Assembly: GCF_014646815.1 (NCBI RefSeq)
Contig: NZ_BMNZ01000007.1
Location: 124,001-188,000, forward strand
DNA: 64,000 nt
Reading direction: 5' to 3'
From: Terrabacter tumescens
Lineage (GTDB): Bacteria; Actinomycetota; Actinomycetes; Actinomycetales; Dermatophilaceae
Position 1 is the first letter of the stretch; each line of letters starts with the position of its first letter. Shown piece after piece: positions 1 to 64,000 of this stretch. The notes under the pieces were generated by a model that had not been told where the DNA came from, made no database searches, and worked only from the letters and a program-made list of their open reading frames with translations. A program made the position numbers and the translations under genes.

Positions 1-827
1 ATGTCGGTGACGAGGATGGCCCGCGCGCCGAGGTCGTAGAGCTCGTCCATGAGCCGGTTGCGGCCGATGCGCGGCACCATGGCGCGCACCGCGACCCACG
101 CGTCGTCCTGCAGCGCGGACACCGTCGGCGACTCGAGGCCCGGAGTCAGCTCGCAGGCCCGGTCGACGAGGTCCTTGGGGCAGTCGTAGTCGAGCATGAC
201 GTAGGTGCGGGCCGTGATGACGCCGGCGATGCGCCGCTGGAGCACGTCGATGGCCTGCTCCTCACCGGGGCGGTCGCCGCGGATGAGAACGGCCTCGGAC
301 CGGAGGATCGGCTCGCCGAAGACCTCGAGACCCTGCTGGCGCAGGGTCGTCCCGGTCTCGACGACGTCGGCGATGCAGTCGGCGACGCCGAGCGTGATGG
401 CCGTCTCGACAGCCCCGTCGAGACGCACGACCTCCGCCGAGATGCCGCGGGCGGCGAGGTCGGAGCGGACGAGACCTGCATACGACGTCGCGACCCGCTT
501 GCCCTCGATGTCCTCGACGGTGGCCACGAGACCCGGCTTGCCGGCATACCGGAACGTCGAGGCGCCGAAACCCAGAGGCATTACCTCGACGGCGTCCGAG
601 CCGGAGTCGAGCAGCAGGTCGCGTCCGGTGACGCCGGCATCGACCGTGCCGGAGCCGACGTAGACGGCGATGTCGCGGGGGCGCAGGTAGAAGAACTCGA
701 CGTCGTTCTCGGCGTCGGAGACGACGAGCTCCTTGCTGTCACGGCGCGTGCGGTAGCCCGCCTCACGGAGCAGCTCGACGGTGACGTCGGACAGTGAACC
801 CTTGTTGGGCACGGCGATTCGCAGCAT
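1..827 (-). CDS. hisG: ATP phosphoribosyltransferase (3' end cut by window edge)
   Basis: This enzyme condenses ATP and PRPP in the first step of histidine synthesis, in the cytosol. The protein begins MLRIAVPNKGSLSD at the ATG at 825-827. It carries the conserved stretch VGSGTVDAGVTGRDLL near residues 55-70 and the PRPP-loop region DVVETGTTL near residues 155-163. About 275 residues are visible and the frame runs off the left edge, so only a few C-terminal residues should be missing. The length fits the long HisG form with a C-terminal regulatory domain that binds histidine. It lies 14 nt after hisE and is surely cotranscribed with it. Confidence 0.95.
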   Translation of the reverse strand, partial: MLRIAVPNKGSLSDVTVELLREAGYRTRRDSKELVVSDAENDVEFFYLRPRDIAVYVGSGTVDAGVTGRDLLLDSGSDAVEVMPLGFGASTFRYAGKPGLVATVEDIEGKRVATSYAGLVRSDLAARGISAEVVRLDGAVETAITLGVADCIADVVETGTTLRQQGLEVFGEPILRSEAVLIRGDRPGEEQAIDVLQRRIAGVITARTYVMLDYDCPKDLVDRACELTPGLESPTVSALQDDAWVAVRAMVPRIGRNRLMDELYDLGARAILVTD

Positions 828-841
828 GGGGATGGAAGTCC

Positions 842-1105
842 TCAGAGGTGGGAGTAGACGTCGTCGAGCGAGATGCCCTTGGCGAGCATGAGGACCTGCA
901 GATGGTAGAGGAGCTGGCTGATCTCCTCGGCGGCCTCGTCGTTCGACTGGTACTCGGCGGCCATCCACACCTCGGCCGCCTCCTCGACGATCTTCTTGCC
1001 GATCGCGTGGACGCCGGCATCGAGCTGCGCGACGGTGCCCGAACCCTCGGGTCGCGTCTGCGCCTTCTCGGCCAGCTCGGCATACAGCTGCTCAAAGCTC
1101 TTCAC
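842..1105 (-). CDS. hisE: Phosphoribosyl-ATP pyrophosphatase
   Basis: HisE hydrolyses phosphoribosyl-ATP to phosphoribosyl-AMP, the second step of histidine synthesis. The 87-residue protein begins at GTG (1103-1105) as [16 protein letters not shown] and contains the family's [11 protein letters not shown] metal-binding helix and the [14 protein letters not shown] helix. A longer upstream frame exists but would overlap ribH, and the family length supports the GTG. A TAGGCT box ends 8 nt before this GTG, which suggests a leaderless transcript for hisE-hisG in addition to readthrough from ribH, whose stop is 44 nt upstream. Confidence 0.93.
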
Positions 1106-1113
1106 GGTGCCCC

Positions 1114-1119
1114 AGCCTA
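1114..1119 (-). promoter_or_regulatory. Candidate -10 box TAGGCT for leaderless hisE-hisG
   Basis: Minus-strand TAGGCT fits the actinobacterial TAnnnT -10 pattern and lies 8 nt before the hisE GTG, the spacing expected when transcription starts at the start codon. No Shine-Dalgarno sequence lies between. No -35 was identified. Confidence 0.5.
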
Positions 1120-1149
1120 CGGGTGGCGCGGGGACTCTCCCGACGCCGC

Positions 1150-1616
1150 TCACGTCGTGGCGACGCCGCGGATCGCGACGACGGTCGCGACGGCTGCCGT
1201 GGCGGCCTCGTGGCCCTTGTCCTCCGCGGACCCCGGCAGCCCGGCGCGGTCGATGGCCTGCGCCTCGTCGTCGCACGTCAGCACACCGAAGCCGATCGGG
1301 GTGCTCGTGCGGACCGACACGTCGGTGATCCCGACCGTCGCGGCCTGGCAGACGTAGTCGAAGTGCGGGGTGCCGCCGCGGATGACGACGGCCAGCGCGA
1401 CGAGGGCGTCGTAGCCGTCCGCGAGCGACGCGCACGCGACGGGGAGCTCGAAGGTGCCGGGGACACGCACGACGTCGACCTCGGTCACGCCCGCGTCCGC
1501 GAGGCCCCGACGGGCGCCGTCGAGCAGCCCGTCCATCACCTGCTGGTGCCAGCTCGCCGCGACGACAGCGACCCGCAGGCCCCTGCCGTCGGTGGTGAGG
1601 GTGGGTGCGCCGTCCT

Positions 1617-1620
<4 letters not shown>
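1150..1620 (-). CDS. ribH: 6,7-dimethyl-8-ribityllumazine synthase
   Basis: RibH joins 3,4-dihydroxybutanone phosphate to the ribitylaminopyrimidine to make lumazine, the immediate riboflavin precursor. The 156-residue protein has [17 protein letters not shown] (substrate loop), PGTFELPVA near residue 55 and [18 protein letters not shown] near residues 81-98. Its ATG (1618-1620) overlaps the ribBA stop as ATGA, so translation is coupled. It is the last riboflavin gene of the FMN-riboswitch operon. Confidence 0.97.
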
Positions 1621-2881
<1,261 letters not shown>

Positions 2882-2885
<4 letters not shown>

Positions 2886-3487
2886 GACGTGACCTCCTGC
2901 CGGTGGCTGAGCAGGCGCTCGACGTACTTGGCGATGACGTCGACCTCGAGGTTGACGACGTCGCCGACTCCCTTGTGCCCCAATGTCGTCAGGTCGAGCG
3001 TGGTGGGGATGAGGGAGACGCCGAACGCGTCGTCGCCGACGTGGGCGACGGTGAGCGAGACGCCGTCCACCGTGATCGACCCCTTCTCGACGACGTATGC
3101 CGCGAGGTCGGGTGGGAGCGTGAAGTCGACCGTCTCCCAACGGTCCCCGGGGGTGCGCGCCGTGATGGTGGCGGTGCCGTCGACGTGGCCCTGGACGACG
3201 TGGCCGCCGAAGCGGCCGTCGGCAGGCATCGCCCGCTCGAGGTTCACGCGGTCACCGGCAGCCAGCGAGCCGAGGCTGCTGCGCGCGAGCGTCTCGGCCA
3301 TGACGTCGACCGAGAAGCCCGTCTCGTCGTGCTCGGTCACGGTGAGGCAGACGCCGTTGACGGCGATCGACGCACCGTGCGTCGCATCGCTCACGACGAG
3401 GGGGCCGTCGATGCGCAGGACGGCCGACTCGGGGCCGAGCTCGACGGCTGCGACGGTGCCGAGCTCCTCGACGATTCCGGTGAACAT
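2882..3487 (-). CDS. ribE: Riboflavin synthase alpha chain
   Basis: The enzyme dismutates two lumazine molecules into riboflavin. The 201-residue protein starts MFTGIVEELG and shows the two homologous lumazine-binding halves: NGVCLTV near residue 46 and GHVVQGHVDGT with DGVSLTV in the second half. The open frame extends upstream to 4612, but that part overlaps ribD in another frame. The ATG at 3485-3487 lies 10 nt after the ribD stop. Confidence 0.95.
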
Positions 3488-3497
3488 GACTGTCTCC

Positions 3498-4616
3498 TCA
3501 GGGTTCTGCGGGTGCGCGCGGGTCGGCGGCGGGTGTGCCGGCACCGGTGGTGGTGGCCGCGACGGCGGCGGTGATGGCGTGTCGTGTGCTGGACGGGCCG
3601 GACGTGGGGACGGGCACCGCGTGGATGCGGACGTCTCCCCCGACGACGGCGACGTCGACGAGCTCGAGGCGCCGGACGTCCGAGACGGACCTGATGCCGA
3701 GGTCGGCGACCGCGGCGGGGCCGGCGCCGAGCAAGGCCGGTGCCACATAGGCGTAGACGTCGTCGACGAGGCCGGCGCCGAGGAAGGCCGCTGCGAGCGT
3801 CGGGCCTCCCTCGAGCCAGACGTCGCGGATCCCCCTGTGCCACAGCAGGTCCAGCGCCTCGCGCGGGTCCTGAGTCTGCAGATGGACCAATGTGCCGGGC
3901 TCGTCGCGGACACGCGCGCCGGGCGGGACGGCTCGCAACCCCATGACAGCGCGAAGGGGCTGGTCCGGCGCGAGCGCGCCACCCGGCATACGCACTGTGA
4001 GTCTGGGGTCGTCGGCGAGGACGGTGCCGGTGCCCACGAGGACGGCGTCGCGGGTCGCGCGCAGCAGGTGGACGTCGGCCCGGGCCTCCTCGCCCGTGAT
4101 CCACTGGCTGCTGCCGTCGGCGGCCGCGCTGCGACCGTCGAGGGTGGTGGCCAGCTTCCACGTGACGAGCGGGCGGCCGAGCGCCACGGTGCGGGCCCAG
4201 CGCTCGTTGACCGCGGCCGCCTCGTCGGCGAGGACGCCACCGCTGACGTGGACCCCCGCGGCGTGCAGCCGCTCGGCACCGCCGGCGGCGTCGGGGTTCG
4301 GGTCGGACTGGGCGAAGACGACGCGCGCGACGCCGGCCTCGGCGAGGGCGGAGGAGCACGGGCCGGTGCGCCCCGTGTGCGAGCACGGCTCGAGGGTGAC
4401 GAAGGCCGTCGCCCCTCGCGCAGCGTCGCCCGCCTCACGGAGCGCCTCGATCTCGGCGTGCGGGGTCCCGGCGCCGTGGTGGAAGCCCTCCCCCACGACC
4501 GCGCCGTCGGGCGCGACGATGACGCACCCGACGCGCGGGTTGGGGTCGGGCCACGGCCCCGAGGCGGCGAGCTTGAGGGCTCGCCGCATCCAGGCCGGGG
4601 CCGCGGTGTCACCCAT
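3498..4616 (-). CDS. ribD: Bifunctional pyrimidine deaminase / reductase
   Basis: RibD deaminates the GTP cyclohydrolase product and reduces its ribosyl side chain. The 372-residue protein has an N-terminal zinc deaminase domain with HAEIEAL near residue 54 and PCSHTGRTGPC near residues 77-87. A DHFR-like reductase domain begins near WKLATTLDGR. It follows ribM by 3 nt, so it sits second in the riboswitch operon. The C-terminal tail, rich in Ala, Thr and Pro, goes beyond the usual family end. Confidence 0.95.
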   Translation of the reverse strand: MGDTAAPAWMRRALKLAASGPWPDPNPRVGCVIVAPDGAVVGEGFHHGAGTPHAEIEALREAGDAARGATAFVTLEPCSHTGRTGPCSSALAEAGVARVVFAQSDPNPDAAGGAERLHAAGVHVSGGVLADEAAAVNERWARTVALGRPLVTWKLATTLDGRSAAADGSSQWITGEEARADVHLLRATRDAVLVGTGTVLADDPRLTVRMPGGALAPDQPLRAVMGLRAVPPGARVRDEPGTLVHLQTQDPREALDLLWHRGIRDVWLEGGPTLAAAFLGAGLVDDVYAYVAPALLGAGPAAVADLGIRSVSDVRRLELVDVAVVGGDVRIHAVPVPTSGPSSTRHAITAAVAATTTGAGTPAADPRAPAEP

Positions 4617-4619
4617 GGG

Positions 4620-5378
4620 TCAGCTCGACGTCCCGGTCAGCTGCGGCTCGACGTCACGCTCGGCGACGCGCGACACCTTGACCCACTGGGTGAAGCCGTA
4701 GATGACGAAGAGGCCGTAGAACGTGTAGAGCACGCCGGTCGGCACGTAGTCGGTCGCGAAGGCGAACGGCACACCGACCAGGTCGACGGCGATCCAGGCG
4801 AGCCAGAACTCGTTCCAGCCGCGCGCCATGGCGTAGGTCGCGACGATCGAGCCGACGAAGATCCACGCGTCGCACCAGTAGAACCACCACTCGGGCGTGA
4901 AGAACGGGTTCGGCGAAAGGTTCCAGAGCCAGACGAACGCCTGGTGCACCACGACGGTGCCGACGAGCCAGAAGGCGACGACGGCGACGCGCTCGCGACT
5001 CGTGGCCCACCGCGGCGTGATGGCGACGCCGCTCGCGTCGTCGGCGTGGTTGAGCCGGCGCACCTGCGACCAGCGCCACCAGCCGTAGATGCTCGTGACG
5101 ATGAAGAAGACCTGACGGCCGGCCTGCCCGAACAGCGGGATCCGCTCGTCGGCGCCGAAGACGGCACCGAGGTAGACGAAGAACAGCATGATGTTGGCGA
5201 GGATCCCGACCGGCCACGCCCACACCCAGCGACGCATGCCGAGGTAGGCGGAGGCGAGCCCGATGAGCACGCCGATGAGCTCCAGCCAGTGCAGCTGGTA
5301 GGGCCCAATGGGGATCGTGGCGTCGATGGCCTGTTGGAAGACGTTCTTCGTCTGGTCGGCCAGAGCAAGAGCCTGCAT
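4620..5378 (-). CDS. ribM: PnuC-family transporter, probable riboflavin importer (RibM/PnuX type)
   Basis: The 252-residue protein has about seven hydrophobic membrane segments and the aromatic motifs of the PnuC family (SIYGWWRW, WWFYWCDAWIFVGS). PnuC proteins usually carry nicotinamide riboside. Actinobacterial members behind FMN riboswitches (RibM/PnuX) import riboflavin, and this gene is the first one after an FMN riboswitch, so riboflavin is the likely substrate. The ATG at 5376-5378 was chosen over the upstream frame start because AAGGA lies about 10 nt before it and family homology begins there. Confidence 0.88.
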   Translation of the reverse strand: MQALALADQTKNVFQQAIDATIPIGPYQLHWLELIGVLIGLASAYLGMRRWVWAWPVGILANIMLFFVYLGAVFGADERIPLFGQAGRQVFFIVTSIYGWWRWSQVRRLNHADDASGVAITPRWATSRERVAVVAFWLVGTVVVHQAFVWLWNLSPNPFFTPEWWFYWCDAWIFVGSIVATYAMARGWNEFWLAWIAVDLVGVPFAFATDYVPTGVLYTFYGLFVIYGFTQWVKVSRVAERDVEPQLTGTSS

Positions 5379-5498
5379 GTGGTGTTCGTCCTTGGTGGTT
5401 CGTCGTGGCACGGACGAACTCCGGGGTACCTCCACACGCCCACGCGGTCCGGGCCGGCACGGACGACGCCGACGGCCCAGGCCACGACGGCCTGTTTC

Positions 5499-5624
5499 GT
5501 GCTGCCTCCCATCCGGACTTTCACCGTCGGTCCCGGAATTTCACCAGGTCAACCGGCCGCTGGATGCGGTCGGGTCGCGGACTTTAACCGCCGGCTCGGA
5601 ATTACACCGACCCCGGAGCACGTA
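5499..5624 (-). promoter_or_regulatory. FMN riboswitch (RFN element)
   Basis: Read on the minus strand, the aptamer runs from CTCCGGGGTCGG through the conserved cores GCCGGCGGTTAAAGTCC and GACGGTGAAAGTCCGGATG to GGGAGGCAGC. These are the hallmark blocks of the FMN-binding RFN element. It ends about 120 nt before ribM. Binding of FMN should lower expression of ribM, ribD, ribE, ribBA and ribH. The platform between 5379 and 5498 holds two copies of GTCCGTGCC but no clear U-tract terminator, so translational control or Rho is more likely than simple termination. Confidence 0.93.
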
Positions 5625-5699
5625 GAGCCAGTATGCACCCGTGACCGGACGCAGGTCACACCGTGACCGCGTGACGGCCACCACGGGTGCAGCCGCAGC

Positions 5700-6074
5700 T
5701 CATCCCCCGAGCACGACCGCCTGCAACGACCCGCCCTTGAAGCGGCGCACCTCCTGCGGCCAGCCGCACCCCTGCGCCACCCGCCCCGCCCACATGCGCG
5801 CGACCTCGTCGTCGGGCACGTCCACGATGGTCAGCCCGCCGAGCCACTCCTTGGTCTCGACGAAGGGCCCGTCGGTGACGACCAGCTCGCCGCTCGTGGC
5901 GTCCGCGCTCGCGGCCTCCTCGAGCTCCTCGACCAGTCCGCCGGCGTAGACCAGGACGCCTTCGTCCTGCATGTCCCGAATGACGGCCGTGGACGGTTCG
6001 ACGCGGCCCTCGAACCACGCCTCGTCGTGGTCGCCGACCCACTGCTGGTTGAAGTAGATGAGGTACTGAGGCAT
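5700..6074 (-). CDS. YCII-related domain protein
   Basis: This 124-residue protein starts MPQYLIYFNQQWVGD and contains the TDGPFVETKEWLGG motif typical of the YCII/DGPF family, small alpha-beta barrel-like proteins whose biochemical role is mostly unknown and which are often encoded beside ECF sigma factors. No sigma factor gene is adjacent here. The ATG at 6072-6074 is preceded by AAGGGGAG, a good ribosome binding site. Confidence 0.82.
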   Translation of the reverse strand: MPQYLIYFNQQWVGDHDEAWFEGRVEPSTAVIRDMQDEGVLVYAGGLVEELEEAASADATSGELVVTDGPFVETKEWLGGLTIVDVPDDEVARMWAGRVAQGCGWPQEVRRFKGGSLQAVVLGG

Positions 6075-6082
6075 CGCGCTCC

Positions 6083-6493
6083 CCTTCGTCGGGCGCACCC
6101 GGTGTCCGCCACTACAGACGCTACGAACAGCAGTCTGCCGATACGACGGCCGCGATGGAGGGTGACAGCCCGACCGGCTGACCCTTTCGTACGAGCGGCC
6201 TCGACTCCCACCGAGGGAGCCGGATGGGGAGTTCATCGAGACGCGCGTGGCCGTGCGTGAGTGGCGGCCTTCTGGTGGCCACGTCGGCGGCGACGCCGAC
6301 CCACCCACTGGGCGGTCTCACTGACAGCCGCCGCCGCCGCGACCGCCAAGGTCAGGGTCGTCAGAGCCAGGTCACCCTTGTTGTGGTCGCGCAGCCGCAT
6401 ACCCCCACATGCCCTCCTGTCGCAGGTCCAAACGCACGACCGGCCGGGGCGAGCGACGGTACCGCAGCACGGAACGACAGCAGCGTCTGCGGA
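6083..6493. other. 410-bp gap without a convincing gene
   Basis: Open frames run through this stretch on both strands, but none shows a family motif, a ribosome binding site with a sensible start, or a plausible composition. I see no tRNA, strong terminator or repeat. It may hold the promoter of the YCII gene and decayed sequence. Confidence 0.5.
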
Positions 6494-6886
6494 TCAGGAC
6501 AGAGTTGCGAACCACGCCTCGACGGTGGGCACCCGCTGCACGAGCGGGTGGAGGCAGAAGACGCTCTCGTGCCGGATCTCCCCGACGAGGACGACGTGGG
6601 CGAGGTCGCCGGCCCGGGCTCGCACGAGCGCTGCTCCGAGCTCGACGAACATCCCCCGCCCGTCGTGCTCGGAGGCCACGACGAGAACGGCGTCCGCCTG
6701 CACCACTGCGTCGAGCGCCTCCGAGGCCATCCGGTCAGATCGCTCGACCTGGCTCGCGTAGTCCTCGGCGAACGACACGTCCGCGCTCCAGTCCAAGGTC
6801 AGCTCGTGGCCCGCAGCGAGCACGGCGTCCTGGACCTGCCGCACCGTGACGACGTCGGCGACCGGCCCCGAGACGTAGATCCTCAT
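6494..6886 (-). CDS. Nucleoside 2-deoxyribosyltransferase-like protein
   Basis: This 130-residue protein begins MRIYVSGPV, contains DAVVQADAVLVVASE and then GMFVELGAALVRA. That pattern resembles the nucleoside 2-deoxyribosyltransferase fold, where the Glu of the VELG motif is catalytic. It is shorter than the characterised enzymes (about 150-160 residues), and similar proteins are often labelled only as hypothetical. Substrate and role cannot be read from the sequence. It stands alone, 153 nt after rpe on the same strand. Confidence 0.65.
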   Translation of the reverse strand: MRIYVSGPVADVVTVRQVQDAVLAAGHELTLDWSADVSFAEDYASQVERSDRMASEALDAVVQADAVLVVASEHDGRGMFVELGAALVRARAGDLAHVVLVGEIRHESVFCLHPLVQRVPTVEAWFATLS

Positions 6887-7039
6887 GCCGGCACCCTGTC
6901 ACGCGCCGAGGACAGTCGCGCCACGACGACCCCCGGCCAGCCGATGCCGCCGACCCCTGCGGGCCATGCTTCACCAGGGCGGGGAAACCGCGGCGTGCTG
7001 CCGCGCCACGTCGAGGAGCAGGTGGTTGTCTCGGGCTCG

Positions 7040-7702
7040 TCAGTGGCGGTGCCCGGTCGCGAGCGCGCGCAGCTCCTCGACCGCCTGCGCAGCGTCGTCG
7101 GCCCCGTAGACGGCCGACCCGGCGACGAACACGTCCGCCCCCGCCTCGGCGCACTGCTCGATGGTGTCGGCGCTGACCCCGCCGTCGACCTGGACCCAGA
7201 TCTCGCCGCCGTGGCGGCGCACGGCCTCGCGCACCTGGCGCACCTTGGGCATCTGGTCGGCCATGAACGACTGGCCGCCGAAGCCGGGCTCGACGGTCAT
7301 GACGAGCACCATGTCGAGGTCCGGCAGCAGCTCTTCGTAGGGCGCGAACGCCGTGCCCGGCTTGAGCGCCATCGAGGCCCGCGCGCCGGCCGCGCGCAGC
7401 GTCCGAGCGAGGGCACGCGGGTCACGCGCCGCCTCGACGTGGAAGGTCACCGACTGGCAGCCGGCCTCCGCGTAGGAGGGCGCCCAACGGTCGGGGTCCT
7501 CGATCATGAGGTGCGCGTCGATCGGGATCGGGCTCACCTTGAGCAGCGCCTCGACGACGGGCAGGCCGAGGGTCAGGTTCGGCACGAAGTGGGCGTCCAT
7601 GACGTCGACGTGCGCCCAGTCGGCGCTCGCGATGCGCCCCAGCTCCGCCTCGAGGTTGGCGAAGTCGGCGGACAGGATGCTCGGTGAGATCTGCACGCGC
7701 AC
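7040..7702 (-). CDS. rpe: Ribulose-phosphate 3-epimerase
   Basis: Rpe interconverts ribulose-5-phosphate and xylulose-5-phosphate in the pentose phosphate pathway. The 220-residue TIM-barrel protein has [27 protein letters not shown] (metal-binding His and Asp), [17 protein letters not shown] and QVDGGV. Two GTG starts compete: 7700-7702 and 7694-7696. A TAGGCT box directly abuts the first, so if that promoter is used the transcript would start at or near the second GTG and the protein would be 218 residues. A neighbouring rib operon is common in actinobacteria. Confidence 0.95.
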
Positions 7703-7708
7703 AGCCTA
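7703..7708 (-). promoter_or_regulatory. Candidate -10 box TAGGCT for rpe
   Basis: Minus-strand TAGGCT ends 6 nt before the GTG at 7694-7696. This is the spacing of a leaderless actinobacterial promoter and argues for the downstream GTG as the real start of rpe. Confidence 0.45.
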
Positions 7709-7725
7709 GGGCCGGGCCGTCGGTG

Positions 7726-8502
7726 TCACTCCGCGGCCTTGGTCCAGACCGAGACGTGCGACTGCGACTCGGCGGTGAACGGCGATCGGTCCCAGTCGGC
7801 CCAGCGGTCGCGCAGGGTCAGTCCGGCGATGCGCGCCATGAGGTCGAGCTCGGCAGGCCACACGTAGCGGTGCGCCGACGCCCCGTACCGCGCGATGCGG
7901 CGCCCGTCGGCGTCCTCCCCGGCCTGCGTGTAATGGTGCGACACCGACAGCTGCGTCACGACGTCGACGGTGTCGAAGCCGACGTGACGCTGCCCCACGT
8001 GGAAGGGGACCGCCGTCTGCCCCGGAGGCATCCGGCGCAGCTGCGGCACGAAGACCTCGATGACGAACGCTCCCCCGGGCGCGAGCTGCGCCGCGACGGT
8101 GCGGAAGCACTCGACCTGCGCGTCCTGGGTCAGCAGGTTGGTGATGGTGTTGTAGACGAGGTAGGCGACGCGGTAGCCGCTGCCGACCTGCGTCGTCGCC
8201 ATGTCCCCGATCGTCACCGGCAGCCGGTCGCCGCCGGGCTTGCTCCGCAGCTGCGCGACCATCGCCTCGGAGAAGTCGATGCCGTGCACCTCGACGCCGC
8301 GCTCCGTCAGCGGCAGGGCCACCCGACCGGTGCCGATCGCGAGCTCCAGCGCCGGCCCCTTCCCCGCCAGCTCGTGAAGCACGTCGACGGTCGGGCCGAG
8401 CACCTCCGGCGCGAACATGTGGGCCGAGCCCGCGTCGTAGCCCGGGGCCACCCGCTCGTCGAAGGGGCTGGGCTCGAGGTCGTCGATCGCGTATGCCGTC
8501 AC
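7726..8502 (-). CDS. Class I SAM-dependent methyltransferase
   Basis: This 258-residue protein has the SAM-binding motif I ALELAIGTGRVALPL near residue 52, an acidic motif II VHGIDFSEAM near residue 72, and a motif IV region YLVYNTITNLLTQ. The substrate is not evident; proteins of this type include small-molecule and unassigned methyltransferases. It starts at GTG (8500-8502) after a GGGTGGTGG purine stretch. A much longer frame running up to 9333 overlaps rsmB and is not real. It lies about 100 nt downstream of rsmB. Confidence 0.85.
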   Translation of the reverse strand: MTAYAIDDLEPSPFDERVAPGYDAGSAHMFAPEVLGPTVDVLHELAGKGPALELAIGTGRVALPLTERGVEVHGIDFSEAMVAQLRSKPGGDRLPVTIGDMATTQVGSGYRVAYLVYNTITNLLTQDAQVECFRTVAAQLAPGGAFVIEVFVPQLRRMPPGQTAVPFHVGQRHVGFDTVDVVTQLSVSHHYTQAGEDADGRRIARYGASAHRYVWPAELDLMARIAGLTLRDRWADWDRSPFTAESQSHVSVWTKAAE

Positions 8503-8602
8503 GCCACCACCCTGCCCACCGGTCCGTCGGCGCGCGAACGGTTTTCCGGCCCCCGCGCGCCGACGGACGGGGCCCGAGCGTCCGGAGACGTCCTCGTCAG
8601 TC

Positions 8603-10168
8603 CTACCGCTTGCGCAGCAGGGCGAAGAACATCGCGTCGGTGCCGTGGACGTGCGGCCACAGCTGGACGTACGGCCCCTCGCCGAGATCGGGGAGCTGGC
8701 GTCCGGCCGCGTCGACGAAGAACGGGCGGGCGTCGACGAGCTCGATGTCGTCGCGGCGCTTGAGCACGTCGGCCACGACGAAGCGTGTCTCGTTGAGGTG
8801 GGGGCTGCAGGTGGCGTAGCCGACGAGACCGCCGGTCGCGGTGGCGTCGATGCCCGAGGTGAGCAGCTCGCGCTGCAGCCCGGCCAGCGCCGCGACGTCG
8901 CCCGCCGTCCGTCGCCACCGGGCCTCGGGCCGACGCCGCAGCGCCCCCAGCCCGGTGCACGGCGCGTCGATGAGCACGCGGCTGAAGCCTCCGGGCTCGA
9001 CCTCGCCGAGGTCACGCCCGTCGCCGTGCCGCACCTTGAGGCTCGTGTCGGCCTCACGTGCAGCGACCCGCGCCGCCGCGAGCGTCTGCCACACGAGGTC
9101 GGCACGGTGCTCGCTGATCTCGTTGGCCACAAAGGGGACTCGCCGCTCGATGGCGAGCGAGGCGAGCAGGCCGGCCTTGCCGCCGGGGCCGGCGCACAGG
9201 TCGAGCCAGCGCTCGTGCCGGGCCGCGTCACCCTCGGTCTCTGCGCCGGCCAGCGCGAGCACGAGAAGCTGCGAGCCCTCGTCCTGCACGGCGGCGCGCC
9301 CGTCGCGGACGGCCGCGATGGCTCCGGGGTCACCCTCCGGCAGCGTCGCCCCGACGGGGCTCAGCCCGGAGCGCTCGGCTCCGGCGTCCTCGAGCTCGTC
9401 GAGCGACGCGAGACCCGGGCGCGCGACGAGCGACACCTTGGCCGGCGCGTTGTCGCTCTCGAGCAGCGCCGTCAGCGACGCGTCGACGTCTGCCGGACCT
9501 GCGACTCCGTGCCCGATGAGCGCCGCCCGGAGGGCCTTCGCGATCCAGACGGGGTGCGAGGTGCGCAGGGCCAGACGCTCGACGGGGTCGCTGACACCCT
9601 CGGTGACGAGATCGGCCCAGACCCCGGGCTCGCGCTCGCTGATGCGCCGCATGACAGCGTTGACGAAGCCGGCGGCGCCGGCGCCGTTGACCTGGCGGGC
9701 CAGGGCCACGGTCTCGTCGACGGCCGCGTGGCTGGGCACGCGCATGCCGAGCAGCTGGTGCACGCCGAGCCGGAGCGTGTCGAGCACGTTGGCGTCGATC
9801 TTGTCGACGGGTCGTCCCGCTGCCGACGCGATGATCGCGTCGTAGAGCCCCGACAGGCGCGTGGCGCCGTAGACGAGCTCCGTGGCGAAGCCGGCGTCTC
9901 GACCGCCGATCCGCTTGTCGCGCAGCAGCTTCGGCAGCGCGAGGTTGGCGTAGGCGCCGTCGGCGATCTCGCGCATCGCCGTGTAGGCGGCCAGCCTCGG
10001 CGCATCCGTGCGCCGGGCTCGCTCCGAGGGTCGCTGCTCGGACCGGTGACCGGCCGAGCGCTCGCGGGCCTGCGGACGCTGGCGCTCACCGCGCCGGCCG
10101 TCGCCACCTCGACCCACACCCTCACGGCCGTCGCCCCTCGGACCGTGTCCTCGTCGCTCGTCACTCAT
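8603..10168 (-). CDS. rsmB: 16S rRNA (cytosine-967-C5)-methyltransferase
   Basis: RsmB methylates C967 of 16S rRNA. Of 521 residues, the first 55 are an Arg/Gly-rich, probably disordered extension. Residues 58-190 form the NusB-like RNA-binding domain. The rest is the SAM-dependent domain with [15 protein letters not shown], the catalytic-cysteine motif [18 protein letters not shown] and [12 protein letters not shown]. The ATG overlaps the fmt stop by 8 nt. The family usually has about 430-450 residues, so the basic extension is extra. Confidence 0.95.
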
Positions 10169-11108
10169 CGCCGACCCGCTCCCCCGCCTCGATGCGCGTG
10201 CCCCGCGCCCAGTCCGCCGCCGGCATCGGCTTCTTGCCGTGCGCCTGCACCGTGCCCAGGCGCACCGGCCCGGTGCCGGTGCCGACGAAGACGGCCCTCT
10301 TCGTGACGACGAGCTCGCCTGCAGCCAGGGGCGAGCCGTCAGGGAGGTCGCCGACCGAGGCGATGCTCACGGGTGAGACCTTGAGGCGCTCTCCCCTGAA
10401 CGTGGTCCACGCCCCGGGCGCCGGGCTGCAGCCGCGCACGAGCCGGTCGACCGCGATGGCCGGCCGGGTCCAGACGATGCGCGCGTCGTCGACCTCGATC
10501 TTCGGGGCGAGCGAGACGCCCTCGGTCGGCTGCGGCACCGCGACGAGCTCACCGGACTCGAGACCGTCGAGGGTCGCGACGAGCAGCCCGGCTCCCGCCG
10601 TGGCCAGCCGGTCCAGCAGGTCGCCGGAGGTGTCGGTCGGACGGATCGTCTCGGTCATGATTCCGAGCACGGGTCCGGTGTCGAGGCCGCGCTCGAGGAC
10701 GAAGGTCGACGCACCGGTCACCTCGTCACCGGCCATGATGGCGTGCTGCACAGGCGCGGCTCCGCGCCAAGCGGGCAGGAGCGAGAAGTGCAGGTTGATC
10801 CACCCGAGGCGCGGGATCGCGAGCGCGTCGGGCGGGACGATGTTGCCGTAGGCGACGACAGGGCACGCATCGGGTGCCAGCGCCGTCAGGTCGCGCAGGA
10901 AGTCCGGGTCCTTGGCGCGGACCGGGGTCAGCACCGGCACCCCGAGCTCCTCGGCGCGGCGCTTGACGGGCGAGGCCTCGAGCCGCCGCCCGCGACCGGA
11001 CGGCGCGTCGGGCCGGGTGACGACCCCGACGAGCTCGTGCCGGGAGGACGCGACGGCATCGAGGCTGGGCACGGCCACCTCGGGCGTGCCGGCGAAGACG
11101 ACTCTCAT
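10161..11108 (-). CDS. fmt: Methionyl-tRNA formyltransferase
   Basis: Fmt formylates initiator Met-tRNA with 10-formyl-tetrahydrofolate. The 315-residue protein has [16 protein letters not shown], the active-site region [18 protein letters not shown] with conserved Asn and His, and a C-terminal OB-like tRNA-binding domain from about residue 210. It lies directly after def (1 nt between stop and start), the usual pairing because deformylase removes what Fmt adds. Confidence 0.97.
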
Positions 11109-11109
11109 G

Positions 11110-11655
11110 TCACATCGCCCGGCCGAAGGTGGAGTGCGGGCTGATGCGCACCTCGGGCGGGTTGTCGGCGAACCAGTCCGCCTCGCGGATGGCGCGCATC
11201 GCCTCGCGGCGCGCCTCCGGGTCGAGGCGGTCGACGAAGAGGATGCCGTCGAGGTGGTCGGTCTCGTGCTGCACGCAGCGGGCGAGCAGCTGGGTGCCCT
11301 CGAGCCGGACGGGCTCGCCCCACATGTTCTGCCCCTTGGCGACGACCGACAGCGCGCGCTTGGTGTCGAAGGCGAGGCCCGGCATCGACAGGCAGCCCTC
11401 GGGTCCGTCCTGCTCGTCGTCGGAGAGGTCGAGCACGGGGTTGACGAGGTGTCCGAGCACGCCGTCGACCCAGTAGGTGAAGACCCGCAGGCCGACGCCG
11501 ATCTGCGGCGCGGCGAGTCCTGCGCCGGGGGCGTCGAGCATCGTGTCCTCGAGGTCCTTGACGAGGACGCGCAGCTGCTTGTCGAAGTCGGTGACCTCGG
11601 CGGCCGCGGTCCGCAGGACCGGGTCGCCGAAGAGTCGGATGTCCTTGATCGACAC
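11110..11655 (-). CDS. def: Peptide deformylase
   Basis: Def removes the N-formyl group from nascent proteins. The 181-residue metalloenzyme shows the three signature motifs: [19 protein letters not shown] (metal Cys) and QHETDHLDG (two metal His and catalytic Glu). The usual third motif is HExDHL, and Thr at the x position is tolerated. It starts at GTG 11653-11655 after a 40-nt leader from a TAGACT box. Confidence 0.97.
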
Positions 11656-11694
11656 AGGTCTCCAGGGAGTCGTGGAAGGCGTTGGGGCGCCGCC

Positions 11695-11700
11695 AGTCTA
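11695..11700 (-). promoter_or_regulatory. Candidate -10 box TAGACT for def-fmt-rsmB
   Basis: TAGACT on the minus strand overlaps the TAG stop of the MFS gene and lies 39 nt before the def start. It matches the -10 boxes seen before metK, pyrR, efp and aroQ in this window. Confidence 0.5.
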
Positions 11701-12972
11701 GGACCGTGCCGGCTCGTCGGCCGCCGCCCCGGTCGTCGCGGGGTCCTCGCTCGTGCGGCTCAGGTCGCGCACCGAGCGCGACAGCAGCGCCGAGAGGGAG
11801 ATGACGACGTAGACACCCGCGCTGACGAGCATGAGGGTCTCGGTGTCGACGGCCGTCGCCAGCCAGCCGTAGAGGAACGTGCCGATGGGAATCGCGACGA
11901 ACGACCCGAGGGCGTCGTAGCTCGAGACCCGCGAGAGGACCGACACCGGCACGTGCTCGTGCAGGGCGGTGCTCCACCCGACGCCGAACACCTCGACCGC
12001 GGCGCCGGCGAGGAAGAAGCCCACGGCGACGGGCACCAGGGCCGGAGCCACCCCGAGCAGCACCATGGGCACCGCGAGCACGCAGATGGCGAGCATCCCG
12101 GTGCGCAGGGGGTGCCGGAGCCGCAGTCTGAGCATCACGAGGGTCATGAGGACGGTGCCGACGGCCTCGGCGCTCAGCACGATGCCCCAGCCGGCCTCTC
12201 CGATCGACGCGGACGACTTCGCGATGAGCGGTCCGAGCACGCCGACGACGCCGGTGTGGATGGCGTTGGTCAGCCCGAAGACGAGCACGATGACCCACAG
12301 CCACTCGCGCCGGGTGAACTCGCCCCACCCCTCGCGCAGCTCGCGCACCATCGAGTGGCGCGGAGCGCCTGCGTCCTCGGAGCGACGCGGCAGACCGACG
12401 CGGGCGAGGCAGACGGTGGCGACGGCATACGTCAGCGCGTCGACGGCGAGCGCCCACCCGGGACCGACACCCACGACGAGCAGGCCGGCGACGGCGGGAC
12501 CGATGATCGACAGGCCGCTGCGGCTGAAGGACAGCAGCGCGTTGGCCTGCTGCAGGCGGGACCGGTCGACGACGAGCGGGACGACCCCCACCATCGCGGG
12601 CATCGTGAACGCCGAGACGGCGCCGTTGACGCCCTCGATGACCGTCAGCTGGGTCAGCGTCGCGTCACCGCTGATGATGAGATAGGCCGCGAGCGCCTGG
12701 GTGAGGCACGTGAGCACGTGCGACACCTGGAGCACGACGATCCGCGAGAAGCGGTCGGCGACCACGCCGCCGACGAGCAGGAAGACGACCATCGTCAGGG
12801 TGCGCACCCCGAGCACCTGCGCGAGGGCGCCGGCGGACTGGTCGATGTGCAGCACGGCGAAGGCGAGGGCGACGGGCACCATGACCGAGCCCGCGGTCGA
12901 GACGGTGCGCGCCGTGAAGTACCACGCGAAGCGACGGTCCCCCAAGGCGCCGAGCGACTCCTGGATCCTCAT
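11698..12972 (-). CDS. Major facilitator superfamily transporter, probable exporter
   Basis: This 424-residue membrane protein has about 12 hydrophobic segments and the MFS loop motif [10 protein letters not shown] after segment 2. It resembles the MFS exporters related to enterobactin and macrolide efflux proteins. The substrate is unknown. Its ATG overlaps the upstream ArsR-type regulator by 4 nt, so the regulator very likely controls it. The C-terminal tail, rich in Ala, Asp and Thr, is cytoplasmic and disordered. Confidence 0.9.
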
Positions 12973-13505
12973 CGGGCCTCCCCCTCACCCTCGAGCCGGA
13001 ACGCGGCGACCGAGAGGTTGGCCCGCACGGTGCCCTCGGTGCGCGGAGGTCGGGCGGCGGCGTGGAAGAGCCGGCTCGCCTCGGTGACGAGGGCAAACAC
13101 CTGGTCCCACACCTCCGGCTCGACCCACAGGTCCGCGTCGGTGAACTGCGCGCGCTCGCCGCGCCGGCGGGTGGCGAAGCGTCGCGGGATCGCGTCGGCG
13201 AGCACCCGCGCATAGGCGAGGCGGTCGTCCTCCGTGGCCGACGTGCTCCGCGGACGCTCGGCGTCCCACGGGTGGCGGTACTTCTTCGCCCGCCCTCCGC
13301 GGACGCTCTCCTCACCTGCCACCTCGAGCAGGCCGGCCGAGTGCAGCAGGCGCAGGTGGTAGCTCGCGTTCGCCTGGGTGACGCCGAGCTCGCGCGCGAC
13401 CTCGGCGGCACTCAGCTCGGCGCCGGTCAGCAGCGAGAGCATCTGCAGCCGCAGCGGGTGGGCCGTGGCGCGGAGCTCGCTGATCCGCTCGTCCTCCAAA
13501 GACAT
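12969..13505 (-). CDS. ArsR-family winged-helix transcriptional regulator
   Basis: This 178-residue protein has an N-terminal winged helix at residues 12-65, with HPLRLQMLSLLTG, the recognition region AAEVARELGVTQANASYHL and a wing around residue 65. The C-terminal half is longer than classic metal-sensing ArsR proteins and lacks a clear cysteine metal site, so the effector is probably organic. It is the first gene of a two-gene operon with the MFS exporter and likely represses it. Confidence 0.88.
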   Translation of the reverse strand: MSLEDERISELRATAHPLRLQMLSLLTGAELSAAEVARELGVTQANASYHLRLLHSAGLLEVAGEESVRGGRAKKYRHPWDAERPRSTSATEDDRLAYARVLADAIPRRFATRRRGERAQFTDADLWVEPEVWDQVFALVTEASRLFHAAARPPRTEGTVRANLSVAAFRLEGEGEAR

Positions 13506-13590
13506 GTTTGGGAGTATGCCTTCGGGTCGGCTCGACCGTCAAGCGTTTCTTTGGGGGTCTGGCCAGGCCGTCTCCGACCGCCCGAGGACG

Positions 13591-14871
13591 TCAGTCGCCG
13601 CGCTGGTCGTCGCGCTGGTCGTCACGCTCGACGTCGAAGACGAACCCCTGGGCGCGCAGGCGCTCGACGAGGACGTCCCCGAGCGCTGTGGCCGGGGTGC
13701 ACACGCCCGCGCGCCGGGGCACTCCCTCGTCGAGGGCGAGCGACAGCGCCGTCTGCCCGAGCATGACGGCCGTGCCGCCGTAGCCGGGGTCGTAGTCGGC
13801 GCCCACCCTGGTCCGGTAGCGCGCGCCGGTCGTCGTCGTCGAGCGGATGTCGAGGCGGAAGCGGCCGGCCGCCTGCGTCTCCGGGCTCGGCCCCTCCCCC
13901 GGCTTGGGCAGGAAGCGGTCGATCACGGCCCGGGTCGGCCGGAAGGCCATCCCCGCCACGACTCCCCCGAGCCCGACGGCCATGCCGCCGGCCATGACGG
14001 GAGACATCGGCCTGGAGCCGAAGTCGGTCGCCTCGCGGTAGCGCAGGTCGCGCCCGTAGGACCAGTCGGTCAGGGTGTTGGACAGGCGCACGATGCGCGT
14101 GTTGAACGACGCCATGACGAACGGACCGGTCCACCGGCCCGTCCGGGGGTCACGCTCGACGGGCACCATTCGCCGCAGGCGGTCGAGGACGCCCGTGGCG
14201 GGGCGGCGGCCAGACGACGGCTCCTCTGCGCGTCGCGGGCTGAGCCCGTAGGGGTCGCCCAGGGCCCGGCGTGCGCCCGCGTCGGACCGGGCCGTGATCG
14301 CCTGCTGCCGCGCGGAGTCGACGGTCCCGCCTGAGAAGCCGCCCTTGAGCGAGCGCACGAGCAGGGTCGTCTCGGCGAGCGTCCCCTCACCGTCGGCGGC
14401 GGCCCGCTCGGCCGTCGTCAGGACGCCGAGGTCGGAGGGGATGGAGTCGAAGCCGCAGGCGTGCACGATCGCCGCGCCCGTCTCGCGGGCCCGGGCGTCG
14501 AGCTCGTCGAGCGACCACCGGACGAAGAGCACCTCGCCGGTGAGGTCGGCGTAGTGCGTCCCGGACTCGGCGCAGGCACGGGCCACCTCCTTGCCGTGGG
14601 TCGCGTAGGGGCCGACCGTGGTGACGAGGACCCGGGTGCGGGCGGCGAGAGCTCGCAGACCCGGGGCGTCGGTCGCGTCGACCGCGACGAGCTCCCACGA
14701 CGACGCCTCGGCGCCGAGCTCGACGCGCAGCGCCTCGAGCTTGGGCCGCGAGCGTCCCGCGAGGGCGATCCGCACATCGGGTCCGGCGTTCCGGGCGAGG
14801 TGGGCGGCGGTCAGGGCCCCGACGAAACCGGTGGCGCCGTAGAGGACGATGTCGAGCTCGCGATCGGGCAT
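13591..14871 (-). CDS. Saccharopine dehydrogenase-family NAD(P)-binding oxidoreductase
   Basis: This 426-residue protein has a Rossmann nucleotide-binding start, IVLYGATGFVGALTAAHL, followed by VLVTTVGPYATHG and the conserved CGFDSIPSDLG. These features match actinobacterial proteins related to the mycobacterial trans-acting enoyl reductase of lipid synthesis. The exact reaction is not known from sequence. The 3' end codes for repeated acidic and Gln residues (DDQRDDQRGD), a short tandem duplication. It is not obviously in an operon. Confidence 0.85.
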   Translation of the reverse strand: MPDRELDIVLYGATGFVGALTAAHLARNAGPDVRIALAGRSRPKLEALRVELGAEASSWELVAVDATDAPGLRALAARTRVLVTTVGPYATHGKEVARACAESGTHYADLTGEVLFVRWSLDELDARARETGAAIVHACGFDSIPSDLGVLTTAERAAADGEGTLAETTLLVRSLKGGFSGGTVDSARQQAITARSDAGARRALGDPYGLSPRRAEEPSSGRRPATGVLDRLRRMVPVERDPRTGRWTGPFVMASFNTRIVRLSNTLTDWSYGRDLRYREATDFGSRPMSPVMAGGMAVGLGGVVAGMAFRPTRAVIDRFLPKPGEGPSPETQAAGRFRLDIRSTTTTGARYRTRVGADYDPGYGGTAVMLGQTALSLALDEGVPRRAGVCTPATALGDVLVERLRAQGFVFDVERDDQRDDQRGD

Positions 14872-14953
14872 GCCGTCACTCTGTCACGAGCGGGCACTCC
14901 GGTCCGGCCGACGTGTCGGCGACCTGTCAGCGACGTGTCAGTGAGGTCGTGGC

Positions 14954-16996
14954 TCAGAACATCTCGAGCGGGTCCACACGGACCGCCACGATGTCGGTCT
15001 CCTTGCGCGCGGAACGAAAGGCCTTGAGCGCGAGCAGTGCCCGCGTCAGCGACTCGGTCTCGGACGCGGGGACGCGCACGAGCGCGTGGTGGTCGGCGGG
15101 TGCCCGCTCCGGTTCCCCGTCGACGGGCGGCCGACGCGGCGGGCCGCTCGTGTGCGAGAGCCGGACCGGGCCGAGCACCTGGGCCGCTGCAGGCAGGTCG
15201 GCCTGCTCGAGCGCCTCCTCGAGAGCCCGCCGGCCACCCGTCAGCTGTGCCATCCGGACGGCAGGTGGCAGACCGAGCTCACGGCGTTCGGCGAGCTCGC
15301 GCGCCGCGAGCCAGGCCGGGTCCCACCGGACGAGGGCCTCGACGGCCGGCAGGGCCACGGCCTCGGGGGCCCCGCTCAGCACGACGGCCCGCCCCTCCCT
15401 CGCGAGGGCGGCAGCCGCCATCCACCGGCGCAGCGCCTCGAGCGGTGCGTCGAGCGTGGGCAGGTCGAGGCTGGCCCACGCGTCGAGCAGGAGCACCGCG
15501 GTGTAGCCACCGTCGGCCACTGGCTCGGCGCCCGGCGTGGCGATGACGAGAGCGGGCTCACGGCCGACCGAGGCGAGCACCTCACCGGACCCGGACGTGT
15601 GGACGGGGAAGCCGGGGAACGCGCGGCCGATCTCCTCGGCCGTGCGACGGGCACCGGTGACGGACGAGCGCAGCCGGCGCGACCCACAGTGCTCGCACGC
15701 GAAGCCGTGCCCGGCGAGGGACAGGCCGCACCACCGGCAGGCGGGCGCCGACCCGGCCGCCCCGAGCGCCACCGGGCCCTGGCAGCGGGCGCACCGGACC
15801 GGGGTGCGGCACTCGGCGCAGCTGAGCGACGGGAGGTAGCCGCGACGCGGCACCTGGACGAGCACGGGCCCGTCGACGAGTGCGTCCTTGGCGACGCGCC
15901 ACGCCCGGGACGGGATGTGGGCCCGCGCCGAGGGGCCGTCGCGCTCCTCGTCGAGGCCTTCGCCGGCGATGGTGACCCGCGGGGCCGCTGCCCGAAGCAG
16001 TGCCGGCTCCGCCTCGACCGGCACGAGCGCCCCGGACTCGACGTCCACCTGCATGCGCAGGCTGCGGCCGAAGCCCCCGGCGAGCAGCGCCGCCCCCGTG
16101 GCCGCGGCCCGCAGGCCGAGGACTACGCCGACGTGGTGGTACGGCGCGCGGGGCTCGGCGAGCAGGTCGTCTCCGTCGTCCCACCAGGCGACGAGCCCGA
16201 GGTCGTGGACCGGTGCGAAGGCGGCCGCGCGCGTGCCGATGACGACCTTGACGTGCCCGCGCAGCACCTTGAGCCAGGCGGTGTAGCGCGCCTGAGGCCC
16301 CTGGTCGGCCGTCAACCGCACGTGCCGGCCCTTGCCCAGCACCGCGGTCAGGGCCGCGTCGAGGCGGTCGACGTCGCGGTGGTCGGGCACGACCACGAGA
16401 GCGCCGCGACCGGCGGACAGGGCGGTCGCCGCGGCGACGGCCAGCGCCGTCGGCCAGTCGGCGTCCCCGCGCCGCCCCGGCAGCGCGGCCCAGGCCGCAG
16501 CCGGCCCCTCCCCCGACGCGACCCGGCGCAGCCACGCCGGTCCCGCGGCATAGGCCGTCCACGGGCCGGGCTCGGGCGGCGTCACCTCCTCCACGGCAGG
16601 CGCCTCCATCGCCAGGTTGCGCTCAGCAGTCGCGTGGCGCTTCGGCACTGCCAGGCGCAGCACGTCGCTCAGCGTGCCGGCATACCGGTCGGCGACGGCG
16701 CGGCAGAGAGCGAGCACCTCGGGGGTCAGGACCGGCTCGGCACTGACGACCCGACGCAGCGGCGTCAACCGGCCGGCGTGCTGCGGCTCGTCACGGCGCT
16801 CGACGACGAAGCCGTCGAGCTCGCGGCCGGAGAACCGCACCCGCACGCGCGCTCCGGGGACGGCGTCCGCATCGAGCTCGTCCGGGACGGCGTACTCGAA
16901 GACACGGTCGAGATGCGCGAGCGGGGTCTCGACGACGACAGCAGCGACCGGCCCTGCGGCCGGTCGCTGCGTGCTCGTGTCGTTGTCGTCGCCCAC
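14954..16996 (-). CDS. priA: Primosomal protein PriA with degenerate helicase motifs
   Basis: PriA recognises stalled forks and reloads the replisome. The 680-residue protein has the N-terminal 3'-DNA-binding domain and the zinc cluster CAECRTPVRCARC, CRWCGLSL, CEHCGSRRL. Where a helicase would carry GxGKT it reads SAGRGALVVVPD, and the DEAH position reads WWDDGDD, so ATPase activity is probably lost, as is usual for actinobacterial PriA. The GTG at 16994-16996 is preceded by TAGGTT plus 7 nt, which supports a leaderless start there. Confidence 0.93.
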   Translation of the reverse strand: MGDDNDTSTQRPAAGPVAAVVVETPLAHLDRVFEYAVPDELDADAVPGARVRVRFSGRELDGFVVERRDEPQHAGRLTPLRRVVSAEPVLTPEVLALCRAVADRYAGTLSDVLRLAVPKRHATAERNLAMEAPAVEEVTPPEPGPWTAYAAGPAWLRRVASGEGPAAAWAALPGRRGDADWPTALAVAAATALSAGRGALVVVPDHRDVDRLDAALTAVLGKGRHVRLTADQGPQARYTAWLKVLRGHVKVVIGTRAAAFAPVHDLGLVAWWDDGDDLLAEPRAPYHHVGVVLGLRAAATGAALLAGGFGRSLRMQVDVESGALVPVEAEPALLRAAAPRVTIAGEGLDEERDGPSARAHIPSRAWRVAKDALVDGPVLVQVPRRGYLPSLSCAECRTPVRCARCQGPVALGAAGSAPACRWCGLSLAGHGFACEHCGSRRLRSSVTGARRTAEEIGRAFPGFPVHTSGSGEVLASVGREPALVIATPGAEPVADGGYTAVLLLDAWASLDLPTLDAPLEALRRWMAAAALAREGRAVVLSGAPEAVALPAVEALVRWDPAWLAARELAERRELGLPPAVRMAQLTGGRRALEEALEQADLPAAAQVLGPVRLSHTSGPPRRPPVDGEPERAPADHHALVRVPASETESLTRALLALKAFRSARKETDIVAVRVDPLEMF

Positions 16997-17003
16997 GAGG
17001 GCG

Positions 17004-17009
17004 AACCTA
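17004..17009 (-). promoter_or_regulatory. Candidate -10 box TAGGTT for leaderless priA
   Basis: Minus-strand TAGGTT sits exactly 7 nt before the priA GTG with no ribosome binding site between. It lies just past the metK stop, giving priA its own promoter. Confidence 0.55.
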
Positions 17010-17012
17010 TCC

Positions 17013-18236
17013 TCAGCGGGAGACGGCGTTGCGCAGGGCCTCGACGCGGTCGGTGCGCTCCCACGTGAAGGGGTTCTCCACGCCGTCGGCCTTGGTGCGG
17101 CCGAAGTGGCCGTAGGCCGCCGTCGGACGGTAGATCGGGCGCAGCAGGTCGAGGGCGTCGACGATCGCGGCCGGGCGCAGGTCGAAGACGTCGCCGATGG
17201 CCTGCTGGATCGAGTCGACCGGCACGGTCTCGGTGCCGAAGGTCTCGATGTAGAGACCGACGGGCTGGGCCTTGCCGATGGCGTAGGCGACCTGGACCTC
17301 GCAGCGACGGGCCAGGCCCGCGGCGACGACGTTCTTGGCGACCCAGCGCATGGCGTAGGCGGCCGAGCGGTCGACCTTGCTCGGGTCCTTGCCCGAGAAG
17401 GCGCCACCACCGTGACGGGCCATGCCGCCGTAGGTGTCGACGATGATCTTGCGGCCAGTCAGGCCGGCGTCACCCATCGGGCCGCCGATCTCGAAGCGGC
17501 CGGTCGGGTTGATGAGCGCGCGGTAGCTGCTGACGTCGAGGTCGGTGCCGCTGTCGCGCAGCTCGGCGAGCACGGGCTCGATGACGTGGGCGCGAATGTC
17601 GGGCTCGAGCATGCCGTCGAGCGACACGTCGGGTGCGTGCTGGGTCGAGAGGACCACGGTGTCGAGCGCGATCGCCTTGTCACCTTCGTAGGCGATGGTG
17701 ACCTGGGTCTTGCCGTCGGGGCGCAGGTAGGCGAGCTCCTCGCTCTTGCGCACCTGCGTCAGGCGCTCCGAGAGGCGGTGCGCCAGGAAGATCGGCAGCG
17801 GCATGAGCTCCGCGGTGTCGTCGCAGGCGTAGCCGAACATCAGGCCCTGGTCGCCGGCGCCCTGCTTGTCGAGGATGTCCTCGATGTCACCCGTGCGGTG
17901 CTCGTGGGCCGTGTCGACGCCCTGGGCGATGTCGGGCGACTGCGCACCGATGGAGATCGAGACGCCGCAGGTGCGCCCGTCGAAGCCCTTCTGGGAGCCG
18001 TCGTAGCCGACCTCGAGGATGGTCTCGCGGACGATGCTCGGGATCTCGACGTAGGCCGTCGTCGACACCTCGCCGGCAACGTGGACGAGACCCGTCGTGA
18101 CCATCGTCTCGACCGCGACACGGGCCTGTGGGTCCTGCTCGAGCAGCGCGTCGAGGATCGAGTCGCTGATCTGGTCGCAGATCTTGTCCGGGTGCCCCTC
18201 GGTGACGGACTCGGACGTGAACAGACGTGCGGACAC
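17013..18236 (-). CDS. metK: S-adenosylmethionine synthetase
   Basis: MetK makes SAM from methionine and ATP. The 407-residue protein carries the signatures [18 protein letters not shown] near the N-terminus, [12 protein letters not shown] and [19 protein letters not shown]. It starts at GTG 18234-18236 after GAGGGAGAG, a good ribosome binding site. A TAGACT box lies about 85 nt upstream, and the leader contains the short hairpin GCCTGCGGATGGCAGGC. No SAM-riboswitch core was recognised. Confidence 0.98.
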
Positions 18237-18320
18237 TTGCTCTCCCTCGGTCGGGTGCGGAGTTGGTGCGGGTGGTTCGGCGGCCCGGGGCCTGCGGATG
18301 GCAGGCCACGTTGGGGCGAG

Positions 18321-18326
18321 AGTCTA
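18321..18326 (-). promoter_or_regulatory. Candidate -10 box TAGACT for metK
   Basis: TAGACT on the minus strand lies in the short gap between the coaBC stop and metK, about 85 nt before the metK start. Confidence 0.45.
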
Positions 18327-18330
18327 GTGC

Positions 18331-19569
18331 TCAGTCCAACAGGGGCGAGATGGTGTCCCAGAGCGCGTCTGCGACGTTGTCCTTGGACGCCGGACCGACC
18401 GTCGTCGCCTCGTCGGACCCGCGACGCAGCAGGTGCACGGTGGTGTCGTCCTTGCCGAAGGTCAGGTCGGTGCCGACCTCGTTGACGACCTGCAGGTCGC
18501 TGCCCTTGCGGGCGAACTTCGCTCGGGCGTGGTCCATGACGCTGCCCTGCGCGTCGCCGGTCTCGGCCGCGAAGCTCACGACGAAGGGCGTGCTCGCTCC
18601 CCGGGCCGCACGGGCCTCGACGAGCCCGCGCACGATGTCGGGGTTCTCGACGAGCTCGACGCGCAGGCCGGCGTCGGGGTCGCTGGACTTCTTGATCTTG
18701 CTGTCGCTGACGGCGGCCGGCCGGAAGTCGGCCGGGGCTGCGGCCATCACGACGACGTCGGCGTCGCTCGCCGCGTCCTCGACGGCCCGCTGGAGCTCGA
18801 GGGTGGTCTCGACGGTCACGACGTCGATGCCGTCGGGCACGGGGACGGTGACGTTGGCGGCGACGAGGGTGACCTTGGCGCCGCGCTCGGCCGCGGCCCG
18901 GGCGATGGCCACGCCCTGCTTGCCCGACGAGCGGTTGCCGAGGTAGCGCACCGGGTCGAGCGGCTCGCGGGTGCCGCCGGCGGACACGACGACACGGCGG
19001 CCCTCGAGGTCGCGGACGGGAGCCTCGGCAGGCGCGTCACCGTCACCCTCGAGGATCGCGAGGCACGCGGCATACAACGCCTCGGGCTCGGGGAGGCGGC
19101 CCGCACCCGTGTCCTTGCCGGTCAGGCGGCCCACGGCGGGGTCGATGACGTGCGCGCCGCGCGAGCGGAGGGTGGCGACGTTGGCCTGGGTCGCGGGGTG
19201 CTCCCACATCTCGGTGTGCATGGCCGGCGCGAACGCGACCGGGCAGCGCGCCGTGAGGAGCGTGGTGGTGAGCAGGTCGTCGGCCAGGCCGTGCGCGGCC
19301 TTGGCCAGCAGGTCGGCCGTGGCCGGGGCGACGACGACGAGGTCGGCGGACTGCCCGATGCGCACGTGCGGCACCTCGTGGACCGACGTCCACACGTCGG
19401 TGCTCACGGGCTTGCCCGACAGGGCCGACCAGGTCGGCGCCCCGACGAACTGCAGGGCCGCCGCGGTGGGCACGACCGTCACGTCGTGCCCGTGCTCGCT
19501 GAAGAGCCGGAGCAGCGTGCACGCCTTGTAGGCGGCGATGCCGCCACTCACCCCGAGCACGACGCGCAT
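18331..19569 (-). CDS. coaBC: Bifunctional phosphopantothenoylcysteine decarboxylase / phosphopantothenate-cysteine ligase
   Basis: CoaBC carries out two steps of coenzyme A synthesis. The 412-residue protein begins MRVVLGVSGGIAAYKA. The FMN-dependent decarboxylase half has PAMHTEMWEHPATQAN, where His replaces the Asn of the enterobacterial motif, as in mycobacteria. The ligase half starts near residue 190 with SAGGTREPLDPVRYLGNRSSG. The ATG at 19567-19569 follows rpoZ by 26 nt. Frames extending further upstream would overlap rpoZ. Confidence 0.96.
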   Translation of the reverse strand: MRVVLGVSGGIAAYKACTLLRLFSEHGHDVTVVPTAAALQFVGAPTWSALSGKPVSTDVWTSVHEVPHVRIGQSADLVVVAPATADLLAKAAHGLADDLLTTTLLTARCPVAFAPAMHTEMWEHPATQANVATLRSRGAHVIDPAVGRLTGKDTGAGRLPEPEALYAACLAILEGDGDAPAEAPVRDLEGRRVVVSAGGTREPLDPVRYLGNRSSGKQGVAIARAAAERGAKVTLVAANVTVPVPDGIDVVTVETTLELQRAVEDAASDADVVVMAAAPADFRPAAVSDSKIKKSSDPDAGLRVELVENPDIVRGLVEARAARGASTPFVVSFAAETGDAQGSVMDHARAKFARKGSDLQVVNEVGTDLTFGKDDTTVHLLRRGSDEATTVGPASKDNVADALWDTISPLLD

Positions 19570-19595
19570 CGGCTGCTCCGACCCCTCTGCGGTGC

Positions 19596-19859
19596 TCAGG
19601 CCTCGGTGGGCGTCGAGGTCAGCAGGCCCTCGTTGATCTCGCGCAGCGCGATCGACAGCGGCTTCTCGTGGACCTCGGTCTCGACGAGCGGGCCGACGTA
19701 GTCGAGCAGGCCCTCCTGCAGCTGGGAGTAGTAGGCGTTGATCTGACGAGCGCGCTTGGCGGAGTAGATGACGAGCGCGTACTTCGAGTCGGCAACGGTC
19801 AGGAGGTCGTCGATCGGCGGGTTGGTGATGCCGATGGGAGCTGCCTGGGTACCGGACAC
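19596..19859 (-). CDS. rpoZ: RNA polymerase omega subunit
   Basis: Omega helps assemble RNA polymerase by binding the beta-prime subunit. The 87-residue protein contains the conserved [17 protein letters not shown] and [12 protein letters not shown] and ends [11 protein letters not shown], as typical actinobacterial omegas do. It sits between gmk and coaBC in the conserved actinobacterial order. Confidence 0.95.
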
Positions 19860-19960
19860 AGTGATCTCGTTTCGTTGGTTTCAGCGGGCGTGAGGTGTGC
19901 GACGCGACGTCGACGGCCACGCGGCCGTATGCCGTGGGCTGGCACACATCAGGGCGGGAC

Positions 19961-20581
19961 TCACCGGTCGGCGCGTCCCGATCTCATCAATGATACGAGT
20001 TCTTCGCTCGCCCGACGAACATCGTCGTTGACGACGACCTCGTCGAACTCGCTCTGGGCGGCCAGCTCGGCCCGCGCCGTGTCCAGCCGGCGCTCCCGCT
20101 CGGCCTCGCCCTCGGTGCCCCGGCCGACGAGACGGCGCACGAGCTCGTCCCAGCTCGGCGGGGCGAGGAAGACGAAGAGGGCCTCGGGCCACGTCTCGCG
20201 CACCTGGCGCGCGCCCTGCAGGTCGATCTCGAGCAGGGCGTCGCGCCCGCTCGCGATGACCCGCTCGACCGGGCCGCGCGGGGTGCCGTACTTCGCGGCG
20301 CTGTGCACGACGGCGTGCTCGAGGAACTGGCCGGCCTCGACGAGCCGGTCGAACTCCTGGTCGTCGACGAAGTGGTAGTGCACGCCGTCGACCTCCCCGG
20401 GGCGCGGTCGACGGGTCGTCATCGAGACGGAGAACCAGACACCCGGGAAGTGCGTGCGGACGTACTCCGCGATGGTGCCCTTGCCGACGGCCGTCGGGCC
20501 CGCGAGCACGGTGAGCCGGCCCCGACGGGGTCCGGCTGCGTCGTGCTGGGGCTCCGCGGTCGAGGTCGTGTCCGCCGCCAT
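19961..20581 (-). CDS. gmk: Guanylate kinase
   Basis: Gmk phosphorylates GMP to GDP. The 206-residue protein has the P-loop LAGPTAVGKGTI, the GMP-binding SMTTRRPRPGEVDG and LEIDLQGARQV. Its ATG at 20579-20581 shares one base with the mihF stop (TGATG), so the two are translationally coupled. A longer frame reaching 21079 runs through mihF and was rejected. A 101-nt gap separates it from rpoZ. Confidence 0.96.
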   Translation of the reverse strand: MAADTTSTAEPQHDAAGPRRGRLTVLAGPTAVGKGTIAEYVRTHFPGVWFSVSMTTRRPRPGEVDGVHYHFVDDQEFDRLVEAGQFLEHAVVHSAAKYGTPRGPVERVIASGRDALLEIDLQGARQVRETWPEALFVFLAPPSWDELVRRLVGRGTEGEAERERRLDTARAELAAQSEFDEVVVNDDVRRASEELVSLMRSGRADR

Positions 20582-20898
20582 CACGGCTTCTCGAAGCGGT
20601 GCAGCAGCGCCGCGACCTGGTTGGCACCGAGGCCACGCACGCGGCGCGACTCGGCGATCCCCACCTCGGCCATGATCGCCTTGGCGCGGACGCGGCCGAC
20701 GCCCGGCATCGACTCGAGCAGCTCGGTGACCTTCATCTTGCCGATGACCGCGTCGACCTTGCCGTCCTCGAGGACCTCGGCGAGCGAGCCGCTGGAGTAC
20801 TTCAGCCGGTTCTTGACCGCGGCCCGCTCCCGACGCGCGGCGGCAGCCTTCTCGAGTGCTGCGGCCCGTTGCTCGGGGGTGAGCGGTGGAAGCGCCAC
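20581..20898 (-). CDS. mihF: Actinobacterial integration host factor
   Basis: MihF/sIHF is the nucleoid-associated DNA-binding protein unique to actinobacteria and unrelated to enterobacterial IHF. The 105-residue protein has an Ala/Arg-rich N-terminal helix and the DNA-binding core SMPGVGRVRAKAIMAEVGIA followed by RRVRGLGANQ. Its place directly before gmk is conserved. A TAGGTT box lies about 75 nt upstream. Confidence 0.96.
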   Translation of the reverse strand: MALPPLTPEQRAAALEKAAAARRERAAVKNRLKYSSGSLAEVLEDGKVDAVIGKMKVTELLESMPGVGRVRAKAIMAEVGIAESRRVRGLGANQVAALLHRFEKP

Positions 20899-20973
20899 GG
20901 TCTTCGGTCTCCTTGCTGCCTTCGGGAGCGCCCCGCGCCCCCGTCGTCTTCACGTCTCGTGTTGTCTCCGCCG

Positions 20974-20979
20974 AACCTA
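20974..20979 (-). promoter_or_regulatory. Candidate -10 box TAGGTT for mihF-gmk
   Basis: TAGGTT on the minus strand lies about 75 nt before the mihF start in a 143-nt intergenic stretch. The leader holds the CCTTGCTGCC region, whose complement contains a purine-rich GGCAGCAAGG ribosome binding site. Confidence 0.4.
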
Positions 20980-21041
20980 GCGAGCGGGCAGCACGGGCCG
21001 CAACGCGGGGCCGGGCAATCCGGTGGCCGCGGCCCTCGCCC

Positions 21042-21452
21042 TCAGCGCGACAGGTCGACCTGACAGGTCTCCCGCGCATGCACCTCGATGCGCTTGGCCG
21101 AGGCCTCGAAACCCTGCATCCGCTTGGTCAGGCCCGACAGGTCGGGGTTGGCGACCGTGAACTGCTGCACGAGCGTGCGCAGCGAGGCCCAGTCGGCCTT
21201 CACCTCGTCGGGCGCGCTCGCCTCGACCTCGGTGACGGAGGTCATGAACCGGGCGGCGGCCGCGGGGTCCTGGAGCACCGCGGTGCCGCCCTTCCAGTCG
21301 GCCTGCACCGAGCGGAGCACGTCGCAGTAGTCCCCGGGCGACGACGCGCAACCGCCGAGGGCGGTCATGGTGACGAGCAGGACGAGCAGCGCGCGCCCAG
21401 CGCGAGGTCCGGGCGTGCGCCCGACCTCCCTGCGCCCCACCCGCGTCGACAT
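21042..21452 (-). CDS. Predicted lipoprotein of unknown function
   Basis: This 136-residue protein has a basic N-terminus, a hydrophobic segment LLVLLVTMTAL and a lipobox LGGC, so it should be lipid-anchored outside the membrane. The mature part is a short helical domain with two further cysteines (DYCDV near residue 45 and ETCQV near the C-terminus) that could form a disulfide. I do not recognise the family. It sits between pyrF and mihF on the same strand. Confidence 0.75.
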   Translation of the reverse strand: MSTRVGRREVGRTPGPRAGRALLVLLVTMTALGGCASSPGDYCDVLRSVQADWKGGTAVLQDPAAAARFMTSVTEVEASAPDEVKADWASLRTLVQQFTVANPDLSGLTKRMQGFEASAKRIEVHARETCQVDLSR

Positions 21453-21522
21453 CTCCACACCGTATGCCGTGTGGCCGGCGCCGTCCTGCGACTCCACCGA
21501 AGCGTCCCCTGGCCGCCCGACG

Positions 21523-22365
21523 TCAGCCGCGCAGCGACTCGACGACACGCTGGGTCTGCGCGACGAGACGGCTGGGCTCGGGGCCGGCGCCGAGGATCTC
21601 GCGGCTGGACGAGGCGAGCACCTGGTCCCGGGCGGGTCCGAAGGTCGACGCGAGCGACTCGACGGTGCCGCCCTGCGCGCCGAAGCCCGGGGCCAGCACG
21701 GGCGTCGCGGCCTCGACGAGGTCGAGCCCGAGGTCCTGGACGGCGCTGCCCACGGTCGCGCCGATGACGAGACCGACGCTGCCGAGCTCACCCCGGCCGC
21801 GCGCGGGCGCGTTGTCGTCCCGGGCCCCGTGCACCATCGAGCCCGCGACCGACTCCCCGTCGCGCGTGGCGTGCTGGACGCCCGCTCCCTCGGGGTTGGA
21901 GGTCAGGGCGAGGACGAAGAGCCCACGGCCGGTCCTGGTGGCGACGTCGATCGCGGGCCGCAGCGACCCGTAGCCGAGGTAGGGGCTCACCGTCAGCGCG
22001 TCGGGCGGGGCCACGGCATGCTCGCCCAGGTAGGCCTCGGCGTACGCCGACATCGTCGACCCGATGTCACCGCGCTTGGCGTCGAGGATCGTCAGCGTGC
22101 CCGCCTCGCGCAGCTCGACGAGCACCCGCTCGAGCACGGCGAGCCCGCGGCTGCCGAAGACCTCGAAGAAGGCCGACTGCGGCTTGACCACGGCGACCCG
22201 GCCGGCGAACGCCTCGACGCAGGTCAGCGCGAACCGCTCGAGACCGGCGACGTCGTAGGACAGGCCCCACGACTCGACCAGCGCCCGGTGCGGGTCGATG
22301 CCGGCGCACAGCGGTCCGTGGGTCCGCATCGCGTCCTGGAGGCGGGCCCCGAAGGCCTTGCTCAT
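21523..22365 (-). CDS. pyrF: Orotidine 5'-phosphate decarboxylase
   Basis: PyrF makes UMP, the last step of the pathway encoded here. The 280-residue protein is the longer type 2 form, with GIDPH near residue 21, VKPQSAFFEVFG and the catalytic DAKRGDIGSTM. The ATG at 22363-22365 is followed by SKAFGARL. It is the last gene of the pyr operon, 58 nt after pyrD. The longer frame to 22575 overlaps pyrD. Confidence 0.97.
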   Translation of the reverse strand: MSKAFGARLQDAMRTHGPLCAGIDPHRALVESWGLSYDVAGLERFALTCVEAFAGRVAVVKPQSAFFEVFGSRGLAVLERVLVELREAGTLTILDAKRGDIGSTMSAYAEAYLGEHAVAPPDALTVSPYLGYGSLRPAIDVATRTGRGLFVLALTSNPEGAGVQHATRDGESVAGSMVHGARDDNAPARGRGELGSVGLVIGATVGSAVQDLGLDLVEAATPVLAPGFGAQGGTVESLASTFGPARDQVLASSSREILGAGPEPSRLVAQTQRVVESLRG

Positions 22366-22423
22366 CGTCGGTCTCCGTTCGTCCTGGGTGTCTGTGTGGT
22401 CGGGGCCGCGTCGAGGGGGCTCG

Positions 22424-23374
22424 TCACCGGCCGTGCGCGACGGCCACGGCGTCGGCGAAGCGCTCGAAGCCCTTGGCCTCGAGCAGCTCGCACAGCTCGC
22501 GCAGCACCCGCACCGGCGCGGACGGGTCGTTGAAGACGGCCGTGCCGACCTGGATCGCGCTGGCTCCGGCGGCAACGAGCTCGAGGGCGTCGTGCCCCGT
22601 GCGGACTCCCCCGACGCCGATGATCGGCACCGTCGGCATGCGACCCTCGAACATCGCCTGGCGCACCTGCCAGACGGCGCGCACCGCGACGGGGCGGATG
22701 CCCGGCCCGGAGAGGCCCCCCGTGACGCCGCCGAGCTGGGGGCGCATGCGGTCGGTGTCGATGACCATGCCCAGCAGGGTGTTGATCATCGTCAGGCCGT
22801 CGGCGCCGGCCTCGACGCAGGCCGCCGCGATGGCGGTGATGTCGGTGACGTCCGGGCTGAGCTTGGCGTAGACGGGGATGTCGCGCGGGAGCTGCTCGCG
22901 CACGAGCGCGATGACCTTGGCCGAGGCCAGCGGGTCGCACGCGAAGACGAGGCCTCGGTTGGCGACGTTGGGGCACGAGATGTTGACCTCGACGCCGACG
23001 ACGGCGTCGAAGGCCCGGCTGGCGCGCAGGGTCGCCGCGACGTGGGCGTACTCCGTGCTCGAGCTGCCGGCGATCGAGGGCAGCACGCGCGCGCCGACGG
23101 ACTTGAGCCACGGCAGGTCCTCGTCGACGAACGCGTCGATGCCCGGCCCCTGCAGGCCGATCGAGTTGAGCATCCCGGAGGGCGTCTCGGCCATGCGCGG
23201 GGTGCCACGACCCGACCGGGGGTCGGCCATGACCGATTTCGTGACGAAGGCGCCGAGGTCGGCGACGTCGAAGAAGCGGTGCAGCTCCTTGCCGTTGGCC
23301 GCGCAGCCCGAGGCCGTCATGAGCGGGTTGGGCAGGCGGCGGCCCGCCCCGAGGTCCGTGGACAGGTCGACCAT
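22424..23374 (-). CDS. pyrD: Dihydroorotate dehydrogenase, catalytic subunit
   Basis: PyrD oxidises dihydroorotate to orotate. The 316-residue flavoprotein carries NPLMTASGCAANGKE, the active-site region VEVNISCPNV and VGGVRTGHDALE. The adjacent pyrK marks this as the class 1B heterotetramer that passes electrons to NAD+. That is unusual, since many actinobacteria use the membrane-bound quinone-linked class 2 enzyme. Its ATG shares one base with the pyrK stop. Confidence 0.96.
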   Translation of the reverse strand: MVDLSTDLGAGRRLPNPLMTASGCAANGKELHRFFDVADLGAFVTKSVMADPRSGRGTPRMAETPSGMLNSIGLQGPGIDAFVDEDLPWLKSVGARVLPSIAGSSSTEYAHVAATLRASRAFDAVVGVEVNISCPNVANRGLVFACDPLASAKVIALVREQLPRDIPVYAKLSPDVTDITAIAAACVEAGADGLTMINTLLGMVIDTDRMRPQLGGVTGGLSGPGIRPVAVRAVWQVRQAMFEGRMPTVPIIGVGGVRTGHDALELVAAGASAIQVGTAVFNDPSAPVRVLRELCELLEAKGFERFADAVAVAHGR

Positions 23375-24260
23375 CAGTGGCCACCCACCTTCGGGGCGCC
23401 GACGGCATCGTCCGGGACGCGCGCGTGACCCCCGTCGAAGGCGTCCCAGCGGACGCGGTCGCCGCGGAAGACGGGTCCCTCGACGCACGAGCGCACCATC
23501 CGGGTCTTCCCGTCGGAGCCGACGACCGGCATGACGCAGGTCATGCAGACCCCGACGCCGCAGGCCATCGACTCCTCGACGGCCACCTGGGCGACGGCGC
23601 CGTGCGCCTGCGCGACCCGGGTGATCGACTCGAGCATCCCCATGGGGCCACAGCCGTAGACGACGCCGGCCCCGGTGCGGTCGATGATCTCGGGCAGCGG
23701 GTCGCTGACCCAGCCCCGCTGACCCGCGGAGCCGTCGTCGGTCGTGACCGTGACGCCGTCGCAGCTGCGACGGGCCTCGACGACGCCGAAGAGCTTGTCC
23801 TCGCTCGCGGCGCCGAGCACCATCTCGACGTGGCAGCCGCGGTCGCGCAGCTCGCCGGCGAGCCAGAAGAGCGGCGCGCTGCCGTAGCCGCCACCGACGA
23901 GGACGCAGGCGACGGGCTCAGTGGGAAGCGGGAACGCCTTGCCGAGCGGCCCGACGACGTCGATCGTGTCGTGCGGCTCGCGCTCGACGATCCAGCGCGT
24001 GCCGACACCGACGGCCGAGACGACGATCTCGACGGTGCCGCCGTAGGTGCCGCTCGGGCTCACCTTGTGGATCGAGAAGGACCGCCGCAGCAGGGTGCCC
24101 GAGGTCTCGCCGCCCACGGCGAGCGCGACGAACTGGCCCGGGCGCGCGAGTTCGGCGACGCCCGGTGCGACGAGGGTGATGTGCTGGTAGGCCCCGACCC
24201 GTCGGGTGGCGATGACCTCGGCCACCTCCTGGGTCACCCGGGCCCGCACGGCGCGCTCGC

Positions 24261-24264
<4 letters not shown>
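23374..24264 (-). CDS. pyrK: Dihydroorotate dehydrogenase electron transfer subunit
   Basis: PyrK passes electrons from PyrD to NAD+ through FAD and a [2Fe-2S] cluster. The 296-residue protein has the FAD motif [10 protein letters not shown], a glycine-rich NAD-binding [11 protein letters not shown], and cluster cysteines in [11 protein letters not shown] with a fourth in RSCVEGP. The start codon overlaps the carB stop by 4 nt. Confidence 0.96.
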
Positions 24265-27595
<3,331 letters not shown>

Positions 27596-27596
<1 letters not shown>

Positions 27597-28816
27597 CAGT
27601 GGGTCCCCTCGCTCGCCGAGATCTGCTGGTGGGTGGTCTGTCGGTTGGTCATGAGCTCCAGGAAGCGGTCGAAGAGGTAGGCGGCGTCGTGCGGGCCGGC
27701 TGCCGCCTCCGGGTGGTACTGCACCGAGTAGGCCGGCAGGTCAAGGCATTCCAGCCCCTCCACGACGTCGTCGTTGAGGCACACGTGGCTGACGCGGACG
27801 CGGCCGTACGCCGTGTCGCTGTCCTTGTCGAGGGGCGCGTCCACGGCGAAGCCGTGGTTGTGGGCGGTCACCTCCACCTTGCCGGTGGTGCGGTCCATGA
27901 CCGGCTGGTTGATGCCGCGGTGGCCGTACTTCAGCTTGTAGGTGCCGAAGCCGAGCGCGCGGCCGAGCAGCTGGTTGCCGAAGCAGATGCCGAAGAACGG
28001 GATGCGGCGGTCGAGGACCTCGCGCAGCAGCGCCACCTCGTGCTCGGCGCTGGCCGGGTCACCGGGACCGTTGGAGAAGAAGACCCCGTCGGGGCCGGAC
28101 TCCCCCACCGCGAGCACGTCGTCGATCGACGCGGTCGCAGGCAGGACGTGCACCTCGATGCCACGCTGCGCCATGAGCGCCGGCGTCATCGCCTTGATGC
28201 CGAGGTCGATCGCGGCCACGGTGAAGCGCTTCTCGCCGACGGCCGGGACGGCATACGGCTCGGTGGTCGAGACCTCGGCGGCGAGGGCGGCGCCGGCCAT
28301 CTGCGGGCTCGTGCGCACGGCGTCGAGCAGCTCGGCCTCCGGACGGCCCGCGGCGTCGCCGCTGAAGATGCCGACGCGCATGGCGCCGCGCTCGCGCAGG
28401 TGGCGCGTCAGGGCGCGGGTGTCGATCTCGCAGATGCCGACGACGCCCTGGTCGACGAGCTCGTCCTCGAGGTCGCGCGTCGCGCGCCAGTTCGACGAGC
28501 GGATCGCGGGGTCGCGGACGACGTAGCCTGCGGCCCAGATGCGGGTGCTCTCGTCGTCCTCGGTGTTGACACCGGTGTTGCCGACGTGGGGCGCCGTCAT
28601 GACGATGACCTGACGGTGGTAGCTCGGGTCGGTCAGGGTCTCCTGGTAGCCGGTCATGCCGGTGGAGAAGACCGCCTCGCCGACCGTCTCGCCGACGGCC
28701 CCGTAGGACGCTCCGCGGAAGGTACGGCCGTCCTCGAGGACGAGAGCCGCGGCCTCGCGCCTGCGGGCGGGCCTGCCGTCCCGGCTCGGCACGGTCAAGG
28801 GTGTCTGGGTGGTCAC
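27596..28816 (-). CDS. carA: Carbamoyl phosphate synthetase small subunit
   Basis: CarA is the glutaminase that feeds ammonia to CarB. The 406-residue protein has [17 protein letters not shown] in the N-terminal domain and the class I amidotransferase triad in [15 protein letters not shown] (Cys), GHRGINQPV and [12 protein letters not shown] (His-Glu). The GTG at 28814-28816 overlaps the pyrC stop as GTGA. The first 25 residues are basic and unstructured. Confidence 0.97.
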
Positions 28817-30167
28817 AGGTCTGCTCCCGTGGTCGTCGCGTTCGTCAGTTCTCGTTCGGTACCCCGTCGGGTGGGGGCACCGTCCGCGCCGTTGCGGACG
28901 TCGTGGGTGACGCGGCCCGCGTGGACCGTCGCGAGGACGGCTCCTCGCAGGGTGCGCCCGTGCCACGGGTTGTTGCGCGAGCGGCTGCGGCTCGCGGCGG
29001 CGTCGACCGTGACCTCACGGTCGGGGTCGACGAGGGTGATGTGGGCGGGGCTGCCGACGGCGAGCTCCCTCCCCTGGTGGGCGAGTCCGCCGATGCGCGC
29101 GGGTGCGGCCGACATGACGCGGGCGACGTCGGCCCAGTCGAGCAGCCCCGAGCGCACCATGACGTCGCTGACCACCGAGAGGGCCGTCTCGAGGCCGAGC
29201 ATGCCGAAGGCCGCGTCGACGAAGGCGTGCTCCTTGTCCTGGCGGGCGTGCGGCGCGTGGTCGGTCGCGACGGCGTCGATGGTGCCGTCGGCCAGCGCCG
29301 CTCGCAGCGCCTCGACGTCCTCGCTGGGCCGCAGCGGCGGGTTGACCTTGTAGACCGGGTCGTAGCCGAGCAGCAGGTCGGTCGTCAGGGCCAGGTGGTG
29401 CGGCGTGACCTCGGCCGTGACGTCGATGCCCTGGGCCTTGGCCCAGCGGATCACCTCGACGGTGCCCGCGGTCGAGACGTGCGCGACGTGGACGCGCGAG
29501 CCCGTGTGCCGGGCGAGCATGACGTCGCGCGCGACGACCGACTCCTCCGCGATGCCGGGCCACCCGGGCAGGCCGAGCCGTCCCGAGACCTCGCCCTCGT
29601 GGCAGCAGGCCTCCCGGCCGGCGAGGCGGGGGTCCTGCGCGTGCTGGCTGATGACCCCGCCGAACGGCTTGATGTACTCGAGCGCCCGTCGCATGATGCG
29701 CGCGTCGTGGACGCAGTGGCCGTCGTCGCTGAAGACCCGCACCTTGGCGCGGGACCGGGCCATGAGGCCGAGCTCGGCGAGCTCCGCGCCCTCGAGGCCC
29801 TTGGTCACGGCGCCGACCGGCACGACCTCCGTCAGGCCGCAGGCCCGGCCGAGGTCGAGCACACGCTCGGCGGCCTCGGCGGTGTCGGTGACGGGACTCG
29901 TGTTGGCCATCGCGAAGACCGCGGTGAAGCCGCCGGCGGCGGCCGCGGCCGAGCCGGTGGCGATCGTCTCGGCGTCCTCGCGGCCCGGTTCGCGCAGGTG
30001 CACGTGCAGGTCGACGAGGCCCGGCAGCGCGACGAGCCCGTCGGCGTCGAGCACCTGGGCGTCGGACGGCGCCGAGACCGAGCCGACCTCGGTGATGACG
30101 CCGTCCTCGACGAGCAGGTCGGCGGCGTCGGCGCCGAGTAGCCGCGCACCGCGGATCACGAGGCGGG

Positions 30168-30171
<4 letters not shown>
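28813..30171 (-). CDS. pyrC: Dihydroorotase
   Basis: PyrC cyclises carbamoyl aspartate to dihydroorotate. The 452-residue protein is of the larger amidohydrolase type, with the metal motif [10 protein letters not shown] near residue 56, HVAHVST and the catalytic ATDHAPH. The ATG at 30169-30171 overlaps the pyrB stop (ATGA). The frame continues upstream into pyrB, but that part lacks homology. The C-terminal tail is short and Thr-rich. Confidence 0.97.
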
Positions 30172-31795
<1,624 letters not shown>

Positions 31796-31819
31796 GGTTA
31801 AAGGATGTCTTCGCCGTGG

Positions 31820-31825
31820 AGTCTA
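31820..31825 (-). promoter_or_regulatory. Candidate -10 box TAGACT for the pyr operon
   Basis: TAGACT on the minus strand lies 60 nt before the pyrR GTG, giving a leader of about 50 nt that contains the candidate PyrR box. Confidence 0.5.
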
Positions 31826-31902
31826 ACGCGGCGCCGGGCCCTGGCCGACACCGGTCCGGTCCTCGGCACGCCGCGCCGGCGGGAAGCCCCTGGACGCCCG
31901 GA

Positions 31903-31940
31903 ACGCAGGAAGCCACCCGCGTACGGGTGGCTTCGTGCGT
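31903..31940 (-). terminator. Intrinsic-type terminator hairpin after nusB
   Basis: GAAGCCACCCG (31909-31919) pairs perfectly with CGGGTGGCTTC (31924-31934) around a 4-nt loop, and ACGCA/TGCGT extends the stem outward past one mismatch. It begins 16 nt downstream of the nusB stop on the minus strand. There is no U-run, which is usual in high-GC actinobacteria. It separates efp-nusB from the pyr promoter. Confidence 0.8.
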
Positions 31941-31955
31941 TTGCTGGGGCGTCGG

Positions 31956-32369
31956 TCAGACGATGGTCGCCTTGACCTCGGCCAGCCGGCCGAGCAGGCC
32001 GTTGACGAACGCCGGCGACTCGTCGGTCGACAGCTCGGTCGCGAGCGTCACGGCCTCGGAGATCGCCACGGCGTCGGGGATCTCGTCGTTCCAGAGGACC
32101 TCCCACGCGCCGAGGCGCAGGATCGCGCGGTCGACGGCGGGCATCCGCTCGAGCGTCCAGCCCTGGCTGTAGTCGGTCAGGGCCGCGTTGATGTCGTTCC
32201 ACCTGGCCACCACGCCGCGCACGAGCTCCGCGGTGTAGGGGTTGTTCGCCGCCCGCGACTCGCGGTCGCCGAGGCGCTCGTCGAGGAGCGTCTCGGCGTT
32301 GAGACCGCGCTGGTCCGCCTCGAAGAGGATGTCGAGGGCCCGCGTACGGGCCTTGCTGCGTGCTGCCAA
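31956..32369 (-). CDS. nusB: Transcription antitermination protein NusB
   Basis: NusB acts with NusE in rRNA antitermination. The 137-residue all-helical protein reads AARSKARTRALDILFEADQRG after the start and contains RAILRLGAWEVLW and the C-terminal SPAFVNGLLGRL. The TTG at 32367-32369 is chosen because actinobacterial NusB proteins begin MAAR at this point. Upstream codons in the same frame overlap efp. There is no strong ribosome binding site; the efp stop is 16 nt away. Confidence 0.92.
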   Translation of the reverse strand: MAARSKARTRALDILFEADQRGLNAETLLDERLGDRESRAANNPYTAELVRGVVARWNDINAALTDYSQGWTLERMPAVDRAILRLGAWEVLWNDEIPDAVAISEAVTLATELSTDESPAFVNGLLGRLAEVKATIV

Positions 32370-32385
32370 GGGAGTTCGCGTCCGC

Positions 32386-32949
32386 TCAGTCGTTGACGCG
32401 GCCGAGGTACGACCCGTCGCGGGTGTCGACCTTGACGCGCGTGCCGGTCTCGAGGAAGAGCGGCACGTTGATCTGGGCGCCGGTCTCGAGGGTCGCCGGC
32501 TTGGTGCCACCGGTCGAGCGGTCACCCTGCAGGCCGGGCTCGGTGTGCGTGATCTCGAGGACGACCGACGCGGGAAGCTCGACGTAGAGCGGGGCACCGT
32601 CGTGCGTGGCGACGATGGCGTTCTGGTTCTCGAGGAGGTAGTTCGCGGCGTCGCCGACCACGGTCTCCGACACGTTGGTCTGGTCGTAGGTGTCGGTGTC
32701 CATGAAGACGAAGTCGGTGCCGTCCTTGTAGAGGTACTGCATCGTCCGCTTGTCGACGTTGCTCGTCTCGACCTTGGTGCCCGCGTTGAACGTCTTGTCG
32801 ACGACCTTGCCGGAGAGGACGGCCTTGAGCTTGGTGCGCACGAAGGCCGGGCCCTTGCCGGGCTTCACGTGCTGGAACTCGACGACGGACCAGAGCTGTC
32901 CCTCGAGGTTGAGCACCATGCCGTTCTTCAGGTCGTTGGTCGAAGCCAT
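32386..32949 (-). CDS. efp: Elongation factor P
   Basis: EF-P relieves ribosome stalling at polyproline. The 187-residue three-domain protein has [21 protein letters not shown] with the tip loop [12 protein letters not shown]. The loop's Lys-32-like position is unmodified or modified in a lineage-specific way. The C-terminal end is typical ([10 protein letters not shown]). The ATG at 32947-32949 was chosen over an upstream extension that lacks homology. efp-nusB-pyrR is a common actinobacterial order. Confidence 0.97.
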
Positions 32950-33046
32950 CGTCACAAACCACTTTCGTATGCCGGCCGGCCCGGTCGGGTGCCGCTTGGG
33001 CACGCCGGAGCCCCGGACGTTCTTTGACTTGGGGAGTTGCCGCACG

Positions 33047-33052
33047 AGTCTA
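33047..33052 (-). promoter_or_regulatory. Candidate -10 box TAGACT for efp-nusB
   Basis: TAGACT on the minus strand lies about 100 nt before the efp start, in the region shared with the divergent helD promoter. Confidence 0.45.
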
Positions 33053-33107
33053 GCCGGGGGTCCGCCCGATCGCGGAATCGTCACGGCCGTCGTAGCGCGC
33101 CCGGGTG

Positions 33108-33113
33108 TAGGCT
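33108..33113 (+). promoter_or_regulatory. Candidate -10 box TAGGCT for helD
   Basis: Plus-strand TAGGCT lies 45 nt before the helD ATG. The leader contains GAAAGG, a ribosome binding site about 10 nt from the start. Confidence 0.45.
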
Positions 33114-33158
33114 CGCTCCTCCCCCTCGCACCCCCGGCCCACGAAAGGCGGCTTCGTC

Positions 33159-35249
33159 ATGTCCCCGTCCCCGAGCGCCGAGCCGAGCACGGAGACGATG
33201 GAGACCAGGGCGACCACGGACGCGCTGACCGGTGAGCTCGCGAAGGAGCAGGCCTACCTCGACGCCGCGAGGGCCCAGCTGACCCGGATGCGCGAGCTGG
33301 CCGAGTCGCTCGACGCGTCAAAGGCGAGCGACGCCATCTCGGGCGAGGTCCTCGGCTGGGTGCTGTCCCGGCGCATCGCCTCGCTCCAGGACGACCCGCG
33401 CACGACCCTCTTCTTCGGCCGCATCGACGTCGACCCTCCGGACGGCCCGGCCGAGCAGTTCCACATCGGTCGCCGACACGTGTCGGACGAGGCGGGCGAC
33501 CCCGTGGTCGTCGACTGGCGCGCCCCCATCTCGACCGCCTTCTACCGCGCGTCGCCGCTGGAGCCCATGGACGTCGTGCTGCGGCGGCGCTTCGGCGTCG
33601 ACCGCGGGCGACTCACCGCGCTCGAGGACGAGCACCTGCGTGAGCCGGCGTCGGCTGACGCAGCCGGCTCGATCCTCGCGGCCGAGATCGAGCGACCCCG
33701 CACCGGCCCGATGCGCGACATCGTCTCGACGATCCAGCCGGAGCAGGACGAGATCGTCCGTAGTGACGTCACGGTGAGCGTCTGCGTGCAGGGGGCACCG
33801 GGCACCGGCAAGACGGCGGTCGGGCTGCACCGCGCCGCGTGGCTGCTCTACTCCTTCCGCGAGCGCCTCGACCGCTCCGGGGTGCTCGTCGTCGGACCCA
33901 ACCGGGCGTTCCTCGACCACATCGGCGCCGTGCTGCCCTCCCTCGGCGAGGTGCGCGTCGGCCACGCGACGATCGAGACCCTCCTCGAGCACGGCACGGT
34001 GCGGGCCGACGAGCCGCCCGACGTCGCGACGCTCAAGGGCGACGCCCGGCTCGCGGCGGTGCTGCGCCGGGCCGTGTGGTCGAGCCTCGTGCGTCCCACG
34101 GAGGCGCTCGTGGTGCCGCGCGGCGTGCGCAAGTGGCGCGTGCCGGCATACGAGGTGGCGGCGATCGTCGACGAGCTCGCCGAGCGGGGCGTGCGCTACT
34201 CGGCCGCGCGCGACCTGCTCCCCCAGCGGCTCGCCCACCACGTGCTCCTCGAGATGGAGCGGGCCGGCGACGCACCCGACGACCGGGTGCAGGATGCCGT
34301 GGCGAAGTCCGCGGCTGTCAAGAAGTACGTCTCGTCGGTGTGGCCACCGCTCGACCCGCAGGGCGTGCTGCACCGGCTGTGGTCCGACGCCGACGCCCTG
34401 CACGCAGCGGCCGGTGACGACCTCACCGACGACGAGCAGCGGATGCTCCTGTGGGACAAGCCGGCCCGCACGAAGGGCGCCGCCCGCTGGTCACGCGCCG
34501 ACATGGCCCTGCTCGACGAGGTCGACGACCTGCTGCGACGCGTGCCGAGCCTCGGCCACGTGGTGCTCGACGAGGCCCAGGACCTCTCCCCCATGCAGCT
34601 GCGCGCCGTCGGGCGACGGGCCTCGACCGGCTCGGTCACCGTGCTCGGCGACATCGCCCAGGGCACGACGCCGTGGGCGACGGCCTCGTGGGAGGAGGCG
34701 ATGCGCCACCTCGGCAAGGACGACCACGACCTCGTCGTGCTCGACCGCGGCTTCCGCGTGCCGGCCGTCGTCATCGAGTACGCCGCCCGCCTGCTGCCCG
34801 TCATGGCTCCCGGGCTCGGCGCACCGGTGTCGGTGCGCGACAATCCGGGCCGGCTCGAGTTCCGACCCGCAGCGGCCGTCGACCTCGACGCCGAGGTCGT
34901 GCACGCGGTCGAGCGCGCCGCCGGCGCTGCGGGGTCGGTCGGCGTCATCGTGCCCGACGCCGACGTCGAGCGCGTGTCCTCGGCGCTCGCGTCACAGGGC
35001 GTCTCCCACGGACGGCTCGACCGCGACCACGGCGACGACGAGGACCACCAGGTCGAGGTCGTGCCCGCCAGCGTGGCCAAGGGCCTCGAGTTCGACCGCA
35101 CCGTGGTGCTCGAGCCGGCCGCCATCGCGGCAGCCGAGCCCGACGAGCGCACCGGTCTGCGCCGTCTCTACGTCGTGCTCACCCGCGCCGTGTCGGAGCT
35201 GACGATCGTGCACGCCCAGCCCCTGCCCGAGGCTCTCGGCGCCGCCTGA
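33159..35249 (+). CDS. helD: HelD-type RNA polymerase recycling ATPase (UvrD/Rep-like)
   Basis: HelD proteins use ATP to remove stalled RNA polymerase from nucleic acids. The 696-residue protein has an N-terminal coiled-coil arm (residues about 20-75, rich in Ala, Glu and Leu), a Walker A VQGAPGTGKTAVGLHRAAW near residue 212, a Walker B LDEAQDLSPMQ near residue 470, and superfamily 1 motifs in the C-terminal RecA-like domain (VLGDIAQGT, LDRGFRVP, YVVLTRAVSEL). The arm and the absence of a 2B insertion fit HelD rather than a true repair helicase. Some actinobacterial HelD proteins protect against rifampicin; that cannot be judged here. Confidence 0.88.
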   Translation: MSPSPSAEPSTETMETRATTDALTGELAKEQAYLDAARAQLTRMRELAESLDASKASDAISGEVLGWVLSRRIASLQDDPRTTLFFGRIDVDPPDGPAEQFHIGRRHVSDEAGDPVVVDWRAPISTAFYRASPLEPMDVVLRRRFGVDRGRLTALEDEHLREPASADAAGSILAAEIERPRTGPMRDIVSTIQPEQDEIVRSDVTVSVCVQGAPGTGKTAVGLHRAAWLLYSFRERLDRSGVLVVGPNRAFLDHIGAVLPSLGEVRVGHATIETLLEHGTVRADEPPDVATLKGDARLAAVLRRAVWSSLVRPTEALVVPRGVRKWRVPAYEVAAIVDELAERGVRYSAARDLLPQRLAHHVLLEMERAGDAPDDRVQDAVAKSAAVKKYVSSVWPPLDPQGVLHRLWSDADALHAAAGDDLTDDEQRMLLWDKPARTKGAARWSRADMALLDEVDDLLRRVPSLGHVVLDEAQDLSPMQLRAVGRRASTGSVTVLGDIAQGTTPWATASWEEAMRHLGKDDHDLVVLDRGFRVPAVVIEYAARLLPVMAPGLGAPVSVRDNPGRLEFRPAAAVDLDAEVVHAVERAAGAAGSVGVIVPDADVERVSSALASQGVSHGRLDRDHGDDEDHQVEVVPASVAKGLEFDRTVVLEPAAIAAAEPDERTGLRRLYVVLTRAVSELTIVHAQPLPEALGAA

Positions 35250-35259
35250 CCGGCAACGG

Positions 35260-35553
35260 TCACTGCAGACCCCGGTGGCCCGCCCACCACTCGGCGGCGC
35301 GGTCCGCGGCCGCCGAGATGAGCGTCACGAGCTCGGGACGGTCGGGCACGGCGAACGACACATATTGGCCCCGGCCGCCCTCGACGGGTCGGCCGTACGC
35401 CTTGGCCGCGAGATGGCCGTCGGGCAGCATCCGCACGTTGAGCGTGTCGAGCCGGAAGACCTGACCGCGGCGGGTGTCGGTCCACCGCAGCTCCTCGGGG
35501 ACCGTCACGTTGATCGCCATGGCGCTGACGACGAGCTTCTCATCCTCACCCAT
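35260..35553 (-). CDS. Small hypothetical protein
   Basis: This 97-residue protein has no signal or membrane segment. I recognise no family. It contains TVPEELRWTDTRRGQVFRLDTL and ends WWAGHRGLQ. It is convergent with helD, with 10 nt between stops. Composition resembles the core genes, so it is likely real. The start could be the internal ATG of AMAINVTVP, about 12 residues in. Confidence 0.6.
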   Translation of the reverse strand: MGEDEKLVVSAMAINVTVPEELRWTDTRRGQVFRLDTLNVRMLPDGHLAAKAYGRPVEGGRGQYVSFAVPDRPELVTLISAAADRAAEWWAGHRGLQ

Positions 35554-35708
35554 GACAAGCAGGCTCGCACAGGACGGCGAATGTCTGCGTGCTCAGACGC
35601 CCGGACACCACCTGCTCCGCGCGGCACGTGCGGTCTTTCCCGTCGCCGGCACCGAGGGCGTGGCAAGTCGCTGAGACTCTGCTTGACCGGAGTCCGCACC
35701 GGCCAGGC

Positions 35709-36074
35709 TCATTCACGAAGGATGGTGGCGAGGACTGACGCTTCGCTGATTTCGGCATTCTTGGTTGCCGTCAACAGGGTCAGCCGCTGACCGCTCGCCA
35801 GCTCCCGAAGGTGATCCAAAGCCTCGGCGCGCGCCGGGTCATCGAGTTCGGCAAGGTAACGCCGGCTGAACTCCTCGAACTTCGCCGGCTCGTGTCTGTA
35901 CCATTTGCGCAGTTCTGTGGAGGGCGCCACGTCCTTGGACCACTCGTCGAGATGGGCGTCGACCTTCTTCACTCCGCGTGGCCACAGTCGGTCCACCAGG
36001 ACGCGCTTTCCGTCTTGCTCTTCCGCCGGTTCGTAGATCCTGCGCACTCGTACGTCTCGGGGACTCTTCGTCAC
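35709..36074 (-). CDS. DUF488-family protein
   Basis: This 121-residue protein contains VLVDRLWPRGV, WSKDVAPSTELRKWY and FSRRYLAEL, which are the signature stretches of the DUF488 family. The family's function is undetermined; the conserved charged residues suggest an enzyme or nucleic-acid binder. It stands alone at the start of the accessory island. Confidence 0.85.
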   Translation of the reverse strand: MTKSPRDVRVRRIYEPAEEQDGKRVLVDRLWPRGVKKVDAHLDEWSKDVAPSTELRKWYRHEPAKFEEFSRRYLAELDDPARAEALDHLRELASGQRLTLLTATKNAEISEASVLATILRE

Positions 36075-36272
36075 GATCCCGCCCTCCAGCGCCGATGGAT
36101 CCGCTGACTTCGACGCCGACGCGACGCACTGGGAGAATGAGGGTCCCGATTCGGTATTCGATGGCGGACTTCAGCGAGTTTCGCACAGCCCCCTCGTGCA
36201 TCGCTGATGACGCGTAGAGAGGCATAAGCGGACGGTGCCGAACGCCCCATCGTGGCGGTGTGATTGGGCGGG
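36075..36272. other. Intergenic stretch, nothing recognised
   Basis: The 198 nt between the DUF488 gene and the next lipoprotein gene hold no convincing frame, hairpin or repeat. The stretch presumably carries the DUF488 promoter. Confidence 0.5.
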
Positions 36273-36614
36273 TCAGGGGTGAGGGACGCCGGATTCCGTC
36301 GCGGCCTGTTCGCATACGGACCCTGTGGGGTTGTTCTTGAACAGCGCCGTCACGTCCGTGCCCTGTTTGGCCGCCACCGCGCCCAGCAGGCGGCACATGG
36401 CTTGGACGTCCTGGCTGGTGGCCAACCCGGCGGTGTCGCTGCTGGCCTGTTGGTTTGCTGCGTTGTTGGCGGCGTCTCGGGCGCTGCTGGCCGCCGAGCA
36501 GGAGGTGAACATGGTGATGAGCAGGATGATGACGACCCCGGTCGACAGCCGTGCCGGCGTCGGATTCCGCGATGCCTGGCGGTCGCTAGCAGGGAGGCTT
36601 GATGGTGTCGTCAT
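36273..36614 (-). CDS. Small predicted lipoprotein
   Basis: This 113-residue protein has an N-terminal hydrophobic segment STGVVIILLITMF and a lipobox-like TSC around residue 38, followed by a Ser/Ala-rich linker and a short domain with two cysteines (AMCRLL, SVCEQA). The ATG at 36612-36614 has AAGGGA upstream. The function is unknown. The sequence is less GC-rich than the core genes. Confidence 0.6.
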   Translation of the reverse strand: MTTPSSLPASDRQASRNPTPARLSTGVVIILLITMFTSCSAASSARDAANNAANQQASSDTAGLATSQDVQAMCRLLGAVAAKQGTDVTALFKNNPTGSVCEQAATESGVPHP

Positions 36615-36836
36615 GATGTCCCTTGCGTCGTGGTGGTCGGGGCTCGGCCGCGCTCGGGCGACACTGCAAGAACAGGGGGTCAGTGCCGTCGCTCCAGGTA
36701 AGACTCCACGCCCGATCTCCGCGTTCCAGCCCATCGCCCGCCGAATGTCTCGCGAGGTGACGGGCACACCAGCCGTGAACGTTCAAACTCTGCTCGACAC
36801 CCACGACGACCGTTTCGCTCGCCGGACATCCTCAGA

Positions 36837-37727
36837 TCACCCGTCGAGCGACGCACCGTCCGCGGCATAGAAAGGCGTTCTGCGCGGTCGGGTCTGGCGT
36901 GGCGAACGTCCTCCCGGCGACGTGGGCGTGCGTTCGGAGCGGCTGCTATTCCTCTGCAGGCGGCCACTGCTGCATGTTGGTGGCGACATCTGGATGAGTG
37001 TCGTTGCAAGGATCTTTGCGATCGAGCCGGGCTGAGGGCTCATCGTCAGTTCAAAGCGGACGTCGACGGACTTGTCGCGGGCCAGGAGCGCGCGAACGTC
37101 AGGGGGCAGGTTCGTCCTGAATCCGGCGAGCTGACCCCTCACTCTTTTGGAGCGATCCTTTGCGAGAGTCAGCAGTTGTTCACGACTGAGACTGCGGTTC
37201 TCCGTCGCGCCGGCCCGAACGATGTCCGAGGGGTCGGCCATGAGTCGCTCCAGGAGTTCTGCGTCTCGGGTGAATGCTGCCAGCCGTCCTCGAACTTGAG
37301 GGTCGGGGTCTGCGGCTAGAGCAGCCGCGACGTCGGGGGCCAGTTGCTGCCCCGCGAGGTTCTGCTTGGCCATGGAGTCTTGCGATGCTGCGACAGCCCG
37401 CTGGGCCGCGGCCCCACAGTTCTTGTGCAGGGGGACAGTCCATCGGATCTGGTTGAAGGGATCACTGACGAGCATGACAAGCACCTCTTCCGGAGTCGAG
37501 GGGTTGTTGGTTATGGCCAGTCGGGTGTTCTTGCGTTCATCCGTGACGAGCGTGACAAGCACGTCCTTGGGCGTGGAGGGGTTCTGTGCCAGCGCTCTGC
37601 GGACAGCCGGCCCCGCGTCCCGCGACAAGTTCCTCAACACCGGGGCGGAGGTTGACGGGTCGGCGGCTAGTTGGGCGCGCTGCTTCGCGCGCGCCGGGAG
37701 CGTCGCTCCAGTCAGGTCCTCAACCAT
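36837..37727 (-). CDS. Leucine-rich-repeat-variant (helical repeat) protein with a frameshifted C-terminus
   Basis: The 296-residue frame has about nine helical repeats of the LRV/HEAT-like type, visible as recurring NPSTPKDVLVTLVTD, NNPSTPEEVLVMLVSD and RSLSREQLLTLAKD. The function is likely protein binding. After KILATT (near 37005) the residues become low-complexity Ser/Arg/Pro. In the other frame the repeat continues as NDTHPDVATNMQQWPPAEE and stops at 36946-36948. One missing base near 37003-37005 therefore changed the last 20 residues into a roughly 55-residue nonsense tail, unless it is a sequencing error. Confidence 0.7.
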   Translation of the reverse strand: MVEDLTGATLPARAKQRAQLAADPSTSAPVLRNLSRDAGPAVRRALAQNPSTPKDVLVTLVTDERKNTRLAITNNPSTPEEVLVMLVSDPFNQIRWTVPLHKNCGAAAQRAVAASQDSMAKQNLAGQQLAPDVAAALAADPDPQVRGRLAAFTRDAELLERLMADPSDIVRAGATENRSLSREQLLTLAKDRSKRVRGQLAGFRTNLPPDVRALLARDKSVDVRFELTMSPQPGSIAKILATTLIQMSPPTCSSGRLQRNSSRSERTPTSPGGRSPRQTRPRRTPFYAADGASLDG

Positions 37728-37779
37728 TCGAACACTCCGCTCTCAGCCTTGAGGCCAAATGCCACGTTGCATCCCGAGC

Positions 37780-38265
37780 CTAAGAGCGCGGCTGGAGTCG
37801 TGCGTCAACGTGCCACCTGTCGGCGGCAAATCCGGACGTTGTGTAGGAGTGCTCGGCAATCTCACGGCGACGTAGTCCCGAGACCTGAGGGCCCGTGCCA
37901 ACGAGTTCCACTGCGACGGGCACCCGGCGTCCCGTGCTGGCGTCTACCAACGCTCGGCAGCCAATGGGGTGCTTGAGACTGACCCTGACCAGGTCGCTGC
38001 ATGACGCCGCGGTATTGCCTGCCGGCGCAGCGGCGCTCAGCGCAATCCGAACCTCCTCGGCCGATTCGGAGACGGTCGCGCCGTAGGGCTGTCGACGGCA
38101 TGCGTCGGCGGCCAACCTGACGGTCGTCGACTCCGTCTCCGCCGAAACTCCTTGATGGAACGTCAGGGGCGTGGCAGGCGGCGCCTCCGTCGCGCACGCT
38201 GTCAGTGCAAAGCCGAGGAACAGCGTGGCAGTCGTGCACCCAAGCCAGCATCGCGGAACTGACAT
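37780..38265 (-). CDS. Predicted lipoprotein of unknown function
   Basis: This 161-residue protein has a signal segment ATLFLGFALTAC with the lipobox LTAC and a mature domain with three further cysteines that could form disulfides. I do not recognise the family. The ATG at 38263-38265 was chosen because the upstream in-frame part (to 38844) runs through the antitoxin and toxin genes on the other strand and has no signal peptide. Confidence 0.65.
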   Translation of the reverse strand: MSVPRCWLGCTTATLFLGFALTACATEAPPATPLTFHQGVSAETESTTVRLAADACRRQPYGATVSESAEEVRIALSAAAPAGNTAASCSDLVRVSLKHPIGCRALVDASTGRRVPVAVELVGTGPQVSGLRRREIAEHSYTTSGFAADRWHVDARLQPRS

Positions 38266-38379
38266 CACATTCTTTCGACACCTCGAAGGAGCGAAACGTT
38301 GCAGGGTATGCCGTTTCTCGCGCGATCCGCGGCATGAGCGTGCATCCCAGATTGGGATTCGCTGCAGTATCCTCGTTGC

Positions 38380-38613
38380 ATGAGCACCCAGATTGCCGTC
38401 CGCCTGCCCGACGAGATGGTGGCCTTCCTCGACCGTGCTGTGGCCGCGGGCGAGGCAACGAGCAGGGCAGCCCTCGTAACGTCGGCGCTGGAACGAGAGA
38501 TGCGCCGGCTGGTCGCGGAGCATGACGTTCGGATTCTTGGCGCCAAGGGCGCGGCGAACGATCTTGACGACCTCGTGGCGTGGACCAGCACCCACATTCG
38601 GGTCGAGGACTGA
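38380..38613 (+). CDS. Ribbon-helix-helix antitoxin (MazE-like)
   Basis: This 77-residue protein begins STQIAVRLPDEMVAFLD, the ribbon and first helix of an RHH DNA-binding domain, with the turn AAGEATSRAALVTSALERE. The C-terminal part would wrap the toxin. It precedes the mazF-like gene by 4 nt and should repress the operon through its N-terminal domain. Confidence 0.85.
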   Translation: MSTQIAVRLPDEMVAFLDRAVAAGEATSRAALVTSALEREMRRLVAEHDVRILGAKGAANDLDDLVAWTSTHIRVED

Positions 38614-38617
38614 CCGG

Positions 38618-38932
38618 GTGAGGGAGATCTGCTTGGTCCGCCTCGACAAGACGCGACCAGCGCTCGTCCTGACCCGGGAAGCTGCTCGGGGTGCGATGAC
38701 GAAGGTGACCGTGGCCCCCATCACCGGCACCATCAAGGGGTTGTCCAGCGAGGTGGCGGTGGGACCCGGCAACGGGCTGGACCACGACTGCGTGGTCTCG
38801 TTGGACAACGTCCTCACCGTTCCGGTGGGCGCGCTCGGTCGCACGGTCGGCTATCTCAGTCCCGCACAGGAAAGGCAGCTGGCGCGAGCTGTCGTGCTGG
38901 CATACGACCTCGACGTGCCACTTCTCGAGTAG
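38618..38932 (+). CDS. mazF: MazF-family endoribonuclease toxin
   Basis: MazF toxins cleave RNA at short motifs. The 104-residue protein starts at GTG 38618-38620 (VREICLVRLDKTRPALVL) and shows the family's TVAPITGTIKGLSSEV and CVVSLDNVLTVP. Starting here rather than at the frame opening (38522) removes a stretch that overlaps the antitoxin. The TA pair lies 6 nt before the first 34-bp repeat. Confidence 0.88.
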   Translation: MREICLVRLDKTRPALVLTREAARGAMTKVTVAPITGTIKGLSSEVAVGPGNGLDHDCVVSLDNVLTVPVGALGRTVGYLSPAQERQLARAVVLAYDLDVPLLE

Positions 38933-38938
38933 CTCACG

Positions 38939-38972
38939 GCGGCAATGTTGGACGTCCCGTCCTCCGTGCGGC
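38939..38972. repeat. 34-bp repeat, copy A (IS110 insertion site)
   Basis: This 34-bp sequence, GCGGCAATGT...CCGTGCGGC, recurs as copy B at 40902-40935 with 32 of 34 bases identical. The internal GGAC/GTCC can pair. Homology stops exactly at the GGC where the first IS110 element is predicted to be inserted, so this copy seems to have been cut by the element. It begins 6 nt after the mazF stop. Confidence 0.75.
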
Positions 38973-38989
38973 TACTTAGAGACTGGTTG

Positions 38990-39160
38990 CAGGATCGGTG
39001 TCCGGCCAGACTCGGTCCAGGTGCTCGGCGAGACGCTCTCATATGCGGCTGCCCACCGGCGTCATTGGTGTGGCTCTCTCATGGCATGCGCTCTCGTCGG
39101 GCACCGCGCGAGGAGAGGCTCTAAAGGGGTTTGTTCTGCTCAAAGTAGCGATGCCCTCCC
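38990..39160 (+). ncRNA. Candidate bridge RNA of IS110 element 1
   Basis: Two guide pairs are visible. Target loop: TGCGGC (39044-39049) equals the left flank plus core (38967-38972), and CTCATGGC (39078-39085) is complementary to core plus right flank (40414-40421). Donor loop: CTAAAGGGGT (39121-39130) equals the right end (40404-40413), and AAGTAGC (39143-39149) is complementary to the left end (38971-38977). A hairpin GCC-CACC/GGTG-T-GGC sits between the target guides, and GGGCACCGC (39099-39107) pairs with GCGATGCCC (39148-39156) with one mismatch. Limits are approximate. Confidence 0.72.
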
Positions 39161-39201
39161 CGCTTCCACACCACGGAGCGAAATGAGGAGGTGCACGGGC
39201 G

Positions 39202-40260
39202 ATGGGCGTGATCATCGGGATGGACCCGCACAAGCGCTCGGCCACGATCGAGGTCATCGACCAGACCGGGCGAGTACTCGAGGTGGGGCGGTTCGACACG
39301 AACGAGGCCGGCTACGCGGCGATGCTCGCCGCGGGCCGGGCCTACGGGTCGAGCGGTGAGCGGGTGTGGGCGGTCGAGGGCTGCAACGGCATTGGCCGGC
39401 ACATCGCCCACCGCCTCGTCCATGACGGGGAACGGGTGGTGGACGTGCCGACGAAGCTGTCGGCGCAGGTACGGGTCTTCGCCACCGGTAACGCCCGCAA
39501 GACCGACCCGGTCGATGCCCACTCCGTGGCCCTCGCCGCGTTGTATGCGCCGGCCGAGCCCGGGCTGCGGCCGGTGCTGGTCGAGGATGACCTGGTCGTG
39601 ATGGGCATGATGGTCGACCGCCGCGACGAGCTCGGTCGGGCCCGGACCCAGACGGTCAACCGGCTGCATCGGCTTCTGCTGGAACTGATTCCGGGTGGCG
39701 CGAAGACGTTCTTGTCCGCGCCGCAGGCCCGAGCGTTGGTCGCCAAGGTGAAGCCGCGCGACCTCGTCGGGAAGACCCGTCGCCGTCTCGTCGTCGAACT
39801 GATCGGGGAGCTCGAGGTGATCGACCGCAAGATCAAGACCGCCGAGAAAGAGCTGACCGCGCTCGTGCAGGAGCGCGGCTCGACCCTGCTGGAGCTGACC
39901 GGGATCGGCCCGACCGGCGCCGCGCGGCTGCTGGCCGGCGTCGGGGACATCCACCGCTTCCGGGACAAGGACCGGTTCGCCTCGTGGAACGGCACCGCGC
40001 CCTTGGATGCGTCCTCCGGGGCGCAGCAACGCCACCGGCTGTCCCGTGCCGGGAACCGCCGGATCAATCGGACGCTGCACATCATGGCCGTCGTGCAGCT
40101 GCGTAACCCGAGCCCGGGGCGTGAGTTCTACGACGCCCGCAAGGCCGGCGGGACACCGTCGCTGATGGCGATGCGGTCCCTGAAGCGGCGCCTGCCGAAT
40201 GTCGTGTACGCGGATGGTCGCCGACCAGACCCGCCGCGACCTTGCCCTCCGCGCGCGTGA
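39202..40260 (+). CDS. IS110-family transposase, element 1, C-terminal tail frameshifted
   Basis: This serine/DEDD recombinase of 352 residues has the RuvC-like DEDD residues in IGMDPHK, VEGCNGIG and KTDPVDAHSVA. The C-terminal Tnp20 domain has LTGIGPTGAARLL and the catalytic serine region PLDASSG. After RLPNVVYA the frame turns into DGRRPDPPRPCPPRA and stops. In the next frame it continues MVADQTRRD...VTGPGGHRGN to 40402, matching element 2. A shift of one base near 40212-40216 is responsible. Both catalytic domains are intact, so activity may remain. GAGGAGG lies upstream of the ATG. Confidence 0.88.
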   Translation: MGVIIGMDPHKRSATIEVIDQTGRVLEVGRFDTNEAGYAAMLAAGRAYGSSGERVWAVEGCNGIGRHIAHRLVHDGERVVDVPTKLSAQVRVFATGNARKTDPVDAHSVALAALYAPAEPGLRPVLVEDDLVVMGMMVDRRDELGRARTQTVNRLHRLLLELIPGGAKTFLSAPQARALVAKVKPRDLVGKTRRRLVVELIGELEVIDRKIKTAEKELTALVQERGSTLLELTGIGPTGAARLLAGVGDIHRFRDKDRFASWNGTAPLDASSGAQQRHRLSRAGNRRINRTLHIMAVVQLRNPSPGREFYDARKAGGTPSLMAMRSLKRRLPNVVYADGRRPDPPRPCPPRA

Positions 40261-40261
40261 G

Positions 40262-40341
40262 GTGACGGGCCCGGGAGGGCACCGGGGCAACGTCTCTGAC
40301 TCCAGCGTGACCGGCTCACAACCCCACACCGGCTCTTCGGA
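40262..40341 (+). repeat. 80-nt block nearly identical to the matching part of element 2
   Basis: Positions 40262-40341 match 45805-45884 at 79 of 80 bases, while the surrounding transposase genes differ at many third positions. In element 2 the block codes for the VTGPGGHRGN...SSVTGSQPHTGSS tail; here it lies beyond the frameshift. The sequence is rich in GGGCCC- and CCGG-type self-complementary pieces. Confidence 0.8.
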
Positions 40342-40492
40342 GAAGCCTCTTCCCGGACCCGTCACCACCCAGCGTAGAACCCCGGCCCTCGCCACGTCTT
40401 GACCTAAAGGGGTGCCATGAGCGTGCGTTGCGGACTTCTTGACGGACGAATGGCGACTGCTACTGGGCTATGAGCGATGCGAGACTACGACC

Positions 40493-40873
40493 ATGCCTTT
40501 GTGGCCAAAGGACTACGACGGCGCGCTAGTCGATCACCGCCTCGATCCCTACCGGGACCGCGCTGCCGTGGTGTCGGACAACGGCGAGCCAGCGATGCAG
40601 GTCTTCATTCAAGTCGATCTTGAGCGTAAGCAGACCGCTGGCCATCTCTGGTGGCGGCGCTGGTCCCATCCCCGGGAGTTCGTCGTCTTGCACATGCTTA
40701 TGTGCGACGGTGTTCAAACGGACAGTTGGCTAAGCGATGAAGTCCTTGGCGACGAGTTGGACGACTGGTCTCAGGGACGGTTCATGTGGGACGGCAAACC
40801 GATGCGGATCGACTGGTGTGACGCGACCAAGTCCGAGGCGTTACGGAATGAGCTCGGTCTGGACGAACGATGA
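40493..40873 (+). CDS. Hypothetical protein
   Basis: This 126-residue protein starts at ATG 40493; a TTG at 40439 would add 18 residues. It is rich in Trp and Asp (GHLWWRRWSHPREFVVLHM, FMWDGKPMRIDWCD), has no membrane segment, and I recognise no family. The composition is clearly lower in GC than the core. It lies directly downstream of IS110 element 1. Confidence 0.55.
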   Translation: MPLWPKDYDGALVDHRLDPYRDRAAVVSDNGEPAMQVFIQVDLERKQTAGHLWWRRWSHPREFVVLHMLMCDGVQTDSWLSDEVLGDELDDWSQGRFMWDGKPMRIDWCDATKSEALRNELGLDER

Positions 40874-40901
40874 TTCCCGCAAGTGAAGCTTCGCCCGCAG
40901 C

Positions 40902-40935
40902 GCGGCAATGTCGGACGTCCCGTCCTCCGAGCGGC
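40902..40935. repeat. 34-bp repeat, copy B (uninterrupted side)
   Basis: This copy, GCGGCAATGT...CCGAGCGGC, differs from copy A at two positions and is in the same orientation, 1.96 kb away. It lies 28 nt after the stop of the preceding gene, as copy A lies just after mazF, so these look like gene-end intergenic repeats. It is followed by AGTTGAGG, not by CATG, so it is not a full IS110 target. Confidence 0.7.
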
Positions 40936-40938
40936 AGT

Positions 40939-40954
40939 TGAGGACGTTTCCTCA
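40939..40954. terminator. Short hairpin between convergent genes
   Basis: TGAGGA and TCCTCA pair around a CGTT loop between a plus-strand gene ending at 40873 and a minus-strand gene ending at 40980. It could act as a bidirectional terminator, though six base pairs without a T-run is weak. Confidence 0.35.
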
Positions 40955-40979
40955 GGCTTTCGGCCCCAAAGTGCAGCAC

Positions 40980-41585
40980 TCACGGTGAGGAGTACGGGAG
41001 GAGGACGGCGTCCTGGTGACCGTCCCACGACAGGTCGAACCGCCAGCAGCCGGCTCGTGGCATGTCGACGAGGGAAGGGCCGGGACCGCCCGGGACGATC
41101 CGTCGCACTCTCATGGCACTACCGATGAGGCTGGCATCGATCAGTAGGTCCCCGTTCGTGGGCGACTCGGCAGGCCTTGCGGTGGGCGCCACCGGAGCGG
41201 CCAGCCACAGGATCTTGTTCCCATAGCCTCTCTTCGCAGGCGCGCGCAGAGGGTCGGCGAACACGACTCCGAGGATCTGCCCGCGGCTACCGTGCACCTG
41301 GCGGACCTTCTGGCCGGGCGGATCGAAGCCGACCCGTGCCCAGGCCGGCAGCGGGCCCACCTCAATTGCCCCCGTGCAGGACTCGGCCGGCCCCGGTTGC
41401 GCCGACCGCGAGCCCGAGGCTGGTGCCGAGCGGGCCGCCGGCCGATTGCTGCGGCTGTCCGGCACCGCCCCAGCGCCGCGGTCCCCACGAGTACAGGCGC
41501 CCAGCACCGTTGTCGCCACAAGCCATGTCGTCGCCAAGGCGATCAGGCACCGTCCGCCGCAGGGCCTCTCGACGGCGGTCCGCAT
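40980..41585 (-). CDS. Predicted lipoprotein of unknown function
   Basis: This 201-residue protein has a signal segment LIALATTWLVATTVLGAC with a clear lipobox (LGAC), then a Ser/Arg/Pro linker of about 40 residues and a compact domain beginning SCTGAIEVGPLPAWARVGF. The family was not recognised. It is the third lipoprotein of the island. Confidence 0.7.
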   Translation of the reverse strand: MRTAVERPCGGRCLIALATTWLVATTVLGACTRGDRGAGAVPDSRSNRPAARSAPASGSRSAQPGPAESCTGAIEVGPLPAWARVGFDPPGQKVRQVHGSRGQILGVVFADPLRAPAKRGYGNKILWLAAPVAPTARPAESPTNGDLLIDASLIGSAMRVRRIVPGGPGPSLVDMPRAGCWRFDLSWDGHQDAVLLPYSSP

Positions 41586-41755
41586 CTACCGATCGTAAGA
41601 CCACCGAGCCGCCCCGTAGAGTGGGCGCTTGCGCATCCAGGACGACCGTGTGTGCGGGACTGCGACGCGGAAGCGAGTGTTCTCGACAGGAAGCACGATC
41701 GGGGCAGATGAGTGAAGGGCGTGCCCACCTGGGCTTGCCTCGAACTCGGGTCGGA

Positions 41756-41773
41756 CGTACACTTTTCTGTACA
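41756..41773 (+). promoter_or_regulatory. Candidate YefM-type operator
   Basis: CGTACA (41756-41761) and the palindrome TGTACA (41768-41773) lie just before the antitoxin ribosome binding site AGGAGG. YefM/Phd repressors of yefM-yoeB operons bind TGTACA-centred palindromes, so this is the likely autoregulatory site. Confidence 0.6.
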
Positions 41774-41783
41774 GGAGGCAACC

Positions 41784-42041
41784 ATGAAGACGATGAGCTA
41801 CACAGAATCCCGCGCCCACTACGCCGAGGTGCTCGACGCCGTCGCCAACGACCGCGAAGAGGTCGTCATCACCCGCGCCGGGCACGAGCCGGTTGTGATC
41901 GTCTCCCTCGACGACTACGAGTCATTGCGGGAGACCGCCTACCTGATGCGCTCGCCTTCCAACGCCAGACGCCTGCTCGACGCGATGGAGCGTCTCGAGG
42001 CCAGCCGGGGCCAGGCCCACGATCTCATCGAGACCGAGTGA
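41784..42041 (+). CDS. yefM: YefM/Phd-family antitoxin
   Basis: This 85-residue protein starts MKTMSYTESRAHYAEVLDAV and contains REEVVITRAGHEPVVIVSLDDYESL, the classic Phd/YefM fold that binds operator DNA and, through its C-terminal helix, the toxin. AGGAGG precedes the ATG by 5 nt. It is followed after 1 nt by the YoeB-type toxin. Confidence 0.92.
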   Translation: MKTMSYTESRAHYAEVLDAVANDREEVVITRAGHEPVVIVSLDDYESLRETAYLMRSPSNARRLLDAMERLEASRGQAHDLIETE

Positions 42042-42042
42042 C

Positions 42043-42300
42043 GTGCTGCTCGTCTGGGACGAAAACGCCTGGGAAGACTACCTGTGGTGGCAAGCGCAGG
42101 ACCGCAAGGTCCTCAAGCGCATCAACGCCCTGCTGGTCGATATCCAACGCAACGGCAACGAAGGCATCGGCAAGCCCGAGGCGCTGAAGCACGACTTCGC
42201 CGGCTACTGGTCCCGACGAATCACCGACGAGCATCGCCTCGTCTACAAGATCACGAGCGCTGAAGTTCGCATCGCCGCTTGCCGGTACCACTACGGATAG
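42043..42300 (+). CDS. yoeB: YoeB/Txe-family ribosome-dependent mRNA interferase
   Basis: This 85-residue toxin starts at GTG 42043 and has DENAWEDYLWW, KRINALLVDI, GKPEALKHDFAGYWSRRIT and the C-terminal EHRLVYKI...CRYHYG with the catalytic His and Tyr of the RelE/YoeB fold. It cleaves mRNA in the ribosomal A site. All key residues are present, so it appears intact. Confidence 0.93.
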   Translation: MLLVWDENAWEDYLWWQAQDRKVLKRINALLVDIQRNGNEGIGKPEALKHDFAGYWSRRITDEHRLVYKITSAEVRIAACRYHYG

Positions 42301-42332
42301 CCGCTCGATCTGCGGCAGATCCGCGCGTTACT

Positions 42333-42575
42333 TCAGGGCAGAAGATCCCAGTACTGCCGCCGGGCCGGCATCGCGTGGATGACCATCTCCTCGCCACTCT
42401 GGAAGATCAGCACAACGATCTCCAGCAGTCGCGCTTGAGTGTCGAACCCGAGCCGCAACTCGCGGCGTGGCCACTCCTCTTCCTCCAGGGGCTCGATCCA
42501 CAGCGACAGGTCGGCAGCGTGGACCGCGTCCTCGGGCAGGACCTCGTGCTTGAGTGCACTGCGGTGGACCTTCAC
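42333..42575 (-). CDS. Toxin-like protein paired with an RHH antitoxin
   Basis: This 80-residue protein reads KVHRSALKHEVLPEDAVHAA near its start and LRLGFDTQARLLEIVVLIF...EEMVIHAMPARRQYWDLL at the end. The pattern (KHGV-like start, RLLEIVV strand, IHAMPAR end) recalls BrnT-like RNase toxins, though here the antitoxin gene comes first, unlike brnTA. It overlaps the antitoxin by 4 nt. A toxic role is inferred from context. Confidence 0.7.
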   Translation of the reverse strand: MKVHRSALKHEVLPEDAVHAADLSLWIEPLEEEEWPRRELRLGFDTQARLLEIVVLIFQSGEEMVIHAMPARRQYWDLLP

Positions 42576-42820
42576 GCGGCGTAGCCGGCCAGGGCCCGTC
42601 GGATCGCCTCGGAGCGCGACAGGTGCTCCCGCGCCGCGTAGTCATCGAGCGCCGCGATCTCCTCGGCGGTAAGCCGCACGGCGATGACTTGCGTGGGCTC
42701 GGCTCCACGCCCTGGGCGCCCTCGCCCGCGGCGCTTCAGCTGCTCGACGTCATAACCAGCCTCGGCTTCGTCCGCCCACTTCTGGATCTGCTCGTCCGTC
42801 ACTTGGTCATCACCCGGCAT
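42572..42820 (-). CDS. Ribbon-helix-helix antitoxin
   Basis: This 82-residue protein has a charged N-terminal part and a C-terminal RHH domain, TQVIAVRLTAEEIAALDDYAAREHLSRSEAIRRAL. Upstream on the minus strand lies TTTTCGTTATACGATTTG, in which TATACGAT is a likely -10. It forms an operon with the following toxin-like gene. Confidence 0.82.
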   Translation of the reverse strand: MPGDDQVTDEQIQKWADEAEAGYDVEQLKRRGRGRPGRGAEPTQVIAVRLTAEEIAALDDYAAREHLSRSEAIRRALAGYAA

Positions 42821-42889
42821 GACAAAATCGTATAACGAAAACCGATTCGTCGGGGAAGGCCGCGTCCGATCATTGTCAGGGTCAGTCTT

Positions 42890-43809
42890 CTAAGTGCCGG
42901 CGGCCATGTATGCGGCGAGGATGTAGTTGGGATGGCGGTCGAGGTTCTTGCGGGCTCGGTCGTAGCGCATCGTCGTGCGCGGGTCTGCGTGCCTGGCCGC
43001 GATCTGCACGTCGCGTAGGTCGACGCCGGCGTCGAGCATGGTGGTGACGAAGGTATGGCGCAGCATGTGGGGGTGCATGCGGGCGACGTGGACGCCCCCG
43101 GCCTCGGCGAGGCGGTGCAGTCGCCGCGTGGCGCAGTGGCGGTCCATCCGGGTGCCCCGGCTGGTCCGCAGGATCGGGCCGTCGATACGTCCGTCGACAG
43201 CGCGGTCGATGGCGCGGGCCACTGCCGGCGGCAGCGGCGTCAGGACGACCTTGCCGCCTTTGCCGGTGACGCGCAGGACCCGGTGGCCGTGTTCTCGCCA
43301 AGATCTTGGATGCTCGCGCCGCAGGCTTCGAAGATCCGCAGCCCGAGTAGCCCGAGCATGGCGACGAGGGCGAAGTCGTTGCAGTTCGCCGACGCACGGG
43401 CAGTCGCGAGCATCGCCTCGAACTGCAGATGGGTCAACCCGAGCGTGGGCGACTCCGCGGGAACGTTCGGCCGGCGGACGTGCTCGGCCGGAGAGTGCGC
43501 CAAGACCTCGTCGATGACGCAGGTTCGGTAGAACCCGGCGACGACGGCGATGCGTCGGCTCACGGTGGAGGGCTTGTAGCGGCGGGTCTCCTGCATCCAG
43601 CGGATGTAGAGCTCGAGGTGGGGTCGCTGCGCGGTCAGCGGGTCCAGGCCATGGCTACTGCACCACGTCAGATACGCGCGTAGGTCGGACTCGGTGTGGA
43701 CCCGGGACTGGCCCTTGAACCGGGCCAGGTAGGCCGCGACAGCGCGTCTGAGCGTGTCAGATTCGGGAGGCAGTGGGATCGGGACCAGGACGTTCTCGTA
43801 GGTGCTCAT
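42890..43809 (-). pseudogene. Tyrosine recombinase/integrase broken by a frameshift
   Basis: The 5' part (43809 down to about 43295) encodes the SAM-like core-binding domain and catalytic Arg I in GLLGLRIFEACG. The 3' part (to 42890) encodes Arg II in HPHMLRHTF, the next catalytic His in AARHADPRTTMRYD, and the nucleophile Tyr. Between them the frame shifts after IQDLGE; adding one G at about 43294 restores EHGHRVLRVTGKGGKVVLTPLPPAVARAID. The full product would have about 306 residues, XerC/D-like. No att repeats or tRNA were found beside it. A start at 43857 is also possible. Confidence 0.85.
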
Positions 43810-43906
43810 CTGCAAGCGTGACCCCGGTCCGACACTCGGGAAAACGTCCGTAACCACGCCAGTCGCGGCATAACAGGACGAGTGTTAGCGCGCCTTCTGG
43901 GGCCCG

Positions 43907-44491
43907 TCAGAACACTTCCGGGGGGCGGATGCCGTGCCGGCGCAGTGCCTCACCCACCGCCTTAGCGTCCCGGTTGGCGTACTCAAGAGCCGCCGTTTTC
44001 ACGACGGGGCCACTGGTTCGGGGAGGTGCGCTCTCGCCCCACCCGGTCGCGATGTCCTCGGTGACGACACGCGCGTGAACTCCTCTGGTTTCTAGCTCGG
44101 CGACGATCTGAGAAACGTCCTCCACCGAGCCACCCCAGCCGAAACTGGTCTCCATTCGCGACCACCGCCTGCGATCGAGAAGGACGACGACCAACAGCGG
44201 AGCAACACCAAATGCGGCGCCAAGCGGAAGCGGAACGCGAGTTGCCGCCGTTACCGCAACACCTGCAGCGGCCGCCAAGAGGCAAACACCAAGAAGCGCT
44301 GACCAGCCCACGAGATTTAGGCGTGCCGTCCGGAGCCACGAGCGACGCCGGCGGCCGCCGCGCCGCCCCGACGGTTTCATGTACTCGGCGTGCCCCCGGG
44401 ACCGGACCATGACTCGATCCTGACAGACCACCCACCCCTTCTCTCGGAAGGGCGTAACCAGCCGGGCCGCTTCGGCGCGGACAGCGTGCAA
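43907..44491 (-). CDS. Hypothetical membrane protein
   Basis: This 194-residue protein has an Arg-rich N-terminus, two hydrophobic segments (LVGWSALLGVCLLAAAAGVAV and PLGAAFGVAPLLVVVLL), and a soluble C-terminal part with SVEDVSQIVAELETRGVHARVV. The function is unknown. The start is uncertain; internal Met codons at residues 28 and 38 are alternatives. It ends near the broken integrase and starts just left of IS110 element 2. Confidence 0.55.
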   Translation of the reverse strand: MHAVRAEAARLVTPFREKGWVVCQDRVMVRSRGHAEYMKPSGRRGGRRRRSWLRTARLNLVGWSALLGVCLLAAAAGVAVTAATRVPLPLGAAFGVAPLLVVVLLDRRRWSRMETSFGWGGSVEDVSQIVAELETRGVHARVVTEDIATGWGESAPPRTSGPVVKTAALEYANRDAKAVGEALRRHGIRPPEVF

Positions 44492-44548
44492 CGAAGGCGG
44501 CCTTGGGCGGAGCCCTCGCTCGCAGAGCGGCTACTTGTTTCATTGACG

Positions 44549-44718
44549 TAAGGACCGGTGCCTGCGCAGGCTCGGTTCAGGTGTCCGGGTTCGTCGCTCG
44601 CAAAAGCGGCTGCCCACGCCTTGTCGTGTGGCTCTCACATGGGTTGCGCCGCCCGGGCACCGCCGGGCAGGAGAGGCTCAAGAAGGGATTGCTCTGCTCG
44701 AAGTAGCGGTGCCCTCCA
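44549..44718 (+). ncRNA. Candidate bridge RNA of IS110 element 2
   Basis: Target loop: AGCGGC (44605-44610) equals left flank plus core (44526-44531), and CACATGG (44636-44642) is complementary to CCATGTG (45958-45964), extendable by G-U pairs. Donor loop: AGAAGGGA (44681-44688) equals the right end (45949-45956), and AAGTAGC (44701-44707) is complementary to the left end (44530-44536). The GCC-CAC/GTG-T-GGC hairpin keeps the same bulged T as element 1, and GGGCACCGC (44655-44663) pairs perfectly with GCGGTGCCC (44706-44714). Confidence 0.75.
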
Positions 44719-44757
44719 CGCCCAACCAGTGATCGGTTCGAGGCAACGGAGGACGCG

Positions 44758-45945
44758 GTGAACGAAGATGTCTCGCGGGTCGTGATCGGCATGGACCCGC
44801 ACAAGCGCACGGTGACGATCGAGGTGATGACTGCCGACGAGACGGTCGTCGACGGGGGCCGCTTCGACACGACGGTCGAGGGGTACGCAGCAATGCTCGA
44901 GCACGTCGAGGCCTGGCCGGACCGGGTGTGGGCCATCGAGGGCTGCGAGGGCATCGGCCGGCACATCGCGCACCGGCTCCTCGCCCACGGGCAGGACATC
45001 GTCGATGTGCCGGCGAAGCTGTCCGCAAAGGCGCGGGTGTTCGCGACCGGGCAGGGCCGCAAGACGGATGCGACCGACGCGCACTCGGTCGCCCTGGTCG
45101 GTACCCGCATGGCTGGCCTGCGGCCGGTGGTGTCCGATGCGCAGCTTGAGGTGCTGCAGCTGCTCGTCGACCGGCGGCGCTCGATCGGGGACGAACACAC
45201 CCGCAAGGTCAGCCAGCTGCACCGAATCCTGTTGGAAATGCTGCCTGGTGGGGCAAAGAAGTACCTCTCGGCGGCCCAAGCGCGGGCTCTGCTGTCCACG
45301 GCGCGTCCGAGGGATGAGGTCGGTAAGACCCGCAAGCGAGTGGCCATGGAGCTGGTGGCCGACCTGGAGCGGATCTATGCGCGCAAGAAGGCCGCCGACA
45401 AGGAGCTGAAGGAGCTCGTCGCAGCGACCGGCACCTCCCTGCTCGGGCTGCACGGCATCGGCCCCTCCGGCGCCGCGCGGCTGCTCGTCGAGGTCGGGGA
45501 CCTGGCCCGGTTCCCGGACCGCAACCACTTCGCCTCCTGGACCGGGACCGCCCCGATCGACGCCTCCTCCGGTGACCACGTGAGGCACCGGCTCTCCCGT
45601 GGCGGGAACCGGCAGATCAACCGGGTGCTGCACATCATGGCCACCGTCCAGCTGCGGACCCCGACCGAGGGCCGCGCCTACTTCGACCGGAAGAAGGCCG
45701 CCGGGAAGACCTCGATGGAAGCGATGCGCTGCCTCAAACGGCGCCTGTCCGACCTCGTCTTCCGCAAGTCGCCCGGCGACTACGTCGCTGGCCGGCTCAC
45801 CACCGTGACGGGCCCGGGAGGGCACCGGGGCAACGGCTCTGACTCCAGCGTGACCGGCTCACAACCCCACACCGGCTCTTCGGACCAGCCACTTCCCGGA
45901 CCCGCCACGACCCACCCTAGAACGGCCTTGCCGACCGCGTCTTGA
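44758..45945 (+). CDS. IS110-family transposase, element 2
   Basis: This intact 395-residue recombinase has DEDD residues in VIGMDPHKR, IEGCEGIG and ATDAHSVA, and a C-terminal Tnp20 domain with LHGIGPSGAARLL and PIDASSG containing the catalytic serine. It starts at GTG 44758 after GGAGG. The C-terminal 60 residues form a Gly/Ser/Pro-rich tail after VTGPGGHRGN that probably is not needed for folding. It should act with the RNA from its own left end. Confidence 0.93.
   Translation: MNEDVSRVVIGMDPHKRTVTIEVMTADETVVDGGRFDTTVEGYAAMLEHVEAWPDRVWAIEGCEGIGRHIAHRLLAHGQDIVDVPAKLSAKARVFATGQGRKTDATDAHSVALVGTRMAGLRPVVSDAQLEVLQLLVDRRRSIGDEHTRKVSQLHRILLEMLPGGAKKYLSAAQARALLSTARPRDEVGKTRKRVAMELVADLERIYARKKAADKELKELVAATGTSLLGLHGIGPSGAARLLVEVGDLARFPDRNHFASWTGTAPIDASSGDHVRHRLSRGGNRQINRVLHIMATVQLRTPTEGRAYFDRKKAAGKTSMEAMRCLKRRLSDLVFRKSPGDYVAGRLTTVTGPGGHRGNGSDSSVTGSQPHTGSSDQPLPGPATTHPRTALPTAS
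45805..45884 (+). repeat. 80-nt block nearly identical to element 1
   Basis: This is the counterpart of 40262-40341 (79 of 80 bases). It lies in the reading frame of the transposase tail here. The sharp contrast with the diverged flanks suggests gene conversion or a nucleic-acid-level function near the right end. Confidence 0.8.
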
Positions 45946-46050
45946 CACAGAAGGGAGCCATGTGGGGACGACTTCGCCCTTAGTTGGAGGCATCTAGGGG
46001 ACGCTCTCCACGCGTGCGGCGTCCACCAGATCCTCGACAGCCGCGAGGCG

Positions 46051-46488
46051 TCAGACGAGGGCGCGCAGCGCGAGCAGATAGGACTGCAGGCCGAACCCGG
46101 CGATGGTGCCCGTCGCGACACCGGCGACCACCGAGGTGTGCCGGAACTCCTCGCGCGCAGCGGGGTTGGACAGGTGCACCTCGACGAGGCTGCGACCGCT
46201 CGTCGTCACGATCGCGCACGCGTCGCGGACGGCATACGAGTAGTGCGTGAAGGCGCCCGGGTTGAGCACGACGTCGGCACCCACGTCGACGGCCTCGTGC
46301 AGCCAGTCGATGAGCTCGCCCTCGTGGTTGGTCTGGCGGCAGTCGGCGACGAGGCCGAGGTCGCGGGCCTCGCGCTGCACCGCGGCGTGGACGTCGTCGA
46401 GCGTGTCGGAGCCGTAGACCTCCGGCTCTCGGGTGCCGAGACGGCCCAGGTTGGGGCCCGACAGGACGAAGACCGTGGGTGCCGTCAT
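46051..46488 (-). CDS. aroQ: 3-dehydroquinate dehydratase, type II
   Basis: AroQ makes 3-dehydroshikimate in the shikimate pathway. The 145-residue protein has VLSGPNLGRLGTREPEVYG with the lid Arg and Tyr, NPGAFTHYSYAVRDA and EVHLSNPAAREEFRHTS. The ATG at 46486-46488 sits 7 nt after a TAGACT box, so a leaderless transcript is likely. It is the last gene of the aro operon and borders IS110 element 2. Confidence 0.96.
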   Translation of the reverse strand: MTAPTVFVLSGPNLGRLGTREPEVYGSDTLDDVHAAVQREARDLGLVADCRQTNHEGELIDWLHEAVDVGADVVLNPGAFTHYSYAVRDACAIVTTSGRSLVEVHLSNPAAREEFRHTSVVAGVATGTIAGFGLQSYLLALRALV

Positions 46489-46495
46489 GGCGGCG

Positions 46496-46501
46496 AGTCT
46501 A
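46496..46501 (-). promoter_or_regulatory. Candidate -10 box TAGACT for leaderless aroQ
   Basis: Minus-strand TAGACT overlaps the aroB TAG stop and is separated from the aroQ ATG by exactly 7 nt without a ribosome binding site. Confidence 0.55.
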
Positions 46502-47626
46502 GTGAGCCGCCGCGTCGGAGCGACGCGACACGAGGCCGTATGCCGCCTGGAGCAGCGTGTCGTCCGGGCCGGCGAGGCGGGTGGGCCGGGCGAGGCCGTC
46601 GAGCACGACGAAGCGCAGCGTCGAACCGCGCGACTTCTTGTCGCGCCGCATCGCCGTGAGCAGCTCGTCCCAGCGGCCGGCGGCATACGTCGTCGGCAGG
46701 CCGAGCGACTCGAGCACCGAGCGGTGCCGCGCGACGAGTGCATCGCCCTCGGGGCCGTTCAGGTGGCCGGTGAGGCGCGCGAGCTCGGCGACGTAGACCA
46801 TCCCGACGCCGACGGCCTCGCCGTGGCGCCAGGTGTAGTGCTCGACCTGCTCGATGGCGTGGCCGAACGTGTGGCCGTAGTTGAGGATCTCGCGCAGCGA
46901 GCTTTCGCGCAGGTCGGCGGCGACGACGTCGGCCTTGACCCGCACGGCCCGCTCGATGAGCTCGCGCAGGTGCGGGTTCGCCGCGCTGCGCGCGACGGTC
47001 GGGTCCGCCGCGACCGAGGACTCCACCAGGTCGAGGATCACGGGATCGGCGATGAAGCCGCACTTGACGACCTCGGCGAGCCCGGCGACGAGGTCCGCCT
47101 CCGGCAGGGTCGCGAGCACGTCGACGTCGCAGAGCACGCCCGCAGGCGGGTGGAAGGCACCGACGAGGTTCTTGCCCTCCGCGGTGTTGATGCCGGTCTT
47201 GCCGCCCACGGCCGCGTCGACCATGCCGAGGAGCGTCGTCGGCACCTGGACGACGCGCACACCGCGCAGCCACGACGCGGCGACGAAGCCGGCGAGGTCG
47301 GTGACGGTGCCGCCGCCCACCCCGACGACGGCGTCGGTGCGAGTGAAGCCGGCGACGCCGAGCTGGGCCCACAGCGCGGCTGCGACCTCGGCGGTCTTGG
47401 CCGCCTCGGCGTCGGGCACCTCGGCGACGTGGACGGCATACCCCTTGGCCTCGAGCGCCGCGGTCACGCGCGTCGTCAGCTCGGGCAGCGTCGGCGGGTG
47501 CACGACGAGCACGCGCTCGACGTCGGAACCGAGCAGGTCGCCGACGCGGTCGAGCACACCCGAACCGATGACGACGTCGTAGTCGTCACCGACCGAGACG
47601 ATCGTGGGACTGTCGACCCCGCTCAC
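46499..47626 (-). CDS. aroB: 3-dehydroquinate synthase
   Basis: AroB cyclises DAHP to dehydroquinate using NAD+ and a divalent metal. The 375-residue protein has VVGVGGGTVTDLAGFVAA (NAD site), GGKTGINTAEGKNLVG, and the metal-binding stretches AEVVKCG and NYGHTFGHAIE plus WRHGEAV. The GTG at 47624-47626 overlaps the aroK stop as GTGA. Confidence 0.97.
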   Translation of the reverse strand: MSGVDSPTIVSVGDDYDVVIGSGVLDRVGDLLGSDVERVLVVHPPTLPELTTRVTAALEAKGYAVHVAEVPDAEAAKTAEVAAALWAQLGVAGFTRTDAVVGVGGGTVTDLAGFVAASWLRGVRVVQVPTTLLGMVDAAVGGKTGINTAEGKNLVGAFHPPAGVLCDVDVLATLPEADLVAGLAEVVKCGFIADPVILDLVESSVAADPTVARSAANPHLRELIERAVRVKADVVAADLRESSLREILNYGHTFGHAIEQVEHYTWRHGEAVGVGMVYVAELARLTGHLNGPEGDALVARHRSVLESLGLPTTYAAGRWDELLTAMRRDKKSRGSTLRFVVLDGLARPTRLAGPDDTLLQAAYGLVSRRSDAAAH

Positions 47627-48150
47627 GCCCGGCTCGCCCCGAGCTCGGCGACGACGACGTCCACGACCTCGGCCGGCGTGCGGCCCCCGGTGTCGACGCG
47701 CACCGTGGCCACGCGCTCGTAGGTGGGGCGGCGGTCGTTCATCATGCGCACCCACGACGCGCGCGGGTTGACCGACAGCAGGGGGCGAGAACGGTCGAAG
47801 CCGATGCGCTTGCTCGCGTCGGCGATGGCGACGTCGAGGAAGACGACCGCGTGGCCGGCGAGCGCGTCCTGGGTGAGCGGGTCCATGACCGCTCCCCCGC
47901 CGAGCGAGACGACACCCGACTCCTCGGCGAGCGCGCGGACTACCTCGGCCCGCTCGAGGTCGCGGAAGACCGACTCGCCGTCGTCGACGAAGATGTCGGA
48001 GATCGAGCGGCCCTGGGCCGCCTCGATCGCGGCGTCGACGTCGTGGAACGCCACGCCGAGCCGGGTCGCGAGCTCCTGCCCGACGGTCGTCTTGCCCGCA
48101 CCGGGCGGACCGACGACGACCGCCACCGGTCGCGTGCTCGACTGGTTCAC
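47623..48150 (-). CDS. aroK: Shikimate kinase
   Basis: AroK phosphorylates shikimate. The 175-residue protein has the P-loop [17 protein letters not shown], the substrate motif [21 protein letters not shown] and VVSLGGGAV. Two adjacent GTG codons exist; the one at 48148-48150 overlaps the aroC stop as GTGA and is preferred. Confidence 0.96.
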
Positions 48151-49367
48151 CACGTGCGCAGCCCCTTCCGGATGCCGTCGAGGTATGCCGTGTGGTTGCG
48201 TGCGGTCTCCGTGACCGAGTCGCCGCCGAACTTCTCCAGACAGGACGCGGCGAGGACGAGCGCGACCATCGCCTCGGCGACGACGCCGGCCGCCGGCACC
48301 GCGCACACGTCGGAGCGCTGGTGGATGGCGGTCGCGGCCTCGCCCGTGGCGACGTCGACCGTCGAGAGGGCGCGCGGCACGGTGCTGATCGGCTTCATCG
48401 CTGCGCGGACGCGCAGCACCTGTCCGGTCGACATGCCGCCCTCGGTGCCGCCGGCGCGGCCGGTGCGGCGGGTGATGACGCCGTCGGTCATCTCCATCTC
48501 GTCGTGCGCCTCGGAGCCACGGCGGCGGGCGGTCTCGAAGCCGTCGCCGACCTCGACGCCCTTGATCGCCTGGATGCTCATGAGCGCCTGCGCGAGCTGG
48601 CCGTCGAGCTTGCGGTCCCAGTGGACGTGCGAGCCCAGGCCCGGCGGCACGCCGTAGGCGAGGACCTCGACGACGCCGCCGAGGGTGTCGCCGTCCTTCT
48701 TGGCCGCGTCGACCTCGGCGACCATGGCGGCCGACCCCTCGGGGTCGAAGGCGCGCACCGGGTCGGCGTCGAGGCGCTCGACGTCGTCGGGTGTGGGCAG
48801 CGCGGCGCCGGCGGGCACCCCGGCCGTGCCGATCGAGACGGTGTGCGAGACGAGGCGGATGCCGTAGGACTGCTCGAGGAAGCGGGCCGCGATCTCGCCG
48901 AGGGCGACACGGGCAGCGGTCTCGCGGGCCGAGGCGCGCTCGAGCACCGGCCGGGCGTCCTCGTGGCCGTACTTCTGCATGCCGACGAGGTCGGCGTGGC
49001 CCGGCCGCGGGCGGGTCAGCGGCTTGTTGCGCGCGACCTCCTTCTCCGCGTTGACGTCGTCGGACGCGGCATACGCCTCGTCGCTGACGGCCTCGGGGCT
49101 CATCACGGTCGTCCACTTCGGCCACTCGCTGTTGCCGATGCGCACGGCGATGGGCGAGCCCAGCGTGCGCCCGTGGCGCAGGCCGCCGAGGAACTCGACC
49201 TCGTCCTGCTCGAACTTCATCCGCGCACCGCGCCCGTGGCCGAGGCGCCGACGCGAGAGGGCGGCCTGCAGGTCCTTCGCGCCGACCTCGACCCCCGCGG
49301 GAAGACCCTCGATCATGGCGACGAGTGCGGGCCCGTGCGACTCACCGGCCGTCAACCAACGCAACAT
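48147..49367 (-). CDS. aroC: Chorismate synthase
   Basis: AroC makes chorismate with reduced FMN. The 406-residue protein starts [17 protein letters not shown] and contains [33 protein letters not shown] (conserved His) and [17 protein letters not shown]. The ATG at 49365-49367 was chosen by family start. A purine-rich stretch lies upstream. Confidence 0.97.
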
Positions 49368-49453
49368 GCCCCGATCCTCCCACGGGCCCGCGCGCCGGCT
49401 ACGCGGCGCCCGCTCCGCGGGACCGCCGTGCCTCCTGTGCCCCGCCGAACCCG

Positions 49454-50155
49454 TCAGAACAGCGGGCGAACCTGCACCACGAGGGAGATGAGCAGGCCGA
49501 GCAGCATCCACGGTCCGAAGGCGATGTCGTCCTTGCGGGAGCCGCGGCGCAGGACGAGGCGGGCCAGCCCGTAGACCCCGGACAGGATGAACGCGGCATA
49601 CGACGCCACGAGGGTCGTCGACACGCTGACGTAGCCCGTGGCCAGCCCGACGAGCCCCGCGAGCGTCACGTCGCCGTAGCCGAAGCCGCTGCCGAGCAGC
49701 GCCGCGACGAGCGCGAGCACGAAGTAGATCGCCCAGAGCACGGCGCCGGCGATCGCCGCCCGGCGCAGCGCCTCCCAGTCCCCCGACGCGAGCGACGCGA
49801 GCGCGAGCTGGGCGACGAGAAGGGGGTATGCCGGTCGTGTCAGTCCCCGGGGCAGCCGGTGCACGTCCGCGTCGATCCACGCGAGCGCCACCGCGACGAA
49901 GGCGAAGGCGAGGTAGGCCGGGCTCAGCGCCCACTCCGACAGGGGACCGAAGCGCCACGCCAGCAGCCCCCACAGGAGGGCCAGCGCGACGGGGACGACG
50001 CGCGAGGACACCCGGGGGTGCGGACCGGTCTCGTCGTCGAGGCGGTAGCCGCCGGTCGCGAGACGCCGGCGGAGCACCTCTCCGACGCCCGCCCCGGCGA
50101 CGGCGAGCAGCGCGACGAACCACCACGGCGTGGCGGGGAAGGTCGCCCAGGTCAT
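49454..50155 (-). CDS. Prepilin peptidase-like A24 aspartic protease
   Basis: This 233-residue protein has about seven membrane segments and both catalytic Asp motifs of the A24 family: [11 protein letters not shown], and [11 protein letters not shown]. The N-terminal cytoplasmic methyltransferase domain of classic PilD is absent, as in single-domain TadV/FppA-like enzymes. It presumably processes type IV or Flp pilins encoded elsewhere. The gene lies between aroE and aroC, an arrangement common in actinobacteria. The ATG overlaps the aroE stop by 4 nt. Confidence 0.88.
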
Positions 50156-50994
50156 GAGGGCGTCGGGAGCGGCGTGCCCCACTCGGGGTCGACGAGGGCG
50201 GCGAGAGCCGTGGCCATCGCGTCGAGCGGGGCGGGTCTGCCGGTCATGAGGGTCACCTGGGCCGCGGCCTGGTGCAACAGCATGTCCGTGCCGGCGGCGA
50301 GCGTCCACCCGCACGCGCGGGCGCGGCGCTGCAGCGGCGTGGGTCCGTGGCCGTAGACGACGTCGAGCACCGTGAGGGGGCTCTCGTCGCGGTCGGTGAC
50401 GGGGAAGGCGTCGAGGCCGGGCACCGCCTCGGGTGGCACGGTGCTGATGACGACGTCCGCGAGGGGCCAGTCGCCCAGGGCGACGGCGTCAACGACGAGC
50501 CCGGCCCGCTCGGCCTGCTCGACCGTCTCGGGCCTGGGCCGGTCACGCACCATGAAGGTCACCCGCCGCGTGCCCGAGGCGGCGAGCGCGGCGACGGCCG
50601 AGCGGGCCGTGGCCCCGCTGCCGATGACGAGCGCGTGGGTCGTGTCGACGCACCCGGCCACGAGCAGCGCCGCCTCGATGCCGTGGATGTCGGTGTTGTG
50701 GGCGTGCCAGCCGGCCGGGGTGGCCACGAGGGTGTTGGCCGAGCCGGTGTCGCGTGCGGTCGCGTCGACGACGCTCGCCGCCGTGAGCGCCACCTCCTTG
50801 AGGGGCATCGTCAGCGACAGTCCGCGCCAGGTGTCGTCGAGCCCGGCGAGGGCGTCCGGGAACGCTGCCACGTCGACCTCGCGCCGATCGTAGGTCCAGG
50901 TGCGCAGCCCGAGGGCCGCGTAGGCAGCGCGGTGCAGCACGGGCGAGAGCGAGTGCCCGATCGGGCTGCCCCACACCGCACAGTGCCGGGGCAT
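50152..50994 (-). CDS. aroE: Shikimate dehydrogenase
   Basis: AroE reduces 3-dehydroshikimate. The 280-residue protein has [17 protein letters not shown] (substrate site), LTMPLKE with the catalytic Lys, NTDIHGIE and the nucleotide loop [15 protein letters not shown]. The usual GxGGxxxA is here GSGATA, so cofactor preference is uncertain. An AGGGGAG ribosome binding site lies 5 nt before the ATG at 50992-50994. Confidence 0.95.
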
Positions 50995-51008
50995 CGCGCT
51001 CCCCTCGC

Positions 51009-52262
51009 TCAGCACTTGCCCTTGTTGTCGGCGCACCACTTCTGGAACTGCGCCACGTTGCGCTGGTGCTCCTCGTAGGTGGCCGCGAACTTCGTCTCGC
51101 CCGTGTCGAGGTTCACCGTGACGAAGTACAGCCACGGCCCGGCGACGGGGTTGGCGGCCGCCTGCAGGGCGCTCTCGCCGGGGTTGGAGATCGGTCCCGG
51201 CGGCAGGCCCTGGAAGCGACGGGTGTTGTACGGGTTGTTGCTCTCGAGCATCTGCTGCGTGGGCACGCCGCGCTTCTTGAAGATGTAGTTGACCGTCGAG
51301 TCGAACCCGAGCGACATCTTCTTGGCGAGACGGTTCTCGACGACACGGGCGACCCGCGAGCGGTCGGTCTCGTTCTGGGCCTCACCCTCGACGAGGCTCG
51401 CGACGGTCACGACGCGCTCCATCCGGTCCGGCGCGATGCCGAGCGCGTCGAGTCGCTTCGTCGACTCCGCCACCATCTCCTTCAGCTGGTCGAGCGCCGT
51501 CGCCGTGGGCCCGAACTCGTAGCTCGCCGGGAAGAGGTAGCCCTCGATGTTGCCCTTGGCCGACGGCGGCAGGCCCAGCTCGTCGACCTGCTTGGCCGCG
51601 GCGGCGTACTGGGCCACGGGGATGCCGGAGGACTTCGAGAGCTTGGCGTAGATCTCGTCGGCCCACAGGCCCTCGGGGATCACGACGCGGGTGATCAGGC
51701 GGTTCTTGGGGTCGACGAGGATGGCGAGCGCGTCGGCCGCCTTCATCTGCTTCTTCATCGTGTAGATGCCCGGCTGGATGCCGGCGCTCTTCGGGTCGTT
51801 GTTGGCCGCCTCGATGAAGGCCTTGCTCGACTTGACGACATCCTCGTCGGCGAGGGTCTTGGCGATCGCCGTGCCGCCCGACCCGCGGTCGATGGTCACG
51901 CGGACCTCGCCCGTGCCGGGGCCCGGGTAGTCGTTGGACTCGAGGAAGCCCTCGACGACGGGGCGCAGGGCCTTGTAGGCGACCGCGACTCCCCCACCGA
52001 TGACGGCGAGCGCGAGAACGATGACGACGAGCCGGCGGAAAACCGAGGGCTTGCCACGCGGCGCGCCACCGGCCGCGGCCTTGGCCCCGCGGCGCTTGCC
52101 ACGCTTGCGCTCCGCGAGCTCACGCTCGCGCATCTCGCGCCGGCTCAGCGGAGGCGTCGCACCCGGGTGGGCGTCGGGGGCGTGGCTGCCGTCGAGGTGG
52201 TCGACACCGTCGACGGTGTCCTCGTGGTCACCGAAGATCGATGACTCGAGATGGTCCTTCAT
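51009..52262 (-). CDS. mltG: Endolytic murein transglycosylase MltG
   Basis: MltG cuts nascent peptidoglycan strands and sets glycan length. The 417-residue protein has a charged cytoplasmic N-terminus of about 72 residues, one membrane segment (RLVVIVLALAVIGGGVAVAY), a LysM-like subdomain, and the catalytic domain with EGYLFPASYEF and VASLVEGEAQNETDR containing the essential Glu. It overlaps ruvX by 4 nt. Confidence 0.95.
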   Translation of the reverse strand: MKDHLESSIFGDHEDTVDGVDHLDGSHAPDAHPGATPPLSRREMRERELAERKRGKRRGAKAAAGGAPRGKPSVFRRLVVIVLALAVIGGGVAVAYKALRPVVEGFLESNDYPGPGTGEVRVTIDRGSGGTAIAKTLADEDVVKSSKAFIEAANNDPKSAGIQPGIYTMKKQMKAADALAILVDPKNRLITRVVIPEGLWADEIYAKLSKSSGIPVAQYAAAAKQVDELGLPPSAKGNIEGYLFPASYEFGPTATALDQLKEMVAESTKRLDALGIAPDRMERVVTVASLVEGEAQNETDRSRVARVVENRLAKKMSLGFDSTVNYIFKKRGVPTQQMLESNNPYNTRRFQGLPPGPISNPGESALQAAANPVAGPWLYFVTVNLDTGETKFAATYEEHQRNVAQFQKWCADNKGKC

Positions 52263-52765
52263 CGACGACGTTCCTTCTTCCGTTTGCCCCCCGGCGTGAC
52301 GGTCTCCCCCGGTGGGCGGCCCGACAGCGACTCGGTGTCGAGGGCCGACTGCAGGATGAGTACTGCAGCGGCCTGGTCGACAACGGCTCGTTGCCCCCGG
52401 CCCGGGACGCCACTGTCGCGTAGTCTGCGGTGCGCGTCCACGGTGGTCAAGCGTTCGTCGACCATCCGCACCCCTACCGTACCCAGTCGCCCCGCGAGCC
52501 GACCGGCGTAGTCGCGCGCGATGCGCGCCGCCTCGCCCTCCTCGCCGGACAGCAGGCGCGGCAGACCCACGACGACCTCGATCGCCGAGAGCTCGTGCGC
52601 GAGCGCGACGATCGCCTCGACGTCGCTGTCACCCTCGACGTCCCGGGGCAGGGTGCGCACGGGGTGGGCGAACACCCCCGAGGCGTCCGACGCGGCGACG
52701 CCGACGCGGGCGTTGCCCACGTCGACGCCGATGCGTGCCCCGGTCCGGGAGCGAGGGTCGGTCAA
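52259..52765 (-). CDS. ruvX: Putative pre-16S rRNA nuclease (YqgF/RuvX)
   Basis: This 168-residue RNase H-like protein has GVDVGNARVGVA, VVGLPRLLSGEEG, VRMVDERLTTVDA and the C-terminal DQAAAVLILQ. The family trims 16S rRNA ends in E. coli. The C-terminal tail is strongly basic (GGKRKKERRR). It follows alaS by 2 nt in the conserved alaS-ruvX-mltG-aroE order. Confidence 0.95.
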   Translation of the reverse strand: MTDPRSRTGARIGVDVGNARVGVAASDASGVFAHPVRTLPRDVEGDSDVEAIVALAHELSAIEVVVGLPRLLSGEEGEAARIARDYAGRLAGRLGTVGVRMVDERLTTVDAHRRLRDSGVPGRGQRAVVDQAAAVLILQSALDTESLSGRPPGETVTPGGKRKKERRR

Positions 52766-52767
52766 GG

Positions 52768-55440
52768 TCAGGCGCCCCGGTTGCGCAGCTGGTCCTCGAC
52801 GACGCCGAGCGCCGCCGAGACCCGCGCCGGGTCGGTCCCGCCACCCTGGGCGAGGTCGTCCTTGCCGCCACCACCGCCGCCCAGCGCCTGGGCCGCCAGC
52901 TTGACGAAGGCCCCGGCCTTGAGACCGGCCTCACGCGCCCGCTCGTTCGTCGCGACGATGACGACGGGACGTCCGCCGGCCACCGACGCCATGGAGACGA
53001 GCGCCGGACGGTCGTTGCCGAGGCGACCGCGCACGTCCGTGACGAGCTTGCGCAGGTCGTCGCCCGCGACGCCGTCGCCAGCGTCGTGGCTCACGAAGGT
53101 CACACCGCCGATGTCGCGGGCCGACTGCACGAGACCCGAGGCCGCACCGAGCACCTGGCTCTGGCGGACGGCGGCGATCTCCTTCTCGGCGTCACGCAGG
53201 CGACCGAGGATCGCCGCGATGCGGTCGGGCAGCTCGTCACGTCGCACACCGAGGGTGTCGGTGAGCTGGCTGACGATCGTGGCCTCGCGCGCGAGGTGGG
53301 TGTAGGCGTCGGCGCCCACGAGCGCCTCGACGCGGCGCACGCCCGAGCCGATCGAGCTCTCGCCGAGCAGCTTGACGACCCCGATCTGGCCGACGCGCGG
53401 GGTGTGCGTGCCGACGCAGAGCTCGCGCGACCACTCGCCGATGGAGACGACGCGCACCCGCTCGCCGTACTTCTCGCCGAAGAGCGCCATGGCGCCGAGC
53501 TTCTTGGCGGCGTCGATGTTCATGATGTCCGCGGTCACCGGCAGGTCGTCGAGGAGCACGGCGTTGATCCGGCCCTCGATCTCGCCCATCGCCGCGGCGG
53601 GGACCGCCTGGAGGGACTTGAAGTCGAAGCGCAGCCGGCCGGGAGAGTTCTCCGAGCCCGCCTGCGTCGCGGTATCGCCGAGCTCGTCCCGGAGGGCCTG
53701 GTGGACCATGTGGGTCGCCGTGTGCGCGCGCGAGATGGAGCGCCGGCGCACGACGTCGACCTCCGCCTCGGCGTCCTCGCCGACCCCGGCCTCGCCCTCG
53801 AGCACCGTCGCGCGGTGCACGACGAGGCCGGTGATCGGGCGCTGCACGTCGGTGACCTCGAGGAGGGCACCGTTGGCCAGGCGGATGCGGCCGTGGTCGG
53901 CCTGCTGGCCACCGGACTCGGCGTAGAGCGGGGTGCGGTCGAGGACGATCTCGACCTCGTCCCCCACAGCGACACGGTCGACGACCAGGCCGTCGCGGAT
54001 CAGGCCACGGATGCGCGTGTCGGTCAGGGTCTGGTCGTAGCCGGTGAACTCGACGTCGCGCCCGAGCGTGTCGGACAGCTGCCGGTAGACGCTCGTGTCG
54101 CCGTGCGCCGACTTCTTCGCGCGCGCGTCGGCCTTGGCCCGGTCGCGCTGCTCGCCCATGAGCCGGCGGAAGCCGGTCTCGTCGACCTGAAGGCCCTGCT
54201 CCGCCGCCATCTCGAGCGTCAGGTCGATCGGGAAGCCGTACGTGTCGTGCAGCGCGAACGCCTCGGCGCCGCCGAGGGTCGTCGCCCCGGAGGACTTGGC
54301 CCGCGCCACCGCGGTGTCGAGGATCGTCGTGCCGGAGCTGAGGGTGCGCCGGAAGGCCTCCTCCTCGGCATAGGCGACCTGGCTGATCCGCTGGAAGTCG
54401 GTCTCGAGCTCGGGGTAGGACGCCTTCATCCGCTCCATGCTGACGGGCAGCAGCTGCTCGAGGGTGGGCGCGTCGACGCCGAGCAGTCGCATCGAGCGCA
54501 CGGCACGGCGCAGCAGGCGGCGCAGCACGTAGCCGCGGCCCTCGTTGCCGGGGGTCACGCCGTCACCGATGAGCATGAGCGAGGAGCGCACGTGGTCGGC
54601 CACGACACGGAAGCGGACGTCGTCGTCGTGGTCGGAGCCGTAGCGACGGCCCGAGAGGTCCTCCGCCGCCGCGATGACCGGGAAGACCTCGTCGGTCTCG
54701 TAGATGTTGTCGACGCCCTGGAGCAGGAACGCCACGCGCTCGAGGCCCATGCCGGTGTCGATGTTGCGCTTGGGCAGGTCTCCGACGATGTCGAAGTCCT
54801 CCTTGGAGCGGACGTTCTCGAGCTCGTACTGCATGAAGACGAGGTTCCAGAACTCGAGGTAGCGGTCGCCCGCCTCCCAGTCGCCGTCGGCACCGAACTC
54901 GGGTCCGCGGTCGAGGAGGATCTCGGAGCAGGGCCCGCCGGGGCCGGCGACGCCCATGTTCCAGTAGTTGTCCTTGCGGCCCAGGCGCACGATGCGGTCG
55001 TCGGACAGCCCGGCGACCTTCTTCCACAGCGCGATCGCCTCGTCGTCCTCGTGGTAGACGGACGCGTAGAGGTCCTTCTCGTCGAAGCCGAGGCCGCCCT
55101 CGGACTGGCTGCGCGTGATGAGCTCCCACGCGAGCTGGATGGCGCCTTCCTTGAAGTAGTCGCCGAAGCTGAAGTTGCCGTTCATCTGGAAGAAGGTGCC
55201 GTGGCGGGTCGTCTTGCCGACCTCTTCGATGTCGAGGGTGCGCACGCACTTCTGCACGCTCGTGGCGCGGCTGAACGGCGGGGTCTCCTGACCGAGGAAG
55301 TACGGCTTGAACGGGACCATGCCGGCGTTGACGAACAGCAGGTTGGGGTCCTCGTGCACGAGCGGGGCGCTCGGCACGACGGTGTGGCCCTGGCTGCCGA
55401 AGTACGAGAGCCAGCGACGCCTGATCTCAGCGGTTTCCAT
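52768..55440 (-). CDS. alaS: Alanyl-tRNA synthetase
   Basis: This 890-residue enzyme charges tRNA-Ala. The class II catalytic core occupies about residues 1-350 ([29 protein letters not shown]). The editing domain has HTATH near residue 573 and its zinc partners [13 protein letters not shown], and the C-Ala domain starts near residue 750. A 280-nt leader with a nested hairpin precedes the ATG. Confidence 0.98.
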
Positions 55441-55726
55441 GATGCGTCCTTGCGGTGGTCGACGGGTGTGGTCTGCGGGAGGCCCGTCTCCCGTGGTTGA
55501 GGGGTGGACGGGCAGGCGGGGCGGGGTCAGCCCTGCGCCTCACTGGGGCGCGACTGACCCCCGGGGGGCTCGCCTCGCCGGCTGCAGGCCGTCGACACGG
55601 CTGCGCCTGGGTCCCTTCTGGGCCACGTTCATCGTCCTTCGGTCGTCGGCGCACGCTCACGCCCAGGTGGTTCAACCCTAACGGACCTCGCGAGCCCCGT
55701 CCCACCACCTTTGCCCGGGTATGCCG
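55441..55726 (-). other. alaS leader with nested hairpin, about 285 nt without a gene
   Basis: GGGGTCAG (55523-55530) pairs with CTGACCCC (55554-55561), and inside it GCGCC (55535-55539) pairs with GGCGC (55547-55551). TAGGGT near 55676-55681 on the minus strand could be the -10. I looked for T-box features: a GGGTTGAACCACC string occurs only at the far 5' end, so a T-box is not supported. The role of the hairpin is unknown. Confidence 0.45.
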
Positions 55727-55759
55727 CTGGGCCGGCTCCCGCACGGGGAGCCGGCCCAG
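55727..55759 (-). terminator. Strong terminator hairpin after the opp operon
   Basis: CTGGGCCGGCTCCC (55727-55740) pairs perfectly over 14 bp with GGGAGCCGGCCCAG (55746-55759) around a 5-nt loop. It starts 33 nt after the oppF stop on the minus strand and precedes the alaS promoter region. Confidence 0.85.
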
Positions 55760-55791
55760 CCGCACACATGGTCCTGCGGACGAGGCGACCG

Positions 55792-56838
55792 TCAGGCCGG
55801 CACCTCGGCCACGAGGTCGGTCTTGACCTCGGGGAAGTGGCAGGCCTGGAGGTGCACGCCACCCTCACGGAAGGCGCGCGAGGCCACGTCGGCCGTCGCG
55901 GTGACGAGCGGCGGCTCCTCCTGGGCGCAGATGTCCTGCGCCTTCCAGCAGCGCGTGCGGAAGCGGCAGCCGCTCGGCGGGTCGATCGGGCTCGGCACGT
56001 CGCCGATCAGGCGGATGCGCTCCTTGGGGGCGATGCCACGCGCGACGTTGATGTCGGGCGCCGCGGAGAGCAGGGCCTGGGTGTACGGGTGCTCGGGAGC
56101 CTCGTAGATCTTCTTCTTGTCGCCGAACTCGACGATCTTGCCGAGGTACATCACGGCGACCTGGTCGCAGAAGTGGCGCACGACGCCGAGGTCGTGGGCG
56201 ACGAAGATGAACGCGAGGTCCAGCTCGTTGCGCAGCTTGGCGAGCAGGTTCATCACCTGCGCCTGGATCGACACGTCGAGGGCCGAGACCGGCTCGTCGG
56301 CGATGATGAGCTTCGGCTCGACGGCGAGCGCGCGCGCGATGCCGATGCGCTGGCGCTGGCCACCGGAGAACTCCGACGGGTAGCGGTTGATGTGCTCGGG
56401 GTTGAGGCCGACGAGCTCGAGCAGCTCCTGGACCCGGGCCTTCTCCTTGCCCCGGTGCAGGCCGTGGACGCGCAGCGGCGTGCTGAGGATCGCGCCGACC
56501 GTCTGCCTCGGGTTCAGCGAGGAGTACGGGTCCTGGAAGATCATCTGGACGTCGCGGCGGATGTCGCGCAGCTCGTGCTCCTTCAGGTGCGTGATGTCGC
56601 GGCCGCCGAACTCGATGGTGCCGCCGGTCGGCTCGTCCAGGCGCGTCACGAGCCGCGACGTCGTCGACTTGCCGCAGCCGGACTCACCGACGAGTCCGAG
56701 CGTCTGCCCCTCCTTGACGGAGAAGCTGATGCCGTCGACGGCCTTGACCGTCGCCCTCACCATGCGCAGTCCCTGGACCTCGCGGATCGGGAAGTGGCGC
56801 TGGAGGTCGGTGACCTTGAGCAGGGTCTGGGCGCTCAT
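55792..56838 (-). CDS. oppF: Oligopeptide/dipeptide ABC transporter ATP-binding protein, OppF/DppF type
   Basis: This 348-residue ATPase has Walker A LVGESGCGKSTTSRLV, signature FSGGQRQRIGIARAL, Walker B LIIADEPVSALDVS and the switch His in VAHDLGVV. The C-terminal oligopeptide domain carries CRFRTRCWKAQDIC, the Cys pattern that binds an iron-sulfur cluster in some DppD/F proteins. The ATG overlaps the oppD stop by 4 nt. Confidence 0.94.
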   Translation of the reverse strand: MSAQTLLKVTDLQRHFPIREVQGLRMVRATVKAVDGISFSVKEGQTLGLVGESGCGKSTTSRLVTRLDEPTGGTIEFGGRDITHLKEHELRDIRRDVQMIFQDPYSSLNPRQTVGAILSTPLRVHGLHRGKEKARVQELLELVGLNPEHINRYPSEFSGGQRQRIGIARALAVEPKLIIADEPVSALDVSIQAQVMNLLAKLRNELDLAFIFVAHDLGVVRHFCDQVAVMYLGKIVEFGDKKKIYEAPEHPYTQALLSAAPDINVARGIAPKERIRLIGDVPSPIDPPSGCRFRTRCWKAQDICAQEEPPLVTATADVASRAFREGGVHLQACHFPEVKTDLVAEVPA

Positions 56839-57905
56839 CGGGCTTCCTCGTCGTGCTTCAGGGTGGCCACGGGATCGGCCAGGTGGCAACGGATCTCGCG
56901 GTTGTGCAGTCCGGGGGTCGGGCGCCACGCGGGCAGCTGCGTCCAGCAGGCGTCGCCCTCGACCTGTGACTTGAACTCGCACCGGGGGTGGAACGAGCAG
57001 CCGGACGGGAGGTTGAGCAGGCTCGGCGGCGTGCCCTTGATGGCGCGGAGCTCCTCGAGGTCCTCGGAGTGCGAGGGCAGCGACTGCAGCAGGCCGTAGG
57101 TGTACGGGTGCGACGGCTGGGCCAGCACCTCCTTGGCGCTGCCCTTCTCGACGCCGCGACCGGCATACATCACGAGGATGTCGTCGGCCGTCTCGGCCAC
57201 GACCGCGAGGTCGTGGGTGATGAGGATGACGGCGGAGCCGAACTCCTTCTGGAGGTCGTTGACGAGGTCGAGGATCTGAGCCTGGACGGTGACGTCGAGA
57301 GCAGTTGTGGGCTCGTCGGCGATGAGCAGCTTGGGGTTGTTGACGAGGCCCAGCGCGATCATCGCGCGCTGGCGCATGCCGCCCGAGAACTCGTGCGGGT
57401 AGGAGTTCGCCCGCCGCTGGGGGTTGGGGATGCCGACGAGGTCGAGCATCTCGACCGCCCGCTTCATCGCGACCTGCTTGCTCACCTTGTTGTGGGCCTG
57501 GTAGGCCTCGGCGATCTGCTTGCCGACCTTGTGGAACGGGTGCAGCGAGCTCTGCGGGTCCTGGAAGACCATGGCGGCCTTGGTGCTGCGGATCTTCTGG
57601 AACGTCGACGCCGGGGCGCCGACGAGCTCGATCCCGTCCAGCTTGATGCTGCCCGTGATCTGGGTCCGCTTCGGGTTGTGCAGGCCGAGCACCGCCATGC
57701 TGCTCACGGACTTGCCCGAGCCGGACTCGCCGACGATGGCGAGGGTGCGCCCCAGGCGGGCCTGGTAGGTGAGGTTGGAGACCGCCTTGACGACGCCCTC
57801 CTCGGTGGGGAAGGCCACCGAGAGGTCGCTGACGTCGAGGACGACGTCCCCGGCGTTTCGAGCCTCGGCGGACTGGGTCGAGATGGTGTTCACGGACGCG
57901 GTCAC
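56835..57905 (-). CDS. oppD: Oligopeptide/dipeptide ABC transporter ATP-binding protein, OppD/DppD type
   Basis: This 356-residue ATPase has Walker [17 protein letters not shown], signature [15 protein letters not shown], Walker [15 protein letters not shown] and HDLAVVAE. The C-terminal Cys motif is CSFHPRCEF...CWTQ. It starts at GTG 57903-57905, overlapping the oppB stop as GTGA. It pairs with OppF to power import. Confidence 0.94.
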
Positions 57906-58888
57906 GACAGCCTCACTCGCGGGTCGATGAAGGAGTAGGCGATGTCGACGACGAGGTTCATGAAGACGACGACGACCGCTCCGATGAGGACGGTGCCCAT
58001 GATGACCGGCAGGTCGAAGGCCTTGAGCGCGGCCAGGCCGCGACGGCCGATGCCGTCGACGCCGAAGATCTGCTCGGTGATGAGCGTGCCGGTCAGCAGA
58101 GCGGCGATGTCGAGGCCGAGGATCGTCGCGATCGGGCTCATCGCCGCGCGGAAGCCGTGCTTGTACAGCACGGTGCGCTCGCTGATGCCCTTCGAGCGGG
58201 CGGTGCGGATGTAGTCCATCGACAGCGTCTCGATCATCGAGTTGCGGGTGTACCTGACGTAGGACGCCGAGGTGACGAACCCGAGGATCAGGGCCGGCGC
58301 GAGCATGCCCATGAAGTAGGGGCCGACGCCCGCCGAAATGGAGGAGTACTGCGGCAGCACGTTCCAGAGGATGACCGGGTAGAGGGCGACGAGCAGCGCG
58401 AGGACGTAGTACGGGATCGAGCCGAGCACCTGCGAGGCGCCGACGAGCCCACGGTCCGTGGCGGAGCCACGTCGCACCGCCGCGATGATGCCCAGGGTCA
58501 CGCCGACCGTCACGAACACGACGGCGGCCATCAGGGCCAGCACGATGGTGTTCGGGAAGCGGGTGAACAGCTCCTCGTTGACGGAGCGTCGCGTCACGAA
58601 CGAGAAGCCGAGGCACGGTGCGCCGCAGTGGACGGTGTCACCGGCGTAGACGAAGTCGCGCCCGAAGAACAGACCCTTGAAGTAGTCGAAGAACTGCACC
58701 GTCAGGGGCTTGTCCAGCCCGATGCTCTTCGTGATGGCGGCGAGTCGCGTCGCGTTGCAGCGCGTCTCGGGACACATGGCCTGCGCCGGGTCGGACGGGC
58801 CCGCGAAGAACAGCAGGAACGCCGAGACCAGCGTGGCCAGGATGACGCTCAGGGCGAGAGCCAACCGCCTGAGGATGTACGTGAGCAC
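57902..58888 (-). CDS. oppB: Oligopeptide ABC transporter permease, OppB/DppB type
   Basis: This 328-residue permease has six predicted membrane segments, a long extracellular loop after segment 1 with several cysteines (MCPETRCN, HCGAPCLG), and the EAA loop RTARSKGISERTVLYKHGFR that contacts the ATPase. The cysteine-containing loop is more elaborate than in E. coli OppB and could hold disulfides. Confidence 0.93.
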   Translation of the reverse strand: MLTYILRRLALALSVILATLVSAFLLFFAGPSDPAQAMCPETRCNATRLAAITKSIGLDKPLTVQFFDYFKGLFFGRDFVYAGDTVHCGAPCLGFSFVTRRSVNEELFTRFPNTIVLALMAAVVFVTVGVTLGIIAAVRRGSATDRGLVGASQVLGSIPYYVLALLVALYPVILWNVLPQYSSISAGVGPYFMGMLAPALILGFVTSASYVRYTRNSMIETLSMDYIRTARSKGISERTVLYKHGFRAAMSPIATILGLDIAALLTGTLITEQIFGVDGIGRRGLAALKAFDLPVIMGTVLIGAVVVVFMNLVVDIAYSFIDPRVRLS

Positions 58889-58917
58889 GTTTTGCCTTCC
58901 AAACGAGGTGGGCGCCG

Positions 58918-58990
58918 GTGGTGGGGGCCCGGGAGATCCCGGACCCCCACCACGGCGGTCAGTTCAGATCGTGCTCCCCCGAGGGGGAGC
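58918..58990 (-). terminator. Double hairpin between oppA and oppB
   Basis: GTGGTGGGGG (58918-58927) pairs with CCCCCACCAC (58944-58953) and continues inward with CCGGG/CCCGG. A second hairpin, GCTCCCCC/GGGGGAGC (58973-58980 and 58983-58990), is adjacent. Both lie between the oppA stop and the oppB start within one operon. They likely act as partial terminators or 3'-end protectors, leaving more oppA mRNA than permease/ATPase mRNA. Confidence 0.78.
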
Positions 58991-59003
58991 CGTCACTGCC
59001 GAC

Positions 59004-60779
59004 TCAGGAGTCGAGCCACACGTCCGTGAGGTCCGGCATGCCCTTGTTCGGGTTGTTGTGGACGTTCTTGACCTTCGTGCCGAAGACCGAGTTGCCCTTG
59101 TCGTTGTTGTCCGGGATGGCCAGGAGGTAGTTCTCCGTGAGCCACTTGTCCATCTTGCCCCACTCCGGCCCCTGCTCCGTGATGGAGAGCTGCTGGATGC
59201 GCTTGATCTCGGCGTCGATCTTGGCGTCGGAGAAGTTGCCGAAGGTCGTGCCACCCTGCGAGAGGGCGATCGTGCCGAAGGTGGGCGGGATGATCGAGTC
59301 GGCGGACGGCCAGTCGAAGCACCAGCCGCGCGGCGACTGGAGCATGTTGTACTTGCCCTTCGGGTCGCCGACGAGCTTGCGACGCTCGGCAGCCGGGACA
59401 CCGATGTCCTGAACCTTGAAGCCGGCGGCCTCGAGCTTCTGCTTGCGGACCTGGTTGACCTTCTGCGCGATGTCGTCGTCGTTGGTGTAGTAGTAGATGA
59501 GCTCGAAGGGCTTGTCGGGGCCGTAGCCGGCCGCGGCGAGCATCTTCTTGGACTCCTCGGCGTTGCCGTCGCCCTGGCCGTTCATCTTGAAGCCCGGGGC
59601 AGCCTCGGCCGTGTAGTCGAGGTGACCGGCGATCTGCGGCGGGATGATCGTGCTGGCGGGCGAGAACGAGTGCGTCGTCTCACCGCCGGCCTTGTGGATC
59701 GAGTCGAAGGGGTACGCCACGGCGATCGCCTTGCGGACCGGCAGCGGGATCTTGCGGGCGTCGAGGTTGACCATGAGCACGCAGGAGGAGGGGCCCTCCT
59801 CGAACTGGGCCTTCTTGTCGCCCTCGATCTGCGGGATGAGCGAGGAGTCGATCGGGTCCCAGTTGAGGCTCGTCGCATCGTCGCCGTTGGAGGCGAGGAT
59901 CGCGGTCTGCGTCTTGATGGTGTCGACGCCCCACTTGAAGTGGAAGCCGTCCGGGTAGTTGTGGCGCGCGGCGTCCGTGGCGGGGTCCCAGTTGGGGTTG
60001 CGCTTGAGGACGAGCTCGGTGCCCGGGGTGTACTTGTCGAACATGTACGGGCCGGTGGCGAGCGGGTGCAGCTGGTAGTCGGCCTTCTTGTCCTTCGCCT
60101 CGGGGATCGGCGTGAACTGGTTGAAGGAGACGAAGTAGGGCAGCGTCTCGAAGCGCTTCTCGAGGTGGAAGACGATGGTCTTGTCGTTGGTGGCCTCGAC
60201 GCCCTTCCAGTTCTTGTCACCCTTGTAGGGGCCCTGGTAGTCCGCGCCGCCCTTGAAGAACTCGCGCTGGTAGGTCGGGCCGTTGGCGGCGAGGTCGGGG
60301 TCGAACGAGCGCTTGGCCGCGAAGACGATGTCCTGGGCCTTGACCGGGGAGCCGTCCTCGTACTTGATGCCGTCCTTGAGCGTGAACGTCCACGTCAGGC
60401 CGTCCTCCGACTGCTTGCCGAGGTCGGTGGCGAGGTCCGGAACGAGGACCTGCTTGCCGTCACGGCTGACGTAGGTGGTCAGCGCGCGGTTCGTCAGCGA
60501 GAAGATGACGGCCGTGTCCTGGTAGAACTGGTCGCTCGGGTCCATGTTGGCGGGCGTCGAGGCGTAGGGCACCGTGAGGATGCCACCCTTCTTCGCACCG
60601 GGGATCTCCGGGGCCGGGCCCTTGGCGTTCGGGTCGAGGGCGGCACCCGCCTGGTCGACCTTGCCGCCGTTGGCACCACCGGTGCCGGACGGCGTGTTGG
60701 TCGCCGACGGGGCGCCGCAGGCCGCGACGAAGCCGAGGGAAGCCGCGGCTCCCACGGTCAGGACTTTGGTCCAGCGCAT
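59004..60779 (-). CDS. oppA: ABC transporter substrate-binding lipoprotein, OppA/DppA family 5
   Basis: This 591-residue protein has a signal peptide ending in the lipobox VAAC near residue 21, a Gly/Thr/Asn linker, and a family 5 solute-binding domain with SEDGLTWTFTLKDGIKYEDG and PLATGPYMFDKY. The ligand is probably a peptide, inferred from the operon. Its placement between two permease genes is unusual. AAAAGGGAG lies upstream of the ATG at 60777-60779. Confidence 0.93.
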   Translation of the reverse strand: MRWTKVLTVGAAASLGFVAACGAPSATNTPSGTGGANGGKVDQAGAALDPNAKGPAPEIPGAKKGGILTVPYASTPANMDPSDQFYQDTAVIFSLTNRALTTYVSRDGKQVLVPDLATDLGKQSEDGLTWTFTLKDGIKYEDGSPVKAQDIVFAAKRSFDPDLAANGPTYQREFFKGGADYQGPYKGDKNWKGVEATNDKTIVFHLEKRFETLPYFVSFNQFTPIPEAKDKKADYQLHPLATGPYMFDKYTPGTELVLKRNPNWDPATDAARHNYPDGFHFKWGVDTIKTQTAILASNGDDATSLNWDPIDSSLIPQIEGDKKAQFEEGPSSCVLMVNLDARKIPLPVRKAIAVAYPFDSIHKAGGETTHSFSPASTIIPPQIAGHLDYTAEAAPGFKMNGQGDGNAEESKKMLAAAGYGPDKPFELIYYYTNDDDIAQKVNQVRKQKLEAAGFKVQDIGVPAAERRKLVGDPKGKYNMLQSPRGWCFDWPSADSIIPPTFGTIALSQGGTTFGNFSDAKIDAEIKRIQQLSITEQGPEWGKMDKWLTENYLLAIPDNNDKGNSVFGTKVKNVHNNPNKGMPDLTDVWLDS

Positions 60780-60847
60780 TGTTGTTTGCTCCCTTTTGCT
60801 TGTCCCGGCGTTGTGCCGGGAACATCTGGTGACCGCGACCCGATGGG

Positions 60848-61879
60848 TCAGCGGCGGCTGGTGGGGTCGAACGCGTCGCGGATCGAGTCGCCGAGCAGGC
60901 TGAGGGCGAGCACGAGGAGCGACAGGCCGATGACCGAGGGCCAGAGCCACAGGGGGTACGTGGCGAAGAGGTTCTGCGCGTCGGCGATGGTGCGGCCCCA
61001 CGACGCGGTGGGCTCGACGAGACCGGCTCCGAGATAGCTCAGCGTCGCCTCGTAGGTGATGTACGCCGGCACCGCGATCGAGGCCGAGACGATGATCGGG
61101 CCGACGAGGTTGGGCAGGATCTCCCGGAAGAGGATCGAGCGCGTCGGGACACCGATGGCACGGGCCGCCTGGACGAACTCCCGCTCGCGCAGGCTCTTGA
61201 CCTCGCCTCGCACGAGTCGTGCGAGGCCCATCCAGCCGAAGACGACGAGGATGACGATGAGCACCCAGAAGCGGATCGTCGAGGTCTCCTCCGGGGTGAG
61301 GTCACCGCCGGCGGCCAGACGCTTCTGCATGATCGGGATGATCGCGAGCACGAGCAGCAGGATCGGCAGCGACAGGAAGAAGTCGATGACCCACGAGATG
61401 ATCTTGTCGGCGACGCCGCCGAGGTAGCCGGCCACGAGGCCGAGCACGACACCGAGGACCGTCGAGGCGAAGGCGGCGACGAAGCCGATGATGAGCGACG
61501 GGCGGGCGCCGTAGGCCCAGCGGGCGAAGAGGTCACGGCCCAGGCGCGGCTCGACGCCGAGCCAGTGGGCCGAGCTCGCGCCGACCGTCGGCAGGCCGTT
61601 GAAGTCGACGAGCTCGGTGTGCACGGTGCCCGGGTCGGCCTTGGCCTTGGTGATCGGGTCGATGGCCTCGAGCGAGACGAGCAGCGGCGCGAAGATCGCG
61701 ACGACGATGAAGAACAGGATGATGACGGAGCAGATGATCGCGACCTTGTCCCGTTTCAGGCGGGCCCAGGCCACCTGGCCGGGGGACCGTCCCGTGCGGA
61801 CGTCCTGGTGCTCAGGCGCGGTCGTCGAAGCCCTCTCGTCGGATTCCTCGGTCAGCGTGACTGCTGAGGGCTCCGGCAT
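60848..61879 (-). CDS. oppC: Oligopeptide ABC transporter permease, OppC/DppC type
   Basis: This permease (343 residues from ATG 61877-61879; a TTG at 61886-61888 would add three) has an N-terminal cytoplasmic tail of about 45 residues, six membrane segments and the EAA loop REFVQAARAIGVPTRSILFREILPN (first part conserved EFVQAARAIG). AAGGATGGAG upstream fits either start. It is the first gene of the opp operon. Confidence 0.93.
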   Translation of the reverse strand: MPEPSAVTLTEESDERASTTAPEHQDVRTGRSPGQVAWARLKRDKVAIICSVIILFFIVVAIFAPLLVSLEAIDPITKAKADPGTVHTELVDFNGLPTVGASSAHWLGVEPRLGRDLFARWAYGARPSLIIGFVAAFASTVLGVVLGLVAGYLGGVADKIISWVIDFFLSLPILLLVLAIIPIMQKRLAAGGDLTPEETSTIRFWVLIVILVVFGWMGLARLVRGEVKSLREREFVQAARAIGVPTRSILFREILPNLVGPIIVSASIAVPAYITYEATLSYLGAGLVEPTASWGRTIADAQNLFATYPLWLWPSVIGLSLLVLALSLLGDSIRDAFDPTSRR

Positions 61880-62149
61880 TGCGTTCAACGCATTGTCTCC
61901 ATCCTTGTGGGATCACTTCCGGCCCGGGGTTACGTCACCCGAGCCGCCCCCAGGGGCACTCCAGATCTTCCGGATGCCACCCCCGCCGGGACGTCGTGAG
62001 CCTGCCACAGAGTCTTACGTCGTCCAAGCATCGGACCGGTCATGGATGACAAATCGTTACCGACCGCCTCGTTCCACGACACAATGTCCGCCCGCGCCTC
62101 GCAGGCCCGAAACAATCCGCCTCGCAGGCCCGCGGCGGGGGCCTCGGCG
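61880..62149. other. Intergenic region before oppC, presumably the opp promoter
   Basis: No gene is seen. The minus strand carries GTAAGACT, a possible extended -10, about 120 nt before oppC. A perfect 15-bp direct repeat CGCCTCGCAGGCCCG lies at 62095-62109 and 62118-62132, 23 bp apart, just after the rarA stop; one helical turn pair apart, it could be an operator or part of a Rho-type terminator region. Confidence 0.45.
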
Positions 62150-63550
62150 TCACTGCCGGCGCGTGCGTCCCAAGCGCCCCGACAGCCACTCCCAGCGGGT
62201 CCGGAGCCTCTCCTCGAAGCCGCGGTCGGTGGGGCGGTAGTAGCTGACGGCGTCGTGCAGGTCGTCCGGGAGGTACTGCTGCGCCGCCACCCCGTCGGGC
62301 TCGTCGTGGGCGTACACGTAGCCCTTGCCGTGGCCGAGCCGCTCGGCCCCGGCGTAGCCGCTCCCCCGCAGGTGCGCGGGCACGACGCCTCCGCGCCCGG
62401 CCCGGACGTCGGCGATCGCCTCGTTGATGCCGAGGTATGCCGCGTTGGACTTGGGTGCCATGGCGTTGTGCACGACGGCCTGGGCCAGGATGATCCGCGC
62501 CTCTGGCATGCCGATCTGGGCCACGGCGTGCATCGCGGCCACGGCCGTCTGCAGGGCCGTCGGGTCGCCCATCCCGACGTCCTCGCTCGCGGAGATGACG
62601 ATGCGGCGCGCGATGAAGCGCGGGTCCTCCCCCGCCTCGAGCATCCGGGCGAGGTAGTGCAGGGCCGCGTCGACGTCGCTGCCCCGCATCGACTTGATGA
62701 GCGCGCTGGCGACGTCGTAGTGCTGGTCCCCGGCCCGGTCGTAACGCACGGCCGCCTGCGCGACGGCCTGCTCGACGTGGGCGAGCGTGATCTCGACGGG
62801 GTCGTCGGAGAGCCGTCCTGCCGGCTGGGCGTCGAGCGCGACACCGGCGGCGGCCTCGAGGGAGGTCAGGGCGCGGCGCGCGTCGCCACCGGCGATGCGG
62901 ACGAGGTGCTCGGTGGCGTCGGCCGCCAGGGTGTGCTCGCCGTCGAAGCCGCGTTCGTCCGTGAGGGCGGCCGCGAGCAGCTCGCCGATCTCCTGGTCCG
63001 ACAGGGACTCCAGGGTGACGAGCACCGAGCGCGAGAGCAACGGGGAGATGATGCTGAAGGACGGGTTCTCGGTCGTGGCGGCGACGAGGATGACGGTGCG
63101 GTTCTCGACGCCGGGCAGCAGGGCGTCCTGCTGGGCCTTGGTGAAGCGGTGGATCTCGTCGAGGAAGAGCACGGTCTGGCGCGAGTAGAGGTCGCGCTCA
63201 CGGACGGCCGACTCCATGACGGAGCGGACGTCCTTGACGCCGGCCGTGACGGCGGAGAGCTCGACGAACCGGCGCTCGGCGGCGGTCGCGACGAGGTGCG
63301 CGAGCGTCGTCTTGCCGGTGCCGGGCGGGCCCCAGAGGATCGCCGACAGGGGTCCGGCGGCCCCACCGGACCCTTCGATGAGACGGCGCAACGGGCTCCC
63401 GGGCCGGAGCACCTTGGACTGGCCGCGCACCTCGTCGAGGGAGCGCGGGCGCATCCGCACGGCCAGCGGGGCGACCCCGGCCGAGGCCGGCTGCTCGCCG
63501 CGGTCGGCGGCGGAGGCCGCACCGAAGAGGTCCGCCGGACTGTCTGACAT
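62150..63550 (-). CDS. rarA: Replication-associated recombination protein A (MgsA/RarA AAA+ ATPase)
   Basis: RarA acts at stalled forks with SSB and RecA. The 466-residue protein has Walker [18 protein letters not shown], Walker [11 protein letters not shown], sensor 1 [11 protein letters not shown], Arg finger RS in PLLSRS, and the C-terminal tetramerisation region with [15 protein letters not shown] and ATG codons are adjacent; ATG 63548-63550 is given. It is divergent from the MmpL gene. Confidence 0.95.
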
Positions 63551-63570
63551 CACTGTGGAAGGCTATCCGC

Positions 63571-64000
63571 GTGCAGAACCCCTCATCCGCGGGCCCGGCG
63601 CCGCGCACCCGTCTGGCCCGTCTCGGAGGACTCATCGCGCGGCACCCGCGCAGCTGGGTGGCGGCGTGGGCCGTCATCGCGGTCGCGTGCTTCGCCGTCG
63701 CGGTCGGCGGGGTCACCGGAGAGTCCCTCTTCGAGAGGCTCCACTCCGGGGCGCCGACGGTCGAGTCCGAGTCCTCGCGCGCCCAGGACGTCATCGCCGA
63801 GAGCCAGCCGGCCCTCCAGACCCTGACGATGCAGGTGAACGGCGCCGACCTCACCGACGCCAAGACCGTGCAGGACGGCGCAGCCGCGACCCGGGCCGTG
63901 GCCGCGGTCAAGGGCGTCAAGAGCGTCCGCTCCCCCCTGCTCGCGCCGAAGGGCGTGACCGACCCGTCCGTCGCCCCCCTGCTCAAGGGCGGCACCCCGG
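63571..64000 (+). CDS. MmpL-family RND transporter, N-terminal part (cut by window edge)
   Basis: The GTG at 63571 follows GGAAGG by 8 nt and opens a frame to the window end. The translation begins VQNPSSAGPAPRTRLARLGG, has a first membrane segment SWVAAWAVIAVACFAVAVGGV, and then GESLFERLHSGAPTVESESS, the start of the extracytoplasmic porter domain of actinobacterial MMPL proteins. These export lipids or small molecules; the substrate cannot be told from 143 residues. Confidence 0.85.
   Translation, partial: MQNPSSAGPAPRTRLARLGGLIARHPRSWVAAWAVIAVACFAVAVGGVTGESLFERLHSGAPTVESESSRAQDVIAESQPALQTLTMQVNGADLTDAKTVQDGAAATRAVAAVKGVKSVRSPLLAPKGVTDPSVAPLLKGGTP

What the first reader, a model, noticed from the sequence alone, without database searches (positions are those of the whole stretch)
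44530..44757. IS110 element 2: guide sequences covary with its different end and flanks
The two elements differ in right end (TAAAGGGGT against CAGAAGGGA) and in flanks (T against A before GCGGC; CATGAG against CATGTG). In each case the guide in the left end differs in the same way: AGAAGGGA, AGCGGC and CACATGG in element 2. Three positions in the donor guide, one in the left target guide and one or two in the right target guide change together. Hairpin GCC-CAC/GTG-T-GGC and stem GGGCACCGC/GCGGTGCCC are kept. This is strong covariation from only two sequences.
Basis: partly seen in the sequence, partly recalled or inferred. Interest (0 to 1): 0.9.

Follow-up and report, generated by a model that had tools for sequence, protein, structure and literature searches.

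The report
IS110 guide RNA plus hidden antisense RNA
A bacterial jumping gene carries a guide RNA whose address sequences change together with the gene's own ends and its insertion sites, as known for this family, and at its other end it hides a second structured RNA that is related to small RNAs known from mycobacteria.

Summary
Element 2 (core to core 44530-45958) is an IS110-group insertion sequence with an IS621-type bridge RNA in its left end. Of 134 collected elements 90 passed filters and 89 entered the test: each of the four guides matches its own flank or end better than in any of 2000 permutations. In nearest-pair contrasts the DNA follows the guide in 28 of 31 pairs (RD +5), 30 of 33 (LD -5), 28 of 30 (LT -3), 31 of 32 (RT +2), but only 3 of 27 at LT -4. 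This is a new member of a published system (PMC11208160).

Outside the coordinates lies something I saw in no paper listed. 45802-45913, minus strand (and 40259-40370 in element 1), encodes a pseudoknotted RNA antisense to the recombinase 3' end: 98.7% of cells paired, 116 both-side changes, GU on the minus strand 343 cells against 0 for the plus strand, a fixed TANNNT in front. A model built only from IS110 copies finds loci that Rfam names Ms_IGR-2 and ncrMT1302, the locus of Mcr11. Five solo copies keep an IS110 right end. Descent from IS110 is inferred.

The parts
44530..45958 (+). IS110-group element 2, core to core (GC dinucleotide at both ends)
   Evidence: shared GC; left flank AGCG|GC, right flank GC|CATGTG; boundary columns aligned in relatives
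44526..44531 (+). left target (LT + core), AGCGGC
   Evidence: identical to LTG
44530..44536 (+). right donor (core + RD), GCTACTT
   Evidence: reverse complement of RDG
44545..44722 (+). bridge RNA, approximate span
   Evidence: RNAalifold of 85 left ends -52.7 against -8.7 +- 2.7 for 30 column shuffles; 41 pairs, 97.2% of cells paired, 17 pairs with compensatory types
44605..44610 (+). left target guide (LTG), AGCGGC
   Evidence: covaries with LT, best at -2 and -3
44636..44642 (+). right target guide (RTG), CACATGG
   Evidence: covaries with RT +2 to +5
44681..44688 (+). left donor guide (LDG), AGAAGGGA
   Evidence: covaries with LD -5, -7
44701..44707 (+). right donor guide (RDG), AAGTAGC
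   Evidence: covaries with RD +2 to +5
44758..45945 (+). recombinase, 395 aa, PF01548 + PF02371
45802..45913 (-). second conserved RNA, antisense to the recombinase 3' end, with pseudoknot
   Evidence: (116 bits)
45914..45919 (-). TANNNT, -10-like element of the antisense RNA
   Evidence: its three fixed letters stand in 90, 89 and 90 of 90 elements; 44 of 45 IS110 copies
45942..45947 (+). TTGACA, candidate -35 of the right end-left end junction promoter; TTGAC in 90 of 90; holds the recombinase stop TGA in 70 of 90
45949..45956 (+). left donor (LD), AGAAGGGA
   Evidence: identical to LDG
45957..45964 (+). core + right target (RT), GCCATGTG
   Evidence: complement of RTG but for one core position
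38971..40415 (+). IS110-group element 1, core to core
39202..40260 (+). recombinase of element 1; its C-terminal tail leaves the frame of its relatives
   Evidence: closest relatives match residues 1-337 or 1-338 of 352; stop 137 nt before the right-end motif
40259..40370 (-). antisense RNA of element 1
   Evidence: 120.9 bits; 92% identical to that of element 2, the ORFs being 71.6% identical

Best explanation
Element 2 is an IS110-group insertion sequence that moves by bridge RNA. Its left end encodes an RNA with two loops: the first pairs with the two halves of the target around a GC core, the second with the element's own right and left ends as joined in the circular form. Because the guides must match these DNA sequences, they change together. 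Shown here: the pairings, their covariation across relatives, the fold. Inferred from IS621: that the RNA binds the recombinase and directs strand exchange. The same element carries at its right end a second RNA on the opposite strand. Shown: conserved fold with pseudoknot, strand, a -10 motif, homology to Rfam Ms_IGR-2 and ncrMT1302. Inferred: that it is transcribed from the right end into the recombinase gene as a small regulatory RNA (most likely damping the recombinase mRNA of its own element by pairing and acting also through its conserved loops; about one in three), and that solo chromosomal copies descend from IS110 copies.
For: Guides: 0 of 2000 permutations reach the own score for LT, RT, LD or RD; contrasts; LTG GC 88 of 90, RDG GC 90 of 90, fold. 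Protein. Second RNA: in the 44 closest relatives third codon positions of 45805-45920 are as conserved as first and second (0.87 against 0.87 and 0.90; upstream 0.77 against 0.86 and 0.88); RNAalifold minus strand -38.3 against -4.9 +- 2.8 shuffled, GU on the minus strand 343 cells (84 of them one invariant pair), GU on the plus strand 0; with pseudoknot 31 pairs, 98.7% of cells, 116 both-side changes, 0 of 500 shuffles as high, slid controls 34.5-59.3%. Linkage: in 186 genomes of the family, 59 of the 62 with a P0001-like recombinase also have the RNA, 6 of the 124 others (my count). Homology: the IS110-only model R1 scores 70-87 bits at the 13 loci, of 20 scanned, that pass Rfam gathering for Ms_IGR-2 (7) or ncrMT1302 (6), and 44.8-73.6 at four more; Rfam's ncrMT1302 model passes its own cut-off (46.3 against 45) on an IS110-borne copy, L260. 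An adenylate cyclase gene (Ad_Cy_reg + Guanylate_cyc) stands beside 4 of 4 ncrMT1302-type loci tested.
Against: No transcript of either RNA of this element was seen; all is sequence. LT -4 to -6 follow the guide in few contrasts (3 of 27, 12 of 38, 10 of 40), outer positions do not covary, and C at -9 and G at +8 are nearly fixed without a varying partner. LDG lacks pairing to the core (GC in 0 of 90), unlike the core pairing described for IS621. Handshake guides of IS621: none at LD -1 (706 of 2000 permutations as high), no Watson-Crick pair at LD -2 or LT -1, an excess at LT -2 (0.49 against 0.38, 1 of 2000; no control for relatedness). For the second RNA: no better pairing to its own bridge RNA than to another's; element 2 itself scores 20.8 and 21.5 bits with the Rfam models, far below their cut-off of 45; TANNNT precedes only 10 of 16 far IS110 copies; the tree of 112 columns is poorly resolved and unrooted, so the direction of descent is not proven; E-values of R1 are rough.
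Confidence: 0.93

Rival explanations
1. The guide-end matches are remnants of common descent: related elements share both ends and left-end sequence, so both change together without pairing.
For: Off-register cells reach z 7.5 in one case and 3 to 5 in several others, so relatedness does add signal; LT -4 to -6 are weak in contrasts.
Against: The strongest cells lie in register for each guide; nearest-pair contrasts follow the guide in 28 of 30 (LT -3), 31 of 32 (RT +2), 30 of 33 (LD -5) and 28 of 31 (RD +5) pairs; the target flanks are not inherited with the element and still match.
Confidence: 0.03
2. The conserved 3' segment is only a conserved protein tail.
For: 70 of 90 recombinase frames run through it to a stop in TTGAC.
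Against: Third positions are as conserved as the others; the structure covaries, with GU on one strand only; copies exist without a detected recombinase; element 1 keeps the segment out of frame.
Confidence: 0.03
3. The segment works as DNA (a cruciform or protein site for recombination) or as a terminator of the recombinase mRNA rather than as an RNA.
For: It lies next to the right end; several solo copies sit tail to tail with a gene.
Against: GU on the minus strand 343 cells against 0 for the plus strand; pseudoknot covariation; TANNNT before 30 of 35 solo copies against 4% in shuffled upstream sequence; the relatives IGR-2 and Mcr11 are reported as transcripts (passages in PMC10454040, PMC8628891).
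Confidence: 0.1
4. The chromosomal sRNAs are the source and IS110 elements picked the RNA up, or both come from an older host RNA.
For: Matches are common in one genus (89 of 198 genomes), mostly without an IS110 gene (25 of 28 loci); the tree is unrooted.
Against: IS110-borne copies of the tree come from at least nine named actinobacterial families; solo copies fall in several separate places (at least 8 changes forced by starred branches); 5 of 11 solo copies looked at still have an IS110 right end before them.
Confidence: 0.25

Closest known systems
IS621 bridge RNA system (IS110 group; PMC11208160, section 12 and passages; PMC11208158, passages)
   Same: DEDD + Transposase_20 recombinase, bridge RNA in the left end, two guide loops, dinucleotide core, candidate junction promoter, covariation of guides with target and donor
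   Different: core GC instead of CT; LDG has no GC opposite the core (0 of 90); near-fixed C -9 and G +8 outside the covarying guide; a second antisense RNA in the right end
ISPpu9 sRNAs Asr9 and Ssr9 (PMC8450116, abstract and passages)
   Same: an IS110-family element with an antisense RNA and a sense RNA at opposite ends
   Different: Asr9 is antisense to the 5' leader and lies upstream; here the antisense RNA overlaps the recombinase 3' end, and it shows no special pairing to its own bridge RNA
Rfam Ms_IGR-2 (RF02467) and ncrMT1302 (RF02341; locus of Mcr11/MTS0997)
   Same: R1, built from IS110 copies, scores 70-87 bits at the 13 loci named so; TANNNT in front of most; ncrMT1302 shows a GGGG and a CCCCC stretch where the pseudoknot would be (alignment, by eye)
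   Different: chromosomal; beside an ORF that looks like an LLM oxidoreductase (by eye) and the F6 sRNA, or beside an adenylate cyclase; 25 of 28 loci have no detected IS110 gene
RNA-OUT of IS10 and similar antisense RNAs of other IS (recalled)
   Same: antisense RNA inside an IS opposite the transposase gene
   Different: those pair with the mRNA 5' end; here the 3' end, with a pseudoknotted fold kept in copies away from the gene

Membership tests
IS110-group bridge RNA element | DEDD_Tnp_IS110 and Transposase_20 domains | tested here: met
   PF01548 67.3 bits, PF02371 79.3 bits
IS110-group bridge RNA element | long non-coding left end with a folded RNA | tested here: met
   alifold -52.7 against -8.7 shuffled, 17 of 41 pairs with compensatory types
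IS110-group bridge RNA element | LTG/RTG match the target, LDG/RDG match the donor, covarying | tested here: met
   weak at LT -4 to -6
IS110-group bridge RNA element | core dinucleotide shared by both ends and included in the guides | tested here: inconclusive
   core GC shared; paired in LTG 88 of 90, RDG 90 of 90, RTG fully in 56 of 90, LDG in 0 of 90
IS110-group bridge RNA element | promoter rebuilt across the right end-left end junction | tested here: inconclusive
   TTGAC in 90 of 90 right ends, letters that the boundary pattern in part required; TTTCAT follows at 17 nt in element 2; no transcript data
IS110-group bridge RNA element | RNA binds the recombinase and directs recombination | not testable with these tools
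   needs biochemistry
IS1111 group | bridge RNA in the right end | tested here: not met
   guides lie in the left end; long subterminal inverted repeats were not tested
Rfam ncrMT1302 / Ms_IGR-2 | score above the family's gathering cut-off | tested here: not met
   element 2: 20.8 and 21.5 bits against 45; an IS110 copy in another genome, L260, reaches 46.3 for ncrMT1302
Rfam ncrMT1302 / Ms_IGR-2 | homology shown by a model of the other side | tested here: met
   R1 at 73.6 bits on L242 and 76.5 on L264, which Rfam names Ms_IGR-2 and ncrMT1302

The most novel reading that the evidence does not exclude
A clade of actinobacterial IS110 elements encodes, besides its bridge RNA, a second conserved pseudoknotted RNA antisense to the recombinase 3' end; this RNA outlives the element and has repeatedly become a host small RNA, among them the Ms_IGR-2 and Mcr11/ncrMT1302 sRNAs of mycobacteria, so that a studied mycobacterial regulator would be a domesticated transposon RNA.
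Probability: 0.55. Interest if true: 0.85.

Novelty: new variant of a known kind. Interest (0 to 1): 0.72.

Why it matters
The guide part gives a GC-core bridge RNA set with natural variation in all four guides, usable to test how guides are reprogrammed in evolution. The antisense RNA would add a second RNA to one of the simplest mobile elements, and would give Mcr11 and Ms_IGR-2 an origin and many structural relatives outside mycobacteria. A 2026 paper states that MTS0997 (Mcr11) and MTS1338 are present only in highly pathogenic mycobacteria (passage, PMC12840758); the homologues here speak against that for the wider family of MTS0997. The question where such sRNAs come from becomes testable by comparison.

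Tried and rejected
Target as a palindrome: flanks of one insertion pair with each other outside the guides hardly more than swapped flanks (88 sites, longest stem 4.06 against 3.87, 29 of 500 permutations as high); dropped as a rule. Targets as a REP family in this genome: element 1 sits in a unit repeated at 40902-40935, but the unit is rare (6 places at up to one mismatch, 2 for the control pattern), and of 24 hits of a looser pattern (control 6) only three have such a context by eye. Handshake pairing: no support at LD -1, some at LT -2. Pairing of the antisense RNA with its own bridge RNA (45 of 90 elements) or a match to its own target (90): not better than swapped. Cargo-bearing IS110 elements: solo copies have no detectable left end in 8 of 8 larger regions, five of them around copies with a right end, yet the same search finds the left end in only 4 of 7 controls; not claimed. 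The weak Rfam hits were first taken for chance.

Full report
What is there. The window holds two related IS110 elements, element 1 at 38971-40415 and element 2 at 44530-45958, each from GC core to GC core. Element 2 codes for a 395-aa recombinase with PF01548 and PF02371. Its nearest relatives in named genera are in Humibacillus, Terrabacter and Knoellia (84-92% in the best segment). Element 1 is 71.6% identical in the ORF DNA, and its tail leaves the frame of its relatives.

Guides. In element 2 the left end holds AGCGGC (LTG), CACATGG (RTG), AGAAGGGA (LDG) and AAGTAGC (RDG). They match the left flank, the right flank, the right end and the left end over 6, 7, 8 and 7 nt. Element 1 does the same with its own letters. 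Between the two, three donor, one left-target and one right-target position change in concert.

Test with relatives. 128 left ends were aligned. 90 were kept: 15 lacked a GGC left boundary, 18 lacked a right end fitting my boundary pattern, 5 lacked a GC right core. The pattern uses no guide letters but limits the LD letters that could be seen, so the 23 dropped for their right end could hold counter-examples. One more fell out for a short flank. With 89 elements, own guide-end matches were 4.70 of 7 against 3.49 (LT), 4.57 of 7 against 3.01 (RT), 7.37 of 8 against 6.59 (LD), 4.85 of 5 against 3.87 (RD); none of 2000 permutations reached them. Positions above expectation: LT -2 to -6, RT +2 to +5, LD -5 and -7, RD +2 to +5; LD -1 is weak (0.60 against 0.45). 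Off-register cells reach z 7.5 in one case, so relatedness adds signal; I therefore paired nearest relatives that differ in the guide. Both ends followed the guide in 8 of 9 pairs (LT -2), 28 of 30 (LT -3), 3 of 27 (LT -4), 12 of 38 (LT -5), 10 of 40 (LT -6), 31 of 32 (RT +2), 8 of 33 (RT +3), 26 of 44 (RT +4), 17 of 42 (RT +5), 23 of 36 (LD -1), 30 of 33 (LD -5), 14 of 17 (LD -7), 12 of 12 (RD +2), 4 of 4 (RD +3), 11 of 11 (RD +4) and 28 of 31 (RD +5). The left-end fold is supported: -52.7 against -8.7 +- 2.7, 41 pairs, 17 with compensatory types (85 sequences).

Deviations from IS621. Published work (PMC11208160, section 12 and passages; PMC11208158, passages) puts the core in each guide pairing. 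Here LTG carries GC in 88 of 90, RDG in 90 of 90, RTG fully in 56 of 90, LDG in 0 of 90. Target flanks hold C at -9 in 98-100% and G at +8 in 93% of the element 1 and element 2 groups (15 and 43 sites); the 50-60% group (30 sites) has G at +7 in 97%. These fixed letters may be read by conserved guide letters beyond the variable part, or by protein; I could not tell. Of the handshake pairings of IS621, LD -1 shows none (706 of 2000 permutations as high) and LT -2 an excess (0.49 against 0.38, 1 of 2000), untested for relatedness.

The second RNA. A 119-nt repeat is 93% identical between the two elements, the other long repeat of the pair 74%. In relatives its third codon positions are as conserved as the others. 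RNAalifold gives -13.0 on the plus strand and -38.3 on the minus strand (84 sequences); minus-strand column shuffles give -4.9 +- 2.8. In the minus-strand helices the cells are 1832 Watson-Crick, 343 GU on the minus strand (84 of them one invariant pair), 0 GU on the plus strand, 8 other. The loop of the inner hairpin pairs with the 3' side (columns 47-51 with 84-88), the helix with the highest covariation score of those listed. With it, 31 pairs have 98.7% of cells paired and 116 both-side changes; 0 of 500 shuffles reach any of the five measures (73 sequences, the structure derived from them). Just before the RNA stands TANNNT, its letters fixed in 90, 89 and 90 of 90. In 70 of 90 elements the recombinase stop is the TGA within TTGAC of the right end.

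Distribution. In 186 genomes of the family, 62 have a P0001-like recombinase at E 1e-60, 65 have the RNA at E 1e-4 (G150 only in part) and 59 have both by my count; the three without it are G010, G069 and G132. IS110 proteins at large (PF02371) occur in 125 of 186, so the RNA marks part of them. In a phylum sample 15 of 396 genomes match, the own one included; in the genus of G574 89 of 198. Of 28 new loci fetched there, 3 show an IS110 gene (L260, L261, L269); 14 share one context and 7 another. Rfam at gathering, run on 20 of these 28, names 7 Ms_IGR-2 and 6 ncrMT1302, one of the latter being the IS110-borne L260 at 46.3 bits. One search named L242, L243, L247 (Ms_IGR-2) and L251 (ncrMT1302). 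The four ncrMT1302-type loci tested lie beside an adenylate cyclase gene. PMC4109619 and PMC8628891 (passages) place ncrMT1302 and Mcr11/MTS0997 beside such a gene; that the two names mean one RNA is my inference from the locus.

Solo copies and direction. 'Solo' means no P0001- or P0002-like match within about 1.5 kb. In the tree of 97 copies, solo ones need 13 changes, at least 8 forced by starred branches (few columns, bootstrap unsettled, no root). Of 11 solo copies whose right side I printed, L258, L274, L321, L327 and L249 still have TTGACA and an LD-like end before the RNA, though L258 faces a SIR2-like gene; L327 also has a scrap of recombinase. No left end was found around these five and three further solo copies, but that search missed 3 of 7 controls. 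I read this as repeated loss of the rest of the element with the RNA kept; the reverse is not excluded.

Literature. Library searches. No paper held has both Mcr11 and IS110. In the listings and passages that I saw there is no antisense RNA at an IS110 3' end; one search matched 3,889 papers of which 15 were listed, so this is no proof of absence. ISPpu9 has an antisense RNA at the 5' side (PMC8450116, abstract and passages). Most subscription papers and the preprints are not held; the main Mcr11 paper could not be opened.

Noticed in passing
window 45802-45913 and 40259-40370, minus strand: Conserved pseudoknotted RNA antisense to the recombinase 3' end, homologous to Rfam Ms_IGR-2 and ncrMT1302; told in the main report.
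   Followed up: yes
window 38939-38972 and 40902-40935: Near-identical 34-nt units; element 1 is inserted in one, the other lies empty between the two elements. Flanks in L106 and L042 show a related unit, in tandem in L106.
   Followed up: partly
relatives, target flanks -9 and +8: C at -9 and G at +8 are nearly fixed although outside the covarying guide; the 50-60% group has G at +7 and TGACGC. May be a bulged extension of the guide or a protein contact.
   Followed up: partly
L252 183-307: A weak copy of the antisense RNA (39.3 bits) ends 5 nt from the stop of a DDE transposase of another family on the opposite strand.
   Followed up: no
L258 1501-1613: A solo copy with an IS110 right end faces a SIR2-like gene instead of a recombinase.
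   Followed up: partly
phage record MT839997.1, 3697-3794: The RNA segment matches one of 50,697 phage records (5,658 bases, from human faeces, unannotated; 82% over 59% of the query); 13 plasmid records match, 7 of them Rhodococcus.
   Followed up: no
window 5496-5624, minus strand: FMN riboswitch (RF00050, 94.1 bits).
   Followed up: no
G000:C1:847298 and G000:C16:19: Two further RNA copies of the own genome lie at contig ends, with an IS110 right end beside them: probably collapsed copies of a third IS110 element.
   Followed up: partly
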